The translations under genes were made by a program, and so were the position numbers. This document shows positions 1 through 64,000 of a stretch of 64,000 bases of DNA, one piece after another (the stretch's first letter is position 1; every line of letters starts with the position of its first letter). The stretch lies in assembly GCF_014837035.1 (NCBI RefSeq), contig NZ_JACSPS010000001.1:56374-120373 (forward strand), given 5' to 3'. The stretch comes from Kaistella pullorum (GTDB lineage: Bacteria > Bacteroidota > Bacteroidia > Flavobacteriales > Weeksellaceae). A model generated the notes under the pieces. The model worked only from the letters and a program-made list of their open reading frames with translations, ran no database searches and was not told where the DNA came from.

Positions 1-112
1 TTTTCGAAAATTCATTGTGCGAATGAAATCTACTGATTAAATCGCGCGTGAATCCCACGTAGGTGCGACCATATTTCCGGCTGTATAAAATGTAGACTAC
101 AAACTCATCCAT
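1..112 (-). CDS. GIY-YIG nuclease family protein, copy A (partial at left edge)
   Basis: The first 37 codons of a small GIY-YIG domain protein are visible and the frame stays open to the window edge. The visible part differs from copy B at 203-454 by one residue only (Arg for Thr at position 12). It holds the GIY-YIG core, with YILYS near residue 7 and YVGFT near residue 18, followed by the usual Arg and His-Asn of the helix. This fold cuts DNA in homing enzymes, UvrC and related small proteins; the target here is unknown. The start lies 6 bases past the hairpin at 121-144. Confidence 0.75.
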   Translation of the reverse strand, partial: MDEFVVYILYSRKYGRTYVGFTRDLISRFHSHNEFSK

Positions 113-117
113 ATATC

Positions 118-144
118 AAAAAAGCCCAACAAATGTTGGGCTTT
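118..144 (-). terminator. Hairpin terminator, copy of the one at 460-486
   Basis: An 11-bp perfect stem (121-131 with 134-144) around a two-base loop, followed on the minus strand by six T residues. It is identical to the hairpin after the intact tRNA-Met. Here it follows the tRNA remnant, so it now stands in front of GIY-YIG copy A with no intact tRNA transcript to end. Confidence 0.75.
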
Positions 145-150
145 CAAGTG

Positions 151-204
151 TAGCGAAGACGGGAATTGAGCCCTGTCCGCCGCGGCGGATATGAATGCTG
201 CGCT
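151..204 (-). pseudogene. Remnant of the 3' part of tRNA-Met
   Basis: The 54 bases match the intact tRNA-Met at 493-543 from the D-stem/anticodon region to the 3' end. The acceptor 3' strand and T-loop side are unchanged, and the anticodon region is nearly unchanged (one mismatch beside CAT). The variable-loop region between them is replaced by a G+C-rich palindrome, which adds three bases. The 5' part, with the D arm and acceptor 5' strand, is missing; at 205 the sequence passes straight into the 3' end of GIY-YIG copy B, whose stop codon lies at the junction. It cannot fold as a working tRNA. Confidence 0.8.
176..189. repeat. Perfect 14-bp palindrome inside the tRNA remnant
   Basis: The sequence TCCGCCGCGGCGGA equals its own reverse complement and is far richer in G+C than its surroundings. 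It replaces the variable-loop part of the decayed tRNA-Met and is absent from the intact copy. It may be a recognition or cleavage site, or a dispersed palindromic repeat; which one cannot be told from one copy. Confidence 0.8.
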
Positions 205-454
205 AATATTTCACATTTTGTTTTATCAAATCCCTCCCAACACCGGACTTCAGCCAAATTTCTCGGGATATTGCTGCGCCTTTTGTATTGAAAAATTCGA
301 CATGAATAACTTCCCAAGGCCTGTATTTTATGGTAAAACCTCTTTTCGAAAATTCATTGTGCGAATGAAATCTACTGATTAAATCGCGCGTGAATCCCAC
401 GTAGGTGCGACCATATTTCGTGCTGTATAAAATATAAACTACAAACTCATCCAT
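203..454 (-). CDS. GIY-YIG nuclease family protein, copy B
   Basis: An 83-residue single-domain GIY-YIG protein of the short kind often annotated as UvrC-like or UPF0213-like endonuclease. The motif residues are visible: VYILYS at 6-11, YVGFT at 18-22, Arg23 and Arg28, HN at 32-33, and a conserved C-terminal REIWLKS stretch holding the expected catalytic Glu. It starts 6 bases after the hairpin that ends the tRNA-Met transcript and has no clear promoter of its own, so read-through from the tRNA promoter is the likely source of its mRNA. Its stop codon is formed at the junction with the tRNA remnant. The biological target is unknown; association with tRNA-Met suggests a site-specific mobile gene. 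Confidence 0.8.
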   Translation of the reverse strand: MDEFVVYILYSTKYGRTYVGFTRDLISRFHSHNEFSKRGFTIKYRPWEVIHVEFFNTKGAAISREIWLKSGVGRDLIKQNVKY

Positions 455-459
455 ATATC

Positions 460-486
460 AAAAAAGCCCAACAAATGTTGGGCTTT
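460..486 (-). terminator. Terminator of tRNA-Met
   Basis: A perfect 11-bp stem (463-473 with 476-486) followed on the minus strand by six T residues, 6 bases beyond the tRNA 3' end. The GIY-YIG start codon follows directly after the T run, so any expression from the tRNA promoter needs read-through. Confidence 0.85.
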
Positions 487-492
487 AAAGTG

Positions 493-566
493 TAGCGAAG
501 ACGGGAATTGAACCCGTGACCTCAGGGTTATGAATCCTGCGCTCTAACCAACTGAGCTACCTCGCC
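493..566 (-). tRNA. tRNA-Met (anticodon CAT), elongator type
   Basis: A complete 74-base tRNA on the minus strand. The 7-bp acceptor stem (with two G-U pairs), D arm, anticodon arm with CAT, a five-base variable loop and the T arm with GGTTCAATTCC can all be read. CCA is not fully encoded. The first acceptor pair is G-U rather than the C-A mismatch typical of bacterial initiators, and the anticodon stem lacks the three G-C pairs of an initiator, so elongator Met is more likely. A tRNA-Ile2 with modified CAU cannot be excluded by sequence alone. A well-matched promoter lies at 636-666. Confidence 0.93.
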
Positions 567-635
567 AAAAGCTTTTTCGTGAAGAGTTTTCCTGTTTTAA
601 AACCATATCAAACTGCCTCGCCGATTAAAGTGGTG

Positions 636-666
636 CAAAGATAAAAATAATTTGGAACTCAGCAAA
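636..666 (-). promoter_or_regulatory. Promoter of tRNA-Met (Bacteroidota type)
   Basis: On the minus strand TTTG (666-663) is followed after exactly 19 bases by TATCTTTG (643-636). This is a full match to the Bacteroidota -33/-7 pattern TTTG-N19-TAnnTTTG. It reads toward the tRNA, about 70 bases upstream of its 5' end. Confidence 0.8.
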
Positions 667-670
667 CAAA

Positions 671-1948
671 TTATAGACTTAAATAACTGATGACATCTGC
701 CGCATGGCTCGGCTTCGCGATGATTTTATTTGAAGCGTCGAGCACGAAGTATGTAGGCGTGGCGTGAACATTATATTTTTCTGCTACAGTGCTGTACCAG
801 CCTTTGAGTTCAGTATCATTAATCCAGGGAAGACTTTTCACTTTATTATTGTATGCGTCTCTGTCATTATCAAGCGAAAAGGCAATAATTTCGATTTTCT
901 TCGCTTTCATCGCATTATATTTCTCGATCAGTTTCGGTAAATCGGCCTCGCAATGAGAACATGTGGATGCCCAGAATACAATAACTTTCCGGTCGGCTTT
1001 TACATCATAAACAGATTTTGCCGTGGTATTGGTGGCTTGATTGAAGACATAATTTGAAAACTGAGCGCCGACTTCTGTATTCACATTGGTAGCGATGGTT
1101 TTAGACAAACGTTCATTGATCGTACACTTCAGGTTTTTGGCTTCTGTAAGATATTTGTCCTTCAGATCTTTCATTTCATAAATGTCGAAAATCTCAATTA
1201 GTTCAGACAAAACGGTCTGCCCGCGCGGTGTTTCGGTATTTACGGCTTTTAGCAATTTATCCACGTCCGCACTCAGATCTGCACCCGGATTTACATTTAA
1301 ATATGAGATCAAAACAGGTCGCAGAAGCGATGATGTTTCGAGGAGATCATTTGTATTTGAGAGGAAATTTATAATCTCACTATGCGTCAGTGAAGAAGCA
1401 TTTTTCTTGTCTACAAATTTTGCATAATTCGTCTGGTAATAGCTCACAAACGGATTGGCCGCCATGCTTTGCGCACTTATAGAAAGCTGTGCAATCTCTG
1501 TCTCCAGGGCTTTCCGGAAATCCGACGACGGCGGATAGTATTCTTTAATCTGATGAAGCGCCGGAAGTATATATTCACGTTTTTGCTGCGCATCCTGCAG
1601 TGAGTTCATCAGCGCGTTGCTCTGATCAAGGTACTGGATGTTGCTGATCTTTCCCTTGTCAGCATCGAATTTCATCTTCACATCACGGTTTTCAGAAATA
1701 AAATTGATCGAGGCATTCGCTTCAGGAAAATACAGTTTCATCATTCCGCTGTATGGCTTATCAACGGAGATTTGCCACGTATTTTCTTTGCGGACTGCTT
1801 TGGTGAAAAGCATATCCTTCGAACCGTTCAGAGTATAGAGATAAACTTCTTTTGGAGTAAAAGTAGCAGCGGATTCGATATTTATTTTAAACTGTGCTGA
1901 AAGGCTGCTTACAGCCATCAGACCTGCAATTGCAAAAACTTTTTTCAT
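671..1948 (-). CDS. TlpA-like thioredoxin-fold protein, exported
   Basis: A 425-residue exported protein. The start at 1948 gives a clean signal peptide (MKKVFAIAGLM to SLSAQ); a longer in-frame start exists at 2014 but would bury it and reads through the terminator at 1964-1990. The N-terminal 300 residues resemble the helical and beta region found in Bacteroidota thiol-disulfide oxidoreductases. The C-terminal 110 residues are a thioredoxin fold with the redox motif CSHC at 330-333 after FWAST, and the cis-proline region ATPTYF. TlpA/ResA-type proteins reduce disulfides outside the cytoplasm; the partner is unknown. It lies downstream of the T9SS gene but behind a strong terminator. Confidence 0.85.
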   Translation of the reverse strand: MKKVFAIAGLMAVSSLSAQFKINIESAATFTPKEVYLYTLNGSKDMLFTKAVRKENTWQISVDKPYSGMMKLYFPEANASINFISENRDVKMKFDADKGKISNIQYLDQSNALMNSLQDAQQKREYILPALHQIKEYYPPSSDFRKALETEIAQLSISAQSMAANPFVSYYQTNYAKFVDKKNASSLTHSEIINFLSNTNDLLETSSLLRPVLISYLNVNPGADLSADVDKLLKAVNTETPRGQTVLSELIEIFDIYEMKDLKDKYLTEAKNLKCTINERLSKTIATNVNTEVGAQFSNYVFNQATNTTAKSVYDVKADRKVIVFWASTCSHCEADLPKLIEKYNAMKAKKIEIIAFSLDNDRDAYNNKVKSLPWINDTELKGWYSTVAEKYNVHATPTYFVLDASNKIIAKPSHAADVISYLSL

Positions 1949-1956
1949 ACCGTAAA

Positions 1957-1990
1957 TATAAAAAAACTCACCGGATAAAGCGGTGAGTTT
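1957..1990 (-). terminator. Terminator after the small PID-CTERM-like gene
   Basis: A 10-bp perfect stem (1964-1973 with 1981-1990) followed on the minus strand by seven T residues. It ends transcripts coming from 2011-4219. The T run is only about 10 bases from the start codon of the thioredoxin gene at 1948, so that gene needs a promoter overlapping the hairpin or depends on read-through. Confidence 0.8.
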
Positions 1991-2010
1991 GAGGTTTCGA
2001 AAGTTTTGTC

Positions 2011-2226
2011 TCAAGCTGTTTTGCGTTGAATTTTATGCTGGAAAAGTAGAATTAAGGATATGGCAATAAAAATTAAGACATATACATACAGATCAATAGG
2101 AGAAGCCGGTTCACCCGGACCGGTTCCACCGCCGCCACCGCCCGGCGGAGCCGGAGGCACCTCAGCGTTCATCACCGCATTTATTCCGGTAAATAGGAAT
2201 AAATATATTTTATTTAATAGTTTCAT
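2011..2226 (-). CDS. Small PID-CTERM-like membrane protein
   Basis: A 71-residue protein with three parts: an N-terminal signal peptide (about 1-20), a short Pro/Gly-rich mature segment with a run of six glycines (about 23-40), and a C-terminal tail in which PASPID is followed by a hydrophobic segment (about 45-63) and a basic end, HKIQRK. This layout resembles the PID-CTERM sorting signals of Flavobacteriia, which parallel PEP-CTERM tails handled by exosortase-like enzymes. Almost nothing would remain after both cleavages. It starts 16 bases after the T9SS gene at 2243-4219 and is likely cotranscribed with it. The family name is from memory and not confirmed. Confidence 0.65.
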   Translation of the reverse strand: MKLLNKIYLFLFTGINAVMNAEVPPAPPGGGGGGTGPGEPASPIDLYVYVLIFIAISLILLFQHKIQRKTA

Positions 2227-2242
2227 AATTTGTGTTTTAGTT

Positions 2243-4219
2243 TTATCTGACGATTTTCGAACTCATTTTTTCACCGGTTTCTGAAACAGCCGTCACTATG
2301 TAACCTGAACTGTTTTTAGAAAGATCGAGCCTGAAATCTTCAGCTGTGCTCACATCTTTGCCCGAAATCACCAGTTTACCGCTCAGGTCGTAAACGTTTA
2401 CGGTAGCTCTCTTCCATGCCGGATCAAAACGAACTACATACGCATCAGCGGCCCTGTTGAAGACCACCATGGTGCGTGAAGGTTTCACCGCGCCGCCGGC
2501 GCCCAGGACCTGCTGTGGTTTGCCGTAATATAAACTGTATTGGTCACCGGTAACGGGAACAATTTGGTTCTGAAAGATCTCAGATTCAACACCGTTAATA
2601 TCCCGGAAGTAAAATCCGATACCGGTGGAGAGTGCATGAGTGCCGTCCGTAAGCAACTCTGTATTTTCTCTGATTTCAAATTTTAAGGACTTAATTCCGG
2701 TGCTGTACAGCGCTAGCGGAACGGCTTTGCCTGTAAAGTTTGCTTCATTAGCTTCATTGATGTAAAGCCAGTATGCATTAGAAAAAGCCGGATCTATTCC
2801 ACCGGTCGTGGCGTTCTCTTCGAAAGTACCGATAATATTGTCACTTCCAAGTGTAGACTGCGTGGTAGCATCTGTTGTATGACCTGAAACCGCTGTAGGA
2901 TACACTGCATAATAAGTTCGTGACATTTCTTCGCCGAATTCATCCAGTGCAATGACGCCCAACTGTTTTACCGAACCGCCTAAAGATCTGGCATTCACTG
3001 AATAATTACCGGATGTACGCGGCGTATTTTTAAACCTCCTTAAATTATCAAAAGACAAAGTGCGGTTACCGCCGGATTCAGCTGCATTATCTCTCATTTT
3101 AATGACAAATGTCTGCATGGGTTTGATGATCAGACCTACGTCACCCACCGGAACGGGCGAGCCTGAAGTAAAGTTGATGAATTTAGCTCCCGTAGAATAG
3201 GTCGCGCCACCAGGAGTAGACTGCACCGTACCGGGATCATAGCGAATCCCCTGAATTGCCGACAATGCGTTGTTGTCCGTAGTGGTACCCGCTTCCACAA
3301 TGCCGATCATACCTAAATCGAGGTTTGTGAGATATGGGTTACCAAACTGATACATATTGCGGCCAAATGTCCCTGTCCACAAATTGGTAGAAAAATCCCA
3401 GTTATCCTGCAGATAGGAGCTGTACCTTTCGTTATAGACGTTTCTCGCATTACCGCCGACGCCGAAATTAACACCCAAAGCAGCATCTTTCAGAAGTTCA
3501 TTCACGCCGTTTGCTATCGGAACTCCTTTTACGGTGTATACACTTCCATTTGCAACGGGCGCATTGGCGGGCATTGCAGCAGGAGGATTTCCGGAATCGA
3601 AATTCTTTGAGCCAAACATATAGTAGGCTGTACTTTTCGGCGTAAGTGAAGTGACTGGAAGATTTGCAGATACAACAGTGGCGTTATTCCAGGTAAGCAC
3701 TTCATCCTGGCTATAGCGACTATTTGAAAACGTTTTCCCAAATGTGCCGATTGCGTTTGTAGCACCTGACAGTGACGAAATCACTTTATTGTAGAAAGGC
3801 AATGAAATCTGCTGATACGTACCGTGTTTGGACGTACGGAACTCTTTGTCTACCACAGCAGTCAAGTTTGCACCCTGCGTAAGGCCCTGAATGTGCAGTT
3901 GCCCGTACGTGGAAGGACTTGAAGTGGAAGAATGGTTCACGGGATTGTTTAACCGGAGAATAAAGTTTCCGCCATCGGTCTTGTCAGCTGTTCCCGCTGC
4001 ATTCAGTGTTTTAAAGACATCAGAAGCGGAGCCTTGGATCATCACGTTTCCCCGAACATCAAAAAGCCCTGTATCCCTGGTCTGCAGTCCACCGCCGTTA
4101 TACACGAGTGTATTTTCGGCGACGAAAACTACTGCATCCTTGTTTACGTTCATCAGAACCTGAGCTGATACGGGAATGCTTATCGTTAAAAACGATATCA
4201 GTAGTAAATTTTTTTTCAT
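2243..4219 (-). CDS. T9SS type A sorting domain-containing surface protein
   Basis: A 658-residue secreted protein. The start at 4219 gives a standard signal peptide ending in PVSAQ; a longer start at 4264 adds 15 residues that spoil it. The last 75 residues form a T9SS type A C-terminal domain: a beta-sandwich region with VNVYDLSGKLV, then SSGYIVTAVSETG and the basic end KIVR. Type IX secretion would carry the protein across the outer membrane and cut off this domain. The middle has no recognised domain; it is rich in Gly, Asn and Thr with beta-strand character, like large surface proteins of the phylum. Followed closely by the PID-CTERM-like gene. Confidence 0.85.
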   Translation of the reverse strand: MKKNLLLISFLTISIPVSAQVLMNVNKDAVVFVAENTLVYNGGGLQTRDTGLFDVRGNVMIQGSASDVFKTLNAAGTADKTDGGNFILRLNNPVNHSSTSSPSTYGQLHIQGLTQGANLTAVVDKEFRTSKHGTYQQISLPFYNKVISSLSGATNAIGTFGKTFSNSRYSQDEVLTWNNATVVSANLPVTSLTPKSTAYYMFGSKNFDSGNPPAAMPANAPVANGSVYTVKGVPIANGVNELLKDAALGVNFGVGGNARNVYNERYSSYLQDNWDFSTNLWTGTFGRNMYQFGNPYLTNLDLGMIGIVEAGTTTDNNALSAIQGIRYDPGTVQSTPGGATYSTGAKFINFTSGSPVPVGDVGLIIKPMQTFVIKMRDNAAESGGNRTLSFDNLRRFKNTPRTSGNYSVNARSLGGSVKQLGVIALDEFGEEMSRTYYAVYPTAVSGHTTDATTQSTLGSDNIIGTFEENATTGGIDPAFSNAYWLYINEANEANFTGKAVPLALYSTGIKSLKFEIRENTELLTDGTHALSTGIGFYFRDINGVESEIFQNQIVPVTGDQYSLYYGKPQQVLGAGGAVKPSRTMVVFNRAADAYVVRFDPAWKRATVNVYDLSGKLVISGKDVSTAEDFRLDLSKNSSGYIVTAVSETGEKMSSKIVR

Positions 4220-4307
4220 CTTATTGTGTTTGTGTTTAAGCAAGGAAAACCTTACCCAATACAAATATATTTATTTTCAGGCAAACACAACAGAATAAAT
4301 GAAAAGA

Positions 4308-5489
4308 TTACAGGGTTATCGTTTCGGAATCAAGAATAATCTCATCCTGTGCTTCAATATCGAACATAAAGTCTTCGAGCACCTTTTCCGTAGTTCCGCG
4401 CAGGCCACGGGCACCCAAACCTTTGTCCATGGTTTCAGCCACAATAGCTTCCACGGCTTCATCAGTGAAAACCAGTTTCACACCGTCCATCTTGAAAAGT
4501 TCTACAAATTGATTGATGATTGAGTTCTTAGGTTCGCGCATGATGCGTACCATCGTTTCTTTGGTAAGCTTCTCAAGATAAGTGACGATCGGGAAACGGC
4601 CTAAGAGCTCCGGAATCAAACCGAATTTACGCAGATCGATCGCATTCAGTTGACTTAAGATATAATCTTCATCTTCAGTTTTACCCAGTTTTTCGGCACT
4701 GAAACCAATCGCCTGCTTATTGAGTCTGCGCTCGATGATCTCTTTAATCCCATCAAAAGCACCGCCCGCGATGAACAGGATATTCTGTGTGTTAACCTGG
4801 ATGTATTTCTGGTCAGGATGCTTGCGCCCACCCTGTGGCGGCACATTTACGATGCTTCCCTCTAAAAGTTTCAAAAGTCCCTGCTGAACACCTTCACCCG
4901 AAACATCACGTGTGATACTTGGATTATCTGACTTGCGCGCGATTTTGTCGATCTCATCAATAAATACAATACCCCGCTCAGCTTTTTCCACGTCATAATC
5001 CGCTACCATCAGCAGGCGCGAAAGTATGCTTTCCACATCTTCGCCCACATAACCGGCTTCGGTAAGAATGGTGGCATCTACAATACAAAACGGAACATTC
5101 AGTTCACGCGCAATGGTTTTAGCCAGAAGCGTCTTTCCCGTTCCGGTTTCACCAATCATGATGATGTTAGATTTTTCAATCTCAATCTCGCGGTTTTCGT
5201 CTTTGGCGTGAAGAAGTCTTTTATAATGGTTGTAAACAGCGATGGAGAGTTGCTTTTTAGCCTGATCCTGACCAATGACATATTGATCGAGAAATGCTTT
5301 TATTTCTTTTGGTTTTTTCAGTTCAGCCATGCTGTCCGCCGGAGAATAAGAATCTGTCGCGGTGTTTTCTTTGATGATTGCGTGTGCCTGCTCAATGCAG
5401 TTTTCGCATATGAAACCTTCATTGCCGGAAATAAGGATTTGTACATCTTTTCTTTTCTTTCCGCAGAATGAACATTGGTTCGAATTCAT
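4308..5489 (-). CDS. clpX: ATP-dependent Clp protease ATP-binding subunit ClpX
   Basis: A 393-residue AAA+ unfoldase that feeds tagged proteins to ClpP. The N-terminal zinc-binding domain has Cys6, Cys9, Cys28 and Cys31. Walker A is GETGTGKT at 112-119, Walker B is IVFIDEID, and the pore motif GYVGED is present. The loop AIGFSAEKL carries the IGF tripeptide needed to dock on ClpP; clpP is not in this window. Length is slightly under the usual 410-430. It lies 57 bases downstream of the HIT gene on the same strand and may share its transcript. Confidence 0.97.
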
Positions 5490-5546
5490 AAAATATAGTA
5501 GAGTTTAATAAAGTAGTTCCGCTAAAAAGCAAAACTTAAAAAATTT

Positions 5547-5936
5547 TTAAGCGCCGACGATATGCTGCTGAATCGCCATGTATTCCTCCTTTGAAAGAGT
5601 AAGACGCGGATTGGCAAAATTCATGTCGGACATTGAACTGATCGGGATCAAGTGAATGTGCGCATGCGGCACCTCTAGGCCCACCACAGCTACAGCAATA
5701 CGTTTGCCAGGATAAGCCACCTTCATTTTGTTGGCAACCGAGTGTGCAAAAGCCCAAAGTTCCTTAAAGTCATCCGCTTCCAGATCAAAAATCAGATCGG
5801 TTTCCTGCTTCGGAATGACAAGCGTGTGCCCTTCAACTAGGGGCATAGCATCCAGGAACGCAAGATGGCGGTCGTCTTCGGCAACCTTATAAGATGGAAT
5901 CTCACCTGCGATAATTTTGGAAAATATTGAACTCAT
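5547..5936 (-). CDS. HIT family hydrolase
   Basis: A 129-residue histidine triad protein. The motif HAHIHL (His91, His93, His95) is complete, and GHTLVIPK is the usual N-terminal strand. Proteins of this branch (Hint/PKCI-like) hydrolyse nucleoside phosphoramidates such as AMP-lysine; the natural substrate in bacteria is not settled. It starts 24 bases after the stop of greA, a pairing common in Bacteroidota, so the two are probably one operon. Confidence 0.93.
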   Translation of the reverse strand: MSSIFSKIIAGEIPSYKVAEDDRHLAFLDAMPLVEGHTLVIPKQETDLIFDLEADDFKELWAFAHSVANKMKVAYPGKRIAVAVVGLEVPHAHIHLIPISSMSDMNFANPRLTLSKEEYMAIQQHIVGA

Positions 5937-5960
5937 GGCCGGTACTGTTTAAATAAACAA

Positions 5961-6431
5961 TTAAAGTGAAATCTCGAGCACTTCGAACGAAAGTTTATTT
6001 CCGTTCGGCAGCACGATGTCTGCTGTTTCACCCACGGTCTTACCTAAAAGTCCTTTGGCAATCGGTGTGTTAACCGAGATTTTGCCCGATTTCAGGTCGC
6101 TCTCGTTATCAGGCACCAGTGTAAATTTCTGCTCAGTTTTTGTAGCGCTGTTTAGTAAGCGAACAGTGGTAAGTATCGATACTTTGGAGGTATCAAGTTG
6201 TGTCTCGTCAATCACCTTAGAATTCACGATGAAGTCTTTCAGCTTCGAAATTTTCATCTCAAGCATGCCCTGCGCTTCCTTCGCCGCATCATACTCCGCG
6301 TTTTCAGAAAGGTCGCCTTTATCACGCGCCTCAGCGATCTGCTGGGTAATCTTTGGGCGCTCTACGGTTTCAAGCTGCTCCAGTTCTGCCTTCATTTTAT
6401 CTAAACCATCTTTGGTTACATAACTTGCCAT
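5961..6431 (-). CDS. greA: Transcription elongation factor GreA
   Basis: A 156-residue GreA. The N-terminal coiled coil (about 8-75) carries the acidic tip GDLSENAEYD near residues 39-48, which enters the RNA polymerase secondary channel and stimulates cleavage of backtracked RNA. The C-terminal FKBP-like domain ends in LSFEVLEISL. The start at 6431 (MASYVTKDGL) matches the family; a longer start at 6488 would overlap the promoter region. Divergent from the lipoprotein gene at 6531 and upstream of the HIT gene. Confidence 0.96.
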   Translation of the reverse strand: MASYVTKDGLDKMKAELEQLETVERPKITQQIAEARDKGDLSENAEYDAAKEAQGMLEMKISKLKDFIVNSKVIDETQLDTSKVSILTTVRLLNSATKTEQKFTLVPDNESDLKSGKISVNTPIAKGLLGKTVGETADIVLPNGNKLSFEVLEISL

Positions 6432-6530
6432 AATAAATGTGTTTAAGGTGAGTATAAAAAAATAATCCGACATTTGCCGGACAATCATTTCTGTGTAAAT
6501 TCGTTTTACAAATATATAAATTTATTTCGA

Positions 6531-6977
6531 ATGACGGTGAAAATTTCGTCCGCTATTTCTGCAATCGCACTCATTTTCAGCCTACTAATCCTATCATCTT
6601 GCCGCGAAAGGGAAGAAACTGTGCGCTGCTTTCCCGATGTTCCGGTAAACGTGATTCTGAACCTCAATCTTCCCGCTTATTATGAGCTGCAAAATGTGAA
6701 CGGATGGATTTATGTAAACGAACAGCAGGCCGGGACACGTGGCCTTATCGTAGTGCGGACCACCAACGGATTCAAAATTTATGACCGCAATGCACCGCAC
6801 CTTTGCCCCGGAAACGACACCACGCTGCGGGTAGAAAACGGCATCCGCATTGTTTGTCCGCAAGATGGCGCCGAATGGATCCTAATCACCGGTGAACCAA
6901 TCAAAAACGCGCAGATCTCACCTAAAACATATCGCTACAACCTCGATCCAAGTGGTATTCTTACTATTTTTAATTAA
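6531..6977 (+). CDS. Rieske-like lipoprotein lacking the metal ligands
   Basis: A 148-residue lipoprotein: the signal peptide ends in LLILSSC, giving a lipidated Cys. The C-terminal half follows the order of a Rieske domain ([10 protein letters not shown], a strand, [16 protein letters not shown], then a proline-free end in LDPSGILTI). The two ligand boxes are altered: the first reads APH instead of CxH, and the second reads CPQD instead of CxxH, so a 2Fe-2S cluster is unlikely. The role is unknown; it may be a structural relic or binding domain. Followed after 5 bases by dtd, suggesting one transcript. The start at 6531 follows an in-frame extension that would spoil the signal peptide. Confidence 0.6.
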
Positions 6978-6982
6978 AATTA

Positions 6983-7432
6983 ATGAAAACTGTCATTCAA
7001 AGAGTTTCACAGGCGGATGTGACGGTGGACGGAATTGTTGCCGGTGAAATCGGTTACGGACTTTTACTGCTGGTAGGGATCGATGAAAACGATTCGACTG
7101 CAGATATTGACTGGCTCGTGCAGAAAATTCTGAACCTCAGGATTTTTGGTGACGATGAGGGCAAACTCAACCTTTCCGTTAAGGATATTAAAGGTGAAAT
7201 ACTTTGTATCAGCCAGTTTACGCTGATCGCAGATTACAAAAAAGGCAACCGCCCATCATTTATAAATGCGGCAAAACCGGACAAAGCGATGCCGTTATTT
7301 GAATATTTCAAAACAGAAATTACGAAATCGGGCCTAAGAACCGAAAGCGGAATTTTCGGCGCTGACATGAAAGTTTCACTGCTCAACGACGGTCCGGTGA
7401 CGATCGTGATGGATTCTAAAACCAAAAATTAA
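6983..7432 (+). CDS. dtd: D-aminoacyl-tRNA deacylase
   Basis: A 149-residue enzyme that removes D-amino acids (and glycine from tRNA-Ala) from mischarged tRNA. The two active-site signatures are visible: SQFTL at 77-81 and NDGPVT at 135-140, whose Gly-Pro forms the chirality filter. Full family length, with the usual [17 protein letters not shown] start. It follows the Rieske-like lipoprotein gene by 5 bases. Confidence 0.97.
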
Positions 7433-7495
7433 AGCAGAAATCTCACCGCGAAAGTTAATTTTAAATATATTTGATTTTAACTAAAAAAAACGCGG

Positions 7496-8002
7496 ATGAA
7501 AATTCTTTCCTTCCTGATCTTATCATGTTTTCTTATTGGTTGCAAACCTGAAAAATCTTCTCAAACGATCGTTTCAGCTGAACAGCTGCGGATTGACTCC
7601 ATCAACGCACAACGCAGGAAGTGGAATGACAGTATCGCGATCCGCAATCAGCAAAATATCTTCAAAGACGAAAGCGGCAGCCACCGCCTGACATTCAGTT
7701 CGGATGGTGTGGCACCGTTTTCCGGAAATATAAAATTTGAAAAAACGTACCGTGATACCTATTCAGTTTCAGGAAATGCGGCGGCAGGAAGGAACAAAGT
7801 TTCTGTGAACGGGGAAATTATTAAAGTATCGGAGAGACATTTAAATTTCGATGGGGAGATCAGGCAGAAAATTAACGGCAAAACTTTTGTTCGGAATAAA
7901 AAGACAACATTCTTGAACGAAGGAACAGGCAACTTTTACCGACTTCAAAACAAGGTAAATTCCGACGGATTCATCGATTACATCGACATTTACTTCAAAT
8001 AA
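7496..8002 (+). CDS. Lipoprotein of unknown function
   Basis: A 168-residue protein with a lipoprotein signal (MKILSFLILSCFLIGC). The mature part starts with a charged linker, then has alternating beta-strand segments (residues about 55-165) with YRDTYSVSGNAAAG and KVNSDGFIDYIDIYFK. I do not recognise a family. It follows dtd by 63 bases and precedes the alpha/beta hydrolase by 11 bases, so it may share a transcript with the latter. Confidence 0.75.
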   Translation: MKILSFLILSCFLIGCKPEKSSQTIVSAEQLRIDSINAQRRKWNDSIAIRNQQNIFKDESGSHRLTFSSDGVAPFSGNIKFEKTYRDTYSVSGNAAAGRNKVSVNGEIIKVSERHLNFDGEIRQKINGKTFVRNKKTTFLNEGTGNFYRLQNKVNSDGFIDYIDIYFK

Positions 8003-8013
8003 ATTCAGACGAT

Positions 8014-8796
8014 ATGCTTCACTACGAAATAGCCGGCAGCGGCAAAGAAAAACTGGTAATGCTCCACGGTTTTATGGAAAACAGCACCATCTGGAGTGAA
8101 ATGGAACCCCGACTTTCCGAAAAATTCACGCTCATAAAAATCGACCTTCCGGGCCACGGAAAATCACCAATTTATGCGAAAGTACACACCATGGAACTGA
8201 TGGCGGAAAAGGTGAAAGAAACTTTGGACAGCTTAAGTATTTCAAATTTCCATCTGCTTGGACATTCTATGGGAGGCTACACCGCGCTGGCATTTGCCGA
8301 AAAAAATCCGGAAATGCTGAAATCGCTCACGCTGTTTTTCTCAAGCTTTCTGGCAGACGATGATGAAAAAAAGGAACAGCGGCGAAAAAGTCTGCGTGTG
8401 ATTGCAGAATCTTATCCTTCTTACGCAAGGGCGGGAATACCGAATCTTTTCAGCCAAAATGAAAAAGATATTTTAGAAGGCAAGATCGAAATGGCAAAAG
8501 AAATCGCGCTCACTACTCCCGTAGAAGGCGTTTTGGCCGCAGTGAAAGGGATGATAGAGCGCACCGACAAATCGGAACTACTGCAGTCTTTTCCGGGAAA
8601 AATTGTTGTACTTGCCGGAAAGCATGACGGTGCAGTGAAAAGCGAGAGTATATTGCGTCAGTTGCCCGACAAAACCAACATCAAATCTTATCTGCTCGAT
8701 TGCGGACACAACGGACACTGGGAAAAGCCTTCAATTTGTGCCGAAATAATCAATACAGAACTTCTGCACAATTTGCCTAAAAACCTGGTGTTTTAA
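8014..8796 (+). CDS. Alpha/beta fold hydrolase
   Basis: A 260-residue alpha/beta hydrolase. The oxyanion region HGFMEN is at 18-23, the nucleophile elbow GHSMGG at 83-88 (Ser85), the acid lies in GKHDG near 203, and the His in GHNGHW near 230. The family includes esterases, MenH-like lyases and haloperoxidases; the substrate cannot be told from the sequence. It starts 11 bases after a lipoprotein gene, and the next small membrane gene starts on the base after its stop codon. Confidence 0.88.
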   Translation: MLHYEIAGSGKEKLVMLHGFMENSTIWSEMEPRLSEKFTLIKIDLPGHGKSPIYAKVHTMELMAEKVKETLDSLSISNFHLLGHSMGGYTALAFAEKNPEMLKSLTLFFSSFLADDDEKKEQRRKSLRVIAESYPSYARAGIPNLFSQNEKDILEGKIEMAKEIALTTPVEGVLAAVKGMIERTDKSELLQSFPGKIVVLAGKHDGAVKSESILRQLPDKTNIKSYLLDCGHNGHWEKPSICAEIINTELLHNLPKNLVF

Positions 8797-8983
8797 ATGG
8801 GAATCGGCATTCTGATATTGTCAGCGCTTCTTTCACTATTTTTCATCCCAATCCCCTTAATCTACAACGTTTTTGACAAAAATGGGCCTAAAAACCTTCT
8901 GGAAGTTTACTGCTTTTATCGCGTTTCTGTATGTTTTGGCGGTGAGTCTGCTGGTATACGCCGCCTCGTTGGCGGATTACTAA
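8797..8983 (+). CDS. Small membrane protein, apparently frameshifted
   Basis: The ATG directly follows the stop of the hydrolase. The first frame reads a hydrophobic stretch (GILILSALLSLFFIPIPLIY) and then VFDKNGPK, but continues with non-membrane-like sequence to 9033, 54 bases into the convergent gene. In the +1 frame, 8882-8983 reads a second membrane segment (FIAFLYVLAVSLLVYAASLA) and stops exactly at the end of the convergent gene. Removing one A from the run of five at 8890-8894 would join the two into a single protein of about 61 residues with two membrane segments. Either a sequencing error, a real disruption, or two overlapping genes. Confidence 0.5.
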
Positions 8984-9987
8984 AAATCTTCGTCCTCGAT
9001 TTTTTCTTTAAAATCTTCGATGGTTCCTTCTAAATCTTTAAAGTATTTTCCGCCCGCAGCGTTGATATGTCCGCCGCCATTGAAATGATTTCTTGAAAAC
9101 TGATTGACGTCCACATGATCTTTGGACCTGAAACTGATCTTGATGAAATCTTCATAAAGATCTTCCATAAAAAAGGCCGAAACCTGTGTCCCGAGAATGC
9201 TGAGACCATAATTAACAAACCCTTCTGTGTCGCCTTTCTGGAAACCATACTGCTTCAGTTCGTCTCTTTTTAAATATAAAACAGCTACTTTACCGTCTTT
9301 CACCACTTCTATTCGGCCTAAAATCAGCGCCAGCAAATGCAGTCTGGAAACCGTGTTAGTGTCCCAGGTATTTGAAGTAATCATCGCGGGATCGGCACCT
9401 TTTTCAATCAAATTAGCAACAATCCGGTGCGTTGTGGCGCTTGTAGAGCGGAATCTGAAGCCGCCGGTGTCTGTCATGATACCGGTATAAAGACATTCTG
9501 CGATATCCTGATTCACTTTATCTTCCTCTTCCAGTGCCTGAATGAAATGATAGATCATCTGCGAGGTGGCCGGAACCGTAACATCCGAATACACAAAATC
9601 AAAATCGTCGGGCTGCTGATGGTGATCGATCAGAATTTTGGTAGCGCGCGCCTTCTCAAGCCACGGACCTACAAGATTTCCGCTGCGGTGGGAGGCATTA
9701 AAATCCAAAATAAAAATAATATCGGCGTTGTATATAGCTTCGCCTGCAACTTTGCGTTTGTAATCTGCAATGATAATTTTTTTGGCTTCCGGCATCCATT
9801 TAAGAAACTTCGGAAAGTCATTCGGCACGATCACTTCTGCTTCAATTCCTAACTGACGGAGAAAATGTTTAAGGCCTAAACTGGAGCCAATTGCGTCACC
9901 ATCAGGATTATAATGCGTAATAATGACAATATTTTTGTCCGGTGTAAGTATATTTTTAATGGAGGCTAACTCAGAAGACGTGAACAT
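8980..9987 (-). CDS. DHH family phosphoesterase (NrnA-like oligoribonuclease/pAp phosphatase)
   Basis: A 335-residue DHH/DHHA1 protein. The N-terminal domain shows THYNPDGDAIGSSLGL with the DxD metal site, FILDFNASHRSG, and the DHH motif in LIDHHQQPD; the C-terminal DHHA1 domain has the glycine-rich GGGHINAAGG. This domain order is that of NrnA, which degrades short RNAs and dephosphorylates pAp; the assignment to NrnA over other DHH proteins rests on length and order. Divergent from rpmH across a 296-base intergenic region. Confidence 0.9.
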   Translation of the reverse strand: MFTSSELASIKNILTPDKNIVIITHYNPDGDAIGSSLGLKHFLRQLGIEAEVIVPNDFPKFLKWMPEAKKIIIADYKRKVAGEAIYNADIIFILDFNASHRSGNLVGPWLEKARATKILIDHHQQPDDFDFVYSDVTVPATSQMIYHFIQALEEEDKVNQDIAECLYTGIMTDTGGFRFRSTSATTHRIVANLIEKGADPAMITSNTWDTNTVSRLHLLALILGRIEVVKDGKVAVLYLKRDELKQYGFQKGDTEGFVNYGLSILGTQVSAFFMEDLYEDFIKISFRSKDHVDVNQFSRNHFNGGGHINAAGGKYFKDLEGTIEDFKEKIEDEDF

Positions 9988-10208
9988 GTGTTTATTTATT
10001 TTTTTGAGATTTCAAATATAAGTTTTTAATATGCAAGCCTCCATAGGAAAGAACATTTCAAAACCAGATTTAAAACAAATTTTAATTTAAATTTGCACTC
10101 GCAAAGACGGATGCCTTGGTAAATAATGCACGGACCCAGCGCAACGATGCGGGAAAACCGTTTACACGAAATGAAAATCAATATTGTCTTAAAAATTATT
10201 GATTAATA

Positions 10209-10239
10209 TTTGCAGAAAATAAAAACTTCGTTATCTTTG
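10209..10239 (+). promoter_or_regulatory. Promoter of rpmH (Bacteroidota type)
   Basis: TTTG at 10209-10212, then 19 bases, then TATCTTTG at 10232-10239: a full match to TTTG-N19-TAnnTTTG. The start codon of rpmH is 44 bases downstream, leaving a leader of roughly 38 bases. The rest of the gap 9988-10208 holds a G+C-richer block at about 10096-10165 that I cannot assign. Confidence 0.8.
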
Positions 10240-10283
10240 CAGTCTGAAAAATAAGACAGCGTTTATACTTAAAAATATTAGCA

Positions 10284-10442
10284 ATGAGCAAAAGAACCTT
10301 CCAACCATCCGAAAGAAAAAGAAGAAACAAACACGGTTTCAGAGAGAGAATGTCGACGCCTAACGGAAGAAGAGTTCTGGCAGCGAGAAGAGCAAAAGGC
10401 AGAAAGAGTTTAAGCATTAGCGGAGTTCGCGCTAAGAGATAA
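10284..10442 (+). CDS. rpmH: 50S ribosomal protein L34
   Basis: A 52-residue, very basic protein beginning [20 protein letters not shown], followed by [20 protein letters not shown], the complete bL34 signature. A strong promoter lies at 10209-10239 and a hairpin with a T run follows at 10462-10498, so it is probably transcribed alone. The bacterial neighbours rnpA and dnaA are not next to it here. Confidence 0.97.
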
Positions 10443-10461
10443 CCTCAGAAATTATCATATA

Positions 10462-10498
10462 AAAACATGCTTGAAAAGTGATTTTTCAGGCATTTTTT
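10462..10498 (+). terminator. Terminator of rpmH
   Basis: A 10-bp stem with one G-T pair (10468-10477 with 10483-10492) followed by six T residues, about 25 bases after the rpmH stop codon. Confidence 0.75.
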
Positions 10499-10618
10499 GT
10501 TGTTAAAATTTGCCAATTAGGCTTTCTTCAGGAAAGTTTTATTTATTTTTGAATGTAATTCATTAATCATTACAATGCCCGGTTCTACGGGTTTTTACTT
10601 AAATAATAAAGAAGCATT

Positions 10619-11329
10619 ATGCCACACTCCTCTCACGAAGGTCACGATGTAATACAGCTAAATAACGCCAAAATAGCGCAGAAAAATTTCACGGTTCTCA
10701 ATGCCGTGAATCTTAATATAAAACGGGGCCGCTTCTGCTACCTCATCGGGAAAACCGGTTCGGGGAAAAGCTCACTACTCAAGACACTTTACGGCCACAT
10801 CCCACTTTCAGGCGGGCAGGGCCATGTTGCAGGTTTTAATCTTGAAAATCTTCGCGCCTCAGACGTACCCAATCTGCGCCGTAAACTCGGCATCGTATTC
10901 CAGGATTTTCAGCTGCTGACGGACAGATCAGTGGAAAAAAACCTCAGATTCGTTCTTGAAGCTACCGGCTGGAATGACAAAACAAAGATTGATGACCGTA
11001 TCAACGAGGTGTTGGCGAGTGTCGGAATGAAATCTAAAAAACACAAGATGCCACACGAACTGTCGGGTGGTGAACAGCAGCGTATCGCGATCGCACGCGC
11101 GCTTCTGAACCATCCTGAACTTATTCTTGCCGATGAACCGACCGGAAACCTCGACCCGGAAACATCCAACGAAATCATGACTCTGCTGAAGCAGGTTGCA
11201 TTTGAAAATAATTCGGCGGTGGTGATGGCGACGCATGACTATCACATGATCCAAAACTTCCCGGGTGAAGCGATTCGCTGTGAAGACGGCAAAGTGACTG
11301 TGCTGAATACAATGGAACTTTTCGAGTAA
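10619..11329 (+). CDS. FtsE-type ABC transporter ATP-binding protein
   Basis: A 236-residue ABC ATPase. Walker A is GKTGSGKS at 44-51, the signature is LSGGEQQRIAIARA, and Walker B is LILADEPTGNLDPET, followed by the switch His in ATHDYHM. The LADEPTGNLDP form places it in the FtsE/LolD/MacB branch; FtsE pairs with FtsX to control cell-wall hydrolases at division. No ftsX gene is adjacent, as is common in Flavobacteriia. It stands alone between the rpmH terminator and the bidirectional terminator shared with accA. Confidence 0.85.
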   Translation: MPHSSHEGHDVIQLNNAKIAQKNFTVLNAVNLNIKRGRFCYLIGKTGSGKSSLLKTLYGHIPLSGGQGHVAGFNLENLRASDVPNLRRKLGIVFQDFQLLTDRSVEKNLRFVLEATGWNDKTKIDDRINEVLASVGMKSKKHKMPHELSGGEQQRIAIARALLNHPELILADEPTGNLDPETSNEIMTLLKQVAFENNSAVVMATHDYHMIQNFPGEAIRCEDGKVTVLNTMELFE

Positions 11330-11351
11330 AGAACTGGAAATAATTAAACAT

Positions 11352-11386
11352 AAAAAATCCTGCAAAATAATTCTGCAGGATTTTTT
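11352..11386. terminator. Bidirectional terminator between the FtsE-type gene and accA
   Basis: A 13-bp perfect stem (11352-11364 with 11374-11386), A-rich on the 5' side and T-rich on the 3' side, so it can end transcripts from both convergent genes. Confidence 0.85.
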
Positions 11387-11409
11387 TATGTATTGTCTAA
11401 ACCGAATCT

Positions 11410-12366
11410 TTAGCCTTTGAACTGACCCATCGCGATGAATTTGTCCTGGCGCTGAGTTTCGAGCTCTCTCCCGCTGAATGCCGAAAATGCTTTGATATTC
11501 TGAAGGATTGAAGTTTTCAGGTTATCAAACGCCACCTGAGGTTCGTAGTGAGCTCCACCAAGCGGCTCGGGAATGATCCCGTCAATGAATTTTTCGCGCA
11601 AAGCATCTTGCGGAGTCAGTTTCAGTGCGTTAGCTGCATCTTCCTTATGATCCCAATTTCGCCATAGGATCGACGAACAACTTTCAGGTGCGATAACGGT
11701 GTACCACGTGTTTTCTAACATATAAACCTTGTTTCCAACACCAATTCCCAATGCACCACCACTTGCTCCTTCGCCAATAACGTACACGAAAATCGGAGTT
11801 TTAAGCATCGTCATTTCAAAAATATTTCTTGCGATTGCCTCTCCCTGACCGCGTTCCTCTGCTTCAAGACCTGGATAAGCTCCCGGTGTATCAACCAATG
11901 ATATTACTGGAATTCTAAATTTTTCCGCCAACTTCATCAGGCGAAGTGCCTTGCGGTAACCTTCCGGATTACTCATCCCAAAACGGCGATGCTGTCTTTC
12001 TTTGGTAGTACGACCTTTTTGCGTCCCGATGATCATCACGCGCTGACCGTCAATAGTAGCCAAACCGCCGATCATCGCCGGATCATCCGCAAAGTTACGG
12101 TCACCGTGAAGTTCAAGAAAACTGTCATTATCTACGATTCCTTTAATGAAATCGAGCGTATAAGGACGATCCGGATGACGCGATAGCTGCACGCGCTGCC
12201 ACGGCGTAAGGTTGCCGTATATTTCTTTCTTTTTCTCGGTGATTTTATCTTCAATTTGAGAGCAGGCAAGTTTTACATCTACGCCGCTTTCTTCACCTAC
12301 CAAAGAACAGGTCTGGTACTGATCCATCAGGTCTTTGATGGGAAGTTCAAAATTTAGGTATTCCAT
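11410..12366 (-). CDS. accA: Acetyl-CoA carboxylase carboxyltransferase subunit alpha
   Basis: A 318-residue AccA, which with AccD moves the carboxyl group from carboxybiotin to acetyl-CoA to give malonyl-CoA. Typical segments are [11 protein letters not shown], the crotonase-fold region [37 protein letters not shown], and [13 protein letters not shown]. Full length. The biotin carboxylase and carrier genes (accC, accB) lie about 10 kb away at 22780-24711; accD is not in the window. Confidence 0.97.
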
Positions 12367-12414
12367 TGCTTCGGTTAAGAATTAATCTTTCAAATTTAGG
12401 GAAATTTATAGAAA

Positions 12415-13929
12415 TCAGCCGATATTATTCACTGCATTTCGAATTCTTGCTACGCTTTCTTCAAGACCTAAAACCTCCAGAATCTCCGGCACATCGGGAC
12501 CTTTCAGTTCGCCCACGATTGCCAGACGCAGCGGCATCATCACCTTTCCCATTCCAAGACCATTGCTCTCGGCGAAAGTCTGAATTTTATTTTTAAGTGT
12601 GTCGTGCTCAAAAGAATCTACGGTTCCCAGCTCTGACGCGAATTTCATCATAACATCTTTTGCGTCAGCGTTCCACGCTTTCTTCACTGCTTTTTCGTCA
12701 TAGGAAACAGGCGCTTCGAAAAAGAAAATTCCGTCGCGGTAAATATCTTTCACGAAAACAGCGCGGTCTTTCATCAAAGAAATAACATTGAGAAGTTTTT
12801 CATCACTGAAGTTGCTGAAATCAGCACCTTCAACCTCCTTTAATAAAGGCAGGATTTCCTCAGCTGATTTTTGTTTTAAATATTCATGGTTAAACCATTC
12901 TGCTTTTTCCTTATTGAAACGCGCACCTGCTTTGTGAACTTTATTCAGGTCAAATTCTGCGGACATTTCATCTAACGAGAGGATTTCCCGGTCATTTGCA
13001 GGCGTCCAGCCAAGCAGCGCAACCATGTTGATAAACGCTTCGGCAAGATAACCTTCTTCGCGGTAGCCTTTCGAAACGTTGCCGGTTTCAGGATCTTTAA
13101 AATTTAACGGAAATACCGGAAACCCGAATTTGTCTCCATCACGCTTGCTGAGTTTGCCTTTACCTTCAGGTTTAAGAATTAAAGACAAATGCGCAAACTG
13201 AGGTCTCTCCCAGCCCATTGCCTCATATAAAAGATAATGAAGTCCGAGCGATGGCAACCATTCTTCACCGCGGATCACATGAGAAATCTTCATTTCGTGA
13301 TCATCGATGATGTTGGCAAAATGGTAGGTTGGCATTCCGTCCTGCTTTACCAAAACTTTATCATCAAGTGTATCGGTGTTGACGGAGAATCTGCCGCGGA
13401 TGATGTCTTCAAGATTTAAAACTCTGTTTTCAGGCATCTTAAAGCGTACAACATAAGGTACTTTTTGCTCCAAAAGTTGCTTCACTTCTTCCTCGGAAAG
13501 TGTAATTGAATTTTTAAGCCGGTTCCGCGTGATGAAATTATAAGCGAAAACATCACCTTTTGCTTCATATTCTTTACGGATCTCATCGAGTTCTTCAGGC
13601 GTATCAAAAGCCAGATACGCGTAATCTGTTTTAAGGATTTGTTCTAAATATCTATCGTAAATCTCGCGGCGCTCAGACTGTCTGTACGGCGCATAGGGAC
13701 CGCCGTGTTTTGGGCTTTCATCAGGAACAATTCCGCACCATGCCAGCGCTTCCATGATGTAATCTTCGGCACCTTCCACATATCTGGCCGTATCTGTATC
13801 TTCTATCCTCAAAACGAACTCGCCGCCCTGGTTTTTAGCAAAAAGATAATCATAAAGGGCAGTTCTCACGCCACCAAGATGCAGAGGCCCGGTAGGGCTG
13901 GGTGCAAAACGCACTCTTACTTTGTTCAT
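12415..13929 (-). CDS. gltX: Glutamate--tRNA ligase
   Basis: A 504-residue class I aminoacyl-tRNA synthetase. Near the start is the HIGH-type motif in PSPTGPLHLGG, and KLSKRDG is the KMSKS motif. The start at 13929 (MNKVRVRFAPSPTG) matches the family; the open frame continues upstream to 14382 but only as the antisense of the cupin gene. The anticodon-binding domain ends in ARIRNAVNNIG. Divergent from the cupin gene with about 92 bases between. Confidence 0.96.
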   Translation of the reverse strand: MNKVRVRFAPSPTGPLHLGGVRTALYDYLFAKNQGGEFVLRIEDTDTARYVEGAEDYIMEALAWCGIVPDESPKHGGPYAPYRQSERREIYDRYLEQILKTDYAYLAFDTPEELDEIRKEYEAKGDVFAYNFITRNRLKNSITLSEEEVKQLLEQKVPYVVRFKMPENRVLNLEDIIRGRFSVNTDTLDDKVLVKQDGMPTYHFANIIDDHEMKISHVIRGEEWLPSLGLHYLLYEAMGWERPQFAHLSLILKPEGKGKLSKRDGDKFGFPVFPLNFKDPETGNVSKGYREEGYLAEAFINMVALLGWTPANDREILSLDEMSAEFDLNKVHKAGARFNKEKAEWFNHEYLKQKSAEEILPLLKEVEGADFSNFSDEKLLNVISLMKDRAVFVKDIYRDGIFFFEAPVSYDEKAVKKAWNADAKDVMMKFASELGTVDSFEHDTLKNKIQTFAESNGLGMGKVMMPLRLAIVGELKGPDVPEILEVLGLEESVARIRNAVNNIG

Positions 13930-13970
13930 ACCTGAAAATTTAAGGTGCAAATTTAGGTAAAAATTGAGTG

Positions 13971-14003
13971 GTTGAAAATGTTGGGATATTTTATTTAGTT
14001 TTG
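13971..14003 (+). promoter_or_regulatory. Putative promoter of the cupin-glycosyltransferase pair
   Basis: GTTG at 13971-13974, a 21-base spacer, and TAGTTTTG at 13996-14003, which fits the TAnnTTTG -7 pattern. The cupin start codon lies 19 bases downstream. The -33 box is imperfect. Confidence 0.5.
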
Positions 14004-14021
14004 CATTTAAATTAGTGAAAA

Positions 14022-14366
14022 ATGCTTGAAGTAGGTGACAGACCGTGGGGAAAATATTATGTTTTGGCTGATGAGCCACACTACAAACTAAAACGCATTG
14101 AAGTAGAGCCTGGACATAAATTATCTTACCAATATCACCACCACCGCCAGGAATACTGGACGGTTGTGCAGGGAAACGCGGTGGTAACACTGGATGACCA
14201 AGATCACAGTCTCTCTTATGGCGAAAGCATATCAATACCTCAAGGCGCCCGCCACCGGATAAAAAACACAGGCTCAGACCTGCTGATTTTCGTGGAAGTA
14301 CAGACGGGTACGTATTTTGGTGAAGATGATATCGTGAGACTTGAGGATGATTATAAAAGGATATAA
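14022..14366 (+). CDS. Cupin protein, phosphomannose isomerase type II C-terminal domain
   Basis: A 114-residue single cupin. WGKYYVL, KRIEVEPGHKLSYQYHHHRQEYWTV with its metal-binding His/Glu set, and ISIPQGARHRIKN match the C-terminal domain of bifunctional mannose-1-phosphate guanylyltransferase/mannose-6-phosphate isomerase. The guanylyltransferase domain is absent, so this is a stand-alone isomerase-type cupin; such short forms occur in sugar-nucleotide clusters. It precedes a two-domain glycosyltransferase by 15 bases, which suggests a role in GDP-mannose supply for the glycosylation genes nearby. Whether it is active alone is unknown. Confidence 0.88.
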   Translation: MLEVGDRPWGKYYVLADEPHYKLKRIEVEPGHKLSYQYHHHRQEYWTVVQGNAVVTLDDQDHSLSYGESISIPQGARHRIKNTGSDLLIFVEVQTGTYFGEDDIVRLEDDYKRI

Positions 14367-14381
14367 ACCACTGATACTGCA

Positions 14382-16454
14382 ATGAAGTTTGTAAATCTGA
14401 AAAAGAAACTGAAGCAGTATAAACGCGACAGAAAATTCATCAAAGCTGCACGCCGGGTTATTTCTCGATTAGAAAGCCCCGCGTTTCTGCAGGATAAACA
14501 GCCTTCTTTCCCCGAAACAGCTAACCCCGAAGTGAGTATCATCATTCCGGCGTACAACCAGATTTCCTTCACGCTCAACTGCCTTTACTCTATTTACCAG
14601 CATGAAGACGATATCGCGAAAGAAATCATCGTTGTAGATGACGCCAGCACAGATGAGACCCGACAAATTTTATCGCAGATATCAGGCGTCAAGCTTATCT
14701 CAAACACCGAAAACATCGGCTATCTGAAAAGCGTGAACCTGGCAATCAAGCAAGCTGCAGGACACTTTATCTACGTGCTTAACAATGACACCAAAGTGCA
14801 GGAAGGATACCTGAAATCCTTAGTTGATGTATTTAAAACCCATGAAAATGTTGGAGCAGTTGGTTCAAAACTAATCTTTCCCAATAATGAACTTCAGGAA
14901 GCAGGCTGCCTTGTCTTTAAAAATAAAATGATTGTGAACAGGGGCGCAGGACAGTCAATCGATGCTCCGCAGTTTAATTTTTTACGCAAGGTAGATTATG
15001 TCTCAGGATGCAGCTTACTCTTTAAAAGACTAAATGCAGCAGGCCAACTGAATTTGTATGACGAAATCTATGCACCGGCATACTTCGAGGAGAATGACTT
15101 CTGCATGAAGCTGAAGCACGAACAGGTCCTTGACACTTATTATCAGCCGCGGTCTGAAGTGATTCATTTTGAAAACGTAAGTTACAGCAGCGCAAATCTT
15201 GCTAAGGAAAGCCTAATGGCGAGAAATTCCACAATATTTTTCGAAAGATGGCAGAATAAGCTGGAAGAAACCTGGCTGCCGGGCGACAAATTTTATCGCG
15301 TAAACGATAATGCCGCTTACTGCAAAAGCATCCTGATTACGGAAGAATACATGCCTAAATTCGATCAGGATTCGGGTTCTAACCGGTTTACCGAAATCGT
15401 AAAAATCCTTGTCAAAAATAATCACAAAATTTATCTGCTGATAAAAAATGAATTTTGGGAAGGTGATACTGAATACATTAAGCAGTTTCAGGATTTAGGC
15501 GTCGAGCTTTTACAGGATTACGTCACGCCGGCTGGTAAGATCGTGCGGAAGTCTGCGCAACTTTCACAAATTAAAAACACAGTGGATTTTATATGGATTT
15601 TCCGTCCGGAAGGCTACGAATACTATTTAGATTTCATTAAACCTGTCGGTTTCAAAGCAAAAGTGATTTATGATACAGTTGATCTCCACTATCTGAGATT
15701 TGAACGGGAAAAAGAATATTTCACCAAAGACAAAAAGACATTAAAGAAAGAAAAGAAGGTTTGCCGACTCGAACAGTCGGCCTTGAAAGCGGCCGATGTG
15801 GTAATTGCGATAAGCGACAAGGAGAAAGAAACACTCGAAAAAACCGGTTTGTATGCAGAGAAAATAGCCGTGGTGAGCAATATTCATTCTTTGAAGACGC
15901 ATCTTGGAACGAAGGCTTTCAGCGAGCGCGAAGGGCTGATTTTCATTGGCGGATATAACCATAAACCCAATGTTGATGCTGTCTTGTACCTTTACCATCA
16001 GATCATGCCGTTGGTTTGGAAGCAGAATTCCGGCATTAAAGTTTTCATTGTCGGACACAATGTTCCGCCCGAACTCGAAGCTTTACATTCCGAGAATTTC
16101 GTGATTTTAGGTTACCAAAAAAGTATAGACAATCTTTTCCTTAGTGCTAAAGCCATGGTTGCTCCGCTTCGTTACGGCGCCGGCGTGAAGGGCAAAATTG
16201 GCCAGGCTCTGGAGTTTGGTCTGCCGGTGATTTCCACCACCATTGGGATCGAAGGAATGAAACTGGAGTCAGGCGTAAGTGCGCTGGTGGCTGAAGTTTT
16301 AGATCCGGAAACTTTCGCAAAGCATATCCTGCACTTATACGAAGACGAAAATCTTTGGAACATTCTGCATCAAGGCACGCACAGCGCATTAAAATATTTC
16401 ACACCGGAAAATCAGTCTGAAAATATTGCAGAACTTCTTTCGAACCTGGGTTAG
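14382..16454 (+). CDS. Two-domain glycosyltransferase (GT2 + GT4-like)
   Basis: A 690-residue protein with two catalytic modules. Residues about 50-260 are a GT-A, family 2 domain: VSIIIPAYN, IIVVDDASTD, and the DxD-like LNNDT. Residues about 310-690 are a GT-B, family 4-like domain: ILITEEYMP at its N-terminal half, then FIGGYNHKPNVDAV, FVILGYQKSIDNLF and PLRYGAGVKGKIGQALEFGLPVI with the usual Glu region. Such fusions add two successive sugars to a surface polysaccharide or glycoprotein glycan. No membrane segment is seen, so it acts at the cytoplasmic face. It follows the cupin gene by 15 bases. Confidence 0.88.
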   Translation: MKFVNLKKKLKQYKRDRKFIKAARRVISRLESPAFLQDKQPSFPETANPEVSIIIPAYNQISFTLNCLYSIYQHEDDIAKEIIVVDDASTDETRQILSQISGVKLISNTENIGYLKSVNLAIKQAAGHFIYVLNNDTKVQEGYLKSLVDVFKTHENVGAVGSKLIFPNNELQEAGCLVFKNKMIVNRGAGQSIDAPQFNFLRKVDYVSGCSLLFKRLNAAGQLNLYDEIYAPAYFEENDFCMKLKHEQVLDTYYQPRSEVIHFENVSYSSANLAKESLMARNSTIFFERWQNKLEETWLPGDKFYRVNDNAAYCKSILITEEYMPKFDQDSGSNRFTEIVKILVKNNHKIYLLIKNEFWEGDTEYIKQFQDLGVELLQDYVTPAGKIVRKSAQLSQIKNTVDFIWIFRPEGYEYYLDFIKPVGFKAKVIYDTVDLHYLRFEREKEYFTKDKKTLKKEKKVCRLEQSALKAADVVIAISDKEKETLEKTGLYAEKIAVVSNIHSLKTHLGTKAFSEREGLIFIGGYNHKPNVDAVLYLYHQIMPLVWKQNSGIKVFIVGHNVPPELEALHSENFVILGYQKSIDNLFLSAKAMVAPLRYGAGVKGKIGQALEFGLPVISTTIGIEGMKLESGVSALVAEVLDPETFAKHILHLYEDENLWNILHQGTHSALKYFTPENQSENIAELLSNLG

Positions 16455-16468
16455 ATAAACTTAAAACA

Positions 16469-17461
16469 TTAATCGGCGAGAATCCGTTTAATCCATTCAG
16501 AAAAACTGTAGTTCCGCACTACGTTTTCCGGTAAATTGAAATACGGTTTACTTACAAATTCTGAGATTCCTGCGAGGTTGTCATTTTCGAGAATGAAAAT
16601 ATTATCGGGATAATAAAAATCGTAATTGCGCACTTCAGGATTGTCTGTAATTATTTTTTTGCGGTAACGCATCGCTTCGAAAAACCTGATTGACAGACCA
16701 TTATGCCGTGGATCGATAAAATCGAGCAGAACATCTGATTTCTTCACATTCTCAATATTTTCTGCAAATGTGATCCGCTGGTCGATGTAATTAATATTTG
16801 GATTTCTGAGCGGGTTCGGATCAAACTCCTGAAGATAAATATCGAGTTTAAATCCGTTCAACAGCGCGAATTCTACAAATTTATCGATCTTTTCGCGGCG
16901 GTTTTCCCAATCGAGACCTACAAAATAGAAGACGGGCTCCGGATTTTGAACTATTAAATCAGTTTCCTGAAAACCATCAGAATCGAAGTAAAAGTTCGTC
17001 GTCTTTTGAATGTTTGCCACTCCGGGAACATTTTCGAAGCAGAAAAAAGAATCGAAGAATTTAAAATAATTCTTTACCTCAGGAAATTTTTCAATCCCAT
17101 CCCATTGGTACGCGATGAATTTCCGGCTTTTAGATTTTAATTCTTTAATTACCGAAACCGGGAAAGCGTCCGGCCGAATCACCAATGTATAATCAAATGT
17201 TTCGTGTATGCGGTTGGCCAACTCCAAAAGTTTTCTTTCTTCCTGAGCAGCCACGAGCTTTTTTTTAAAGTGCTTATCTTTTAAAAATGTCTTACGGTAA
17301 AAATTGATGATCCTGTCGGCACGCTGATATTTAAACGGTGAAATCTTGTCCGTCATCAGCTGAGTCTCAAAGCCTAAGAACTTTAAATTCTTAATGAAAA
17401 GGTCCGGAAAATCCGAATAATCGGGCATCACCAGCAGAAATTTTTTGGGATTTTCCATCAT
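16469..17461 (-). CDS. Likely glycosyltransferase, family not recognised
   Basis: A 330-residue protein. The second half shows a Rossmann-type strand (PVFYFVGLDWENRREK), then DVLLDFIDPRHNGLSIRFFEAMRYRKKIITDN, which has the shape of the nucleotide-sugar binding region of GT-B glycosyltransferases (a conserved Glu within an FEA motif). The first half has the N-terminal Rossmann pattern KFLLVMPDYSDFPDLFIKNL. It resembles the CgeB-like and LPS-modification glycosyltransferases. Its start overlaps the stop of the upstream gene as ATGATGA, so it is the third gene of a minus-strand operon of glycosyltransferases. Confidence 0.65.
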   Translation of the reverse strand: MMENPKKFLLVMPDYSDFPDLFIKNLKFLGFETQLMTDKISPFKYQRADRIINFYRKTFLKDKHFKKKLVAAQEERKLLELANRIHETFDYTLVIRPDAFPVSVIKELKSKSRKFIAYQWDGIEKFPEVKNYFKFFDSFFCFENVPGVANIQKTTNFYFDSDGFQETDLIVQNPEPVFYFVGLDWENRREKIDKFVEFALLNGFKLDIYLQEFDPNPLRNPNINYIDQRITFAENIENVKKSDVLLDFIDPRHNGLSIRFFEAMRYRKKIITDNPEVRNYDFYYPDNIFILENDNLAGISEFVSKPYFNLPENVVRNYSFSEWIKRILAD

Positions 17462-18510
17462 TTTTGAAGTTGGCGGATTTGAAGAACACGCTTTATCTTC
17501 CTCAAACTGTTCACCGGATTTTTAAAGAAATATTTTTTAATAATTGGAAATGGTTGCAGGGACAGCGTGTTAAGCGTGCGGTAATACACCGAATTGTTAA
17601 ATGAAAGCAAATTTTTCCCATCCAAACTTACGTAGCTCTCTTTCAAAGCAGATTCTAACCTTTCAAATATTCCGCTACTGAGTTTCGATTCTTCACGGAT
17701 TGCAAAATCCAGGAAGATCTTTTTGATATAAACGGCATACCACGCGGCGACGGTCCCAAAACGCGGGTTTCGTGCGTACTTCTGAACAATTTCTTCCATC
17801 ACCTTAATATATGAATCCAAATTCCTGTCCGAGACATTCTGTGTGATAGAACCCTGATTGTCAATCCTATAAAAATAGGTTTCCTTATTGACAAACTTTA
17901 CATTTTGCGCCACAAGCATTGTTTCAAAAAACCAAAGCTCATCTTCGTGCAGAATGCCCGGCCTGAAACGGAGATTGTTCTTATCTAGAAATTCTTTGCG
18001 GTACAGTCTGTTTTGCGCTACGGGCGAAAGTCCGCTTTCCATCGTGCGAATTAAAACTTCGAAATCATCATTAATAAATGTTACATCGCCTTCTTTCGGA
18101 TGCAGCAAGTGCGAAACCTTCGTTATCTTATGATCCGTAAACGTGGAATTGACGGTGATTCCGGAAACAATATCGTTATTTTCATAAGCAGAAACCAAGA
18201 TATGCAACGCGTCCGTACTTAAAACATCATCAGAATCAAGAAAAAACAACAAATCTCCGGCTGCTGATTCGATTCCGCGGTTTCGCGTCGAAGACAAACC
18301 CGCGTTTTCCTGTGTGAAAACTTTTAATTTTGGATTTTGAGCTGCAAACTCAATCAGGATTTCCAGTGTTTCATCCCTGCTGCCATCATTTATTAAAATG
18401 CATTCCCAGTTCCCGTAATCCTGCGCAACCACCGAATTTACACACGCTGCGAGGTATTTTGCGGCGTTATAGCACGGTACGACGATGGAAACGAGCGGTT
18501 TTTCTTTCAT
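17458..18510 (-). CDS. Family 2 glycosyltransferase
   Basis: A 350-residue GT-A enzyme. VSIVVPCYNAAKYL, ILINDGSRDETL, RNRGIESAAGDLLFFLDSDD (the DxD site) and the later HEDELWFFE are the standard family 2 motifs. It would transfer a sugar from a nucleotide donor onto a growing glycan at the inner face of the cytoplasmic membrane. It overlaps its neighbours on both sides by 4 bases, so the three genes at 16469-19475 are translationally coupled. Confidence 0.9.
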   Translation of the reverse strand: MKEKPLVSIVVPCYNAAKYLAACVNSVVAQDYGNWECILINDGSRDETLEILIEFAAQNPKLKVFTQENAGLSSTRNRGIESAAGDLLFFLDSDDVLSTDALHILVSAYENNDIVSGITVNSTFTDHKITKVSHLLHPKEGDVTFINDDFEVLIRTMESGLSPVAQNRLYRKEFLDKNNLRFRPGILHEDELWFFETMLVAQNVKFVNKETYFYRIDNQGSITQNVSDRNLDSYIKVMEEIVQKYARNPRFGTVAAWYAVYIKKIFLDFAIREESKLSSGIFERLESALKESYVSLDGKNLLSFNNSVYYRTLNTLSLQPFPIIKKYFFKNPVNSLRKIKRVLQIRQLQK

Positions 18511-19475
18511 TTTTTTGAAATCAACTTTGTATAGATCGCCGGGAAAAAATAATACATCCGAACATAAAAATAATATTCCAAACCAATATCCGTAATGGGA
18601 TACTGAAGAAACGAGCGGAAAGATTTCCTGATGATTTCCTTTTCGGCCTCCATCTCATTATGGTCTGTATTTCTGAGGATTCTTTTCAAAACCATCAGCA
18701 GTTTGCGGATAATATTTTTGGTAACCGGACTTTTTTCTTCCAGCGGCATCGTGAATCTCCCAAAACTGTACACTTTCATGATCGCGAGATAAAACTGGTA
18801 GGCAGTCTCGGGCGAAAGATTATGCGAGAGACTGGCGGAATGCTGGATGTAGTGGTACAACTGATCGTTAGATTTTGCCACTTTCACCGCTTTATTGAAG
18901 ATTTTAAACAATGTAGAATAATCTTCAAAACACTTCAGATCTTCCGGGAATTTAATGTCACGAACCAAATCTGCCCGGTAAAGTTTGCCCCACGGATGAC
19001 TTTGGATCACCTCATCCTCCAGTAAAAGCAACAGCGCTCTTCGCCCGTCAAAAACACTTTCGTCCGAAACCGGTTTCTGGAAAACGACATTTCCGGCATC
19101 ATCTTCGTAGGCGGCTTCCACAATCGCAATGTCCGCACCTTCATTTTGAATTAACGAAAACAGTTTTTCGCAATAATTAGGTTCCACCCAATCATCGGAA
19201 TCCACGAAACAAATGTAGCTCCCTGTCGCACTTTCCACGCCACTATTCCGGGCTTTTGAAACTCCTGAATTGGTTTGTCTGAGAATTTTTATTCTGCCGT
19301 CAGTTGAACTGAATTCTTCATAAATTACAGCGCCTTCATCAGTCGAACCATCATCAACTACAATAATTTCGAGGTTGTTGTAGGTTTGCCCGACAACACT
19401 GCTGAGACACCGTTCCAACGTGTGTGCGGCGTTATAAATTGGGATGATAAGGCTGATCAGCGGAGAATTATCCAT
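18507..19475 (-). CDS. Family 2 glycosyltransferase
   Basis: A 322-residue family 2 enzyme with ISLIIPIYNAAHTLERCL, IIVVDDGSTDEG, and KARNSGVESATGSYICFVDSDDW with the DxD site. The C-terminal part (CFEDYSTLFKIF) matches the acceptor-side helices of EpsJ/WcaA-like enzymes. It is the first gene of the three-gene glycosyltransferase operon on the minus strand and is a paralogue of the next gene. The 219-base gap between it and the divergent gene at 19695 is AT-rich; I see only a possible plus-strand -7 box (TACTTTTG, 19638-19645) there. Confidence 0.9.
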   Translation of the reverse strand: MDNSPLISLIIPIYNAAHTLERCLSSVVGQTYNNLEIIVVDDGSTDEGAVIYEEFSSTDGRIKILRQTNSGVSKARNSGVESATGSYICFVDSDDWVEPNYCEKLFSLIQNEGADIAIVEAAYEDDAGNVVFQKPVSDESVFDGRRALLLLLEDEVIQSHPWGKLYRADLVRDIKFPEDLKCFEDYSTLFKIFNKAVKVAKSNDQLYHYIQHSASLSHNLSPETAYQFYLAIMKVYSFGRFTMPLEEKSPVTKNIIRKLLMVLKRILRNTDHNEMEAEKEIIRKSFRSFLQYPITDIGLEYYFYVRMYYFFPAIYTKLISKK

Positions 19476-19694
19476 GCAAGGGTGATTGACGAAATTTTTA
19501 AAAATTAAAAGGTGTAAATTTTAATTAAAAATAATTGTTGAGATTTTCCCTTAGATAAAGATTTTCGCGGTGGTTAATGATGCAATTTAACGGAAAATAA
19601 TAAGGCGCACAAATTTTAGATAACCGCGCTTTTACACTACTTTTGGATGGCATTTGCGCATGACACTCCGTTTCTAATTTAAAGAAAAGAATCA

Positions 19695-20564
19695 ATGAAT
19701 ATTGTTTATCTGGTTTTCGGCGATAAAATAGATCATTACCAGCAGGTTTATTTCTCCATTCACACCGCGATGGCGCGTAAATCGAGTGATGACCGCATCT
19801 TGGTAGTTGCGGAAAATCCAGATTTGTTTAATTCGATTGGAGAAAGAATTGAGATTATCCCGATTGACCGTAAAAAAATCACTGAATGGGAAGGCGAACA
19901 CAAATTCTTTTGGCGGGTGAAAATTAAAGCGCTTGAACATGTAGCGGAAAAGTATCCGGATGAAGACCTACTTTACCTTGATGGTGACACGTTTTTTTAT
20001 GAAAATGCCGATGAGTTGCGCGCTAAACTGCAAAGTGGCCAAAACTTCATGCATCTCGAAGAAGGTAAACTGGCCAAGTTAAAATCAAAAACCGAACGTA
20101 AAATGTGGCAGCAGATGCAGGGAAAAACATATTCGGGGATTAAAATTGACGAAAACTCAGCGATGTGGAACGCAGGCCTGATCGCTATTTCACATAAAAA
20201 CTTTGCCTGCCTCAAACTTACTTTAGATATCACTGATGCGATGTGCGCAGACGGTGTCACGCGCAGGCTGATTGAGCAGTTCGCGTTTTCATTGGGACTA
20301 AACGCGTACTCCAGTCTTAAACCGGCAGACCACGTTGTGGGACATTATTGGGGAAACAAAAACCAATGGAATACTCTCATCAGCAACTTTCTTAAAGTCG
20401 CGTTCATGAAACACTATTCTTTAGAAAAAATCATCGAAGAAGTGAAGGAAATGGATTTTACAAAAATCCCCATCCGCGTTCGGGAATCGAGCACCCAACG
20501 TAAACTGACTAAGTTTGTAGACAGTTTTTACGAAGATTTGAAGCCAGTTTATATCCGGAAATAA
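19695..20564 (+). CDS. Putative GT-A glycosyltransferase (GT8/GT77-like)
   Basis: A 289-residue protein starting MNIVYLVFGDKIDHY. LLYLDGDTFF is a DxD metal and nucleotide-sugar site after a central Rossmann-like half, and GHYWGNKNQW near residue 216 may be the late His site seen in GT8-like enzymes. I infer a retaining glycosyltransferase of the DxD type but cannot fix the family. It is convergent with the gene at 20569, only 4 bases apart, and stands between two minus-strand glycosyltransferase units. Confidence 0.7.
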   Translation: MNIVYLVFGDKIDHYQQVYFSIHTAMARKSSDDRILVVAENPDLFNSIGERIEIIPIDRKKITEWEGEHKFFWRVKIKALEHVAEKYPDEDLLYLDGDTFFYENADELRAKLQSGQNFMHLEEGKLAKLKSKTERKMWQQMQGKTYSGIKIDENSAMWNAGLIAISHKNFACLKLTLDITDAMCADGVTRRLIEQFAFSLGLNAYSSLKPADHVVGHYWGNKNQWNTLISNFLKVAFMKHYSLEKIIEEVKEMDFTKIPIRVRESSTQRKLTKFVDSFYEDLKPVYIRK

Positions 20565-20568
20565 AATA

Positions 20569-21342
20569 TCAGCGCTTAAGAGACACTTCAGACCTTATTT
20601 TTAATATGCGGAAAGTTTCATGCACGTAAAGACTTTGCAAGTAACTGATTTTCAAACCGTTTACACCATCCAGAACACCCAGTTTCAGGAAATATGTCTT
20701 AACGAATTTGAATACAACCTTCCCGAAATGCGTCAGTACTGAATATCGCTGCCCTCTTTCTGCCAATTCCGATCCTTTCAGTGAGCCGTAAGACAACATT
20801 TTAGATTTGAACTGCTCAAAATTCTCAAAGGAATAATGCAGAAGTTTGTGCTTTAAAATACCTGTACTTCCCTGCACGTCGAGCGTTTCGTGTACTCTTT
20901 TATGTTCTACATAATGCGCTTTGCTCTTGCGGAAAAGCCTGAAATTCTTATCATTCTGCGTGTCTGAAAACCTGATTTTTTTCCGTCCCACAAAAAAGCT
21001 TCTGTACATATAGTACGCGTCATTTTTGGTGGCTGAATTGATAACGTTAATAATTTCAGCTCGCAGTTTAGTAGTGATACGTTCATCACCGTCCAAGAAC
21101 AGTACCCAGTCATTTGCGGAAGCCTGCAGCGCAAGATTTCGCTGTTTGGTGAAATCTTCAAAAACATGCTGAATGACTTTTACTTTTGGATGTTTTGAGG
21201 CAATCTCCACCGTTTTGTCTGTACTGAAAGAATCTACCACGATGATTTCGTCGCAAAAATCAAAACATTCAAGAACTTCCTGAATGTTTTTTTCTTCGTT
21301 ATACGTGATAATTAACCCGCTTATTTTTTCGTTAGGCGTCAA
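20569..21342 (-). CDS. Family 2 glycosyltransferase, WaaE/KdtX-like
   Basis: A 257-residue enzyme: ISGLIITYNEEKNIQEVLECFDFCDEIIVVDSFSTDKT, then FTKQRNLALQASANDWVLFLDGDERIT with the DxD site. This short form with the N-E-E motif is the WaaE/KdtX type that adds glucose or another hexose to the lipopolysaccharide inner core. C-terminal basic region present. It lies 3 bases downstream of rocD on the same strand; a shared transcript is possible but functionally unrelated. Confidence 0.88.
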   Translation of the reverse strand: MTPNEKISGLIITYNEEKNIQEVLECFDFCDEIIVVDSFSTDKTVEIASKHPKVKVIQHVFEDFTKQRNLALQASANDWVLFLDGDERITTKLRAEIINVINSATKNDAYYMYRSFFVGRKKIRFSDTQNDKNFRLFRKSKAHYVEHKRVHETLDVQGSTGILKHKLLHYSFENFEQFKSKMLSYGSLKGSELAERGQRYSVLTHFGKVVFKFVKTYFLKLGVLDGVNGLKISYLQSLYVHETFRILKIRSEVSLKR

Positions 21343-21345
21343 GAT

Positions 21346-22593
21346 TTAAGCTTTGTTAAATTCTGATATCGTCTTTGAAATGATTTCAACACAATCCAAA
21401 ATCTGCTCCTCAGTAATTACCAACGGCGGTGCCAAACGGATGATGTTTCCGTGCGTAGGTTTCGCCAGAAGACCGTTTTCTTTCAGTTTCAGACAAAGGT
21501 TCCATGCGGTTTTGCTTTCGGGTGTGTCATTTATTAGAACTGCATTCAGCAAACCTTTTCCCCGAACTCCACTGATCAAATCGGTTTTCTCAATTAATTT
21601 TTGAATTTCAGCACGGAAAAGCTGTCCCAAATTTTCTGCTCGTTCAGACAGATTTTCTTCCGCTACAACATCCAACGCGGCTATCGCAACAGCGCACGCG
21701 AGTGGATTTCCTCCGAATGTTGATCCGTGTTGTCCCGGCTGAATCACGTTCATGATCTCGTTATTGGCCAACACCGCCGAAACGGGATACATACCGCCAG
21801 ACAAAGCTTTTCCCAAGACCAGAATATCGGGCTGAACGTCCTCGTGATGACACGCGATCAGTCTCCCGGTGCGGGCGATACCGGTCTGCACCTCATCTGC
21901 GATAAAAAGTACGTTGTGCTGTTTACACAACGCTGAAGCCTGCTTCAAAAACCCTTCGTCCGGAACATACACACCGGCCTCGCCCTGGATAGGTTCCACT
22001 AAAAATGCAGCGATATTCTGCGCGTCATTTTTCAAAACATCCTCAAGTGCTGCAAGATCATTGTATGGAATCTTTATAAATCCCGGTGTGAAGGGACCGT
22101 AGTTTTTGCTCGCATCCGGATCGTTTGAAAATGAGACAATAGTCGTCGTGCGTCCGTGGAAATTGTTCTCGCAAACAATGATTTTTGCTGAGTTTTCCGC
22201 AATTCCTTTCACTTCATAGCTCCATTTTCGGGCAAGTTTGACAGCTGTTTCTACAGCTTCCGCACCCGAATTCATCGGCAAAACCTTATCGAAGCCGAAA
22301 AGTGACGTGATCTTCTTTTCGTACTCGCCCAGTTTGGAATTGTGAAATGCTCTGGATGTCAAAGCCAAGGTCTGCGCCTGGTCTGTAAGTGCTTTCACGA
22401 TTATTGGATGCGAATGCCCCTGGTTCACCGCCGAATAAGCCGACAGAAAATCATAATATCTTTTACCTTCAACATCCCACACAAAAACACCTTCGCCACG
22501 ATCAAGAACCACCGGGAGCGGATGATAATTGTGTGCGCCGTATTTGTCTTCCAGTTCGATATAATAGCTTGAGGGATTTTGTGTAGCGTTCAT
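21346..22593 (-). CDS. rocD: Ornithine--oxo-acid transaminase
   Basis: A 415-residue class III aminotransferase. The opening ([39 protein letters not shown]) is the ornithine aminotransferase signature. PLP sites are [11 protein letters not shown], the Asp in FIADEVQTG, and the Schiff-base Lys in [15 protein letters not shown]. It converts ornithine and 2-oxoglutarate to glutamate semialdehyde and glutamate, linking arginine and proline metabolism. It lies between the accC terminator and a glycosyltransferase gene. Confidence 0.95.
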
Positions 22594-22726
22594 TATTTTT
22601 TAAAATTTTGGTTCAAGTGCGTCTTTTTTTAGCGCAATTTTTTAATCATTGAAGACTCAATGATTCTTACAAAAATACTCAATTTTTGATGGATGCGGCA
22701 AACGCAGCGTATTGATAATTAGATAA

Positions 22727-22758
22727 AAAAACACCAGCGTAGATACGCTGGTGTTTTT
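22727..22758 (-). terminator. Terminator after accC
   Basis: A near-perfect 15-base inverted repeat (22727-22741 with 22744-22758), A/T-rich at the outside so that a T run follows on the minus strand. It lies 22 bases beyond the accC stop codon. Confidence 0.8.
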
Positions 22759-22779
22759 AGCTATTTAAAGGAAAAGCTT

Positions 22780-24135
22780 TTAGTTATTCTCGAACCGTTT
22801 GTCCATTTTGAAATCCTCCATGAATTTGGTGGTGTAGTTTCCTGCCAGATAATCTTCGTCTTCCATCAATTGACGGTGGAACGGAATGGTAGTTTTCACG
22901 CCTTCAATATAGAATTCCTCCAGTGCGCGGCGCATTTTTGCAATGGCTTCTTCGCGCGTCTGGGCGGTGGTGATAAGTTTGGCGATCATCGAATCATAAT
23001 TCGAAGGGATAGAATAACCTGAGTAAACATGCGTATCTACACGAATACCGTGACCTCCGGGGATGTTCAGACCCGTGATTTTGCCCGGCGACGGACGGAA
23101 ATCACTGTACGGATCTTCCGCGTTGATTCTACATTCTATGGAATGCAGCTTTGGGTAGTAGTTCTTTCCGGAAATCGGGCTGCCAGACGCAAGTAAGATT
23201 TGCTCACGAATCAGGTCATAATCTACAACCTGCTCCGTAATCGGGTGTTCTACCTGGATCCGAGTGTTCATTTCCATGAAATAGAAGTTTCGGTCTTTAT
23301 CAACCAGGAATTCGATGGTTCCAACGCCTTCATATTTAATGTATTCAGCGGCTTTCACGGCTGCTGCACCCATCTTTTCACGAAGTTCATCCGTCATAAA
23401 CGGCGACGGTGTTTCTTCCGTCAGCTTCTGGTTTCTTCTCTGTACGGAACAGTCTCTTTCTGAAAGATGACATGCTTTGCCATATTGGTCACCTGCAATC
23501 TGAATCTCGATATGACGTGGTTCAACGATGAGTTTCTCCATGTACATACCTCCGTTTCCAAAGGCGGCAGTAGCTTCCTGTACCGCAGAATCCCAATGTT
23601 CATGCAGGTCTTCGGCTTTCCAAACGGCACGCATACCTTTACCGCCACCACCGGCAGTTGCTTTGATCATCACGGGGTAACCCATTTCTTCAGCAAGTTT
23701 TGCAGCGGTTTCATAAGAATCAATCAAGCCTTCTGAACCCGGAACACATGGTACGCCGGCTTCCTTCATTGTGGCTTTCGCGTTGGCTTTATCGCCCATA
23801 CGGTCGATCTGGTCGGGTGTGGCGCCAATAAATTTAATTCCGTTTTCCTGGCAAATTCTGGAAAAATTAGAATTTTCCGACAGGAAACCGTAACCCGGAT
23901 GTATCGCATCAGCATTTGTAATTTCGGCTGCCGCGATGATATTAGAGATCTTTAAGTATGAATCTTTACTCATCGGTGGCCCGATGCAAACCGCTTCATC
24001 CGCAAAACGCACATGCAGGCTGTCTTTGTCAGCGGTGGAATATACGGCAACCGTCTTTATGCCCATTTCCTTGCACGTCCGCAGGATGCGCATGGCGATT
24101 TCGCCTCTGTTTGCAATCAATATTTTTTTGAACAT
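22780..24135 (-). CDS. accC: Biotin carboxylase, acetyl-CoA carboxylase subunit
   Basis: A 451-residue ATP-grasp enzyme that carboxylates biotin on Acc[25 protein letters not shown] opens the protein; the glycine loop is [25 protein letters not shown] carries the ATP/Mg ligands and catalytic Arg. Full length. It follows accB after 90 bases of AT-rich spacer containing repeated AATTTT units, without a clear terminator, so accB-accC is one operon. Confidence 0.97.
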
Positions 24136-24225
24136 CGTACTTGAAATTTTAAATTTTGAATTTTGAATTTTAAATTTTATTAGATGAGCTTCATCTAAAA
24201 TCTATAATCTCTAATTTAAAATTTC

Positions 24226-24711
24226 TTAAGATGGATCTACCAGGAATAATGGCTGGTCATATTCAACCGGAGTGGCATCATCAACCAAAATTTTAACAAT
24301 CTTACCTGAAATTTCAGACTCAATCTGGTTAAATAATTTCATCGCTTCAATAACGCAAACCACTTTGCCAACAGAAACTTCATCGCCCACGTTGACGAAA
24401 ACGTCTTTGTCTGGTGAAGGTTTTCTGTAGAAAGTACCAATCATCGGAGATTTGATCGTCACAAAATTGCCCTCATCTGATGCATTGTCCGCCGGTTGTG
24501 AAGGTGCAGCAGCGGCAGCCGGTGCGTGAGGCGCGTGACCTGGAGCCTGTGGCGCGGTATGATATACGGCAGGTTGTGGCATATAACTCATCTCATTCCC
24601 GCCAAGTGGGGTTTTGATGGTAATTTCAAAATCTTTGGTTTTGTATTTTACTTCAGAAACTTCTGCTCTTGAAACGAATTTAATAAGGTTTTGGATGTCT
24701 TTTATGTCCAT
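24226..24711 (-). CDS. accB: Biotin carboxyl carrier protein of acetyl-CoA carboxylase
   Basis: A 161-residue carrier. The N-terminal helix region (MDIKDIQNLIKFVSRAEVSEVK) is followed by a flexible Pro/Ala/His-rich linker (about 45-78), then the biotinyl domain. The biotinylated Lys is in EAMKL (Lys125). An upstream promoter lies at 24736-24768. The gene order rpmF, accB, accC is seen in many Bacteroidota; here rpmF has its own terminator before accB. Confidence 0.97.
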   Translation of the reverse strand: MDIKDIQNLIKFVSRAEVSEVKYKTKDFEITIKTPLGGNEMSYMPQPAVYHTAPQAPGHAPHAPAAAAAPSQPADNASDEGNFVTIKSPMIGTFYRKPSPDKDVFVNVGDEVSVGKVVCVIEAMKLFNQIESEISGKIVKILVDDATPVEYDQPLFLVDPS

Positions 24712-24735
24712 GATTGTGGAGTTTGATTGTTATGC

Positions 24736-24768
24736 CAAAGATACTAAAAATGATTAAAAATGAACAAA
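24736..24768 (-). promoter_or_regulatory. Promoter of accB-accC
   Basis: On the minus strand TTTG (24768-24765), a 21-base spacer and TATCTTTG (24743-24736). The -7 box is a full match. It overlaps the end of the rpmF terminator hairpin, so termination and initiation share the region. Confidence 0.7.
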
Positions 24769-24803
24769 AAACCACTCAATTTGAATAAAAATGAGTGGTT
24801 TTT
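24766..24803 (-). terminator. Terminator of rpmF
   Basis: Inverted repeat 24766-24778 with 24792-24803 (core CCACTCA/TGAGTGG) with an AT loop; on the minus strand a T run follows. It lies 34 bases after the rpmF stop codon. Confidence 0.75.
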
Positions 24804-24836
24804 GTATAAAAATAAAGAAATTATAGAATTACTCTT

Positions 24837-25040
24837 CTAGTTTTCTTCTGTGGTTTCTACTTCTTTTTCCATTACTACTTTACCTCTGTAGTAAAGTTTA
24901 CCTTCATGCCAGTGTGCACGGTGGTACAGGTGAATTTCGCCGGAAGCGGCATCTTTTGCAAGCTGGGGAACTACTGCTTTGTAGTGAGTTCTGCGCTTAT
25001 CTCTTCTTGTGGACGATTGTCTTCTCTTTGGATGTGCCAT
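24837..25040 (-). CDS. rpmF: 50S ribosomal protein L32
   Basis: A 67-residue bL32, starting [20 protein letters not shown], with the typical basic N-terminus and the conserved [15 protein letters not shown] segment. No CxxC zinc pair is present, so this is the zinc-free form. It lies 67 bases downstream of the yceD-like gene, the pairing found in most bacteria. Confidence 0.97.
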
Positions 25041-25107
25041 TTTCTTATAATTTTGTTTGATGAGCGATGAGGATTTGATTGCTCAAGCTCATCATAATAA
25101 ACTATTT

Positions 25108-25629
25108 TTAATTTTTATCTTTTAATTTCTTAAGGGCTGCCCATCGCGGGTCTACCACTTCTTCTTCCTTCTCTTCTACTTTCGGACTGAACCTTTCTAC
25201 GATCTGCAGATCTTCCTCGGACACATCCGGTGAGATTTTCTTCATCGGAATCGCCAGCACTACACTTTCATATATGAGCTGCGCGGCATTGAAGGCATGA
25301 TCTGACGCGGGAATCGTTATTACATCTTCCTCGCTGTCGTCATATTCTTCCCCGAATTTCACCAGGACATTTAATTCGTTTTCTACCGGGTAAGTAAATT
25401 CATCTGTAGTGATATCACAAATGAGCGCTACCGTACCTTTTGTTTTAATGTTCATTTCCAAAAACGTAGTATGCTTGTCCATTAAGACATCCACCACAAT
25501 TTTTGGTTCTGAAAATTCCTGTTCAGTATCGAAAAGTTGAAAGAACGATTTATCTATCTCAAACTGGAATTGGTGCCGACCGTTTTTCTGTCCCGAAAAC
25601 ACGATGTCGTAGTTTCTTAGCCTGTCCAT
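25108..25629 (-). CDS. YceD/DUF177 family protein
   Basis: A 173-residue DUF177 protein if it starts at 25629 (MDRLRNYDIVFSG); a start 15 bases further up adds MHTHF and is also possible. The C-terminal DPRWAALKKLK is the family hallmark, preceded by an acidic stretch. YceD proteins sit next to rpmF throughout bacteria and are implicated in 23S rRNA accumulation; the exact role is not settled. Its position upstream of rpmF supports the call. Confidence 0.9.
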   Translation of the reverse strand: MDRLRNYDIVFSGQKNGRHQFQFEIDKSFFQLFDTEQEFSEPKIVVDVLMDKHTTFLEMNIKTKGTVALICDITTDEFTYPVENELNVLVKFGEEYDDSEEDVITIPASDHAFNAAQLIYESVVLAIPMKKISPDVSEEDLQIVERFSPKVEEKEEEVVDPRWAALKKLKDKN

Positions 25630-25715
25630 AAAATGAGTGTGCAAAAATATGCATTTTTTTTAATATTACAAATAATTATTAAAAACAAAATACCCTCAGC
25701 AGTTTCCGGCCAAAG

Positions 25716-26807
25716 CTATGCATGATCCTCCTGCGGCAAATCCTCGTCTACGCCGTTGTTTACAGCAGAACGCTTCGGGCGCAGCCTGTTAGTCATCAGG
25801 TCATTATATTCTTCACGATTGCGGAAAATCTTCAGCGCAGTGAAAATTGCTTCCATAAAACTGCGCTCATCCGCCAGGTTCTGCCCCGCAATATCGTAGG
25901 CTACACCATGATCCGGTGACGTGCGGATAAAAGGTAAACCTGCGGTGTAATTTACACCGTCTTCATAAGCCAGCGTCTTAAATGGTGCCAGACCCTGATC
26001 GTGATACATCGCTAACACCGCATCGAACGCTCCGTACTTTTGTGGCTGAAAAAAGCTGTCTGCCGGATAAGGCCCGAATGCTAAAATTCCGTTATCATAC
26101 ACTTCCCTGATTGCAGGGGTGATGACATCAATCTCTTCGTTACCAATCACGCCTCCATCACCTGCATGCGGGTTGAGTCCCAGAACAGCAATCTTCGGCA
26201 ACCGTACCTGGAAATCTTCAATCAGGCACTGATTTAGGATCTTGATTTGCTTTTTAATTTTTTCTTTTGAAATGTTTTCTGAAACTTTCGCAAGCGGTAT
26301 ATGATGTGTAGAAACTGCGACTTTCAGATCTTCCGTCACCAAGAACATGAGACCTTTTCGCTGGAATTTTTCCTCAAAGAAACCGGTATGACCAGCATGC
26401 TGAAAACCGTATTTCATCATTTCATCTTTGTTGATTGGGGCTGTCACCAAAACATCAATGTCACCTTTCATCAGAGCTTCGGTAGCCGCTTCCAGGGATT
26501 CTATGGCCATTCGGGTAGATTCCTCCGAAGGCTTGCCCAGTTCCACGGTCACGTTGTCTTTAGACAGATTCACCATATTAATCTTATCAGCCTGCGCTTG
26601 TGATGCATCCGGAACATAATGAAAATTGAGCTGAAGTTTAAAAATATTTTTCTGATAAGTGAAGAGTTTGCCCGAACCGAAAATGACAGGTGTGAAAAAA
26701 TCGGTGACGCTCTTGTCTTTCAGTGATTTCATGATGATCTCCGGGCCGATTCCATTGAAATCACCAATAGAAATACCTACTCTCACTTTCTGGCTTCTGG
26801 AACTCAT
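25716..26807 (-). CDS. pdxA: 4-hydroxythreonine-4-phosphate dehydrogenase
   Basis: A 363-residue NAD-dependent enzyme of the DXP-dependent pyridoxal phosphate pathway. VGISIGDFNGIGPEIIMKSL opens the protein; metal and substrate sites appear in TAPINKDEMMKYGFQHAGHTGFFEE, LNPHAGDGGVIGNEE, and AMYHDQGLAPFK (metal His). The C-terminus holds about 30 extra residues with a poorly conserved acidic tail. First gene of the pdxA-yceD-rpmF group. Confidence 0.96.
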   Translation of the reverse strand: MSSRSQKVRVGISIGDFNGIGPEIIMKSLKDKSVTDFFTPVIFGSGKLFTYQKNIFKLQLNFHYVPDASQAQADKINMVNLSKDNVTVELGKPSEESTRMAIESLEAATEALMKGDIDVLVTAPINKDEMMKYGFQHAGHTGFFEEKFQRKGLMFLVTEDLKVAVSTHHIPLAKVSENISKEKIKKQIKILNQCLIEDFQVRLPKIAVLGLNPHAGDGGVIGNEEIDVITPAIREVYDNGILAFGPYPADSFFQPQKYGAFDAVLAMYHDQGLAPFKTLAYEDGVNYTAGLPFIRTSPDHGVAYDIAGQNLADERSFMEAIFTALKIFRNREEYNDLMTNRLRPKRSAVNNGVDEDLPQEDHA

Positions 26808-26911
26808 TTTTAATTATCTTTGGAAAAATATTAGAATTTCACAAATTTAGGAAAATAGATTTTACCGAATGTGAAATTTAGCAGATATAACTTCTACCTA
26901 AAATTTAATCT

Positions 26912-27508
26912 ATGTTTACCGGAATTATAGAAGCCACGGGCACAGTGCAAAAAATGGAGCGCCGCGGCGATAATATTGATTTTACCCTTACCTGCCCTTT
27001 TACCTCCGAATTAAAAATAGATCAAAGTCTGGCGCATAACGGCTGTTGCCTTACGGTTACAGAAATCTCCGGTGAAAGCTACCGCGTGTCAGCGATTGCC
27101 GAAACTTTGGAGAAAACCAATCTGGGCAAATGGAAAGAAGGCACCGAAGTCAATTTGGAACGCTGTTTGAAGATGGATGGAAGACTCGACGGGCACCTTG
27201 TGCAGGGACATGTAGACCAAACAGGCACCGTGCTAAACATCGAAGACCAGAACGGAAGTTATCTCATTACCATAAAATTCAGCGAAACAGGCGTTTATAC
27301 CACAGTTGCACAGGGTTCAATCACCGTAAATGGCATCAGCCTTACTGTAGCCTCAAGCAACGCCGGCGAATTTTCAGTAGCCATAATTCCTTATACATGG
27401 GAATTTACGAACATGAAAAATGTGAAAGTGGGTGAAATTGTAAATCTGGAATTCGACATCATCGGGAAGTATGTAACGAAACTGCTGAAAAATAATGCCA
27501 TTCTCTAA
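26912..27508 (+). CDS. ribE: Riboflavin synthase, alpha chain
   Basis: A 198-residue enzyme that dismutates two molecules of 6,7-dimethyl-8-ribityllumazine to riboflavin. It starts MFTGIIEATGTV, with two tandem lumazine-binding barrels: the first ends in HNGCCLTV, the second includes GHLVQGHVDQTGTV and VNGISLTV. The last 14 bases overlap the start of the histidine kinase gene. No FMN riboswitch is visible in the 104 bases between it and pdxA. Confidence 0.96.
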   Translation: MFTGIIEATGTVQKMERRGDNIDFTLTCPFTSELKIDQSLAHNGCCLTVTEISGESYRVSAIAETLEKTNLGKWKEGTEVNLERCLKMDGRLDGHLVQGHVDQTGTVLNIEDQNGSYLITIKFSETGVYTTVAQGSITVNGISLTVASSNAGEFSVAIIPYTWEFTNMKNVKVGEIVNLEFDIIGKYVTKLLKNNAIL

Positions 27509-28949
27509 ATACAAAGGTTACAGTTTACGCAAAAAAGTTTTTTGGGGTTTCCTGATTATCTGCTTGCTTAGCATTGTAAGTTCATCCATTGTATCCTTTT
27601 TTATTTTAAGAAAAAATGCTACCGAACAAAGTCGTACAGACCTTCAGAAAAAATCGGAAGCGCTGATGTCCGCGCTGGATTATGCCGTGAGCCATGTGCA
27701 GGTTTCAGCGCAGGATCTGCCCACCGTTTTGGCAAATGATATTTTTGAAATTGCCGACATCAACAACCAGGATATCATCATTTACGATTTGACGGGCAAC
27801 TTCCTGATTTCAAATAAAGACATCAACCTCATTGCCGAGAAAAGGCTTTCAATTCCTTTGGTGAATGAACTCTTGCAGAAAGACGGCCGCGTTGATGTAC
27901 ATACCTACGACCAGACCATTGACGCAAACGTCACCTCATCTTACACGGTTTTGAAAAACAACATGCTACAACCCATCGGCATCGTCTTTTTCCCATATTA
28001 TCATAATGACAGCGCGTACTTTAGTGTTTTTAATAAATATCTGAATTACATTCTGATTGTCAATCTGTTAATTATTTTAATAGCAGTTTGGCTGAGTTGG
28101 ATTATTTCAAAAAACCTCACAAACGCGGTGACCAAATTTTCGGAAATGATCAACCGCATCACGCTGTTCGAAGATGATCCACAACCTATCCGGTATTACC
28201 AGAATGATGAGCTGAATCAGCTGGTTAAAGCCTACAATAAGATGATCTTGCAGATAAAAGAGCAGAAAGAAAGGCTCAGTTTCAGAGAAAAAGAGGAAGC
28301 TTGGCGGGAAATGGCCAAACAGGTCGCGCACGAAGTGAAAAATCCCTTGACACCGATGAAACTTACGATTCAGAACTTCGAACGTAAGTTCAATCCGCAG
28401 GATCCGGATGTATACGAAAAGGTAAAAGCATTAAGCAACACCCTGGTTGACCAGATTGATCTGGTAGCGAAAGTAGCCAACGCGTTCTCGCAGTTCGCCC
28501 AATTGCCCGAAAAAAACAACGAGGTTTTCGACATTAATAAAGAAATCAAGATTATTCTTAACGTATTCAGTGACCAAAGCATCTATTTTCACAGTAACAA
28601 GCCGGAAATCATGGTCGAGATGGATAAGATTTACCTCTCAAGAATCATTACCAATTTAGTTGCAAATGCGCGGCAGGCGCGTGTAGAAGGCAATGAAAGT
28701 ATCATCAATGTAGATGTGGAGCAACGCCAAAAAAGGATCATCATCAGTGTGGAAGATAACGGAGGAGGGATCGCGGAAGAACTTTACGACAGGATTTTCG
28801 AGCCCAATTTCACCAGCAAAAGTGGCGGAACAGGCCTTGGACTTACGATGGTAAGAAAAATGGTGGAAGAATACCAGGGCGAAATCTCAGTGAAATCTGA
28901 GGTTGGAAAAGGCAGCACCTTCACCATTTACATGCCTACAAATATTTGA
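27495..28949 (+). CDS. Membrane sensor histidine kinase, NtrY-like
   Basis: A 484-residue sensor kinase. Membrane segments at about 15-38 and 183-204 flank an extracytoplasmic sensor domain. A HAMP region follows (about 205-260), then the HisKA box AKQVAHEVKNPLTPMKL with the phosphorylated His279, and the HATPase domain with the N box NLVANARQAR, DNGGGI and GGTGLGLTMVRKM. The HEVKNPLTP form is typical of NtrY-like kinases. No response regulator gene is next to it. Its start overlaps ribE by 14 bases, so it is cotranscribed with it. Confidence 0.93.
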   Translation: MPFSKYKGYSLRKKVFWGFLIICLLSIVSSSIVSFFILRKNATEQSRTDLQKKSEALMSALDYAVSHVQVSAQDLPTVLANDIFEIADINNQDIIIYDLTGNFLISNKDINLIAEKRLSIPLVNELLQKDGRVDVHTYDQTIDANVTSSYTVLKNNMLQPIGIVFFPYYHNDSAYFSVFNKYLNYILIVNLLIILIAVWLSWIISKNLTNAVTKFSEMINRITLFEDDPQPIRYYQNDELNQLVKAYNKMILQIKEQKERLSFREKEEAWREMAKQVAHEVKNPLTPMKLTIQNFERKFNPQDPDVYEKVKALSNTLVDQIDLVAKVANAFSQFAQLPEKNNEVFDINKEIKIILNVFSDQSIYFHSNKPEIMVEMDKIYLSRIITNLVANARQARVEGNESIINVDVEQRQKRIIISVEDNGGGIAEELYDRIFEPNFTSKSGGTGLGLTMVRKMVEEYQGEISVKSEVGKGSTFTIYMPTNI

Positions 28950-28959
28950 TTTTGCCCGT

Positions 28960-29655
28960 GTGAAACCATTCCAATTCCAAAAATTCACAATAAACCAGCG
29001 TCCCGAAGTCTTTCGAGTAGGAACCGACGGCGTACTGCTTGGCGCACTGGCAAGCGTTGAAAGCGCCCGAAACATACTCGAAGTAGGCACCGGAACCGGA
29101 CTTATTTCGTTGATGACTGCACAGCGAAATAAGGAATCTGAAATTACTACAATTGATTTCAACGAACTGGCAGCTGACCTCGCGCAAGAAAATTTTGCCG
29201 CTTCACCGTTTGTTGCGAGACTTTCTGCGCTTAGACAGGACTTCAAAACTTTCACATCCGATCAAAAATTCGACCTTATCATTTCCAATCCACCATTTTT
29301 TGAACTAAACAGTTCTTCAAAAGACGTGGTAGCGCGGCAACAGCAGGAACTTACATTCGAGGATTTGATTTCGAAAAGCACGTCGCTGTTGCCGGAAACT
29401 GGACGACTGAGCGTCATCATCCCGTGGTCAGCTGTGGAAGAATTCAGTGTAATTGCTGAACGAAAAGGATTGTTTTTAGTAAGAAAAGTTCAGATTTTTG
29501 GTATTGAAAATGCACCCGCAAAGCGCGCAATCCTCGAATTCTCGAAAACCGGAAGCGAGTTGCTAAAAGAAGAAACTTTTGTAATCGAGAAAGCGCCACG
29601 CGTCTATTCGGACCAATATTTAAAGGCAACAGCAGATTTTCACGTCTTTGGCTGA
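28960..29655 (+). CDS. TrmN6-like tRNA (adenine37-N6)-methyltransferase
   Basis: A 231-residue class I methyltransferase if it starts at the GTG at 28960 (VKPFQFQKFTINQ), 10 bases after the kinase stop; an ATG at 28903 exists in this frame but would overlap the kinase by 47 bases and add residues unlike the family. FRVGTDGVLLGAL, the SAM motif EVGTGTGLIS and the N6-adenine motif NPPFF mark the YfiC/TrmN6 family, which methylates A37 of tRNA1-Val. Convergent with the DUF6759-like gene, 2 bases apart. Confidence 0.88.
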   Translation: MKPFQFQKFTINQRPEVFRVGTDGVLLGALASVESARNILEVGTGTGLISLMTAQRNKESEITTIDFNELAADLAQENFAASPFVARLSALRQDFKTFTSDQKFDLIISNPPFFELNSSSKDVVARQQQELTFEDLISKSTSLLPETGRLSVIIPWSAVEEFSVIAERKGLFLVRKVQIFGIENAPAKRAILEFSKTGSELLKEETFVIEKAPRVYSDQYLKATADFHVFG

Positions 29656-29657
29656 GG

Positions 29658-30236
29658 CTATTTGGGCGCATTCAGCGTCACTACAATATCTTTATTGATG
29701 TTTTTTACCGAAGAATATTTTGCGTCACAAACCGAAGTGGTGAGCGTATAATTGCCTTTGTCAACCAATATGTAGTTTTGGTTTTTAGCCGGAACATCCA
29801 GGTTATAGAATTTCTTTCCGCTGATTTTCACGATCAGGTTACATTTAGACCTGTTTACAATCTGCACATAAGCATTCTTGCTGTTCGGGTCGTTATTGAA
29901 AAGATGCGTGAGCAACTCGGCAGTTTTCTTGTTTTTGTCGTTCGAGCCGTCTTTCGCCACATCCTTCTTTATCGCGGTTTTCAGTTTCGCCGTGCTGATC
30001 GGTTTTACGCTTGGTTTAGCAACCGCCGCTTGGGCCGCTTTGGGCTTGTCGTTATTTATTACCGCGAGCAGCTTACGTTTAAACTCAGGTGTTTTCGGAT
30101 GGTTTGGGTTGAATTTAACGAAATTTGCAATCACCTGCGGGTCAGAGCTCTTCTCCACCTGTGCCGCAGTATATTTAGACTGTCCGCTAACGAAAACCGA
30201 GGCCAGAAAAAATATAAAATAGAGGTATTTAGCCAT
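29658..30236 (-). CDS. Exported protein of unknown function (DUF6759-like)
   Basis: A 192-residue exported protein with a signal peptide ending near VFVSGQ. The middle (about 65-115) is rich in Lys, Ala and Pro; the C-terminal part (about 120-192) is a beta-strand domain with NAYVQIVNRSKCNLIVKISGKKFYNL and KNQNYILVDKGNYTLTTSVC. It resembles a Chryseobacterium-group family annotated DUF6759, from memory. Function unknown. Divergent from tsf with 140 bases between. Confidence 0.75.
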   Translation of the reverse strand: MAKYLYFIFFLASVFVSGQSKYTAAQVEKSSDPQVIANFVKFNPNHPKTPEFKRKLLAVINNDKPKAAQAAVAKPSVKPISTAKLKTAIKKDVAKDGSNDKNKKTAELLTHLFNNDPNSKNAYVQIVNRSKCNLIVKISGKKFYNLDVPAKNQNYILVDKGNYTLTTSVCDAKYSSVKNINKDIVVTLNAPK

Positions 30237-30288
30237 TAAAGTTGTGATTTTTAGGTATTTAAATTTAAGCTATAACGCAGAAATCTTC

Positions 30289-30319
30289 TTTTTAGTTTAT
30301 GCGGAATTTATTATCTTTG
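30289..30319 (+). promoter_or_regulatory. Promoter of tsf
   Basis: TATCTTTG at 30312-30319 is a full -7 match, with TTTT at 30289-30292 at the right distance (19 bases) as a weak -33 box. It lies 57 bases upstream of the tsf start codon. Confidence 0.65.
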
Positions 30320-30376
30320 CATCGCTTAAAAACTAAGCTAAAAATAGGAATTTTTTAAATATAAAAATCTAAACTT

Positions 30377-31198
30377 ATGTATACACCAGGTGCTGCAGAC
30401 GTAGCTAAATTGAGAAACATCACAGGCGCAGGAATGATGGACTGCAAAAAAGCTTTGGTAGAAGCTGAAGGCGATTTCGATAAAGCAATCGAAGTTTTAA
30501 GAAAAAAAGGCCAGAAAGTGGCTGCAAACAGAGCTGACAGAGAATCTACAGAAGGTGCTGTAATTGCGAAAGTAAATGCAGACCGTACCAAAGGAACCAT
30601 CATCGCTTTAAACTGCGAAACTGACTTTGTTGCGAAAAATGACGATTTCGTGAAATTAGCTCATGAGTTGGCAGAACTTGCTGTAGGGAAAACCAAAGAA
30701 GAATTTTTGGCTACAGAATTCGGTGGTTCAACAGTTGCAGAAAAACTGATCGAGCAGACAGGTGTTATCGGTGAGAAAATTGAAGTAGGAACTTTCGAGT
30801 CTATCGAAGGTCCTTTCCTTGGTGCATACATCCACGCGGGTAACAAAATCGCGGCTATCACGTCTCTTTCTGCAGATGTAGACGGTGCTGGTGATGCTGC
30901 AAAAGCAGTTTCAATGCAAGTTGCGGCGATGAACCCTATCGCACTTGACGAAACTATGGTTTCTCAGGAAACTATCGACAGAGAATTGGATATCGAAAGA
31001 GAAATCCTTACAAAAGAAGGTAAGCCTGCAAACATCATTGATAACATCCTTAAAGGTAAAATGCAGCGTTTCTACAAAGACAACACCCTTGTTCACCAGT
31101 CTTTCATCAAAGACAGCGGACTTTCTGTTGCTGAGTACGTGAAATCTGTAAATGATGATCTTAAAGTTGTAGGCTTCATCAGAGTGAGCCTTGCTTAA
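30377..31198 (+). CDS. tsf: Translation elongation factor Ts
   Basis: A 273-residue EF-Ts, the nucleotide exchange factor of EF-Tu. The N-terminal UBA-like domain reads AADVAKLRNITGAGMMDCKKALVEA; TDFVAKNDDF is the core motif that pushes out Mg and GDP. rpsB, which usually precedes tsf, is not adjacent: an unrelated divergent gene is. It has its own promoter and a strong terminator, so it is a single-gene unit here. Confidence 0.97.
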   Translation: MYTPGAADVAKLRNITGAGMMDCKKALVEAEGDFDKAIEVLRKKGQKVAANRADRESTEGAVIAKVNADRTKGTIIALNCETDFVAKNDDFVKLAHELAELAVGKTKEEFLATEFGGSTVAEKLIEQTGVIGEKIEVGTFESIEGPFLGAYIHAGNKIAAITSLSADVDGAGDAAKAVSMQVAAMNPIALDETMVSQETIDRELDIEREILTKEGKPANIIDNILKGKMQRFYKDNTLVHQSFIKDSGLSVAEYVKSVNDDLKVVGFIRVSLA

Positions 31199-31224
31199 AT
31201 TCTAAAATTTAACGGACATATATC

Positions 31225-31257
31225 AGTCTCTTCCGCTGCGCGGGAGAGACTTTTTTT
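31225..31257 (+). terminator. Terminator of tsf
   Basis: A 12-bp stem with one G-T pair (31225-31236 with 31240-31251), a three-base loop, and a T run to 31257; 27 bases after the tsf stop codon. Confidence 0.9.
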
Positions 31258-31298
31258 ATACAAAAAGCAGTACTTTTGCAACCCACAATTCTATCTGT

Positions 31299-33359
31299 TT
31301 GAAAAAGATACTGAGCTTTTGGTCCCTGCTTTTATTCGCAGCCCTGAGCGCACAGCAATATATTTCGGTAAGCGCTAAAACCCCAGACCAACTGGTACGT
31401 GATGTTTTGATCGGCAGCCAAAGCGCAAGCTGCATCAGCGTGTCTAATGTTTCGGCCACAGGCTGGCAGGATTTCGGCAGCAGCACAACGAGCTATGGAT
31501 ACTTCGAAAAAGGAACTTTGCCGTTTGATATAGATAAAGGAATCATTCTGAGCACCGGTGATCTCTTCAAAGTGCCCGGACCGAACAGTTCCAGACCGAC
31601 GAGCAACGTTCTAGATGATACAGATATAAACTGGCCCGGCGACCCGGATCTTGCCGATGCTTTGGGCGTGGATGTAAGCTATTATCTTAATTCCTCAGTG
31701 CTGGAATTTGATTTTACACCGAGTAACACCACAGGTATCAGTTTCGAATACATGTTTTTGTCAGAAGAATATTATGACACAAACTGCGACTATCCGGATG
31801 CATTCGTCTTTCTAATAAAAAAAGCCGGCACCAGTGATCCTTACAAAAACATCGCTTTGATTCCCGGCACCACACAACCTGTCACAAGCCAAACCATCAA
31901 CGCCGCACAGGGCTGCCAAAGTAATGTTCAGTATTTTGGCACCTTCAATAACGATCCGTACCGTTCACATTTAGACAGTCCCACAGCATTTAATGGCGAA
32001 ACTAAAGTTTTAACCGCCGCGGCAGATGTGGTACCCGGCGAAACTTATCACATCAAACTCGTAGTGGCTGACCGTCTATTTGGCGGCGACCGAACCGGCC
32101 GGTTTGACTCCGCTGTTTTTCTGAAAGCGGGCAGTTTTACCGGTAAGAAAGATTTAGGACCTGATTTGCTGTTTGCTGACAACACCGCGCTGTGTGAAGG
32201 AACTGACATCACGCTTGATGCCACTACAGCGTCGGCAGTTTCATACCAATGGTACAAAGACGGAATATTGCTCACAGGTGAAAATACCTCTACAATTACA
32301 ATTATCGGTGATAAGAACAACAACGGAAAATATTCGGTGGAAATCGCATTGAGCGGTTGTCTGCTAAAAGGCTCGCGCACCGTCGAATTTGCCGAGATCC
32401 CTTTAACCATTGTAAAAAGTTATTGCAACTACAAGAATGGCGAGCCTATCGCAGTTGCACTGCAGCAACTTAATTCCGATTACATTACCAATTACCAGCC
32501 TTATTTTCAGGTACAGTATTTCCAGGATGCAGCGCATCAGGTGGCTTTACCTAACCAATGGAGCTACACGCAGGACACCGTGGTTTATTATACAATCAAA
32601 AGCGGTACATGTACAGAAGTAAATGGTTCAATACAGTTTCTTACACCAAAGAAATCTGCAATTTTAAGTGATAAGACGGTCTGCCCGGGCGCTACAACCA
32701 CGCTTGATGCGGGAAGCGGGTTTAAGTATTATAAATGGTTGCGAAAAGACGGATCCACCATTGGAGAAGGTGCCGCGGTAAGTTCCATTAACTCACTTGG
32801 GGCGGGCGAATACTCGGTGGAACTTACCTCGCCAAACGGCTGCAAACTGATACAGCAGGTTACAGTTTCAGAGAGTTCACTGCCTGTAATTTCGCACGTA
32901 GATGTCGCGGGCAGCCAGATCACAATCCATGTTTCGGGTGGCGTACCACCTTTTCTGTATTCGATAGATGGCGTGAACTTTCAGGCGTCGAACATATTTA
33001 CAAATGTACCGCGAGGGCCACATACCGCCTATGTGAAAGATGCGTTAAACTGCGGAGTTGGCCAGAAGCCGTTTTTAATCCTGAATCTCATTAACGTAAT
33101 CACGCCAAACGGCGACGGCATCAATGATGTGTTGGATTATTCTGATCTAAAAATCAAAGAAAACGTCTCCATCATGATATTTTCGCGCAATGGAACCAGA
33201 GTTTTTCAGTCCGCAAATGATAATTACTTGTGGGACGGAAAACTGGATGGTCGCGCCCTGCCCACAGGTACTTATTGGTATATTTTGACCTGGACGGAGC
33301 CAGTAAGCACCACGCCGGCTACATTTACCGGTTGGGTTTTGCTTAAAAACAGAAACTAG
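31299..33359 (+). CDS. Surface protein with choice-of-anchor L domain and T9SS type B sorting domain
   Basis: A 686-residue secreted protein starting at a TTG codon; no ATG lies in frame upstream, and the first residues form a good signal peptide ending in ALSAQ. Residues about 20-285 are a choice-of-anchor L domain (SFEYMFLSEEYYDTNCDYPDAF, then RFDSAVFLKAGSF). Ig-like segments follow (YQWYKDGILLTGENTSTI), then a SprB-like repeat and the type B gliding-motility C-terminal domain: NVITPNGDGINDVLDY, MIFSRNGTRVF, WDGKLDGRALPTGTYWYIL, ending in GWVLLKNRN. It would be exported by the T9SS. A -7 box TACTTTTG lies at 31271-31278. It overlaps the end of fmt by 4 bases (convergent). Confidence 0.88.
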   Translation: MKKILSFWSLLLFAALSAQQYISVSAKTPDQLVRDVLIGSQSASCISVSNVSATGWQDFGSSTTSYGYFEKGTLPFDIDKGIILSTGDLFKVPGPNSSRPTSNVLDDTDINWPGDPDLADALGVDVSYYLNSSVLEFDFTPSNTTGISFEYMFLSEEYYDTNCDYPDAFVFLIKKAGTSDPYKNIALIPGTTQPVTSQTINAAQGCQSNVQYFGTFNNDPYRSHLDSPTAFNGETKVLTAAADVVPGETYHIKLVVADRLFGGDRTGRFDSAVFLKAGSFTGKKDLGPDLLFADNTALCEGTDITLDATTASAVSYQWYKDGILLTGENTSTITIIGDKNNNGKYSVEIALSGCLLKGSRTVEFAEIPLTIVKSYCNYKNGEPIAVALQQLNSDYITNYQPYFQVQYFQDAAHQVALPNQWSYTQDTVVYYTIKSGTCTEVNGSIQFLTPKKSAILSDKTVCPGATTTLDAGSGFKYYKWLRKDGSTIGEGAAVSSINSLGAGEYSVELTSPNGCKLIQQVTVSESSLPVISHVDVAGSQITIHVSGGVPPFLYSIDGVNFQASNIFTNVPRGPHTAYVKDALNCGVGQKPFLILNLINVITPNGDGINDVLDYSDLKIKENVSIMIFSRNGTRVFQSANDNYLWDGKLDGRALPTGTYWYILTWTEPVSTTPATFTGWVLLKNRN

Positions 33360-34306
33360 TCCGCGGGCGAAATATCTTCAAAATCCCGGAAACCGTTTAA
33401 AAAATCTTTCAGATTCATCCTTTTTTTTCCTTCGAGCTGAATCTCCTGCGGCAAATAAAAACCGTCCGCCGTATATATTCTAAACCCACTTTTACTGATT
33501 TCCAGAGTTCCAGGCTTTAGAGAATGCGCCTGTTTTTCGTAACTGCCTTTATAAATCTTTAATGTTTTCAGTTCGTCACCTATCCTGATACTGGTGAAGG
33601 AAGCAGGATACGGCGACATTCCGCGCACGAAATTGTAAATTGATTCTGATGTCTGATTCCAATTAATGCGCGTATCTTCTTTAAAAATTTTAAAAGCATT
33701 TTTCTGAAACTCGGCTTCCGGCTGCGGTTTTTCCATAAGCGAATGGTTCGCCAGCCCATCCAGCGTTTCTACGACCAGCTTTGCCCCGAGGTCCATCAAC
33801 TTGTCATGCAGGCTGCCGGCATCGTCTTCAGCTGAGATTCGTACTTCATCCTGCAAAAGGATATTTCCTTCGTCGATTTTTTCATTGATAAAAAATGTCG
33901 TGGCACCGGTTTTCTTTTCACCGTTGATAATCGCGTAATTTATCGGTGCGGCCCCACGGTAATCAGGAAGCAGGGAAGCGTGGAGATTGAAAGTACCGAG
34001 GCGCGGCATTTCAAAAAGGATTTTAGGCATCATTCGGAAAGCCACCACCACGAACACGTCAGCATTCAGTGCGCGCATTTGTTCCAGAAACTCAGGATTG
34101 CGGAGTTTTTCAGGCTGAAAAACCGGTAAACCGTTCTCCACAGCATACGTTTTTACCGGCGACTGCTGAATCTTCTGGCCGCGGCCGCTCGCTTTATCCG
34201 CTACAGTAACCACGCCCACAACGTCATGAAAAGACTGATGGATGGCGCTTAATGATTCTTTCGCAAATTCGGGAGTGCCAAAAAAGACAACTTTCAGTGA
34301 CTTCAT
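33356..34306 (-). CDS. fmt: Methionyl-tRNA formyltransferase
   Basis: A 316-residue enzyme that formylates initiator Met-tRNA. VVFFGTPEFAKESL is the start, and FNLHASLLPDYRGAAPINYAI carries the catalytic Asn-His and the SLLPxYRGAAP signature; the C-terminal OB domain is present. It lies 25 bases downstream of recQ on the same strand, and is probably cotranscribed with it. Confidence 0.97.
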   Translation of the reverse strand: MKSLKVVFFGTPEFAKESLSAIHQSFHDVVGVVTVADKASGRGQKIQQSPVKTYAVENGLPVFQPEKLRNPEFLEQMRALNADVFVVVAFRMMPKILFEMPRLGTFNLHASLLPDYRGAAPINYAIINGEKKTGATTFFINEKIDEGNILLQDEVRISAEDDAGSLHDKLMDLGAKLVVETLDGLANHSLMEKPQPEAEFQKNAFKIFKEDTRINWNQTSESIYNFVRGMSPYPASFTSIRIGDELKTLKIYKGSYEKQAHSLKPGTLEISKSGFRIYTADGFYLPQEIQLEGKKRMNLKDFLNGFRDFEDISPAD

Positions 34307-34331
34307 AGTATTCTTACTTTAAATTTTTAAA

Positions 34332-36239
34332 TTAATCGCCGCTGTATGCGTACGTCCGGAAATTCAGCATTTTCACCTTACCTGAATCTAAAAGATAAAT
34401 CAGATTTTCTAAAATATTATCTTTTGAGTAATAATTCAGCCGGATTGCGATTTCTTCTACGCTGGAAGGTTTTGATTTTAATATTTGAATGATATCTTGA
34501 CTAATATCGCGCCCGAAAACAGCCTCGCGCTGTTTTTCGCACACCGAGCAGCTGCCGCAGTTCCGCACGTTCTTTTCACCAAAATAGGAAAGTATCATCT
34601 TCATTTTGCAGAAGTCGCTGTTCTGAACAAAATACTTCATCTCCTCCCATTTCTGCAGTTTATTTTTCTGGATCTGCTCGAAAAGATGCCAATACTTGCC
34701 GTTGTTTGCGCGTTCATCGCGCGGCTTTAAAAATTTTATGCTCGAAAGCGCGCCGTCAATATATTCCACATAGTTTTTCTGCATCAGATCACGGATCCTT
34801 TCTTTTAAGACGTGCGGTTCTACCTCCAGTTTTCGTGACAGAGACAGCTCACTGAACAAAATCCGGTGAGTGGAGAGGCCTGCACAGTTTCTGAGCAAGA
34901 GCTCGATAAGATAACCGTCTTTTTTCGGCAACAGATCGAGTTCATCCGGTGAAATTTTTAACGTAAGGGAGGAAAGCGACCGGTTTGCGTTATGAAAAAT
35001 CACTTCTTGGTTGTGCAAAAAATTGAGCACATTGCGAATCTTGGCACCGCTTGTCTTCGCAAAGTTCTGTACGCGGTGCAGGTGCAGCTGAAATACAGTT
35101 TCTGGCAACTCACCTTCGGTAACCTGAAAAACCGAGTACAGGTAAGAAAGTATGCGGGAAAACTCGCTTTTAGATGGAGTCTGATTACGCAAAATCTGGT
35201 CGAAATTCTCCAGTTCCTGTTCATTCCAAAGCATAAAAGCACTGGAATCTTCTCCGTCTCTGCCAGCCCTACCGATTTCCTGATAATAATTTTCAAGTGA
35301 TTGCGGAGGTGAAAAATGCATTACAAAACGCACGTTATCTTTATCAATACCCATCCCAAACGCATTGGTAGCAATAAGGACTTGATTGTTTCCCATTACC
35401 CAGCGTTTCTGGCGGCTGTTCTTGTCTTTCACCGGCAAACCCGCATGGAAGTAATCCACATTCTGTATGTTATTCCGGTGCAGAAACTGCGTGAGTTCTT
35501 CGCTTTCTTTCCGGGTTCGTACGTAGATTATCCCCGATTGCGAGTTATATTTAAGCAAATCCAGAACGCGCTGGTATTTGTCTGAAACTTTATCGGAGAT
35601 TATCTTGATGTTGGTTCGGCGAAAACTTTTCTTAAATACGAACGAACCGTCCAGTCCCAACTTTTGTTGGATTTCTGAAAGCACTTTGGGCGTAGCCGTA
35701 GCCGTAAGTGCAAGACACGGAATATTTTTAAATTCCTGCCGAAAATTTTTAATGTTCTGGTAACTCGGACGAAAATCTTGCCCCCACTCCGAGATGCAGT
35801 GCGCCTCATCCACGGCGATAAAAGAAAGCTTAATTTCTTCAAGATGCTGCAGGAAAACACGGTTGAGCAAGCGCTCAGGCGAGACATACAGCAATTTTGT
35901 CAGACCTTCCTTGCAACGGAGGAAGACAGATTCGGCCTCAAAATCATCAAGTTCAGACGAAAGATATTCAGCTTCAATGCCTTTGTTTTTGAGTTGGTAG
36001 ACCTGGTCTTTCATCAAGGCCAGCAATGGTGAGACAACTAAGCAGGTACCTTCCGAAATAATTGCCGGCAACTGGTAGCACAGTGATTTTCCACCACCTG
36101 TGGGCAGTAATGCCAGCGCGTCTTTGCCAGAGATCACGGCATCTATGACATCCTCCTGCAAATCACGAAAAGCAGAATGACCCCAGAAATGCTCGAGTGT
36201 CTGACGCTTAAGGTGCTGAAAATCCTGCGAAGAAATCAT
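34332..36239 (-). CDS. recQ: ATP-dependent DNA helicase RecQ
   Basis: A 635-residue superfamily 2 helicase that unwinds 3'-to-5'. Motif I is LLPTGGGKSLCYQ, motif II is VDEAHCISEWGQDF, and motif VI is QEIGRAGRDG. The zinc site has the Cys cluster in NCGSCSVC, and a winged-helix (RQC) region follows. The last 80 residues do not look like a clear HRDC domain but end in a helical segment (SVEEIAIRLNYYSKDNILENL). First gene of recQ-fmt. Confidence 0.95.
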   Translation of the reverse strand: MISSQDFQHLKRQTLEHFWGHSAFRDLQEDVIDAVISGKDALALLPTGGGKSLCYQLPAIISEGTCLVVSPLLALMKDQVYQLKNKGIEAEYLSSELDDFEAESVFLRCKEGLTKLLYVSPERLLNRVFLQHLEEIKLSFIAVDEAHCISEWGQDFRPSYQNIKNFRQEFKNIPCLALTATATPKVLSEIQQKLGLDGSFVFKKSFRRTNIKIISDKVSDKYQRVLDLLKYNSQSGIIYVRTRKESEELTQFLHRNNIQNVDYFHAGLPVKDKNSRQKRWVMGNNQVLIATNAFGMGIDKDNVRFVMHFSPPQSLENYYQEIGRAGRDGEDSSAFMLWNEQELENFDQILRNQTPSKSEFSRILSYLYSVFQVTEGELPETVFQLHLHRVQNFAKTSGAKIRNVLNFLHNQEVIFHNANRSLSSLTLKISPDELDLLPKKDGYLIELLLRNCAGLSTHRILFSELSLSRKLEVEPHVLKERIRDLMQKNYVEYIDGALSSIKFLKPRDERANNGKYWHLFEQIQKNKLQKWEEMKYFVQNSDFCKMKMILSYFGEKNVRNCGSCSVCEKQREAVFGRDISQDIIQILKSKPSSVEEIAIRLNYYSKDNILENLIYLLDSGKVKMLNFRTYAYSGD

Positions 36240-36269
36240 CCGGTAAAAATACTGAAACTAAAACCGGCG

Positions 36270-36299
36270 CACAAAAAAAGTCACGCTGGGCGTGACTTT
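36270..36299 (-). terminator. Terminator after the OmpA family gene
   Basis: A perfect 10-bp stem (36277-36286 with 36290-36299), a three-base loop and a T run on the minus strand, 22 bases after the OmpA gene stop codon at 36321. Confidence 0.85.
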
Positions 36300-36320
36300 A
36301 AATATAGATTTAAACGAAGA

Positions 36321-37754
36321 TTATCTCGCTTCGAAATAAACTCTTCTGTTTGCTCTGTTTTTCCATTCAGGGCATTTAGTAGCTGGGTTGCATTCAGGGT
36401 ACTTAAGGTCTTTTTCACCTCTACCGATTGCGTTCAGTTTACCAGACTCTACTCCGTTTTGAATCAGATAATTCTTCACAGTATTTGCTCTGCGCTCTGA
36501 TAATCTTTGGTTGTAAGCATCAGAAGCTCTGGTATCTGTTCCACCTACTACATTGTAAGTACCACCTGAAGTATTGATGTAGTTTACAGCATTGTTAAGG
36601 ATTGGCGTGTTGGATGGAAGAATTCTGTCTGAATCAAGGTCGAACTCAATACCTTCCAGTACTCTAGTGTTATCAGAAATTGTCATACCTGTTGGGCATC
36701 CGTTATTTTCTACCGGACCAGGAACTGTTACACATTTATCATAAAGGTCGATCACGCCATCAAGGTCAGTATCTAACGCTACACCTGCACCATCAACTCT
36801 TGCGCCTGCTGGTGTGTCAAGCTGTCTGTCCCAATCATCGCATACGCCGTCATTATCAGCATCGCCTTTCTTGCAAACTTCGATATCCTGATTCTGATCT
36901 GCCAAAACATCCAGTTTGTAATAGATTTCCTGCAATGGATCATGCCACATCAGATGTGACTGGTGTTTTCCTAATTTAAATGAAAGTCCTAAAGTCGCAT
37001 TGAAGAAATTATCTGAAGTTTGTTCTTCTCTCACATTGTACTGCGCACCAGCACCGTCAAAGCTGTCATCAGTAGTTACAACATACATTAAACGGCCTTC
37101 AAGATCTACTCTGCGGCTTACGTTATACTTCAATCCGGCACCAGCCTGACCAAAAAGTGACCATTTGTCAAGTGAAGGTTTTACTTCTGCTGCCAACCGC
37201 TGACCTGCAATATCTTCTACATAAGCTCTGTAACCGATTGAACCTACACCTGCATATCCGTGCAAGGCCCATCTGTACGGTGACTTGTTGTCAACACGTC
37301 TTAGAAGGCTTGAGAAATTGATATCTCCCAAAAGAGAAACTGCATCATATTGGGTTCTTGCCCCAACATTCTGGTAACCAACACCGGTTGCATCATCAGT
37401 TTTGGTATTAAACCATCCCTGACGGGTTTCACCACGGTCATACTGCAATTTTAGACCAAATGCATGAGTGATCGCTTTATCCACACTAAGATAAGCTGAA
37501 TACCCGAAAAGATTCTTCCCGTTTCCGTTGTTGATAGACGAAAGATCTGACCCGTAAAGTAACGGAACACCGGCACCTACTGAAATTGCCCAGTCATTAA
37601 ATCTTTTTGAATCCTGCGTAAACGGCGCAACATTGGCCGAACCAGAACTGAAGGTATTAGGATATCCTTCGGTTGCAACTGCTAAAGAATCCTGCGCGAA
37701 AGCGCCTGCTGGTAGAGCCAAAGCCAAAACCAAACTTGCTAAATGTACTTTCAT
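36321..37754 (-). CDS. OmpA family outer membrane protein
   Basis: A 477-residue protein: signal peptide ending in AGAFAQ, an N-terminal beta-barrel region (about 25-285), thrombospondin type 3-like calcium repeats (DADNDGVCDDWDRQ, DTDLDGVIDLYDKC) at about 292-345, and a C-terminal OmpA domain (about 360-477) with DTRASDAYNQRLSERRANTVKNYL, which binds peptidoglycan. It resembles the abundant outer membrane proteins that hold the outer membrane to the wall. A shorter paralogue lies just upstream. No promoter is evident between the two, so they may be one transcript. Confidence 0.93.
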   Translation of the reverse strand: MKVHLASLVLALALPAGAFAQDSLAVATEGYPNTFSSGSANVAPFTQDSKRFNDWAISVGAGVPLLYGSDLSSINNGNGKNLFGYSAYLSVDKAITHAFGLKLQYDRGETRQGWFNTKTDDATGVGYQNVGARTQYDAVSLLGDINFSSLLRRVDNKSPYRWALHGYAGVGSIGYRAYVEDIAGQRLAAEVKPSLDKWSLFGQAGAGLKYNVSRRVDLEGRLMYVVTTDDSFDGAGAQYNVREEQTSDNFFNATLGLSFKLGKHQSHLMWHDPLQEIYYKLDVLADQNQDIEVCKKGDADNDGVCDDWDRQLDTPAGARVDGAGVALDTDLDGVIDLYDKCVTVPGPVENNGCPTGMTISDNTRVLEGIEFDLDSDRILPSNTPILNNAVNYINTSGGTYNVVGGTDTRASDAYNQRLSERRANTVKNYLIQNGVESGKLNAIGRGEKDLKYPECNPATKCPEWKNRANRRVYFEAR

Positions 37755-37798
37755 AATTTATTTTTTATTGTTAATGTTTATTATTTGATGTCTGTCTA

Positions 37799-38896
37799 TT
37801 ATTTGGATCCTGGAGGGCAACCATTGTTTTCAGCGGTACCCGGAACTGTTACACAACGGTCATACAAATCTATTACACCGTCCAGGTCCATGTCGATAGC
37901 AACTCCCGCGCCATCTACGCGTGCACCGGCAGGAGAATTTAACTCTCTATCCCAATCATCGCACACTGCGTCGTTATCCAGATCCCCTTTCTTGCAGACA
38001 ATCAATTCATTAGAATTCTGCTCTAAATCTGCAGTTCTGTAATAAATTTCTTGCATCGGATCATGCCACGCGAGGTGCGAATCATGTTTTCCGATCTTGA
38101 AACTTAAACCCAGATTGATCGTGACCATATCATCACTGCGCGATGGGTTTATCATATTATAGTTAATTGAGGGATGACCGGTATCAAAAAGGTCACCTCC
38201 GCCATCAAATTCATCATCGCCACTCATCACATACATCACCCGTGTTTCTATATCAATGAGCTCTGAAACTTTATATTTAAGTCCCGCACCGCCCTGAAAA
38301 AACAGGGAGGAAAATCCCAACTTTTGGTCAACTGCGATAGGAAATGTGTTTGGCGCGTAGCGTGACAGATTGTTATCCAGCAACAACGTCTCATATCCCA
38401 TTGTACCTAATCCCGCATACCCGTGGAGCGCCCAGCGGTATGGAGAATGGTTATCTACTCTCCTAAGAAGATTTGAAAAATTGATATCCCCTAAAACTGT
38501 TATTTGCTTATACTTCGTCCATGCTTCAGCGACACCGGCTGTCGCGCCCCATACACCCGGCAGCATTCCGCGCTGATTCGTTTGGCCCATTGAATACATC
38601 AGGCTTAAACCAAAAGTATGCGTGAGTTGCTTGTCCAGACTTACATAGGCATTCCATCCCCAGTTTACTTCGTCACCGTAAAATGAAGTAAGATCCGATT
38701 TTTTCATCAGTGCCGTACCTCCTCCTACAGAGACTGCCCAGTCATTGAAGCGCTTTGCGCTGTTGTTGAACTGTGAGATTTTGGCAGATCCGCTGGAGAA
38801 AGTGTTTGGATACACTTCAGAACCTGCTGTGTTTGATGCTTCCTGGGCGAAAACCGCTGCGGGTAAGCATAACGCTAAGAATAAATTTGATTTCAT
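37799..38896 (-). CDS. OmpA-type barrel protein lacking the OmpA domain (paralogue)
   Basis: A 365-residue paralogue of the next gene: signal peptide, YPNTFSSGSA, KRFNDWAVSVGGG, LGDINFSNLLRRVDN, SPYRWALHGYAG, and the same thrombospondin type 3-like repeats ending TVPGTAENNGCP. It stops four residues later, exactly where the partner enters its peptidoglycan-binding OmpA domain. The 44 bases after it hold no trace of an OmpA domain. It therefore looks like a duplicate that lost the C-terminal domain and may be a barrel without a wall anchor. Its start overlaps folK by 4 bases. Confidence 0.9.
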   Translation of the reverse strand: MKSNLFLALCLPAAVFAQEASNTAGSEVYPNTFSSGSAKISQFNNSAKRFNDWAVSVGGGTALMKKSDLTSFYGDEVNWGWNAYVSLDKQLTHTFGLSLMYSMGQTNQRGMLPGVWGATAGVAEAWTKYKQITVLGDINFSNLLRRVDNHSPYRWALHGYAGLGTMGYETLLLDNNLSRYAPNTFPIAVDQKLGFSSLFFQGGAGLKYKVSELIDIETRVMYVMSGDDEFDGGGDLFDTGHPSINYNMINPSRSDDMVTINLGLSFKIGKHDSHLAWHDPMQEIYYRTADLEQNSNELIVCKKGDLDNDAVCDDWDRELNSPAGARVDGAGVAIDMDLDGVIDLYDRCVTVPGTAENNGCPPGSK

Positions 38897-39330
38897 ATTT
38901 GTGTGTTTACTGTATCGTTCAGGTCGGCCAGAAGTTGGCGCGAGAAGTCACGTACCTGCATATGTTTGTGGTGCGGTATCTGCAGAAAAGCAGAAGAGAA
39001 TGTGATGTTACCGAACTTTACAATGTCGATATCAATCACCCGATCCACGTACTCTTTTGTTATCATCGAGTCTTCCAGTCTCCCCATACTTTGCTCTATG
39101 ATTTTGATCTCCTTTAAGAGCCCGACAGGGGATAAACGCGTCTTCAGACGTAATGCAATATTACAAAAATAATTAGAACTCACAAACTCAGTGGGTTCCG
39201 TGCGCAAGGGCTGCGTAGTAGCGACTACTTTTCCCAGACTTGCTTCAATTTTTGCTATGGCAAGCGCTATATTGTGCTCGGGTTTACCTAAATTGCTGCC
39301 GAGTAACAAAACCACCTCGTGGTGCGACAT
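38893..39330 (-). CDS. folK: 2-amino-4-hydroxy-6-hydroxymethyldihydropteridine diphosphokinase
   Basis: A 145-residue HPPK of folate synthesis, which pyrophosphorylates the pterin from ATP. VLLLGSNLGKPEHNI is the start motif, PLRTEPTEFVSSNYFCN follows, and the metal site is in DRVIDIDIVKF. The start at 39330 (MSHHEVVLLLGSN) is the family start; a longer frame reaches 39399 but runs over the divergent sppA. Its stop overlaps the start of the OmpA-type gene by 4 bases. Confidence 0.95.
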   Translation of the reverse strand: MSHHEVVLLLGSNLGKPEHNIALAIAKIEASLGKVVATTQPLRTEPTEFVSSNYFCNIALRLKTRLSPVGLLKEIKIIEQSMGRLEDSMITKEYVDRVIDIDIVKFGNITFSSAFLQIPHHKHMQVRDFSRQLLADLNDTVNTQI

Positions 39331-39356
39331 ATCTCTTAAATTATACTTTATTAAAT

Positions 39357-41111
39357 ATGAAAGGTTTCCTAAAAAACGTCCTCGCAAATATCGTAGCAAT
39401 CGCGATCATCGCAGGGCTTTTTGTTCTATTCCTAATAATGATGGTTGCTTACAGCGCAATCACCGACAGCAATAAATCTGCCATTCACGCCGGTTCTGTG
39501 CTTACGCTCGACTTTAAAACAAACATTATAGATAGTCCGCTGGAAGACAGCGACAATATTTTCGCATTTGCCGAAAAAGAAAATAATATTTTGATCTATG
39601 ACATGGTGGAAGCGATAAAAAAAGCGGCCACAGATGACAATATAAAAGGCATCAGCATTGAGACAGATGGCTTGCAGGCCGGCTTTACGCAGATCGAAGA
39701 TGTTCGCCGGGCACTGCTTGAATTTAAAAAAAGCGGTAAGTTCTTATATGCATATGGCAATAATGTTTCGCAGTCTGCTTACTATCTGGGCTCTGTAGCG
39801 GACCGTTATTATCTGCATCCGGCGGGAAGCGTGGACCTCAAAGGTCTCGCGACAGAAGTTTTGTACATGAAAGGCTTTGCCGAGAAATACGGTATCGGGA
39901 TTGAAGTGATCAGACACGGAAAGTATAAGTCCGCTGTAGAACCTTTCATGCGCGACGATATGTCCGACGAAAACCGTGAGCAGCTCTCAACGTTGCTAAA
40001 TGACATTTGGTCTCCTACCGCCCAAAATATGGCCGGCGCCAGAAAGATGGACACGGCCCGTTTCGCCATGGTGGTAGACAGTCTATATGGCGCTATTCCG
40101 GAAATGAGCCTGCAATATGGCCTTGCTGATAAACTGATCCAAAAATCTGAATACGATGATCTTTTAAAGGAAAAACTCAGCATAAAGAAAAAGGAAAAAC
40201 TCCGTAAAATATCTTTTACTAAATATATAGGCTCCTACAAAGAAGACAATACAAAGAAAGATAATCAGGTAGCCGTACTTTACGCGTCCGGGGCCATCTA
40301 CAACGGCGAAGGAACAGACGCCATCTACGCAGACAATTTCGTAAAGGAAATAAAAAAACTTACCGAAAACGATAAAGTGAAGGCGGTAGTGCTGCGTATC
40401 AACTCGCCCGGCGGCAGCGCCAATGCTTCAGATGAAATCCTGTTTGAACTTCAAAGACTTAAAGCAAAAAAACCGCTCATCGTTTCATTTGGTGATTATG
40501 CGGCGTCCGGCGGTTATTATATCGCGATGGCTGCAGACAAGATATATTCTGAACCGGGAACGCTTACCGGATCGATCGGTGTGTTTGGTGTTTTTCCCTA
40601 CTTTAAAGAACTAGCCAACCGAAACGGTCTCACAGCTCATGCGGTGACAACGAACGCAAACAGTAACATGTTTTCTTCACTGAACGGTCTTACACCCGGA
40701 GGTGCGGCAATGATGCAGCGAAGTGTGGAGATGACGTACAAAAGATTCGTCCATTTTGTGACGCAAAACCGTAAAAAGTCTTTTGAACAGATTGACGAAG
40801 TGGGTGGCGGACGCGTTTGGAGCGGCGTACGCGCAAAAGATCTCGGCTTGGTTGATGATCTCGGAACATTGCAGGATGCTGTGAAATTTGCAGCGATGAA
40901 AGCGAAGGTTTCGGATTTTAATGTTTCTTCCTATCCAAAGAAACTCACCCAATTTGAACAGCTTTTTAAAGATTTGGATAAAGAGCAGATCACCTCAAAG
41001 ATGCTGAAGAGCAAACTTTCAGATGAACAGTTTCTTATTTACCAACAACTTGCAGATCCGAAATTCCGGGAAGGCGTGCGAATGGAAATGCCTTTTCAGA
41101 TTAAATTTTAA
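39357..41111 (+). CDS. sppA: Signal peptide peptidase SppA (67K type)
   Basis: A 584-residue membrane peptidase with one N-terminal membrane segment (about 8-32) and two tandem S49 domains. The catalytic Lys lies in RHGKYKSAVEPF of the first domain and the Ser in DYAASGGYYIAMAAD of the second, as in E. coli SppA. It cleaves leftover signal peptides in the membrane. The start at 39357 fits the family; a longer in-frame start would lie inside folK. Only 26 bases separate the two divergent start codons. Confidence 0.94.
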   Translation: MKGFLKNVLANIVAIAIIAGLFVLFLIMMVAYSAITDSNKSAIHAGSVLTLDFKTNIIDSPLEDSDNIFAFAEKENNILIYDMVEAIKKAATDDNIKGISIETDGLQAGFTQIEDVRRALLEFKKSGKFLYAYGNNVSQSAYYLGSVADRYYLHPAGSVDLKGLATEVLYMKGFAEKYGIGIEVIRHGKYKSAVEPFMRDDMSDENREQLSTLLNDIWSPTAQNMAGARKMDTARFAMVVDSLYGAIPEMSLQYGLADKLIQKSEYDDLLKEKLSIKKKEKLRKISFTKYIGSYKEDNTKKDNQVAVLYASGAIYNGEGTDAIYADNFVKEIKKLTENDKVKAVVLRINSPGGSANASDEILFELQRLKAKKPLIVSFGDYAASGGYYIAMAADKIYSEPGTLTGSIGVFGVFPYFKELANRNGLTAHAVTTNANSNMFSSLNGLTPGGAAMMQRSVEMTYKRFVHFVTQNRKKSFEQIDEVGGGRVWSGVRAKDLGLVDDLGTLQDAVKFAAMKAKVSDFNVSSYPKKLTQFEQLFKDLDKEQITSKMLKSKLSDEQFLIYQQLADPKFREGVRMEMPFQIKF

Positions 41112-41127
41112 GTATTAAAGCAAAAAA

Positions 41128-41160
41128 AATCCCGGACTGAAATTCAGCTCGGGATTATTT
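41128..41160 (+). terminator. Terminator after sppA
   Basis: An imperfect 13-bp stem (41128-41140 with 41143-41155, core ATCCCG/CGGGAT) followed by a T-rich stretch, between the convergent sppA and the small membrane gene. A run of eight A on the 5' side would serve the opposite strand too. Confidence 0.65.
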
Positions 41161-41174
41161 TGTGTTATTACGTT

Positions 41175-41429
41175 TTACGCTCTTCTCGTCGCCATTCCGT
41201 ATATCCAGAGAACCAGTAAGGCTCCTAAAACGGCAAGAAACATACTCTTGATGTCGAAGTCATTCACAGTTCCCCAACCTAGCATGGTACCGATCCATCC
41301 GCCAACAAAAGCACCTACGATTCCTAAAATGATTGTTAAGATCCAACCCATTCCCTGGTTTCCAGGCATAATGAATTTAGCGATTGCACCTGCGATAAGA
41401 CCAAAAATGATCCAAGTTAAAATACCCAT
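41175..41429 (-). CDS. GlsB/YeaQ/YmgE family membrane protein
   Basis: An 84-residue protein with three hydrophobic segments rich in Gly: GILTWIIFGLIAGAIAKFIMPG, GWILTIILGIVGAFVGGWIG and FLAVLGALLVLWIYGMA. This is the layout of the transglycosylase-associated (GlsB/YeaQ) family, small stress-linked inner membrane proteins of unknown biochemical role. It lies downstream of ftsY but separated by 67 bases. Confidence 0.93.
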   Translation of the reverse strand: MGILTWIIFGLIAGAIAKFIMPGNQGMGWILTIILGIVGAFVGGWIGTMLGWGTVNDFDIKSMFLAVLGALLVLWIYGMATRRA

Positions 41430-41496
41430 AGTTTTAAAATTTTAATGTTAATAAAAATGTTATTCTTTTTTAGTTTATCAAAAAGGTTGCCGAAAA

Positions 41497-42453
41497 CTAA
41501 GCCCTCTTTCTGAAAAAAGAATCTACAAATTCTGTTCCATTAAATAATTGCAGGTCCGTCATCTTCTCGCCGACGCCGATATACTTTACGGGTATTTGAA
41601 ACTGATCTGAAATACCGATCACCACTCCACCTTTCGCAGTTCCGTCCAACTTTGTGATTGCCAGCGCGTTCACTTCGGTAGCCGCCGTGAAGTGTTTCGC
41701 CTGTTCGAAAGCGTTCTGTCCGGTAGATCCGTCAAGCACCAAAAGAATTTCGTGTGGCGCATCCGGAATCACCTTCTGCATCACTCGTTTAATTTTGGTG
41801 AGTTCGTTCATTAAATTTATTTTGTTATGCAGTCTCCCCGCCGTATCGATGATCACCACATCAGCATTATTTGCTACCGCACTCTGAACAGTATCGAATG
41901 CCACAGACGCCGGATCTGAACCCATGCTCTGCTTCACGACGGGCACACCCACACGCTCGCTCCAAATCACAAGCTGGTCTACCGCCGCCGCGCGGAAGGT
42001 ATCCGCCGCGCCTAAAACCACACTTTTACCTTCAGATTTAAACTGGTGCGCGAGTTTACCAATCGTAGTTGTTTTACCAACACCGTTCACGCCTACCACC
42101 ATAATTACGTAAGGTTTTTTTGACTCATCAATATTTCCGGTGGACGCATGTGGATTTTCAAGCAACAACCCGGAGATTTCCTCACGCAGGATCTTATCGA
42201 GCTCGTCAGTGCTTACAAATTTATCTTTTGCAACACGGTTTTCTATCCTTTCGATGATCTTTATTGTAGTTCCGGCACCTACGTCGGAGGCGATAAGCAC
42301 TTCTTCAAGATCATCAAGCACCTCATCATCTACTTTAGATTTACCGACAACGGCCTTCGAAATCTTTTCGAAAAATCCCTGACTGGATTTTTCCAGACCT
42401 TTATCCAAAGTCTCCTTTTCCTCCTTCTTGAAAATTTTCTTGAACCAACTCAT
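41497..42453 (-). CDS. ftsY: Signal recognition particle receptor FtsY
   Basis: A 318-residue GTPase that takes the SRP-ribosome complex to the translocon. The N domain is followed by the G domain: GVNGVGKTTTIGKLA (G1), DTFRAAAVDQL, DTAGRL (G3), and TKLDGTAKGG (G4). The long acidic A domain of E. coli is absent, as is usual in this phylum. Promoter not clear; a possible -7 (TATATTTG on the minus strand) is at 42483-42490. Confidence 0.96.
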   Translation of the reverse strand: MSWFKKIFKKEEKETLDKGLEKSSQGFFEKISKAVVGKSKVDDEVLDDLEEVLIASDVGAGTTIKIIERIENRVAKDKFVSTDELDKILREEISGLLLENPHASTGNIDESKKPYVIMVVGVNGVGKTTTIGKLAHQFKSEGKSVVLGAADTFRAAAVDQLVIWSERVGVPVVKQSMGSDPASVAFDTVQSAVANNADVVIIDTAGRLHNKINLMNELTKIKRVMQKVIPDAPHEILLVLDGSTGQNAFEQAKHFTAATEVNALAITKLDGTAKGGVVIGISDQFQIPVKYIGVGEKMTDLQLFNGTEFVDSFFRKRA

Positions 42454-42491
42454 GTTACGTTATCAGGTTTTTTTAATCAGCGCAAATATAA

Positions 42492-42519
42492 CAAAAAAAC
42501 TACCCAAAATTTGGGTAGT
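42492..42519 (-). terminator. Terminator after the DUF4295 gene
   Basis: A perfect 10-bp stem (42499-42508 with 42510-42519, ACTACCCAAA type) and a run of T on the minus strand, 30 bases after the stop of the DUF4295 gene. Confidence 0.8.
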
Positions 42520-42548
42520 CGGTATATCGTGAACTGCGTTGGCAGGAC

Positions 42549-42704
42549 TTATTTTTTCAAATAAGCTTCTACCTCATCAGCGTTCATTACTTTCTCGTCG
42601 AAAACGTATGCGCCAGATTTAGCCGACTTCACCATTTTCACAACTTTGGTCATTTTCTTAGAACCTGCGCCACCCTGAAGGGATGCTACTACTTTCTTTG
42701 CCAT
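42549..42704 (-). CDS. DUF4295 family small protein
   Basis: A 51-residue basic protein starting MAKKVVASLQGGAGSKKM and ending DEVEAYLKK. DUF4295 proteins are found next to rpmG and rpmB in Bacteroidota, and are probably ribosome-associated; the role is unknown. It lies 21 bases after rpmG on the same strand and ends before a strong terminator, completing an rpmB-rpmG-DUF4295 operon. Confidence 0.92.
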   Translation of the reverse strand: MAKKVVASLQGGAGSKKMTKVVKMVKSAKSGAYVFDEKVMNADEVEAYLKK

Positions 42705-42725
42705 TTTTAATCGTTTTTTAAAAGA

Positions 42726-42908
42726 TTACTTAATCTCTTTGTGAAGGGTGTATTTCTTCAGAACCGGATTGAATTTTTTAAGCTCCAATCTTTCTGTAGT
42801 GTTCTTCTTATTTTTAGTCGTAATGTATCTTGACATTCCTGCTACACCGGATTCTTTGTGCTCCGTGCACTCCAGAATTACCTGTACTCTGTTACCTTTT
42901 TTAGCCAT
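42726..42908 (-). CDS. rpmG: 50S ribosomal protein L33
   Basis: A 60-residue bL33: [54 protein letters not shown]. No zinc CxxC pair, so this is the C-minus form. Its start codon overlaps the stop of rpmB by one base. Confidence 0.97.
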
Positions 42909-43153
42909 TACTTGTTATTTTTTATAAATCCGTTTCTTGCTGCTCTTTCAATCGCCTCCTCGATTCCGATCTTGTTGATCACTCTCAATCCGTGCGCCGA
43001 AACTTTCAGTGTAACAGACTTTTCCTGCTCCGGAAGGTAAAATTTCTTCTCCAATAAGTTGATTTCAAAACGACGCTTCGTTTTGTTATTAGCGTGAGAA
43101 ACATTGTTCCCAACCATCGCACGCTTTCCTGTTATCTGGCAAATTCTTGACAT
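42908..43153 (-). CDS. rpmB: 50S ribosomal protein L28
   Basis: An 81-residue bL28 with start at 43153 ([23 protein letters not shown]), the standard beginning; a frame extension to 43195 is unlike the family. The mid-part [29 protein letters not shown] matches. First gene of an operon with rpmG and the DUF4295 gene. Confidence 0.96.
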
Positions 43154-43192
43154 ATCTCGATGTTCTTTTTTACTACTAAATATTTGAGAGTG

Positions 43193-43224
43193 CAAAATAA
43201 CGAAGAAAAATTTAGTTAGACAAA
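43193..43224 (-). promoter_or_regulatory. Putative promoter of the rpmB operon
   Basis: On the minus strand TTTG (43224-43221), a 20-base spacer, then TTATTTTG (43200-43193), one base off TAnnTTTG. It lies 40 bases upstream of the rpmB start. Confidence 0.5.
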
Positions 43225-43319
43225 TATTTATGAATTAATTCTTTAGAATATTTTTAAAACTTTCCCGAAAACACGTTCACTATTATTCATCCGCGCTTGA
43301 TAACACTTTACTGAATAAC

Positions 43320-44348
43320 TTAAATGATATTAACTTCTCTTTCCAGAGTTATCCCAAACTTATCTTCCACAGAATCAATGATTTTCTGCGAGAATTCAAA
43401 TATTTCGGCACCGCCCGCCTGGCCAGTTTTGTTCACGATGACCAATGCCTGCAAATGATGTGATGCTACATTGCCAATCTCTTTCCCTTTCCAGCCGCAC
43501 TGTTCTATCAGCCAACCTGCGGGTACTTTTACCCATTGTCCGGCAGCATAACCCGGAATCTCCGGAAATTTCTGTTGCAGCGCCTCAAATGCAGACTTTG
43601 AAATGGTCGGATTTTTAAAGAAACTCCCCGCATTACCAAGCAGTTTCGGATCCGGCAACTTACTTTGACGGATACTGATCACTGCATCTGAAACATCCCG
43701 AATCGTCGGATCCGTGATATTCTGTCGCTCCAATTCTGATTTTATTGCACCGTATTCAATGCGGATCACGTGATTTTTCATCGTGAGTCTGAACGTCACA
43801 TCCAGAATCACATACTTTCCTTTTCCCTCGTTTTTGAAAATGGAATCCCGGTAACCGAATTTACATTCTGCACTATCAAAAGTTTCAGTCTTTAAAGTTT
43901 CCAGATTCAGCACCGTACACTTTTCGCACACATCTTTGATCTCAACGCCATACGCCCCGATATTCTGCATTGGCGAAGTACCAACATTCCCGGGGATCAG
44001 CGACAGATTCTCGAGTCCACCATAGCCCTGTTCAAGACAGAACAGAACGAACGAATGCCAGTTTTCACCTGCGGCTGCGGTCACCAACACCTCATTTTCG
44101 CTTACAGCTTCTTCGGATATTCCTTTTAAAATAAGGTGAATGACAAGTCCTTCATAATCTTTTGTAAAGAGGATATTGCTGCCACCACCAAGAAAAAGCG
44201 GCTTTATATCTAAATTACCCTTCTGCCGGACAGATTCCAGGACTCCGATGAGTTCATCCGTCGAAGAAACCGCTGCAAAATACCTTGCAGCCACGTCCAC
44301 ACCGAACGTGTTATAATCTTTTAAAGAAAAATTTTCGTAGATTTTCAT
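43320..44348 (-). CDS. murB: UDP-N-acetylenolpyruvoylglucosamine reductase
   Basis: A 342-residue FAD enzyme that makes UDP-N-acetylmuramate. FLGGGSNILFTKDYEGLVI, YGGLENLSLIPGNVGTSPMQNIGAYG and GNAGSFFKNP (with the catalytic Ser) are all present; this is the longer, type I (E. coli-like) MurB. It is flanked by hairpin terminators and is probably its own unit. Confidence 0.97.
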   Translation of the reverse strand: MKIYENFSLKDYNTFGVDVAARYFAAVSSTDELIGVLESVRQKGNLDIKPLFLGGGSNILFTKDYEGLVIHLILKGISEEAVSENEVLVTAAAGENWHSFVLFCLEQGYGGLENLSLIPGNVGTSPMQNIGAYGVEIKDVCEKCTVLNLETLKTETFDSAECKFGYRDSIFKNEGKGKYVILDVTFRLTMKNHVIRIEYGAIKSELERQNITDPTIRDVSDAVISIRQSKLPDPKLLGNAGSFFKNPTISKSAFEALQQKFPEIPGYAAGQWVKVPAGWLIEQCGWKGKEIGNVASHHLQALVIVNKTGQAGGAEIFEFSQKIIDSVEDKFGITLEREVNII

Positions 44349-44386
44349 TAAAAATGTTTCGCAAATTTACGCACTTTTACTACACA

Positions 44387-44415
44387 AAAAAGCCACGCAC
44401 AATTCGTGGCTTTTT
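44387..44415 (-). terminator. Terminator between the aminotransferase and murB
   Basis: A perfect 11-bp stem (44387-44397 with 44405-44415) with a 7-base loop, A-rich and T-rich on its two sides, 12 bases beyond the stop of the aminotransferase gene and before the murB start. Confidence 0.85.
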
Positions 44416-44426
44416 AGAATTAAGTG

Positions 44427-45626
44427 CTAATCGTGCCTTGTATATTTTTGTAAGGCATCGCTCAGCAGTTCCACGCTTCGCCGCAGGTCCTCTTCTTTCA
44501 GTACATACGCTACGCGCACCTGTTTCTTCCCGAGCTTTGGATCGCTGTAGAACCCGCTCATTGGCGCTACCATAACGGTTTCATTGTTGTTGGAATAGCT
44601 TTCGAGCAGCCACTGCGCAAAATCATCAGTGTCATCAACCGGAAGCTCCGCCACGCAGTAAAACGCACCTTTAGGTTTCGGGCAGATCACGCCCGGAATT
44701 CCGTTTAGGAGTTCTACCAGTAGATTTCGGCGCTTCGTATATTCTTCGCGAACCTGAAGGATGTACGCGGTATCATTGTGATGCGCCGCCGTGGCTGCAA
44801 TCTGGCCCAAAAGAACCGGACTGAGCCTTGCCTGCGCAAAAAGCATCGCAGCGTCGCGTATTTTTTTAGAACGTGTGATCATGCAACCTATCCGAGCACC
44901 ACACATTGAGTATCTTTTAGATTCTGAATCAATTATAATACAGTTTTCAGCCAATTCCCTGAATTCAAGCATGGAAACAGGCTGCTGTCCGTCATACACA
45001 TATTCACGGTAAACCTCGTCAGAGATCACTACAATGTCATGCCTCAGCGCTATTTCAGCCAGTTTCTGCAACTCCTCGCGCGTGTAAAGGTAGCCGCTCG
45101 GGTTCCCCGGGTTACAGATGATGATCGCCCGCGTTTTATCGGTAATTTTTTTTTCGAAATCTTCAATCGGCGGCAACGCAAAACCCGTGTCGATCGTCGA
45201 AGGAACTGCAACTACATTTACGTTGAAAGTGCTTGTGAAACCGTTATAATTTGCATAATACGGCTCCGGAATGATCACCTCATCACCGTCATCGCAAAGT
45301 GTGGAAATCGCAAAGTTCAAAGCCTCAGATCCACCGTTGGTCACCATAAAATGGCTCGTGTCCAGATCCTTAAATCCGAGCGTATGATAATAATCTTTCA
45401 GCGCAGTGCGGTATTCCAGGTTTCCTTCAGAAAGCGCATATTCCATGACTTTCAGGTCAATATTTTTTATCGCGTTCAGCGCGGTTTCGGGTGTAGCAAT
45501 ATCCGGTTGCCCAATGTTCAGGTGGTACACTTTCACTCCGTTCTGTTTGGCCAGCAGAGCATAAGGAACCAGTTTCCGAACCGGTGAAGCCGGCATTTTC
45601 TGCGCGCGCTGTGATATATTTGGCAT
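44427..45626 (-). CDS. Class I/II pyridoxal phosphate aminotransferase (AspC/AlaT-like)
   Basis: A 399-residue fold-type I aminotransferase. NIGQPDIATPE opens the substrate site; TNGGSEALN, NPGNPSGYLYT and VISDEVYREYVYDG are the PLP-binding stretches; SKRYSMCGARIG holds the Schiff-base Lys and Arg. The family includes aspartate, alanine and aromatic transaminases, and I cannot fix the substrate. Followed by a terminator; the upstream region contains a REP-like hairpin. Confidence 0.92.
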   Translation of the reverse strand: MPNISQRAQKMPASPVRKLVPYALLAKQNGVKVYHLNIGQPDIATPETALNAIKNIDLKVMEYALSEGNLEYRTALKDYYHTLGFKDLDTSHFMVTNGGSEALNFAISTLCDDGDEVIIPEPYYANYNGFTSTFNVNVVAVPSTIDTGFALPPIEDFEKKITDKTRAIIICNPGNPSGYLYTREELQKLAEIALRHDIVVISDEVYREYVYDGQQPVSMLEFRELAENCIIIDSESKRYSMCGARIGCMITRSKKIRDAAMLFAQARLSPVLLGQIAATAAHHNDTAYILQVREEYTKRRNLLVELLNGIPGVICPKPKGAFYCVAELPVDDTDDFAQWLLESYSNNNETVMVAPMSGFYSDPKLGKKQVRVAYVLKEEDLRRSVELLSDALQKYTRHD

Positions 45627-45712
45627 AAATCGACTTTTTTACAAAATTAGACAAATTTTCAGGAGCTACAAAAGCAGAAACCTGTCCGCAAGATCTACCG
45701 GCTCTCTGCTGC

Positions 45713-45740
45713 AATCTTTTTTGCTTCGCAAAAAAGGATT
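45713..45740. repeat. REP-like hairpin in the 45627-45891 gap
   Basis: A near-perfect 12-bp inverted repeat with one bulged base and a TTC loop (45716-45724 with 45728-45736 perfect; outer AAT/ATT pairs). It is set in a purine/pyrimidine-biased stretch with GCTGC on both sides. It has no T run in the right place, so it is not a normal terminator. It resembles palindromic extragenic repeats of flavobacterial genomes, from memory. Confidence 0.5.
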
Positions 45741-45891
45741 TCCGCTGCGATCCGGGCTAAAATTACGGGTGATTCTCTTTCGGTAGGTGGTCCTGAATCT
45801 TAAAAACTCACCTGGTAAAAATTAAAAAAATTGTTAAAATTATCTTAAAATTGGCACAGAAATTACTGATTGCATTTAAACACAAAAGACG

Positions 45892-46815
45892 GTGATACGA
45901 CATTTATTAGTTCTTCTCATTTTTTTGCCTTTACTTCTAAGCGCGCAAAACAAGGCAGGCGTGCACCTCAAGCGCGACTGGAAAACTTCGAAAATTTTCA
46001 AAGGGAGTATAGCCGGCAAACCAATCACCTTAAATCTCGAATACGCTACGCATTCCGGTTGGAATGATAAAGTGTATTCGGTTCAGGGATACTATTATTA
46101 CGACACTTTTAAACAAAAGATTCCACTCGCAGGATTTTATAATGGTGATTTACTGCTTTACAATTTCGGTGCAATCCATCCGCAACTGTCAAAGCAACTG
46201 CTTGCTGAAGAATTGTTCTGCTATACTTCACCCTGCCCGGCATACAAACCTTTAAAAGAACTTTTTAAGATTGCTCAAAGCAATAAAAATTACCAGAACG
46301 GCACACTTCAGGTGAATGGGAAAAAGTATGCGGTGTCAATCAAAGACTCTTCCTTAGACCTAACCCCACGTGATGAATGGCTATTACTGCCAAATGGCAA
46401 AAAGTACAATCTTCGGAATCTAATAGATGAATTTGGCGGCAACGTGGTCATTGCGTCGTACGAAGACAGTCGTGAAAATCGGGTCCTGCTGCAATTTGAA
46501 CGTGATTCAAATTTTAACAAACAGGGTTTTTGCGGAGCCTCACCGCCCGACAAAGGCTTCCGTCTGCTTACTTTTGACAAAAACTGGAAATTCAAAGCGG
46601 TTTCATCCTATGTGCTGTCTGGTTGCAGGGAGGATGCCGTTTTCATGGGCGAGAAAAAGACAAAGCACATCGGAATCAAGGCTTATTATGTGGCGCAGCA
46701 TGAAGTACTAAATCTTCTGGTTGTGAATCTTCGTAACTCTTCCATCATTTTTAAAAAACTTGTTTCACCTTACGACCCGTACGCGGAACCATTTAAGGGG
46801 CTGAATGTTAATTAA
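45892..46815 (+). CDS. Exported protein of unknown function
   Basis: A 307-residue exported protein, apparently starting at a GTG (no ATG in frame nearby) with a signal peptide of residues 1-18 ending in LLLSAQ. The rest has alternating beta-strand segments; CYTSPCP near residue 112, CGASPPDKG near 214 and SGCRED near 243 give several Cys. I do not recognise a family. Followed by a strong terminator; it stands alone between two divergent or convergent units. Confidence 0.7.
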   Translation: MIRHLLVLLIFLPLLLSAQNKAGVHLKRDWKTSKIFKGSIAGKPITLNLEYATHSGWNDKVYSVQGYYYYDTFKQKIPLAGFYNGDLLLYNFGAIHPQLSKQLLAEELFCYTSPCPAYKPLKELFKIAQSNKNYQNGTLQVNGKKYAVSIKDSSLDLTPRDEWLLLPNGKKYNLRNLIDEFGGNVVIASYEDSRENRVLLQFERDSNFNKQGFCGASPPDKGFRLLTFDKNWKFKAVSSYVLSGCREDAVFMGEKKTKHIGIKAYYVAQHEVLNLLVVNLRNSSIIFKKLVSPYDPYAEPFKGLNVN

Positions 46816-46822
46816 TTACCAT

Positions 46823-46860
46823 AAAAACAGCCGCTCCAAAGACTGAAGTGGCTGTTTTTT
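46823..46860. terminator. Bidirectional terminator between 45892-46815 and the M3 peptidase gene
   Basis: A 10-bp stem (46823-46832 with 46850-46859) with A and T runs on its two sides, between two convergent genes. Confidence 0.8.
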
Positions 46861-46880
46861 ATCTGAGCAATTAACTGGAA

Positions 46881-49025
46881 TTACTTAGTTATAAATCCTT
46901 TGTTTTTAAGTAACGGTTTGATATCCGGAGTTCTGCCCGTGAAATCTTTATACGCCTGATTCAGATCCACAGAATTGCCGACGGAAAGGATATGTTTCCT
47001 GAAACGGTCGCCGTTCTCGCGCGTCATTCCGCCGTTGGTAGTGATCCAGTCCCAGGCATCTGCGTTCAGCAAATCGCTCCACATGTAAGCATAATAACCT
47101 GCCGAATATCCGCCGCCCCAAATGTGCGCAAAATACGGAGAATGGTATCTTGGCGGCACTTCTTTAAGGTTGAAGCCATATTTAGCCAAAACATTTTTCT
47201 CAAATTCCAAAGTCGGCTTAAACTGTGATTCATCCGTCACCGAATGCCAGTTCATATCGATTGTAGCCGCAGAAACCAACTCTGTTGTAGAATATCCCTG
47301 GTTAAACGATGCTGCTTTCTTGATCTTATCTACCAAAGCCTGTGGCATCGGCTGTTTTGTCTGATAATGGATCGCATAATTCTTCAGGACAGAAGGTTCA
47401 AGCGCAAAGAATTCATTGATCTGCGACGGGAATTCTACAAAATCACGTGGCGTGTTGGTTCCCGAGATTGAAACGTATTTCTGGTCTGCGAAAAGCCCGT
47501 GGAGTGTATGGCCAAACTCGTGGAACATCGTAGAGACATCATCATAAGAAATCAGCGAAGGTTTGCCCGCAGCCGGTTTCTGGTAATTGAAAACGTTTAC
47601 GATAACCGGTTTTTGGTTTAAAAGATGCGACTGCTCCACGAAATTGCTCATCCACGCACCACCGTTTTTGTTGCTGCGTGTATAGAAATCGAGGTAATAA
47701 AGCGCCATTGACTTTCCGTCGTTATCAAAAACTTCGTACGCTACTACATCCGGATGATAAACCGGCAGATCTTTTCTTTCTTTGAATGTGATACCGTAGA
47801 ACTTTTCAGCGGCATAAAAAACTCCTTTTTCCAGAACGGTGGAAACTTCAAAATAAGGTTTGATCTCATTCTCATCCAAATCATACTTGGCTTTTCTTAC
47901 CTGCTCCGAATAGAAATTCCAGTCCCACGGCTCTACTTTGAATCCGCCTTTCTGTTGGTCAATCAACGCCTGAATCTCATCACTCTCACGTTTTGCGGTG
48001 GCAACTGCCGGCGTAGCCAACTGCGCCAAAAGCTTCATTGCATTTTCCGGTGTTTTAGCCATTTGGTCCTGAAGTTTCCATTCTGCAAACGATTTTTTAC
48101 CGGAAAGCTGTGCTTTTTGCAGTCGGAGCCGTGCCTGTCTTTCGATGATGTCGCGCGTGTCATCAGCATTGCCTTTTTCTGCGCGGTACCACGATGCTTT
48201 GAACAACTTTTCGCGCGTCGCACGGTTTTTCAAATTCTGAAGAAGTGGCTGCTGTGTAGTATTTAATAATGTCAAAAGATATTTTCCTTCATGGCCGGCA
48301 TCTTTTGCATCTGCGGCCGCAGCAGCGATTTCGTCCGCGGACAGTCCGTCAAGTTCCTTTACATCAGAAATAAGCACAGCGCCATTTTTCCTCGCGTCCA
48401 AAAGGCGGCTTGTAAACTGCGTAGAAAGCGTCGCCAGTTCTTCGTTGATTTTCTTCACCTTGGCTTTATTTTCAGGCGAAAGGTTTGCACCGGCGATTTC
48501 GAAATTGGTTTTGTAAAGTTCAACCATCCGTTTCTCTTCAGCTCCCAATGGCGCTGTATCAATGGCCTTTATTCTGGCGTAAAGTTCTTCATTGAGCAAG
48601 ATCTTATCGCTAAGACCTGAAAAAATCGGTGCGTACTCTTCTTCCAGTTTCTGCAGTTCCGGATTGGTGTTTGAACCTGTCAGGTTATAAAAGACAATCT
48701 GCGCACGCTTCAGGATCTCGCCGCTGTTTTCAATGGCTAAAATTGTGTTGCCAAAAGTAGGCGTATCCGGGTTTTTAGCAATTTGTTCGATCTCTGCGAG
48801 CTGAACTTTCATTCCGTAATCAAAGGCGGGTTTGAAATGTTCAACTTTGATCTTGTCAAATTCCGGCGCCTGATACTGCAGTGTACTTTTCTTCATGAAA
48901 GGATTTGAGGCCAGGCTGGCGTCCGGTGTGGGGATTTCGGTTGCGGAAGTAGTCTTATTCATAGTGGAACAGGCCGAGGTGACAACCAAAGAGGAAATCA
49001 GCAGGGCTGAAGTAATATTTTTCAT
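46881..49025 (-). CDS. M3 family metallopeptidase lipoprotein (Dcp-like)
   Basis: A 714-residue zinc peptidase. The lipobox VTSAC in the signal peptide predicts a lipoprotein. The metal motif HEFGH is at 502-506 with the third ligand Glu near 531. Members of the peptidyl-dipeptidase Dcp and oligopeptidase A branch cut short peptides. The lipoprotein form places it at the cell envelope, where it may act on peptides entering the periplasm. Full family length. It starts 61 bases from the divergent DUF2807 gene. Confidence 0.94.
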   Translation of the reverse strand: MKNITSALLISSLVVTSACSTMNKTTSATEIPTPDASLASNPFMKKSTLQYQAPEFDKIKVEHFKPAFDYGMKVQLAEIEQIAKNPDTPTFGNTILAIENSGEILKRAQIVFYNLTGSNTNPELQKLEEEYAPIFSGLSDKILLNEELYARIKAIDTAPLGAEEKRMVELYKTNFEIAGANLSPENKAKVKKINEELATLSTQFTSRLLDARKNGAVLISDVKELDGLSADEIAAAAADAKDAGHEGKYLLTLLNTTQQPLLQNLKNRATREKLFKASWYRAEKGNADDTRDIIERQARLRLQKAQLSGKKSFAEWKLQDQMAKTPENAMKLLAQLATPAVATAKRESDEIQALIDQQKGGFKVEPWDWNFYSEQVRKAKYDLDENEIKPYFEVSTVLEKGVFYAAEKFYGITFKERKDLPVYHPDVVAYEVFDNDGKSMALYYLDFYTRSNKNGGAWMSNFVEQSHLLNQKPVIVNVFNYQKPAAGKPSLISYDDVSTMFHEFGHTLHGLFADQKYVSISGTNTPRDFVEFPSQINEFFALEPSVLKNYAIHYQTKQPMPQALVDKIKKAASFNQGYSTTELVSAATIDMNWHSVTDESQFKPTLEFEKNVLAKYGFNLKEVPPRYHSPYFAHIWGGGYSAGYYAYMWSDLLNADAWDWITTNGGMTRENGDRFRKHILSVGNSVDLNQAYKDFTGRTPDIKPLLKNKGFITK

Positions 49026-49086
49026 TTATAAACGGTTAATTAAGGTAAAGATATTAATTTTAACTAAAATTAAAAACCACAAAACT

Positions 49087-49881
49087 ATGAGAACACTGAT
49101 CCTGCCGCTTTGTGCTGCACTCCTCCTACTGTCCTGCGATTCGAAGAATGAATCACCCATTTCAATAAATCTGAATCCGGGGAAAAGCGACAAGCCGGCA
49201 CGTACACAACAGCACGATATGGAATTTGATGAGATTAAAGTTTCGGAATCCATCAATGCAGAAATCGTGAAATCCGACGTTGAAAAAGTAGTGATTACAG
49301 CGCCCGCCAATATGTTGGATGATATTTTGGTCGAAAATGATAAAGGTGAACTTCATATACATTTCAAACCCGGCCTGAATCTGTCGGGGCGCAACGTGGC
49401 TGCAAAGATTTTCGCCCGCGATTTCTCGAAAGTAGAAGCCAATTCTTCGGCACGTATCACAATCAAAGATAAATTCACGCAGGACAGAACTGAAGTTGAA
49501 GTTTCAAGTTCGGCTCAAATTACCGGAGATCTTGAAGCGAACGATCTTTCGATTGAAGCATCGAGCACAGGAACTTTCACCGGAAAAGTTTGGGCTGTAA
49601 ACCTGGAAGCGGATGCCAGCTCATCCGGAAAAATAGACATCTCAGGCAAGACAAAACTGGCAGATTTGCACGCGTCATCTTCAGGTACCATCGCAGCTAA
49701 AGATTTTACTGCGCAAAATGCGGAAATAAAAGCTTCAAGTGGCGGAAATGTTCGTGCCGGTGTTTCGGATGTGCTGAATGCGGAAGCGAGCTCGGGTGGC
49801 AGCATCAGTGTACTGAAAAAAGGAAATCTGCAGGTCGCCAGCCAGAATGAGAACAGCGGCGGAAATATTTCTGTTCAGTAA
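49087..49881 (+). CDS. DUF2807 (GIN domain) lipoprotein
   Basis: A 264-residue lipoprotein with start at 49087 (lipobox LLLLSC); a longer frame upstream lies antisense to the M3 peptidase gene. The body is a right-handed beta-helix type repeat, with strongly repeated ASSSG, SSAQ and ASSGG turns (residues about 125-255). DUF2807 is the auto-transporter-like head GIN domain; role unknown. It is convergent with the TPM operon and followed by a hairpin. Confidence 0.88.
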   Translation: MRTLILPLCAALLLLSCDSKNESPISINLNPGKSDKPARTQQHDMEFDEIKVSESINAEIVKSDVEKVVITAPANMLDDILVENDKGELHIHFKPGLNLSGRNVAAKIFARDFSKVEANSSARITIKDKFTQDRTEVEVSSSAQITGDLEANDLSIEASSTGTFTGKVWAVNLEADASSSGKIDISGKTKLADLHASSSGTIAAKDFTAQNAEIKASSGGNVRAGVSDVLNAEASSGGSISVLKKGNLQVASQNENSGGNISVQ

Positions 49882-49902
49882 TTAGATTTAAATATTTAAA
49901 CC

Positions 49903-49952
49903 AAAAAAATCGCGCGACAATGCAGTTTTATAAAGCTTACATCGTCGCGCGA
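49903..49952 (-). terminator. Terminator after the lemA-TPM operon
   Basis: A 9-bp perfect G+C-rich stem (TCGCGCGAC at 49910-49918 with its complement at 49944-49952) plus an ATG/CAT extension, and seven T residues on the minus strand. The stem is long with a wide AT loop. Confidence 0.7.
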
Positions 49953-49990
49953 AATATTGATATCTATTAAAAGAAGGTGATTCAACCGGA

Positions 49991-50797
49991 TTACCAACCA
50001 CCGGACGCACCGCCGCCGCCGAAACTGCCGCCGCCACCAAATCCACCAAACCCACCGCCGGAACCGCCGCCAAAACCGCCACCTCCGAATCCGCCACCTC
50101 CAAAGCTTCCCGGGAAGGGGAAAAATCCGCCCGGATAGGTGCGCCGGCCACGCCTTGAAAGGATCACATCATCATCGTCACCATTTCTTCCGCCACCGCG
50201 GTTTCGGAAAAAGAAACTTAGGAAAATGATGATGAAAAATATGACAAGTAAAGTGCGGAAAGTACTTGCGCCTGCCTTTTGAGCGGGTTTCGCCACCGGT
50301 TTGAATTTGCCCTCTACCACTTCCATCAGCGCCGTGGTTCCACCATCAATTCCCTGGTAATAATTGCCCTGTTTGAAACTCGGCGTTACGATATAATCCA
50401 GGATTTGTCCTGCGACTGATGCGGTAAGATAGCGTTCAACGCCGCGTCCCTGCTGGATTGAAAACCTTCGGTCTTCCGCAGCGATTAGGAAGACGATACC
50501 GTTATCCTGCTCTTTTTCGCCGATCTTCCATTTTTCGCCGTACATGGTTGCGAGATAGTTCACATCTTCGCCTTTAGTGCTAGGAATGATGATCACGGAA
50601 ATCTCTGTGGAAGACGAATCGTAGAATTTGATCAGTTTTTGGTTCAGCAAATCTTCCTCCTGCGCACTCAGCAGATCTGCTTCATCGTAAATCGGATAAA
50701 GCAATGCCGGCTTTTTAGGCACGAGTTGCGCCCACACGGTGAGTGTGAGGCAGAAAAAGAAAAGCGTGATAAATTTAGTTCGAGAAGGTAATCTCAT
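49991..50797 (-). CDS. TPM domain protein with polyglycine tail
   Basis: A 268-residue protein with a signal peptide ending in TVWAQ, a TPM domain (about 30-165; YDEADLLSAQEEDLL, DNGIVFLIAAEDRRFSIQQGRGVERYL), a single membrane helix (about 183-203), a basic stretch and a C-terminal region of about 45 residues made almost only of Gly, Phe and Ser. The tail resembles polyglycine membrane-associated TPM proteins (YgcG-like). It overlaps the upstream TPM gene by 23 bases and belongs to the lemA-TPM-TPM operon. Confidence 0.9.
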   Translation of the reverse strand: MRLPSRTKFITLFFFCLTLTVWAQLVPKKPALLYPIYDEADLLSAQEEDLLNQKLIKFYDSSSTEISVIIIPSTKGEDVNYLATMYGEKWKIGEKEQDNGIVFLIAAEDRRFSIQQGRGVERYLTASVAGQILDYIVTPSFKQGNYYQGIDGGTTALMEVVEGKFKPVAKPAQKAGASTFRTLLVIFFIIIFLSFFFRNRGGGRNGDDDDVILSRRGRRTYPGGFFPFPGSFGGGGFGGGGFGGGSGGGFGGFGGGGSFGGGGASGGW

Positions 50798-51206
50798 TAG
50801 AAAGTTCGTTAAAGTTTTCGCCGCTCACCGGGAAATGCTTTTTAAGCTCGTAACCTGTTTTAAAGATTCCGTTCCGCAATCCGTCATGGTAATTGCCTTT
50901 GGCAAATTCGGCCGTAATTTCATCATGAAGCCGGTCCCAGAAGGTTTGCCGCACTTTTTGATGAATTCCTTCATCACCGATGATCGTGAGATAATGCTCT
51001 TCAAAATTCACATGGAATAAGACCGCATTCTTTTCTGCTGTCTTGTTCTGGCACAGAGATTTGAATACATTGAATGCAATTTCCGCATTATTACCCCCGG
51101 AGTGTGAATCTATGTGCACGCGAATCTCGCCGGTAGAGTGATCCTCCGCTGACTGAATGGCTTCCACAAGGGAAGCCATTTGATATTCTGTGAGAAAGTT
51201 GCTCAT
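50775..51206 (-). CDS. TPM domain protein, cytoplasmic
   Basis: A 143-residue TPM (TLP18.3/Psb32/MOLO-1) protein with no signal peptide: STGEIRVHIDSH, FHVNFEEHYLTIIGDEGIHQKV, and FAKGNYHDGLRNGI match the domain. Its start overlaps the last base of lemA, and its end overlaps the next TPM gene. The order lemA, TPM, TPM with polyglycine is conserved in many bacteria; the joint role in envelope maintenance is suspected but unproven. Confidence 0.9.
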   Translation of the reverse strand: MSNFLTEYQMASLVEAIQSAEDHSTGEIRVHIDSHSGGNNAEIAFNVFKSLCQNKTAEKNAVLFHVNFEEHYLTIIGDEGIHQKVRQTFWDRLHDEITAEFAKGNYHDGLRNGIFKTGYELKKHFPVSGENFNELSNEITFSN

Positions 51207-51814
51207 TACTCAGTGAAAACTTCGGGCGCGTTTTCAGCACCTGCCGCAGCTTTGAAATATGGCTTTTCCTTAAAGTTGGTGAAATTCGCGAGGATATTGT
51301 TCGGGAATGTTTTAATGGAAGTGTTGTAATCCTGCGCGGCTTCATTGAAATAAACGGTTTCGCTTCGGATGCTGTTTTCAATCGCGGTATATTCCCGCTG
51401 GAAATTGATGTACTGCTGGTCAGCCTTCAGGTTCGGATAACTCTCTACCACGGCCATCAGCCTGCTGAGTGCTCCGCTGAGTTCACCCTGCGCCGCCTGG
51501 AATTTTGCGAGGTCAGCCTCGGTCATGTTGGTTGGATCAATATTGATCGAAGTCGCTTTGGAACGGGCTTCCACCACGTTCGTCAAGGTTTCTTTCTCGA
51601 ACTGTGCGTAAGATTTTACGGTTCTCTCAAGATTTGGGATCAGATTTGCACGTTTCTGATAAACGGTTTCCACATTAGACCATTTCGTGTTTACAGTCTG
51701 TTCTTTGGCCGTAAAGGTATTATAGCCATTTTTGCCCCAGAAAAATAAAACTACGGCGATTACAACCAGCGCGATCCCGATAGTTCCGGCGCTCATACAC
51801 CCTCTGTTTCTCAT
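51206..51814 (-). CDS. lemA: LemA family protein
   Basis: A 202-residue LemA: an N-terminal membrane segment (about 8-25, IGIALVVIAVVLFFWG), then a long helical domain with NTKWSNVETVYQKRANLIPNLERTVKSYAQFEKETL and FQREYTAIENSI, and a short disordered end. LemA and the two TPM genes follow as one operon. Divergent from folA with 76 bases between. Confidence 0.92.
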   Translation of the reverse strand: MRNRGCMSAGTIGIALVVIAVVLFFWGKNGYNTFTAKEQTVNTKWSNVETVYQKRANLIPNLERTVKSYAQFEKETLTNVVEARSKATSINIDPTNMTEADLAKFQAAQGELSGALSRLMAVVESYPNLKADQQYINFQREYTAIENSIRSETVYFNEAAQDYNTSIKTFPNNILANFTNFKEKPYFKAAAGAENAPEVFTE

Positions 51815-51890
51815 TGTTTAAATTTTTTAATGTTTATGATTGGCACCCAAATATACAAATTAAGTGCTAAATTTGCGAAAAACTGAGATA

Positions 51891-52385
51891 ATGGTAACGA
51901 TTGTGGTGGCAATGGGTTTTAAAAATGAAATAGGCGCTGGCAATCAGCTACTTTGGCACCTGCCGAAAGATTTAAAACATTTCAAGGAAATCACTTCCGG
52001 CCATCCAATCATCATGGGTCGTAAAACTTTCGAAAGTATCGGTAAACCGCTGCCAAACCGCACCAATATCGTAATTTCAAGACGGAACGACTGGTTTCAG
52101 GAAGGCATCCTGATCGTGGGCAGCATAAAAGAAGCTTTAAAATTCGCGAAGAAAATCGATGAAAACGTTTTTATAATTGGCGGAGGTGACATTTATAAGC
52201 AAACACTTGATGCGACGGACGTTTTGGAAGTAACCCGCGTAAATGCAGAACTCAAAGCCGACGTATTTTTCCCGGGGATTGATCCGAAGATCTGGTTAAA
52301 AACCTCTGAAACCTGCATCGGAAAAGATGAAAAACACGCCTATGATTTCTGTTTCGAACGTTGGGAACGGAAAGTTAAACTTTAA
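51891..52385 (+). CDS. folA: Dihydrofolate reductase
   Basis: A 164-residue DHFR that reduces dihydrofolate with NADPH. MVTIVVAMGFKNEIGAGNQLLWHLPKDLKHFKEITSGHPIIMGRKTFES shows the active-site Asp-equivalent region (WHLPKDL) and the NADPH region; IGGGDIYKQTLDATDVLEVTRV is the last conserved stretch. The start at 51891 fits the family. A -7 box TAAATTTG lies at 51868-51875. thyA is not adjacent. Confidence 0.95.
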   Translation: MVTIVVAMGFKNEIGAGNQLLWHLPKDLKHFKEITSGHPIIMGRKTFESIGKPLPNRTNIVISRRNDWFQEGILIVGSIKEALKFAKKIDENVFIIGGGDIYKQTLDATDVLEVTRVNAELKADVFFPGIDPKIWLKTSETCIGKDEKHAYDFCFERWERKVKL

Positions 52386-52429
52386 TTTGGACAAATAAAA
52401 AAGTCCGCCTTTTTAATCCTTAAATAAAA

Positions 52430-52460
52430 TTGCAGGCTTAAAACGGGAAATCTATCTTTG
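52430..52460 (+). promoter_or_regulatory. Promoter of the TPR-like membrane protein
   Basis: TTG at 52430-52432, a 20-base spacer and a full -7 match TATCTTTG at 52453-52460; the start codon follows 17 bases later. Confidence 0.6.
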
Positions 52461-52477
52461 CATTTTTTAAATTTAAG

Positions 52478-53044
52478 ATGAACAAATACATAAAATTCTT
52501 CATTGCAGCACTGATGATCGCTGCCGGCGTATATCTGATGATGAACCGAAATATCGGCTGGGGCATCGTGATGGTTATCCTTTCTGCGATACCTATACTT
52601 TTGTTTTTTAAGAATGAATACATACTGCTCGCGTTTTGGTTTTTAAGAAAGCAGAATATGGTGAAGGCGTCAAACTGGCTGAATAAAATCACGAATTTTG
52701 AGTCGCAGCTTCACCGTTCACAATATGGCTATTTCCATTATCTTCAGGGCTTATGCTTAGCGCAGGACAATCCGCAGAAAGTGGAACCGCTAATGAAAAA
52801 AGCATTGGATTTTGGTCTTAATATGAAGCATGACCGCGCAATGGCGACTTTGAATATTGCTGCAGGCGCACTGCAGAAAGGCCGCCGTCAGGAAGCCGCA
52901 AAACTGCTGGAAGAAGCCAAAAGACTCGACAGCGCCGGAATGATGACCGACCAGATCAAAATGATGAAAGACCAGCTGAAAATGCCGTCCATGCAGAAGC
53001 ACGCGCACAACCCGAACATGCGTCAGCGCGGGAAATTCTTTTAA
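52478..53044 (+). CDS. Membrane protein with TPR-like C-terminal half
   Basis: A 188-residue protein with two adjacent N-terminal membrane segments (about 5-22 and 25-43) and a short loop. The C-terminal half (about 60-170) has paired helices with YFHYLQGLCLAQDN, PLMKKALDFG, ALQKGRRQEAAKLLEEAKRL, the spacing of one to two tetratricopeptide repeats. The end is basic with a Met-, His- and Asn-rich tail. Function not known. It has its own promoter and no obvious operon partner. Confidence 0.75.
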   Translation: MNKYIKFFIAALMIAAGVYLMMNRNIGWGIVMVILSAIPILLFFKNEYILLAFWFLRKQNMVKASNWLNKITNFESQLHRSQYGYFHYLQGLCLAQDNPQKVEPLMKKALDFGLNMKHDRAMATLNIAAGALQKGRRQEAAKLLEEAKRLDSAGMMTDQIKMMKDQLKMPSMQKHAHNPNMRQRGKFF

Positions 53045-53073
53045 AAATCAATTTGGCCTGAATAAAAGCGGGA

Positions 53074-53712
53074 TCACATTTCCCCATTTTGCTCGGCATC
53101 ATAAAATTTCGGCATTTGCCAGTGATACTTCACGGCCAATGTTCTTATTGCCACGATGAGCAGAATGGTAAAAACCTGCACAATTACGTACTTTAAGGAC
53201 GAATATTTCACCAGAAGAAGGAAAGCGCTGCCGCCAATAATGCAGGCTGTTGCGTAAATCTCTTTCCTGAAAATGAGGGGTATTCGGTTGAGCAGAATAT
53301 CGCGGATAATTCCACCAAAACAGCCGGTTATCGTTCCGAGCGTAAGGCAGATCAGCGGATGAAGGTCTGCGCTGAGACCTTTCTGGATACCCACAATCGT
53401 AAAAAGCCCAAGTCCGAAACTGTCGAAAATGAACAGGGTGACCTTGAATTTTTTCTCCAGCGATTTGAAAACCATCGAAAATATACTGGTCACAAAAATC
53501 ACGGAGCACATCAGCATATTGTGCATCCAGAACACGGGCACATCGAGCAGCAAATCGCGCACCGTTCCTCCCCCGACCGATGTAATGAACGCGATGATCA
53601 GCACCCCGAACGGATCAAGTCTTTTCTGCATCGCCGCAAAACTTCCCGACATCGCAAAGGCGACGGTGCCGAGTAATTCAATAAGCAATGTGAAATTTTC
53701 CTGAAGCATCAT
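53074..53712 (-). CDS. TRIC-type / UPF0126 membrane channel
   Basis: A 212-residue integral membrane protein with about seven helices in two repeated halves, each with the Gly-rich GTVAFAMSG and GTITGCFGGIIRDIL motifs. This is the UPF0126/TRIC family (YicG-like), including prokaryotic trimeric cation channels; the substrate is not known. It is the only gene on this strand between coaD and the TPR-like gene. Confidence 0.92.
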   Translation of the reverse strand: MMLQENFTLLIELLGTVAFAMSGSFAAMQKRLDPFGVLIIAFITSVGGGTVRDLLLDVPVFWMHNMLMCSVIFVTSIFSMVFKSLEKKFKVTLFIFDSFGLGLFTIVGIQKGLSADLHPLICLTLGTITGCFGGIIRDILLNRIPLIFRKEIYATACIIGGSAFLLLVKYSSLKYVIVQVFTILLIVAIRTLAVKYHWQMPKFYDAEQNGEM

Positions 53713-53756
53713 GTATTATTCCGATTTCGGTTTAGATTTTACCGGTTGACTGTCAC

Positions 53757-54218
53757 TCAGACCCGTACCGAGTCAGGCACCAGCAACTCATAGTTACCGT
53801 TAAATGAAATGATCTCACGCACAATGCTGCTGCTGATAAACGCTTTGCTGGCCGAAGTGAGCAGAAATATCGTTTCCACTTTATTGTTGTGCGTAAGTTC
53901 GCGGTTGGTTTGTGCGATGGCCTTTTCAAACTCAAAGTCTGACGGATTGCGAAGCCCTCTCAGGATGAATTTTACGTCGCGGCTGCGGCAGTAATCGATC
54001 GTAAGTCCTTCAAAATGATCAACTTCTATATTCGGAAACTTTTCAAAAGTCTTTTTGATAAAATTTATCCGTTGCTCCAGCGAAAACATGTACTTCTTCT
54101 GCGAATTCTGGCCGATCGCGATGATGATCTTATCGAAAAGTGGCGAGGCCCTTTCCACAATATCATAGTGACCAAGCGTAATTGGATCAAATGATCCGGG
54201 AAAAACAGCGACTCTCAT
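53757..54218 (-). CDS. coaD: Phosphopantetheine adenylyltransferase
   Basis: A 153-residue nucleotidyltransferase of CoA synthesis (step four). VFPGSFDPITLGHYDIV carries the (T/H)xGH motif and ISSSIVREI the second signature. Full length. It lies about 80 bases downstream of ddl on the same strand; coaE lies separately at 58642. Confidence 0.96.
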   Translation of the reverse strand: MRVAVFPGSFDPITLGHYDIVERASPLFDKIIIAIGQNSQKKYMFSLEQRINFIKKTFEKFPNIEVDHFEGLTIDYCRSRDVKFILRGLRNPSDFEFEKAIAQTNRELTHNNKVETIFLLTSASKAFISSSIVREIISFNGNYELLVPDSVRV

Positions 54219-54298
54219 GAATATTTTTTGGGATTTAAGTTTAATTTCAGGCGTCCGATCATTTGAAGTAATCTTCTGCTTTTTTTAAATATTTCAAA

Positions 54299-55282
54299 TT
54301 ACTTGTTCAATGCTTTTTCCACCTCGTGTCCGCAAAGATCCTTGATTGAAATTCCGTAGATTTTTGCTTGCTGCGGCAAAATAGAAGCCGGTGAAAAGCC
54401 AGGGTTGGTATTCATTTCGAGCATATAAGGCGTGCCGTCTTTGATGATAAATTCGCTGCGCGAAAAACCACTCATTCCCAGAGAAGTGTAGGCTTTTTTA
54501 GCGATCTGCTCTACGGTTTTACGTGTTTCTTCGTCCAGTCTGGCTGGTGTAATTTCTTCGGAAGCGCCTTCGTATTTCGCTTCATAATCAAAGAATTCAT
54601 TATGCGAAACGATTTCGGTAATGCCCAGGACGATGGTTTCGCCTTTGTAATCTACCACTCCCACGGACACTTCTGTTCCGTCCAGGAAACTCTCAATCAA
54701 AACCTCATCGTCTTCTGCAAAGGCGAATTCAAGGGCTTTGGTGAGTTCAGATGCTTCCTTCACTTTAGAAATACCCAGCGAAGAACCCGATTGATTTGGT
54801 TTTACAAAAACGGGTAAGCCCAGTTCTGCGATGATCTGTCCTTCATCGATGTTGTCGCCACGCTTGATGTAGATGCTTTTTGCAGATGGAATTCCATATT
54901 TTGAAAGCACTGCGAGGGTGTCTTTTTTGTTGAATGTAAGCGCGCTCTGGTAAAATCCGCAGCCCGTATACTTTTGTCCGATGATATCCCAATAAGCCTG
55001 CAGTTCCCCGTTCTCCCCCGGCCGGCCGTGAATAATGTTGAAGCATACATCAAATTTCACATCAAAACCACTGTCGAGATTAATCGAAAAATCGGCTTTA
55101 TTAACCGGCACTTTCTGGTCGCGGTCATCCAGAAAATACCATTCATCTTTGAGGATGACTACTTTATAAACATTATACTGTTCCCGGTCCAGCGAATCAA
55201 AAATAAGCTGGCCACTTTTAAGTGAAACTACGTATTCATCAGAATATCCGCCCATCACTACCGCGACGTTTTTCTTTTTCAT
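54299..55282 (-). CDS. ddl: D-alanine--D-alanine ligase
   Basis: A 327-residue ATP-grasp ligase that makes the D-Ala-D-Ala end of peptidoglycan. VAVVMGGYSDEYVVSLKSG opens the enzyme; FVKPNQSGSSLGISKV is the glycine-rich ATP loop; EMNTNPGFSPASILPQQAKIYGIS holds the metal ligands and substrate site. Divergent from lpxK with 165 bases between. Confidence 0.96.
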   Translation of the reverse strand: MKKKNVAVVMGGYSDEYVVSLKSGQLIFDSLDREQYNVYKVVILKDEWYFLDDRDQKVPVNKADFSINLDSGFDVKFDVCFNIIHGRPGENGELQAYWDIIGQKYTGCGFYQSALTFNKKDTLAVLSKYGIPSAKSIYIKRGDNIDEGQIIAELGLPVFVKPNQSGSSLGISKVKEASELTKALEFAFAEDDEVLIESFLDGTEVSVGVVDYKGETIVLGITEIVSHNEFFDYEAKYEGASEEITPARLDEETRKTVEQIAKKAYTSLGMSGFSRSEFIIKDGTPYMLEMNTNPGFSPASILPQQAKIYGISIKDLCGHEVEKALNK

Positions 55283-55447
55283 AGTGTAATAAATGTATGC
55301 TGAGCAAATTTAAACAAATAGTTTACAAATCTGGCCCGGAGCGCGCAATATCAGCATTTCGCGCAGACAGAAAATCATCATTAAACATTCAAACAACCGG
55401 CTCATGAATTATTAAATTGCCGACAGAAATATGTATTTTTGCGGCCT

Positions 55448-56476
55448 ATGAAAAGATGGTATCTCTACCCTTTTTCCATCGGTTTTCATCTGGTCACCGC
55501 GCTGCGGAATACGATGTATAACTGGGGAATTTTTAAATCGACCTCCTTCAGAACTCCGGTAATCAACGTCGGAAATCTTTCCGTAGGTGGCAGCGGAAAA
55601 TCGCCGATGGTGATGTATCTGGCCGAATTTCTGTCTAAATATTACCGAACCGGTGTGCTTTCGCGCGGTTACGGCCGGATCTCAAAAGGCTACGGTATCA
55701 CCAATTATGACAGTAATTTCAAGACCGTCGGCGACGAAGCGATGCAGCTTTTTGAAAGGTTCAAGAACCGTTTCGTAATCGGTGTTTCAGAAGAACGTGT
55801 TCCCGGCGCGAAAAAAATGATCGAGGACATGGATCTTGATGTCCTGATTTTGGATGATGCGTACCAGCACCGTAAAATAAAACCCGGCTTCAACATTCTG
55901 ATGACCGACTATAATGATCCTTATTTCAAAGATTTCGTGCTGCCGGCAGGTGACTTGCGCGAAAGCCGCAAGGGAATGCGCCGCGCCCAGATCATCATGG
56001 TTTCAAAATGCCCCGATGACCTCACCGACGAGAAAAAACAGTACTACATTTCCAGGATTAAACCCCAGCACGACCAGCACGTGTTTTTTTCAAGTATCGG
56101 ATATGATGAAAATGTCTTCAGCAAAGACAAATCTTTGCCCGACAACAATCTAGCGTATTACGACATCCTTTTGATCACCGGGATAGCAAACCCGAAACCG
56201 CTGCTGAATCATTTGGCAAAATTTTCTCAGCGGGTGAAACATTTAAAATTTAAAGATCATCATAATTTCAGCGATCAGGACATTAAAAACATCCTGAACG
56301 AATACAAGAAACTGGGCGAATACAAACTCATTCTCACCACAGAAAAAGATTATGTAAGGTTGAAGACTTTTGATTATCTGCGCGACCTGGTTTACTACTG
56401 GCCTATCAACGTAAACATCGACCGTAAGGAGGAATTCAACGAACTCATTTTAAATTACGTGCAGAAAAAACGCTGA
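55448..56476 (+). CDS. lpxK: Tetraacyldisaccharide 4'-kinase
   Basis: A 342-residue membrane-bound kinase of lipid A synthesis. MKRWYLYPFSIGFHLVTALRN is the N-terminal membrane helix region; VGNLSVGGSGKSP is the P-loop. I prefer the ATG at 55448 over a TTG nine bases upstream. A -7 box TATTTTTG lies at 55434-55441. It lies 34 bases upstream of dinB on the same strand. Confidence 0.94.
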   Translation: MKRWYLYPFSIGFHLVTALRNTMYNWGIFKSTSFRTPVINVGNLSVGGSGKSPMVMYLAEFLSKYYRTGVLSRGYGRISKGYGITNYDSNFKTVGDEAMQLFERFKNRFVIGVSEERVPGAKKMIEDMDLDVLILDDAYQHRKIKPGFNILMTDYNDPYFKDFVLPAGDLRESRKGMRRAQIIMVSKCPDDLTDEKKQYYISRIKPQHDQHVFFSSIGYDENVFSKDKSLPDNNLAYYDILLITGIANPKPLLNHLAKFSQRVKHLKFKDHHNFSDQDIKNILNEYKKLGEYKLILTTEKDYVRLKTFDYLRDLVYYWPINVNIDRKEEFNELILNYVQKKR

Positions 56477-56510
56477 AAACAGGAATAACTGAAGCGAAAT
56501 TCGCCAAAAA

Positions 56511-57590
56511 ATGGATTTCGGAGACCGCAAAATAATACATGTTGATATGGATGCGTTTTACGCTTCCGTGGAACAGCACGACAATCCTGAACTTCGCGGA
56601 AAACCGCTTGCAGTAGGCGGCGGACTGTATGGCGTGGTGGCCGCGGCAAGTTACGAAGCCCGCAAATTTGGTGTACGCTCCGCCATGCCCGGAAAGCTTG
56701 CACTTGAGAAATGTCCGCATCTCATCGTGGTGAAACCCAAGTTTCAGCGGTACAAGGAAATCTCACAGCAAATACGCAGTATTTTTCACGAATATACAGA
56801 CCTGGTAGAGCCGCTTTCGTTGGACGAAGCCTACCTTGACGTCACCGAAAACAAAAAAAACATCGAATCCGCGAATGATATTGCACGTGAAATCCGCCGA
56901 AAAATCTTTGAACAAACCGGCCTCACAGCCTCAGCCGGAATTTCGGTGAATAAATTTTTAGCTAAAGTTGCCTCAGATTACAACAAGCCCAACGGCCAGA
57001 AGACCATCCATCCAACGCAGGTCCTGGAGTTTATGGATGACCTGCCGATCGAGAAATTCTATGGAATCGGCAAGGTGACCGCGAACAGGATGCACGAACT
57101 GCATATTTTTAAAGGTTCAGATTTAAAAAAGAAAACGCTGGAGGAACTGATCAGTCTGTTCGGAAAGTCGGGGAATTACTACTACAATGTGGTTCGCGGC
57201 ATTCACAACAGTGAAGTGAAACCGCACCGGATACAGAAAAGTGTCGCCGTGGAAGAGACGTTCTGGGAAAATCTTCTGGATGAAGAGGCGGTATTTGAGC
57301 AGCTGAAAATTATCAGTGAAGAATTGGACACACGGCTTGGCAAAAAAAAGATCAGAGGTAAAACGCTGACGCTGAAAATTAAATATAAAGATTTTACACA
57401 GTACACGCGCAGCACCACTTGGGACGGCTACTTCAACAATGCGGAAGATTTCTGGCTCACCGCAAAAAAACTGTGGCAACTTCGGCCTTTTGACAAACCC
57501 GTACGGCTGTTGGGTCTTTCGCTCTCAAACCTCAATACACACGCCAAAAAGCAGGTTTCAGTGCAGCTGAAAATTCCGTTTAAGGATTGA
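56511..57590 (+). CDS. dinB: DNA polymerase IV
   Basis: A 359-residue Y-family polymerase. The catalytic motifs are HVDMDAFYASVEQ and SLDEAYLDVT; VNKFLAKVASDYNKP and the HhH region follow, then the little-finger domain. A C-terminal beta-clamp-binding motif is not obvious. It works in translesion synthesis. No LexA box is visible in the short gap to lpxK. Confidence 0.95.
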   Translation: MDFGDRKIIHVDMDAFYASVEQHDNPELRGKPLAVGGGLYGVVAAASYEARKFGVRSAMPGKLALEKCPHLIVVKPKFQRYKEISQQIRSIFHEYTDLVEPLSLDEAYLDVTENKKNIESANDIAREIRRKIFEQTGLTASAGISVNKFLAKVASDYNKPNGQKTIHPTQVLEFMDDLPIEKFYGIGKVTANRMHELHIFKGSDLKKKTLEELISLFGKSGNYYYNVVRGIHNSEVKPHRIQKSVAVEETFWENLLDEEAVFEQLKIISEELDTRLGKKKIRGKTLTLKIKYKDFTQYTRSTTWDGYFNNAEDFWLTAKKLWQLRPFDKPVRLLGLSLSNLNTHAKKQVSVQLKIPFKD

Positions 57591-57756
57591 ATGCTTTTAA
57601 TTTTGATGCGGACAGACGAAGTAGTTGATGAATCGGATCGATTTGATTCGTCGTCAATTGTACAAATGCAGATATTAGGCCCATCTCAGACCTAAGACCA
57701 ACGAATTTTCCCGTTAACAACAAATTTTGTACTTTAGAAATTACAAAATAAAATAA

Positions 57757-58623
57757 ATGAAGCTATATCCTATACAGTGCGGAAAATTCAAGTTAGATGG
57801 TGGTGCCATGTTCGGTGTTGTCCCGAAAAGTCTCTGGGAGCGTACGAATCCGGCGGATGAAAGAAACCTGATCGAACTCGGAACCCGTTCACTTTTAATG
57901 GAAGACGGCAAGAAACTGATTCTGATCGATTGTGGACTTGGAAACAAACAGGACGATAAGTTTTTCGGCCATTATTCACTTTGGGGCGACGATAATTTAG
58001 ATAAAAACCTTAAAAAATTCGGTTTCGTACGCGATGACATCACGGATGTTTTCCTTACGCATCTTCATTTCGATCACTGCGGTGGTGCGATTGAGTGGAA
58101 TGCGGACCGCACAGGCTATCAGCCCGCCTTTAAAAATGCACAGTTCTGGACCAATGAAGAACACTGGAAGTGGGCTACAGAACCAAATCCAAGAGAAAAA
58201 GCGAGCTTCCTTAAAGAAAATATCCTGCCGATGCAGGAAAGTGGCCAACTGAATTTTTTACCGACACCGATTACGGGAAATTATGGTTTTGCCCCAGACC
58301 TGAAAATGGACGTGATCTTTGTGGACGGACATACCGAAAAACAAATGCTGCCGGTGATCCGCTATCAGGACAAAACAGTGGTTTTCGCCGCAGATCTGAT
58401 TCCTACCGCAGGACATGTTCCGCAGGTGTATGTGATGGGTTATGACACACGGCCGCTGCTGACGATGGAAGAAAAGGGAAAGTTCCTGAAACAGTGCATC
58501 GATAATGAATATCTGCTGTTTTTGGAGCACGATGCGCACCACGAACTGGCAAGCCTTAAAATGACGGAAAAAGGCGTACGCCTCGACGAGACCTATTCGC
58601 TGAACGACATTTTCGGCTATTAA
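57757..58623 (+). CDS. MBL fold metallo-hydrolase
   Basis: A 288-residue metallo-beta-lactamase-fold protein. The metal motif HLHFDHCGG is at about residue 104, followed by conserved Asp and His in VDGHTE and EHDAHH. The length and the GAMFGVVPKSLWERTNPAD start are typical of the lactonase or hydrolase branch (AttM/AiiA-like) of unknown substrate. It is 18 bases upstream of coaE on the same strand. Confidence 0.92.
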   Translation: MKLYPIQCGKFKLDGGAMFGVVPKSLWERTNPADERNLIELGTRSLLMEDGKKLILIDCGLGNKQDDKFFGHYSLWGDDNLDKNLKKFGFVRDDITDVFLTHLHFDHCGGAIEWNADRTGYQPAFKNAQFWTNEEHWKWATEPNPREKASFLKENILPMQESGQLNFLPTPITGNYGFAPDLKMDVIFVDGHTEKQMLPVIRYQDKTVVFAADLIPTAGHVPQVYVMGYDTRPLLTMEEKGKFLKQCIDNEYLLFLEHDAHHELASLKMTEKGVRLDETYSLNDIFGY

Positions 58624-58641
58624 ACTTCGAAGCAGTTAATC

Positions 58642-59250
58642 ATGAAGAAAATAATCGGAATCACCGGTGGTATTGGTTCGGGAAAAAGTACGGTCGCTGA
58701 AATCATCGAAGAATTCGGCTATCCGGTCTATTATTCTGATAACCTCGCAAAGGAAATCGTAAATAATGATGCTGAACTTCAGTTAAAAATCCGCGCGCTG
58801 CTCGGAGATGAAGCTTATGATGCGTCCGGTAGGTACGATCGGGCGTTCGTGGCACAAAAAGTTTTTGATAATGTTAACCAGTTAAATCAGCTAAATTCAC
58901 TGATTCACCCTGCGGTGAAGAAAGATTTTGAGCGTTGGGTGGAAGATCAGGACGAAACATTCCTGTTCAAAGAAACCGCGCTTCTTTTTGAACTTAAGCT
59001 GCATGAAGCCTGCGACCGCTCCATTCTGGTCACGGCCGATGATGAAATCCGCATAAGACGTGTAATGGAACGCGACAACAAAACAACCGGGCAAGTGCAG
59101 GCCATTATCAACAGACAGATGCCTGAAAATGAAAAAGCTGCAATGGCAGATTTTGTAATATTTAATAACGAAGGTTTTGCTGAGCTGCGAAATGCGACAA
59201 ACCTTGTTCTAAAACAGCTTGTCGCATCTTTCGACCAGGAAAATTCTTAA
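58642..59250 (+). CDS. coaE: Dephospho-CoA kinase
   Basis: A 202-residue kinase that completes CoA by phosphorylating dephospho-CoA. The P-loop is GITGGIGSGKSTV near the start, and the lid and CoA region follow with ETALLFEL and RRVMERDN. Full length. Convergent with the large T9SS gene, 5 bases apart. Confidence 0.95.
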   Translation: MKKIIGITGGIGSGKSTVAEIIEEFGYPVYYSDNLAKEIVNNDAELQLKIRALLGDEAYDASGRYDRAFVAQKVFDNVNQLNQLNSLIHPAVKKDFERWVEDQDETFLFKETALLFELKLHEACDRSILVTADDEIRIRRVMERDNKTTGQVQAIINRQMPENEKAAMADFVIFNNEGFAELRNATNLVLKQLVASFDQENS

Positions 59251-59255
59251 ACCTT

Positions 59256-62200
59256 TTAATTTCTGTTTTTCACCAAAACCCAGCCCGTGTATTCGGTCAC
59301 TGTGGTAAATCCAGGTTCTATCCATCTCATCACATACCAGTAACTGCCGCTCTCGACTGATTTTCCGGAAATTTTCCCATCCCAGCTAAATCGGTTGTTG
59401 TTGGTCCCTGTAAATACAGTCTGGCCGCGGCGGTCAAAAATCACCAGATAAGGTTCAGATTTCTTCATCAATCCTGAATAATCGAGCAGATCGTTCTTAC
59501 CGTCGCCATTCGGTGTAATTACGTTAAAACGCTGAATGACATTAAAATCAACAGAAACAGGCTTGCAGTTATCAGCTGAAATCACGTACACTGTGTGGTC
59601 GCCACCCGGAACATTGTTGAATACATTGGAAGACTGATAATTAAAGTTATCGATGGCATACTGATAAGGTGACGTTCCGCCAGTGACGTTAACCGTAACC
59701 GTGCTGCCCACAATTTCGACACTCACAATTTCAGGCAGCGACACCGCCGTCACCGAAACGTTTTGTCTGTAAACGCAGGTACCCGAGGTGAGATCAACCC
59801 AATATTCACCGACTGGAACTGTAATTGAGGTCGTGGTGGCACCTGTACTCCACAAATATTTGTCGAAGCCCGATCCCGCATTGAGCACCGTTGTCGCTTC
59901 AGGACAGATCTGCTTATCGGAAAGTTGTTCAGATTTCTTTGGAATCTGAATATTCACCGTCAGCTTCCCGATCACATCGCAATAAGTGTTTTTATGTAAT
60001 CGCAGATAGTAAACACCTGTTCCGGAAACATTTACCTGATTTGAAATACTGTTTATTTTCTTTTGGGCATCCGCCAAGGTCGAATAGTAAGTGGCCACAA
60101 CTCCCGGATCTGAGGTAAATTCATTAAGGTGATTCGCCAAATTAACCGATTTCACAGCATCGAAATCATCATCGCATTCTATTACTGTAGCGCTCGCTTG
60201 GTCTAGCGCCAGTGAATTTCCGACTTTGAAATCAATCTGCTGTTTTTCGGCCGGACAAACCGATGAATAAGCTCTTACATAAACAGTAGTGTCGGCAGAA
60301 TATGTCCAGTCATCAGGCAAAAGTGTTCTGAAGTCTGAGAAAAGGGAATATTCTACGGTAAAGAGCGTGGAGTTCTGTACAATCACCGGCGTGACGGTCG
60401 AAAATTTCACGTTGACGAAACCGTCGAAATCATCGTCACAGTTGGTTGCGCTATAGGCAGCAACATTCCAGATAGGTTTTGGTGAATCTGTTACGGTAAT
60501 AGTCTTTGTGAAAACGCAGCCCGAAGCATTTGTAAACGATACCGTGTAAACTCCGGCGGATAAAACAGCAGTCTGTGTGGTAGAAACGGTCGTCGCACCA
60601 TTTTTCCAAAGCCAGGAAGTGTAGGTAGATTCAGCCGTAAGGGTAATTGAGCTACCCTGACAAACCGGGTAGGAATAGAGCAATGCAGTAGGTGTAGAAG
60701 CTTTAAATACTGCATTTAAAGTTCCTATTACGTCACAGAAACCTGCTTTTTTAAACCGGTAGTAAAAAGTCTTGTTGCCGGTAATGGCCTGTCCAGCATT
60801 AATCGTGGGAGTGTTCGCCTGTGCCGCCTGTAATGTAGCGAAATATCTTAATGTCACTAAAGTATCTGTAGTGAAACGGTTGATGTAAGCTGCCAGGTTG
60901 ATGTTTTCTGTACCGTTCGCGTCATTGTCGCAAACTGTTACTGTGTCGGTCGCTGTGATAAGTGAAAGGGAATTGCCGATTTTAAAATCGATCGTCCTGA
61001 ATTCGGCCGGACAAACCGATGAATAAGCTCTTACATAAACAGTAGTGTCGGCAGAATATGTCCAGTCATCAGGCAAAAGTGTCCTGAAGTCTGAGAAAAG
61101 GGAATATTCTACGGTAAAGAGCGTGGAGTTCTGTACAATCAATAGCGTGACGGTCGAAAATTTCACGTTGACGAAACCGTCGAAATCATCATCACAATTC
61201 ACCGCATTGTACGCCGCGGTATTCCACTTCGGTTTTGGCGAATCGGTTACTGTCACTGCCTGTTGATAGCGGCAGCCATCAGCATTGGTAAACTCAACCG
61301 TGTAGGTGCCGGCACCAGCTGTAATTGTTTGGGTGGTGGCTCCTGTGCTCCACAGAATTGCGGTGTAGCCTGATCCAATATCCAAAGTTGTGGTAGAACC
61401 CAGGCATACGGAAACATTTGCAGGAAGTGTGGGTGACGGCGTGGCTTTTTTAAATATAATATTCAAAACTCCAATTTCATCACACAATCCGGCCCGTGAG
61501 AATCTGTAGTAGAATGTTTTGTCCGCCGTGATGGTCTGATTGGCTACGATTGCAGGAGTATTATTCTGAGCATCTGTTAAATTCGGGAAGAATTTCACCG
61601 TTGTGGATGTATCTGCCGTAAACATTGAAACAAAATCATTCAGATCGATATCTTCGGTGTTATCCTGGTTGGTGTCACAGATCAATTTTGACTGTGGAGT
61701 CGCGACTGTAAATTTAGTGCCGGTTTTAAGCTGAATTTCTTTAATGATAGTCGGACAGCCGTTAGGCGCGTCAACTCTGATCCACACAGAAGTGTCGCCA
61801 GTGAAGGAGAAATTTCCCGTGATGTTATCATTCAGACCTGCCGTTGCTTTAGGCAGCGTATCATAATATTTCACGACAAAATTTGATGCCTGTACCAATA
61901 CGACCGGCGTTACCGTAGTTAAATCCACCTTATAAGTGCCGTCGATCTTGCCGTCTACATCTTCATCACAATGCAGTTTGGTGTATAGGTTCTCTTTAAC
62001 TTCAGGAGCTAACTTAGATTTAAGCTCCACCTTCGCGACGGAAATACAACCTATGGAATTGACCAGGCGTATATAAATAAAGCCGTCACCGGAAGTATAG
62101 CTCGTAAAATTCAGGATTTCATCTCCCGGAATGTCATTCTGCGCACCGTCGAATGTTTTAAAATAACTCTTGACAAGCGTATTATCCGGCGAAACGGGCG

Positions 62201-64000
62201 CAAGGCTCAAATTATAGGTCGCAATTCCGTTTGTGGAACACTCCTGAAGCACTTTGTCATCATACTTTTCGATCATGTTGATGGTAATCTGCACCGTTTC
62301 GCAATCCGGGATTGCACCGATGCCACAGAAAGAGAATTTAAAAGTATCCGTTCCGCTGACATTCGGATAGGCGGTATAAGTCAGCTTACCGTCTGCTGCG
62401 ATGGTTACAGTTCCTTTTGTGGGAAGAGTAACAATCTGAACAGTGGACGGATTCACGGCCTGGCTGCTGAGAGCAAAAGTTGGCGTGATGGTTTCGTTTC
62501 CGCAGCTGTCGTAGTCGTAGTTGGTATAGGTCGTACAGTTGTAGAATTTGAAATCCTGGGTTTGTATCTCAGCGCAGGATCCCTGTTTTACTTTTACAGC
62601 ATAAATCCCCGCTTGTGGAGGTTCGTAGGTATAAGTATTATTGATTCCGGGCGCCGGGCTGTAGGTGCCGTCGGGGTTTTTAATGAGCCATTCATAAGAA
62701 TCGAATCCTTCGGTAACTTCCAGTTTTACTCCCGGAAGACAGTCGCCTTCGGTTTTTGTGATCGCGGGGATAAATGAGAATCCGGCAAAATAACCCCCGT
62801 AACCTACAGCATCGTTTCCTGCGGAAATTCCGGCAGTGACAGCTTTGGAAGAAAACACAGCGATATTACCATAGACCCCCGGAATGGAATAGGTTACCCA
62901 GTTTGGTGAACCTGAAACATTGAATGGGCCATTCAGTGCACTAAGTATCATCGATGTCCCGTTTCTTTTAACATCAACAGTAGCTCCCTCTTCCGTAATG
63001 ATGTTAAGCTTAGTTGGCCGGGTGACGCTGTAGACACCATTGATATTCCCTTCATTTTGATCTACTAAAGCAATTTCATCAATTTTTTTAGGAAGATAAC
63101 AACTTAAAGGAGGAATGTAGTTATACCCACCAGATGCAATTTCATTTGTATTGCTCGCACCCGCAAGCAGCTGAAAGACATAGATGTTTTCAGTACTTCG
63201 AATGAACATATTGTAATGATTCAGGGTCTGATTGACAAACTTTGAAGAAGGTATTACAAAATACTGTCCTGCATTAAGAGGAGTAGGATTTACGGGAACT
63301 GTTTCATTATTGACATAAATATTGGTGTTATTTACAGAGGCGATGACAAAAGCAGCTTCCATCCCTGAAGAAAGTGTTCCGTTTCCTTTTACAATTGCAA
63401 ATTCTTTTCCTAGTTTATCTATTGGGACGCTTTGATCCATCAAAATGTCAGTACTGCTTGCTGCAGTATAGGTGTATTGCCCGTTGAAGTTACCATTTGT
63501 TACGGTAACAGGCTTGGTTGAAGTAATTTTAGCGCCAATAAAACCTGTCCAGTTTTGACTTGAATCTGAGGCACGACCATCAATAATATATGATTGACCT
63601 TTATTTAATGTAAAATTAAAACTGGTTCTAGGGATGAAGTCCGAAAATACTACCGAGGGATTAAATCCGTTTACAGTCACCACCGTATTGTCTTCTGTAG
63701 CCATAACAGAGGTCATAAACATAACATTAGAGAGACCTGCTAGGATCGGTGCTGGTGATGTGTAAAATTCGAGCCCAATTCCGGCAGTTCCTTTAGAAGT
63801 AACAATTTCAGCATGCTGATTTACCGAAAACCTTAAATTAGAAAAAAAAGGTTTTTCTCCCTTGAGATAAATACCTTTTGTAATTGGTTTAAATAAATCG
63901 GATTGATTTGTGGTGATAATACTAGTACGGTTTAGACTAAACTTTCCTGGATTGTTTTTACTAATCATCACCGAACCTATAACGACGTTATTACTGTAAA
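59256..64000 (-). CDS. Large T9SS type B surface protein, partial at right edge
   Basis: At least 1,580 residues; the frame stays open to the window edge (codons up to 63998 are in frame), so the N-terminus with its signal peptide lies outside. The visible N-terminal 400 residues resemble an IgGFc-binding N-terminal-like domain (GIGLEFYTSP, FDFIPRTS-like, VTNGNFNGQY). Then follow repeated modules of about 250 residues with NCDDDFDGFVNVKFST and WTYSADTTVYVRAYSSVCPAE, and the SprB-like and type B C-terminal domains (NVITPNGDGKNDLLDY, WDGKISGKSVESGSYWYVM, ending GWVLVKNRN). It would be exported by type IX secretion and act as a surface or gliding-motility adhesin. Two modules carry 188-bp nearly identical DNA. 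Confidence 0.88.
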   Translation of the reverse strand, partial: YSNNVVIGSVMISKNNPGKFSLNRTSIITTNQSDLFKPITKGIYLKGEKPFFSNLRFSVNQHAEIVTSKGTAGIGLEFYTSPAPILAGLSNVMFMTSVMATEDNTVVTVNGFNPSVVFSDFIPRTSFNFTLNKGQSYIIDGRASDSSQNWTGFIGAKITSTKPVTVTNGNFNGQYTYTAASSTDILMDQSVPIDKLGKEFAIVKGNGTLSSGMEAAFVIASVNNTNIYVNNETVPVNPTPLNAGQYFVIPSSKFVNQTLNHYNMFIRSTENIYVFQLLAGASNTNEIASGGYNYIPPLSCYLPKKIDEIALVDQNEGNINGVYSVTRPTKLNIITEEGATVDVKRNGTSMILSALNGPFNVSGSPNWVTYSIPGVYGNIAVFSSKAVTAGISAGNDAVGYGGYFAGFSFIPAITKTEGDCLPGVKLEVTEGFDSYEWLIKNPDGTYSPAPGINNTYTYEPPQAGIYAVKVKQGSCAEIQTQDFKFYNCTTYTNYDYDSCGNETITPTFALSSQAVNPSTVQIVTLPTKGTVTIAADGKLTYTAYPNVSGTDTFKFSFCGIGAIPDCETVQITINMIEKYDDKVLQECSTNGIATYNLSLAPVSPDNTLVKSYFKTFDGAQNDIPGDEILNFTSYTSGDGFIYIRLVNSIGCISVAKVELKSKLAPEVKENLYTKLHCDEDVDGKIDGTYKVDLTTVTPVVLVQASNFVVKYYDTLPKATAGLNDNITGNFSFTGDTSVWIRVDAPNGCPTIIKEIQLKTGTKFTVATPQSKLICDTNQDNTEDIDLNDFVSMFTADTSTTVKFFPNLTDAQNNTPAIVANQTITADKTFYYRFSRAGLCDEIGVLNIIFKKATPSPTLPANVSVCLGSTTTLDIGSGYTAILWSTGATTQTITAGAGTYTVEFTNADGCRYQQAVTVTDSPKPKWNTAAYNAVNCDDDFDGFVNVKFSTVTLLIVQNSTLFTVEYSLFSDFRTLLPDDWTYSADTTVYVRAYSSVCPAEFRTIDFKIGNSLSLITATDTVTVCDNDANGTENINLAAYINRFTTDTLVTLRYFATLQAAQANTPTINAGQAITGNKTFYYRFKKAGFCDVIGTLNAVFKASTPTALLYSYPVCQGSSITLTAESTYTSWLWKNGATTVSTTQTAVLSAGVYTVSFTNASGCVFTKTITVTDSPKPIWNVAAYSATNCDDDFDGFVNVKFSTVTPVIVQNSTLFTVEYSLFSDFRTLLPDDWTYSADTTVYVRAYSSVCPAEKQQIDFKVGNSLALDQASATVIECDDDFDAVKSVNLANHLNEFTSDPGVVATYYSTLADAQKKINSISNQVNVSGTGVYYLRLHKNTYCDVIGKLTVNIQIPKKSEQLSDKQICPEATTVLNAGSGFDKYLWSTGATTTSITVPVGEYWVDLTSGTCVYRQNVSVTAVSLPEIVSVEIVGSTVTVNVTGGTSPYQYAIDNFNYQSSNVFNNVPGGDHTVYVISADNCKPVSVDFNVIQRFNVITPNGDGKNDLLDYSGLMKKSEPYLVIFDRRGQTVFTGTNNNRFSWDGKISGKSVESGSYWYVMRWIEPGFTTVTEYTGWVLVKNRN
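60247..60434. repeat. Internal repeat, copy 1, of the large T9SS protein
   Basis: The 188 bases here match 61003-61190 with only 4 mismatches that I can count, at a fixed distance of 756 bases (252 codons). It encodes the NCDDDFDG to YSSVCPAE part of the module. Such similarity between otherwise diverged modules points to recent duplication or gene conversion. Confidence 0.9.
61003..61190. repeat. Internal repeat, copy 2, of the large T9SS protein
   Basis: Partner of the repeat at 60247-60434, in frame with it at a distance of 252 codons. Sequence outside the repeat differs clearly between the two modules, so the identity is confined to this segment. Confidence 0.9.

Follow-up and report, generated by a model that had tools for sequence, protein, structure and literature searches.

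Tandem GIY-YIG nuclease genes and truncated tRNA copies behind a tRNA-Met gene of Kaistella pullorum: a probable minimal selfish element anchored at tRNA genes of Bacteroidota

Kaistella pullorum belongs to the family Weeksellaceae, order Flavobacteriales, within the phylum Bacteroidota. Here we describe a tandem array at the left edge of a 64,000-nucleotide stretch of its genome (the window; assembly GCF_014837035.1, contig NZ_JACSPS010000001.1, positions 56,374 to 120,373 of the forward strand). Read along the minus strand, the array consists of an intact tRNA-Met gene, a terminator, a GIY-YIG nuclease gene, a truncated tRNA-Met, a second terminator and the opening part of another nuclease gene (Table 1), the nuclease ATG lying about 10 bases or less after the terminator hairpin. 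The element is a lone GIY-YIG gene with a 5'-truncated copy of the host tRNA and a terminator, placed directly behind the intact tRNA.

Table 1. Features of the array at the left edge of the window
Feature	Position	Strand	Evidence or remark
Intact tRNA-Met, anticodon CAT, anchor gene	492..566	-	ARAGORN; Rfam tRNA 69.5 bits
Terminator-like hairpin AAAGCCCAACATTTGTTGGGCTTT of tRNA-Met, present in each unit	463..486	-	Inverted repeats I1-I3
GIY-YIG nuclease gene, complete copy, 83 aa	203..454	-	Pfam PF01541, E=2.4e-14
5'-truncated tRNA-Met remnant (pseudo-tRNA, tRNA positions 24-75)	150..204	-	blastn against intact tRNA, 80%
Perfect palindrome TCCGCCGCGGCGGA replacing the 3' side of the remnant's anticodon arm	176..189	.	
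Terminator hairpin, second copy	121..144	-	Inverted repeats
Second GIY-YIG copy, 5' part (37 codons)	1..112	-	Runs over the 100-N gap to L004 9764

The unit repeats with a period of 342 bp, as given by direct repeats at 10001-10173 and 10343-10515 of locus L004 (97% identity; L004 position 10001 is window base 1), and the GIY-YIG reading frame is its sole gene. A scaffold gap of 100 N lies immediately left of window base 1, and beyond it follow the rest of the second nuclease gene, a third tRNA-Met fragment and a terminator, with 97% identity to the unit in the window over 226 bp. Because the edges of the gap join seamlessly in frame, the locus has no fewer than two complete nuclease units; the gap itself may contain zero or more additional 342-bp units. 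With repeats of 226 and 173 bp, both at 97%, the array is not a product of chance. TRF did not detect the array at this locus, to which it is blind because the N gap and the imperfect copies interrupt it, and at the Rfam gathering level the intact tRNA alone was matched, the tRNA remnants fitting no RNA family. The first-pass annotation of this DNA had described two units of about 340 bp, each with a nuclease gene, a hairpin and a copy of the tRNA-Met 3' part, and had noted that the unit runs on past the window, so that the array may be longer; both points are confirmed. The single visible residue difference that it had noted between the nuclease copies is a change from T to R, and copy 2 carries two further changes in the portion outside the window. 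Its description of the left tRNA as having lost its 5' half stands as regards the 5' truncation (positions 1-23 are missing) but not as regards a plain 3' part, since the anticodon arm holds a palindrome.

The protein belongs to the GIY-YIG superfamily (PF01541), with both the fold and the catalytic residues present. In the window nuclease Y7, Y18, G20, R28, H32 and E65 are all in place, and over 157 domains the catalytic residues, Y, Y, R, H and E among them, are 98-100% conserved. The median dN/dS was 0.15 over 63 pairs, which are largely array copies from few loci; these comparisons indicate an intact active site that is held by purifying selection. The AlphaFold model of the window protein (pLDDT 91.5) is a bare GIY-YIG domain, and no extra DNA-binding domain is seen in this model of the 83-aa protein, unlike in the Seg proteins and I-TevI. 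Its closest neighbours in both sequence and structure are UPF0213- and SLX1-like GIY-YIG proteins (nearest PDB relatives 1zg2, 1ywl, 7cq2 and 4xm5), and I-TevI is only a weak match. Kinship with the SegB family was gauged through the TIGR01453 and PHROG models: matches to TIGR01453 were marginal, the best having E 4e-4 and the first member scoring 19.5 bits where the cut-off is 56, as were those to PHROG homing endonucleases.

The same genome (G000) contains a second case, at G000:C21, where a GIY-YIG gene with a broken reading frame begins some 58 bp downstream of tRNA-Arg(tct); a tRNA-Arg 3' fragment and a terminator lie on the far side of the nuclease and a 5' tRNA-Arg fragment lies upstream of the intact tRNA. 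Across 36 genomes of the genus, genes of the subfamily are found 30-70 bp behind tRNA-Met, Arg(tct), Arg(tcg), Ala, Val, Asp, Asn and Ser(gga), and their arrays hold no more than four nuclease copies. The tRNA-Met site is filled in G000, G013 and G020, while most of the genus has empty tRNA-Met loci whose downstream flank matches the flank past the G000 array. The intact tRNA-Met itself is 99-100% identical among relatives, whether or not they bear the element. Related yet separate GIY-YIG paralogues, some 100 aa long, in the same genus were near a tRNA at none of 21 loci. In five genus members (L060, L061, L063, L066 and L067) unrelated DNA comes after the tRNA-Met and the usual flank is missing; in L066 the start of this DNA is a coding sequence similar to a Bacteroidota tyrosine integrase, and integrase islands thus also seem to use the same tRNA-Met. 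At two Asn-linked loci (L025 841-1180 and L089 2170-2220) the C-terminus of the nuclease is translated from the tRNA D-arm (..GVLAQLVRVP..), and database members of the nuclease family therefore bear tRNA-encoded tails.

For the phylum-wide survey a profile (A1) of 13 tRNA-linked proteins was searched against 296 Bacteroidota genomes at E<=1e-14, and 165 of these genomes carry the subfamily, with at most 16 copies in one genome. We annotated 109 loci chosen among the best-scoring hits, which means that weaker relatives may behave differently, and counted 101 non-redundant arrays, none of them at a contig edge. A same-strand tRNA or tmRNA lies upstream within 1200 bp at 82 of the 101 arrays, and within 100 bp at 68, the nuclease typically being 30-70 bp downstream of a same-strand tRNA. 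A further 11 arrays have a same-strand tRNA downstream only, several at 0-8 bp, and the other eight have overlapping tRNA genes or in-register tRNA fragments. An opposite-strand tRNA was found at none of the 101 arrays, either upstream or as the nearest downstream neighbour. By a rough estimate (about 50 tRNAs in 4 Mb), a same-strand tRNA would lie within 100-150 bp by chance in about 0.1% of cases. The anchors are of many anticodon types and include one tmRNA (L217), and what tmRNA and tRNAs have in common is the T-arm and acceptor end. In this tmRNA case (L217 836-1440) a Ser-group nuclease stands 15 bp behind the tmRNA, and on the far side is a tmRNA 3' fragment with an insert in its T-loop. 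Arrays hold 1 to 8 nuclease copies across Bacteroidota, and 37 of 110 contain at least two. One protein of the subfamily gave no match among 50,697 phage and 72,556 plasmid records, and a phage or plasmid vehicle is therefore not in evidence. The first-pass annotation had proposed that the element spreads by cutting tRNA genes, which is a hypothesis here. The core of its reading, a minimal element that is driven by a nuclease, is linked to tRNA genes and comprises an intact tRNA and a displaced remnant, is now strongly supported: same-strand tRNA genes or fragments accompany the nuclease at all 101 arrays, and the variation among relatives that it had looked for appears both in the empty sites of the genus and in the differing copy numbers elsewhere.

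The nuclease lineages follow the type of tRNA. In a tree of 136 proteins, with 111 rows labelled by tRNA isotype, 30 isotype changes were counted, against a mean of 77.5 and a minimum of 71 for shuffled labels; when shuffling was confined within the host family the minimum was 61. The tree has strong support on only 18 of its 130 inner branches, the proteins being 83 aa in length, and 16 of the 17 tRNA-Met-linked proteins form one group across five families. Specificity was retested with a Met-clade query in an independent collection of named genomes, which gave 78 loci in Flavobacterium, Algoriphagus, Aquimarina, Halpernia and others. Wherever an upstream tRNA was in reach it was tRNA-Met(cat), in 61 of 61 loci, and no other type; of the remainder, 7 lie at a contig edge and 10 have no detected tRNA. 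As judged from these sequences, the nuclease clades are specific to a tRNA isotype across families, and the clustering by isotype could in part stem from vertical inheritance of one locus. The complete chromosome of Flavobacterium covae holds three copies, which means that the arrays are not artefacts of draft assembly, and two genomes named F. pectinovorum have 2 copies and 1, respectively. A Flavobacteriia-type tRNA-Met element also occurs in a metagenome-assembled genome labelled Rhizobium (L258), which is probably a mislabelled or contaminated bin.

These distributions bear on the explanation that the gene is a passive passenger, that is, a small chromosomal GIY-YIG gene that came by chance to lie behind tRNAs and was duplicated through ordinary unequal crossing-over of repeated tRNA ends. 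Tandem duplication of tRNA regions is indeed common, and the 178-bp repeats of E. coli tyrTV have no nuclease gene; a passenger would nevertheless leave unaccounted for the many isotypes and the tmRNA among the anchors, the strict co-orientation, the patchy presence with empty sites, the isotype clades that cross families and the missing tRNA linkage of the sister paralogues. We consider this explanation, which the present evidence already strains, very unlikely.

An alignable remnant of the adjoining tRNA was found at 85 arrays, in two arrangements. In class I the order is intact tRNA, terminator, nuclease and a pseudo-tRNA without its 5' end; in class II (for example L189, L155, L224 and L202) a 5' tRNA part is followed by the nuclease and, after 0-8 bp, by the intact tRNA. 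In L017 (1265-2499, genome G014) the entire tRNA-Val gene is amplified along with the nuclease, the 471-bp unit, made up of a complete tRNA-Val(gac), the nuclease and a piece of tRNA-Val, recurring in near-identical repeats. Such amplification of complete tRNA-Val genes would suit a host or defence role, in which the nuclease or the amplified tRNA context shields translation from tRNA-targeting toxins or phages, as would the finding that amplification of tRNA-Tyr by SegB counters Septu, a tRNA-cleaving defence (PMC13096335). Most arrays amplify truncated pseudo-tRNAs only, which does not raise tRNA dosage, and the distribution is patchy; both count against such a role, and we hold it to be very improbable.

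The loops of the remnants hold inserts, 115 in 65 remnants, many of the short gaps among them being alignment noise. The commonest site, with 17 of the 115, is 17-18 nt from the 3' end, in the middle of the T-loop where C56 adjoins R57, and other inserts lie in the anticodon, D and variable loops. Forty of the 115 surpass 95% of their shuffles in folding, against an expectation of about 6. In the genus set perfect palindromes of the form TC...GA take the place of the anticodon arm of remnants, and these palindromes are also scattered elsewhere in genus genomes at the tips of other hairpins. The motif TCCGCCNNGGCGGA occurs 12 times in the genome of the window, against a chance expectation of 0 and a reversed-pattern control of 0. 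For the dispersed palindromes (TCCGCCGCGGCGGA, TCCCGA..TCGGGA) the reversed-pattern control gave 0 to 1 per genome (L125-L144); examples at a hairpin tip are a palindrome between gtcatcccga and gacgggatctc and one at the terminator tip in L025. Arrays with a 102-bp period, made of palindromes and tRNA-Met-like fragments with the nuclease gene absent, were seen in L128 (G000:C19, ~438.8-439.1 kb) and in L132 (G020), the latter with a complete tRNA-Met gene on either side; in G026 (L012) a nuclease lies downstream of a comparable tRNA pair. These nuclease-free arrays are possibly decayed ones.

On a different explanation the nuclease, being SLX1/UPF0213-like, would be structure-specific, acting on hairpins or cruciforms of tRNA genes and palindromes and spreading together with mobile palindromes at hairpin tips, tRNA genes serving as the richest source of hairpins. 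This would agree with the nearest solved relatives in sequence and fold, UPF0213 and the branched-DNA nuclease SLX1, with the well-folding inserts at the loop centres of pseudo-tRNAs and with the identical palindromes at the tips of unrelated hairpins. The isotype-specific clades, however, imply recognition of sequence beyond hairpin shape. RNA folding does not support the notion that every T-loop insert is a pair of mini-hairpins, as several do not fold into separate small hairpins under RNA energies, and a dependence of the palindromes on the tRNA-linked nuclease is weakened by G019, which has palindromes and no close tRNA-linked nuclease; both observations weigh against the structure-specific explanation, which we regard as unlikely. 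Its furthest form, a categorically new system in which a mini-nuclease structure-specific for tRNA-gene hairpins propagates tRNA-anchored arrays together with mobile hairpin-tip palindromes, and of which the enterobacterial rtT repeats would be a nuclease-free relic, seems unlikely to us.

Our preferred reading is that the unit is probably a minimal selfish element of homing-endonuclease type, chromosomal, anchored at tRNA genes and isotype-specific, for which we infer cleavage and homing. Anchoring at tRNA genes, tandem amplification and empty alleles are all observed, and the gene has the trait of a homing endonuclease gene in lying beside its presumed target and being missing from empty alleles. 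In element-free chromosomes the nuclease would break the tRNA gene or hairpins that this gene forms, and homologous repair from the element-bearing tRNA locus would then copy the unit in. As the tRNA is essential and is kept intact, the element would have, at little cost, a landing site that is universal and conserved. Tandem arrays would arise through recurrent breaks and through recombination between the duplicated tRNA ends, as with the tRNA-segB unit of SegB. The lack of a second domain for DNA binding, which in Seg proteins and I-TevI confers specificity for long sites, counts against this reading. Self-protection cannot rest on the tRNA sequence, because the flanking intact tRNA is the same as in element-free relatives; the loop-disrupting hairpins may prevent cutting of the pseudo-tRNA copies, which would otherwise lead to deletion of the unit through annealing of the repeats.

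If this is true, an undescribed class of minimal selfish elements is present in more than half of Bacteroidota genomes; these would be among the smallest selfish elements known, parasitising essential tRNA genes by means of isotype-specific nucleases, and would offer a rich natural collection of small, tRNA-gene-specific nucleases. They would account for tandem arrays of tRNA fragments and the assembly breaks that result, carry the tRNA-directed homing lifestyle of SegB over to bacterial chromosomes and suggest a testable origin for repeats of tRNA fragments, a puzzle of decades' standing of which E. coli rtT is an example. Searches of the open-access literature turned up no account of GIY-YIG genes anchored at tRNA genes in bacterial chromosomes, and a 2006 survey of the GIY-YIG superfamily does not mention them.

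Among known systems, UPF0213 and SLX1 share the catalytic residues and a fold of the same size. SLX1 acts in DNA repair together with SLX4. The ~100-aa paralogues in the genus differ from the element in having no link to tRNA. Integrase islands at tRNA 3' ends likewise use tRNA genes as landing sites and duplicate the tRNA 3' part, and the first-pass annotation had likened the unit to elements of this kind that restore the tRNA 3' end; the likeness fits poorly, as the element has neither recombinase nor cargo, is only ~340 bp in size and forms tandem arrays. Alike in layout are the rtT (rttR, tpr) repeats of E. coli tyrTV, tandem units behind a tRNA that carry its 3' end and a T-loop insert. 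At tyrV/rttR of E. coli K-12 MG1655 (L332) the last 19 nt of tRNA-Tyr recur every 178 bp, and the T-loop is broken by an insert folding into several small hairpins; unlike the element, this 178-bp unit has no nuclease gene and contains a small tpr ORF only. As the unit has no recombinase, phage SegB offers a better comparison than integrase elements. SegB of T4 and T6 is a free-standing GIY-YIG homing endonuclease (PMC13096335; PMC2988022); that of phage T6 cuts tRNA genes, the tandem amplification of the tRNA-segB segment requires its nuclease activity and homologous recombination, and SegB is enriched near tRNAs of many isotypes in phages (PMC13096335). When its cleavage motif, RAWTSGAAC, is reverse-complemented, it gives the consensus of the tRNA T-loop, GTTCSAWTY, which provides a lead. 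The element and SegB have in common a GIY-YIG gene among tRNA genes, tandem tRNA-nuclease units and many isotypes. They differ in that SegB resides in phage and the element, whose cleavage we infer, in the chromosome; in that the element encodes an 83-aa lone catalytic domain nearest to UPF0213/SLX1 and far under the cut-off of TIGR01453, the model for intron- and Seg-type endonucleases; and in that its unit includes pseudo-tRNA copies with hairpin-plugged loops and its clades are specific to single isotypes.
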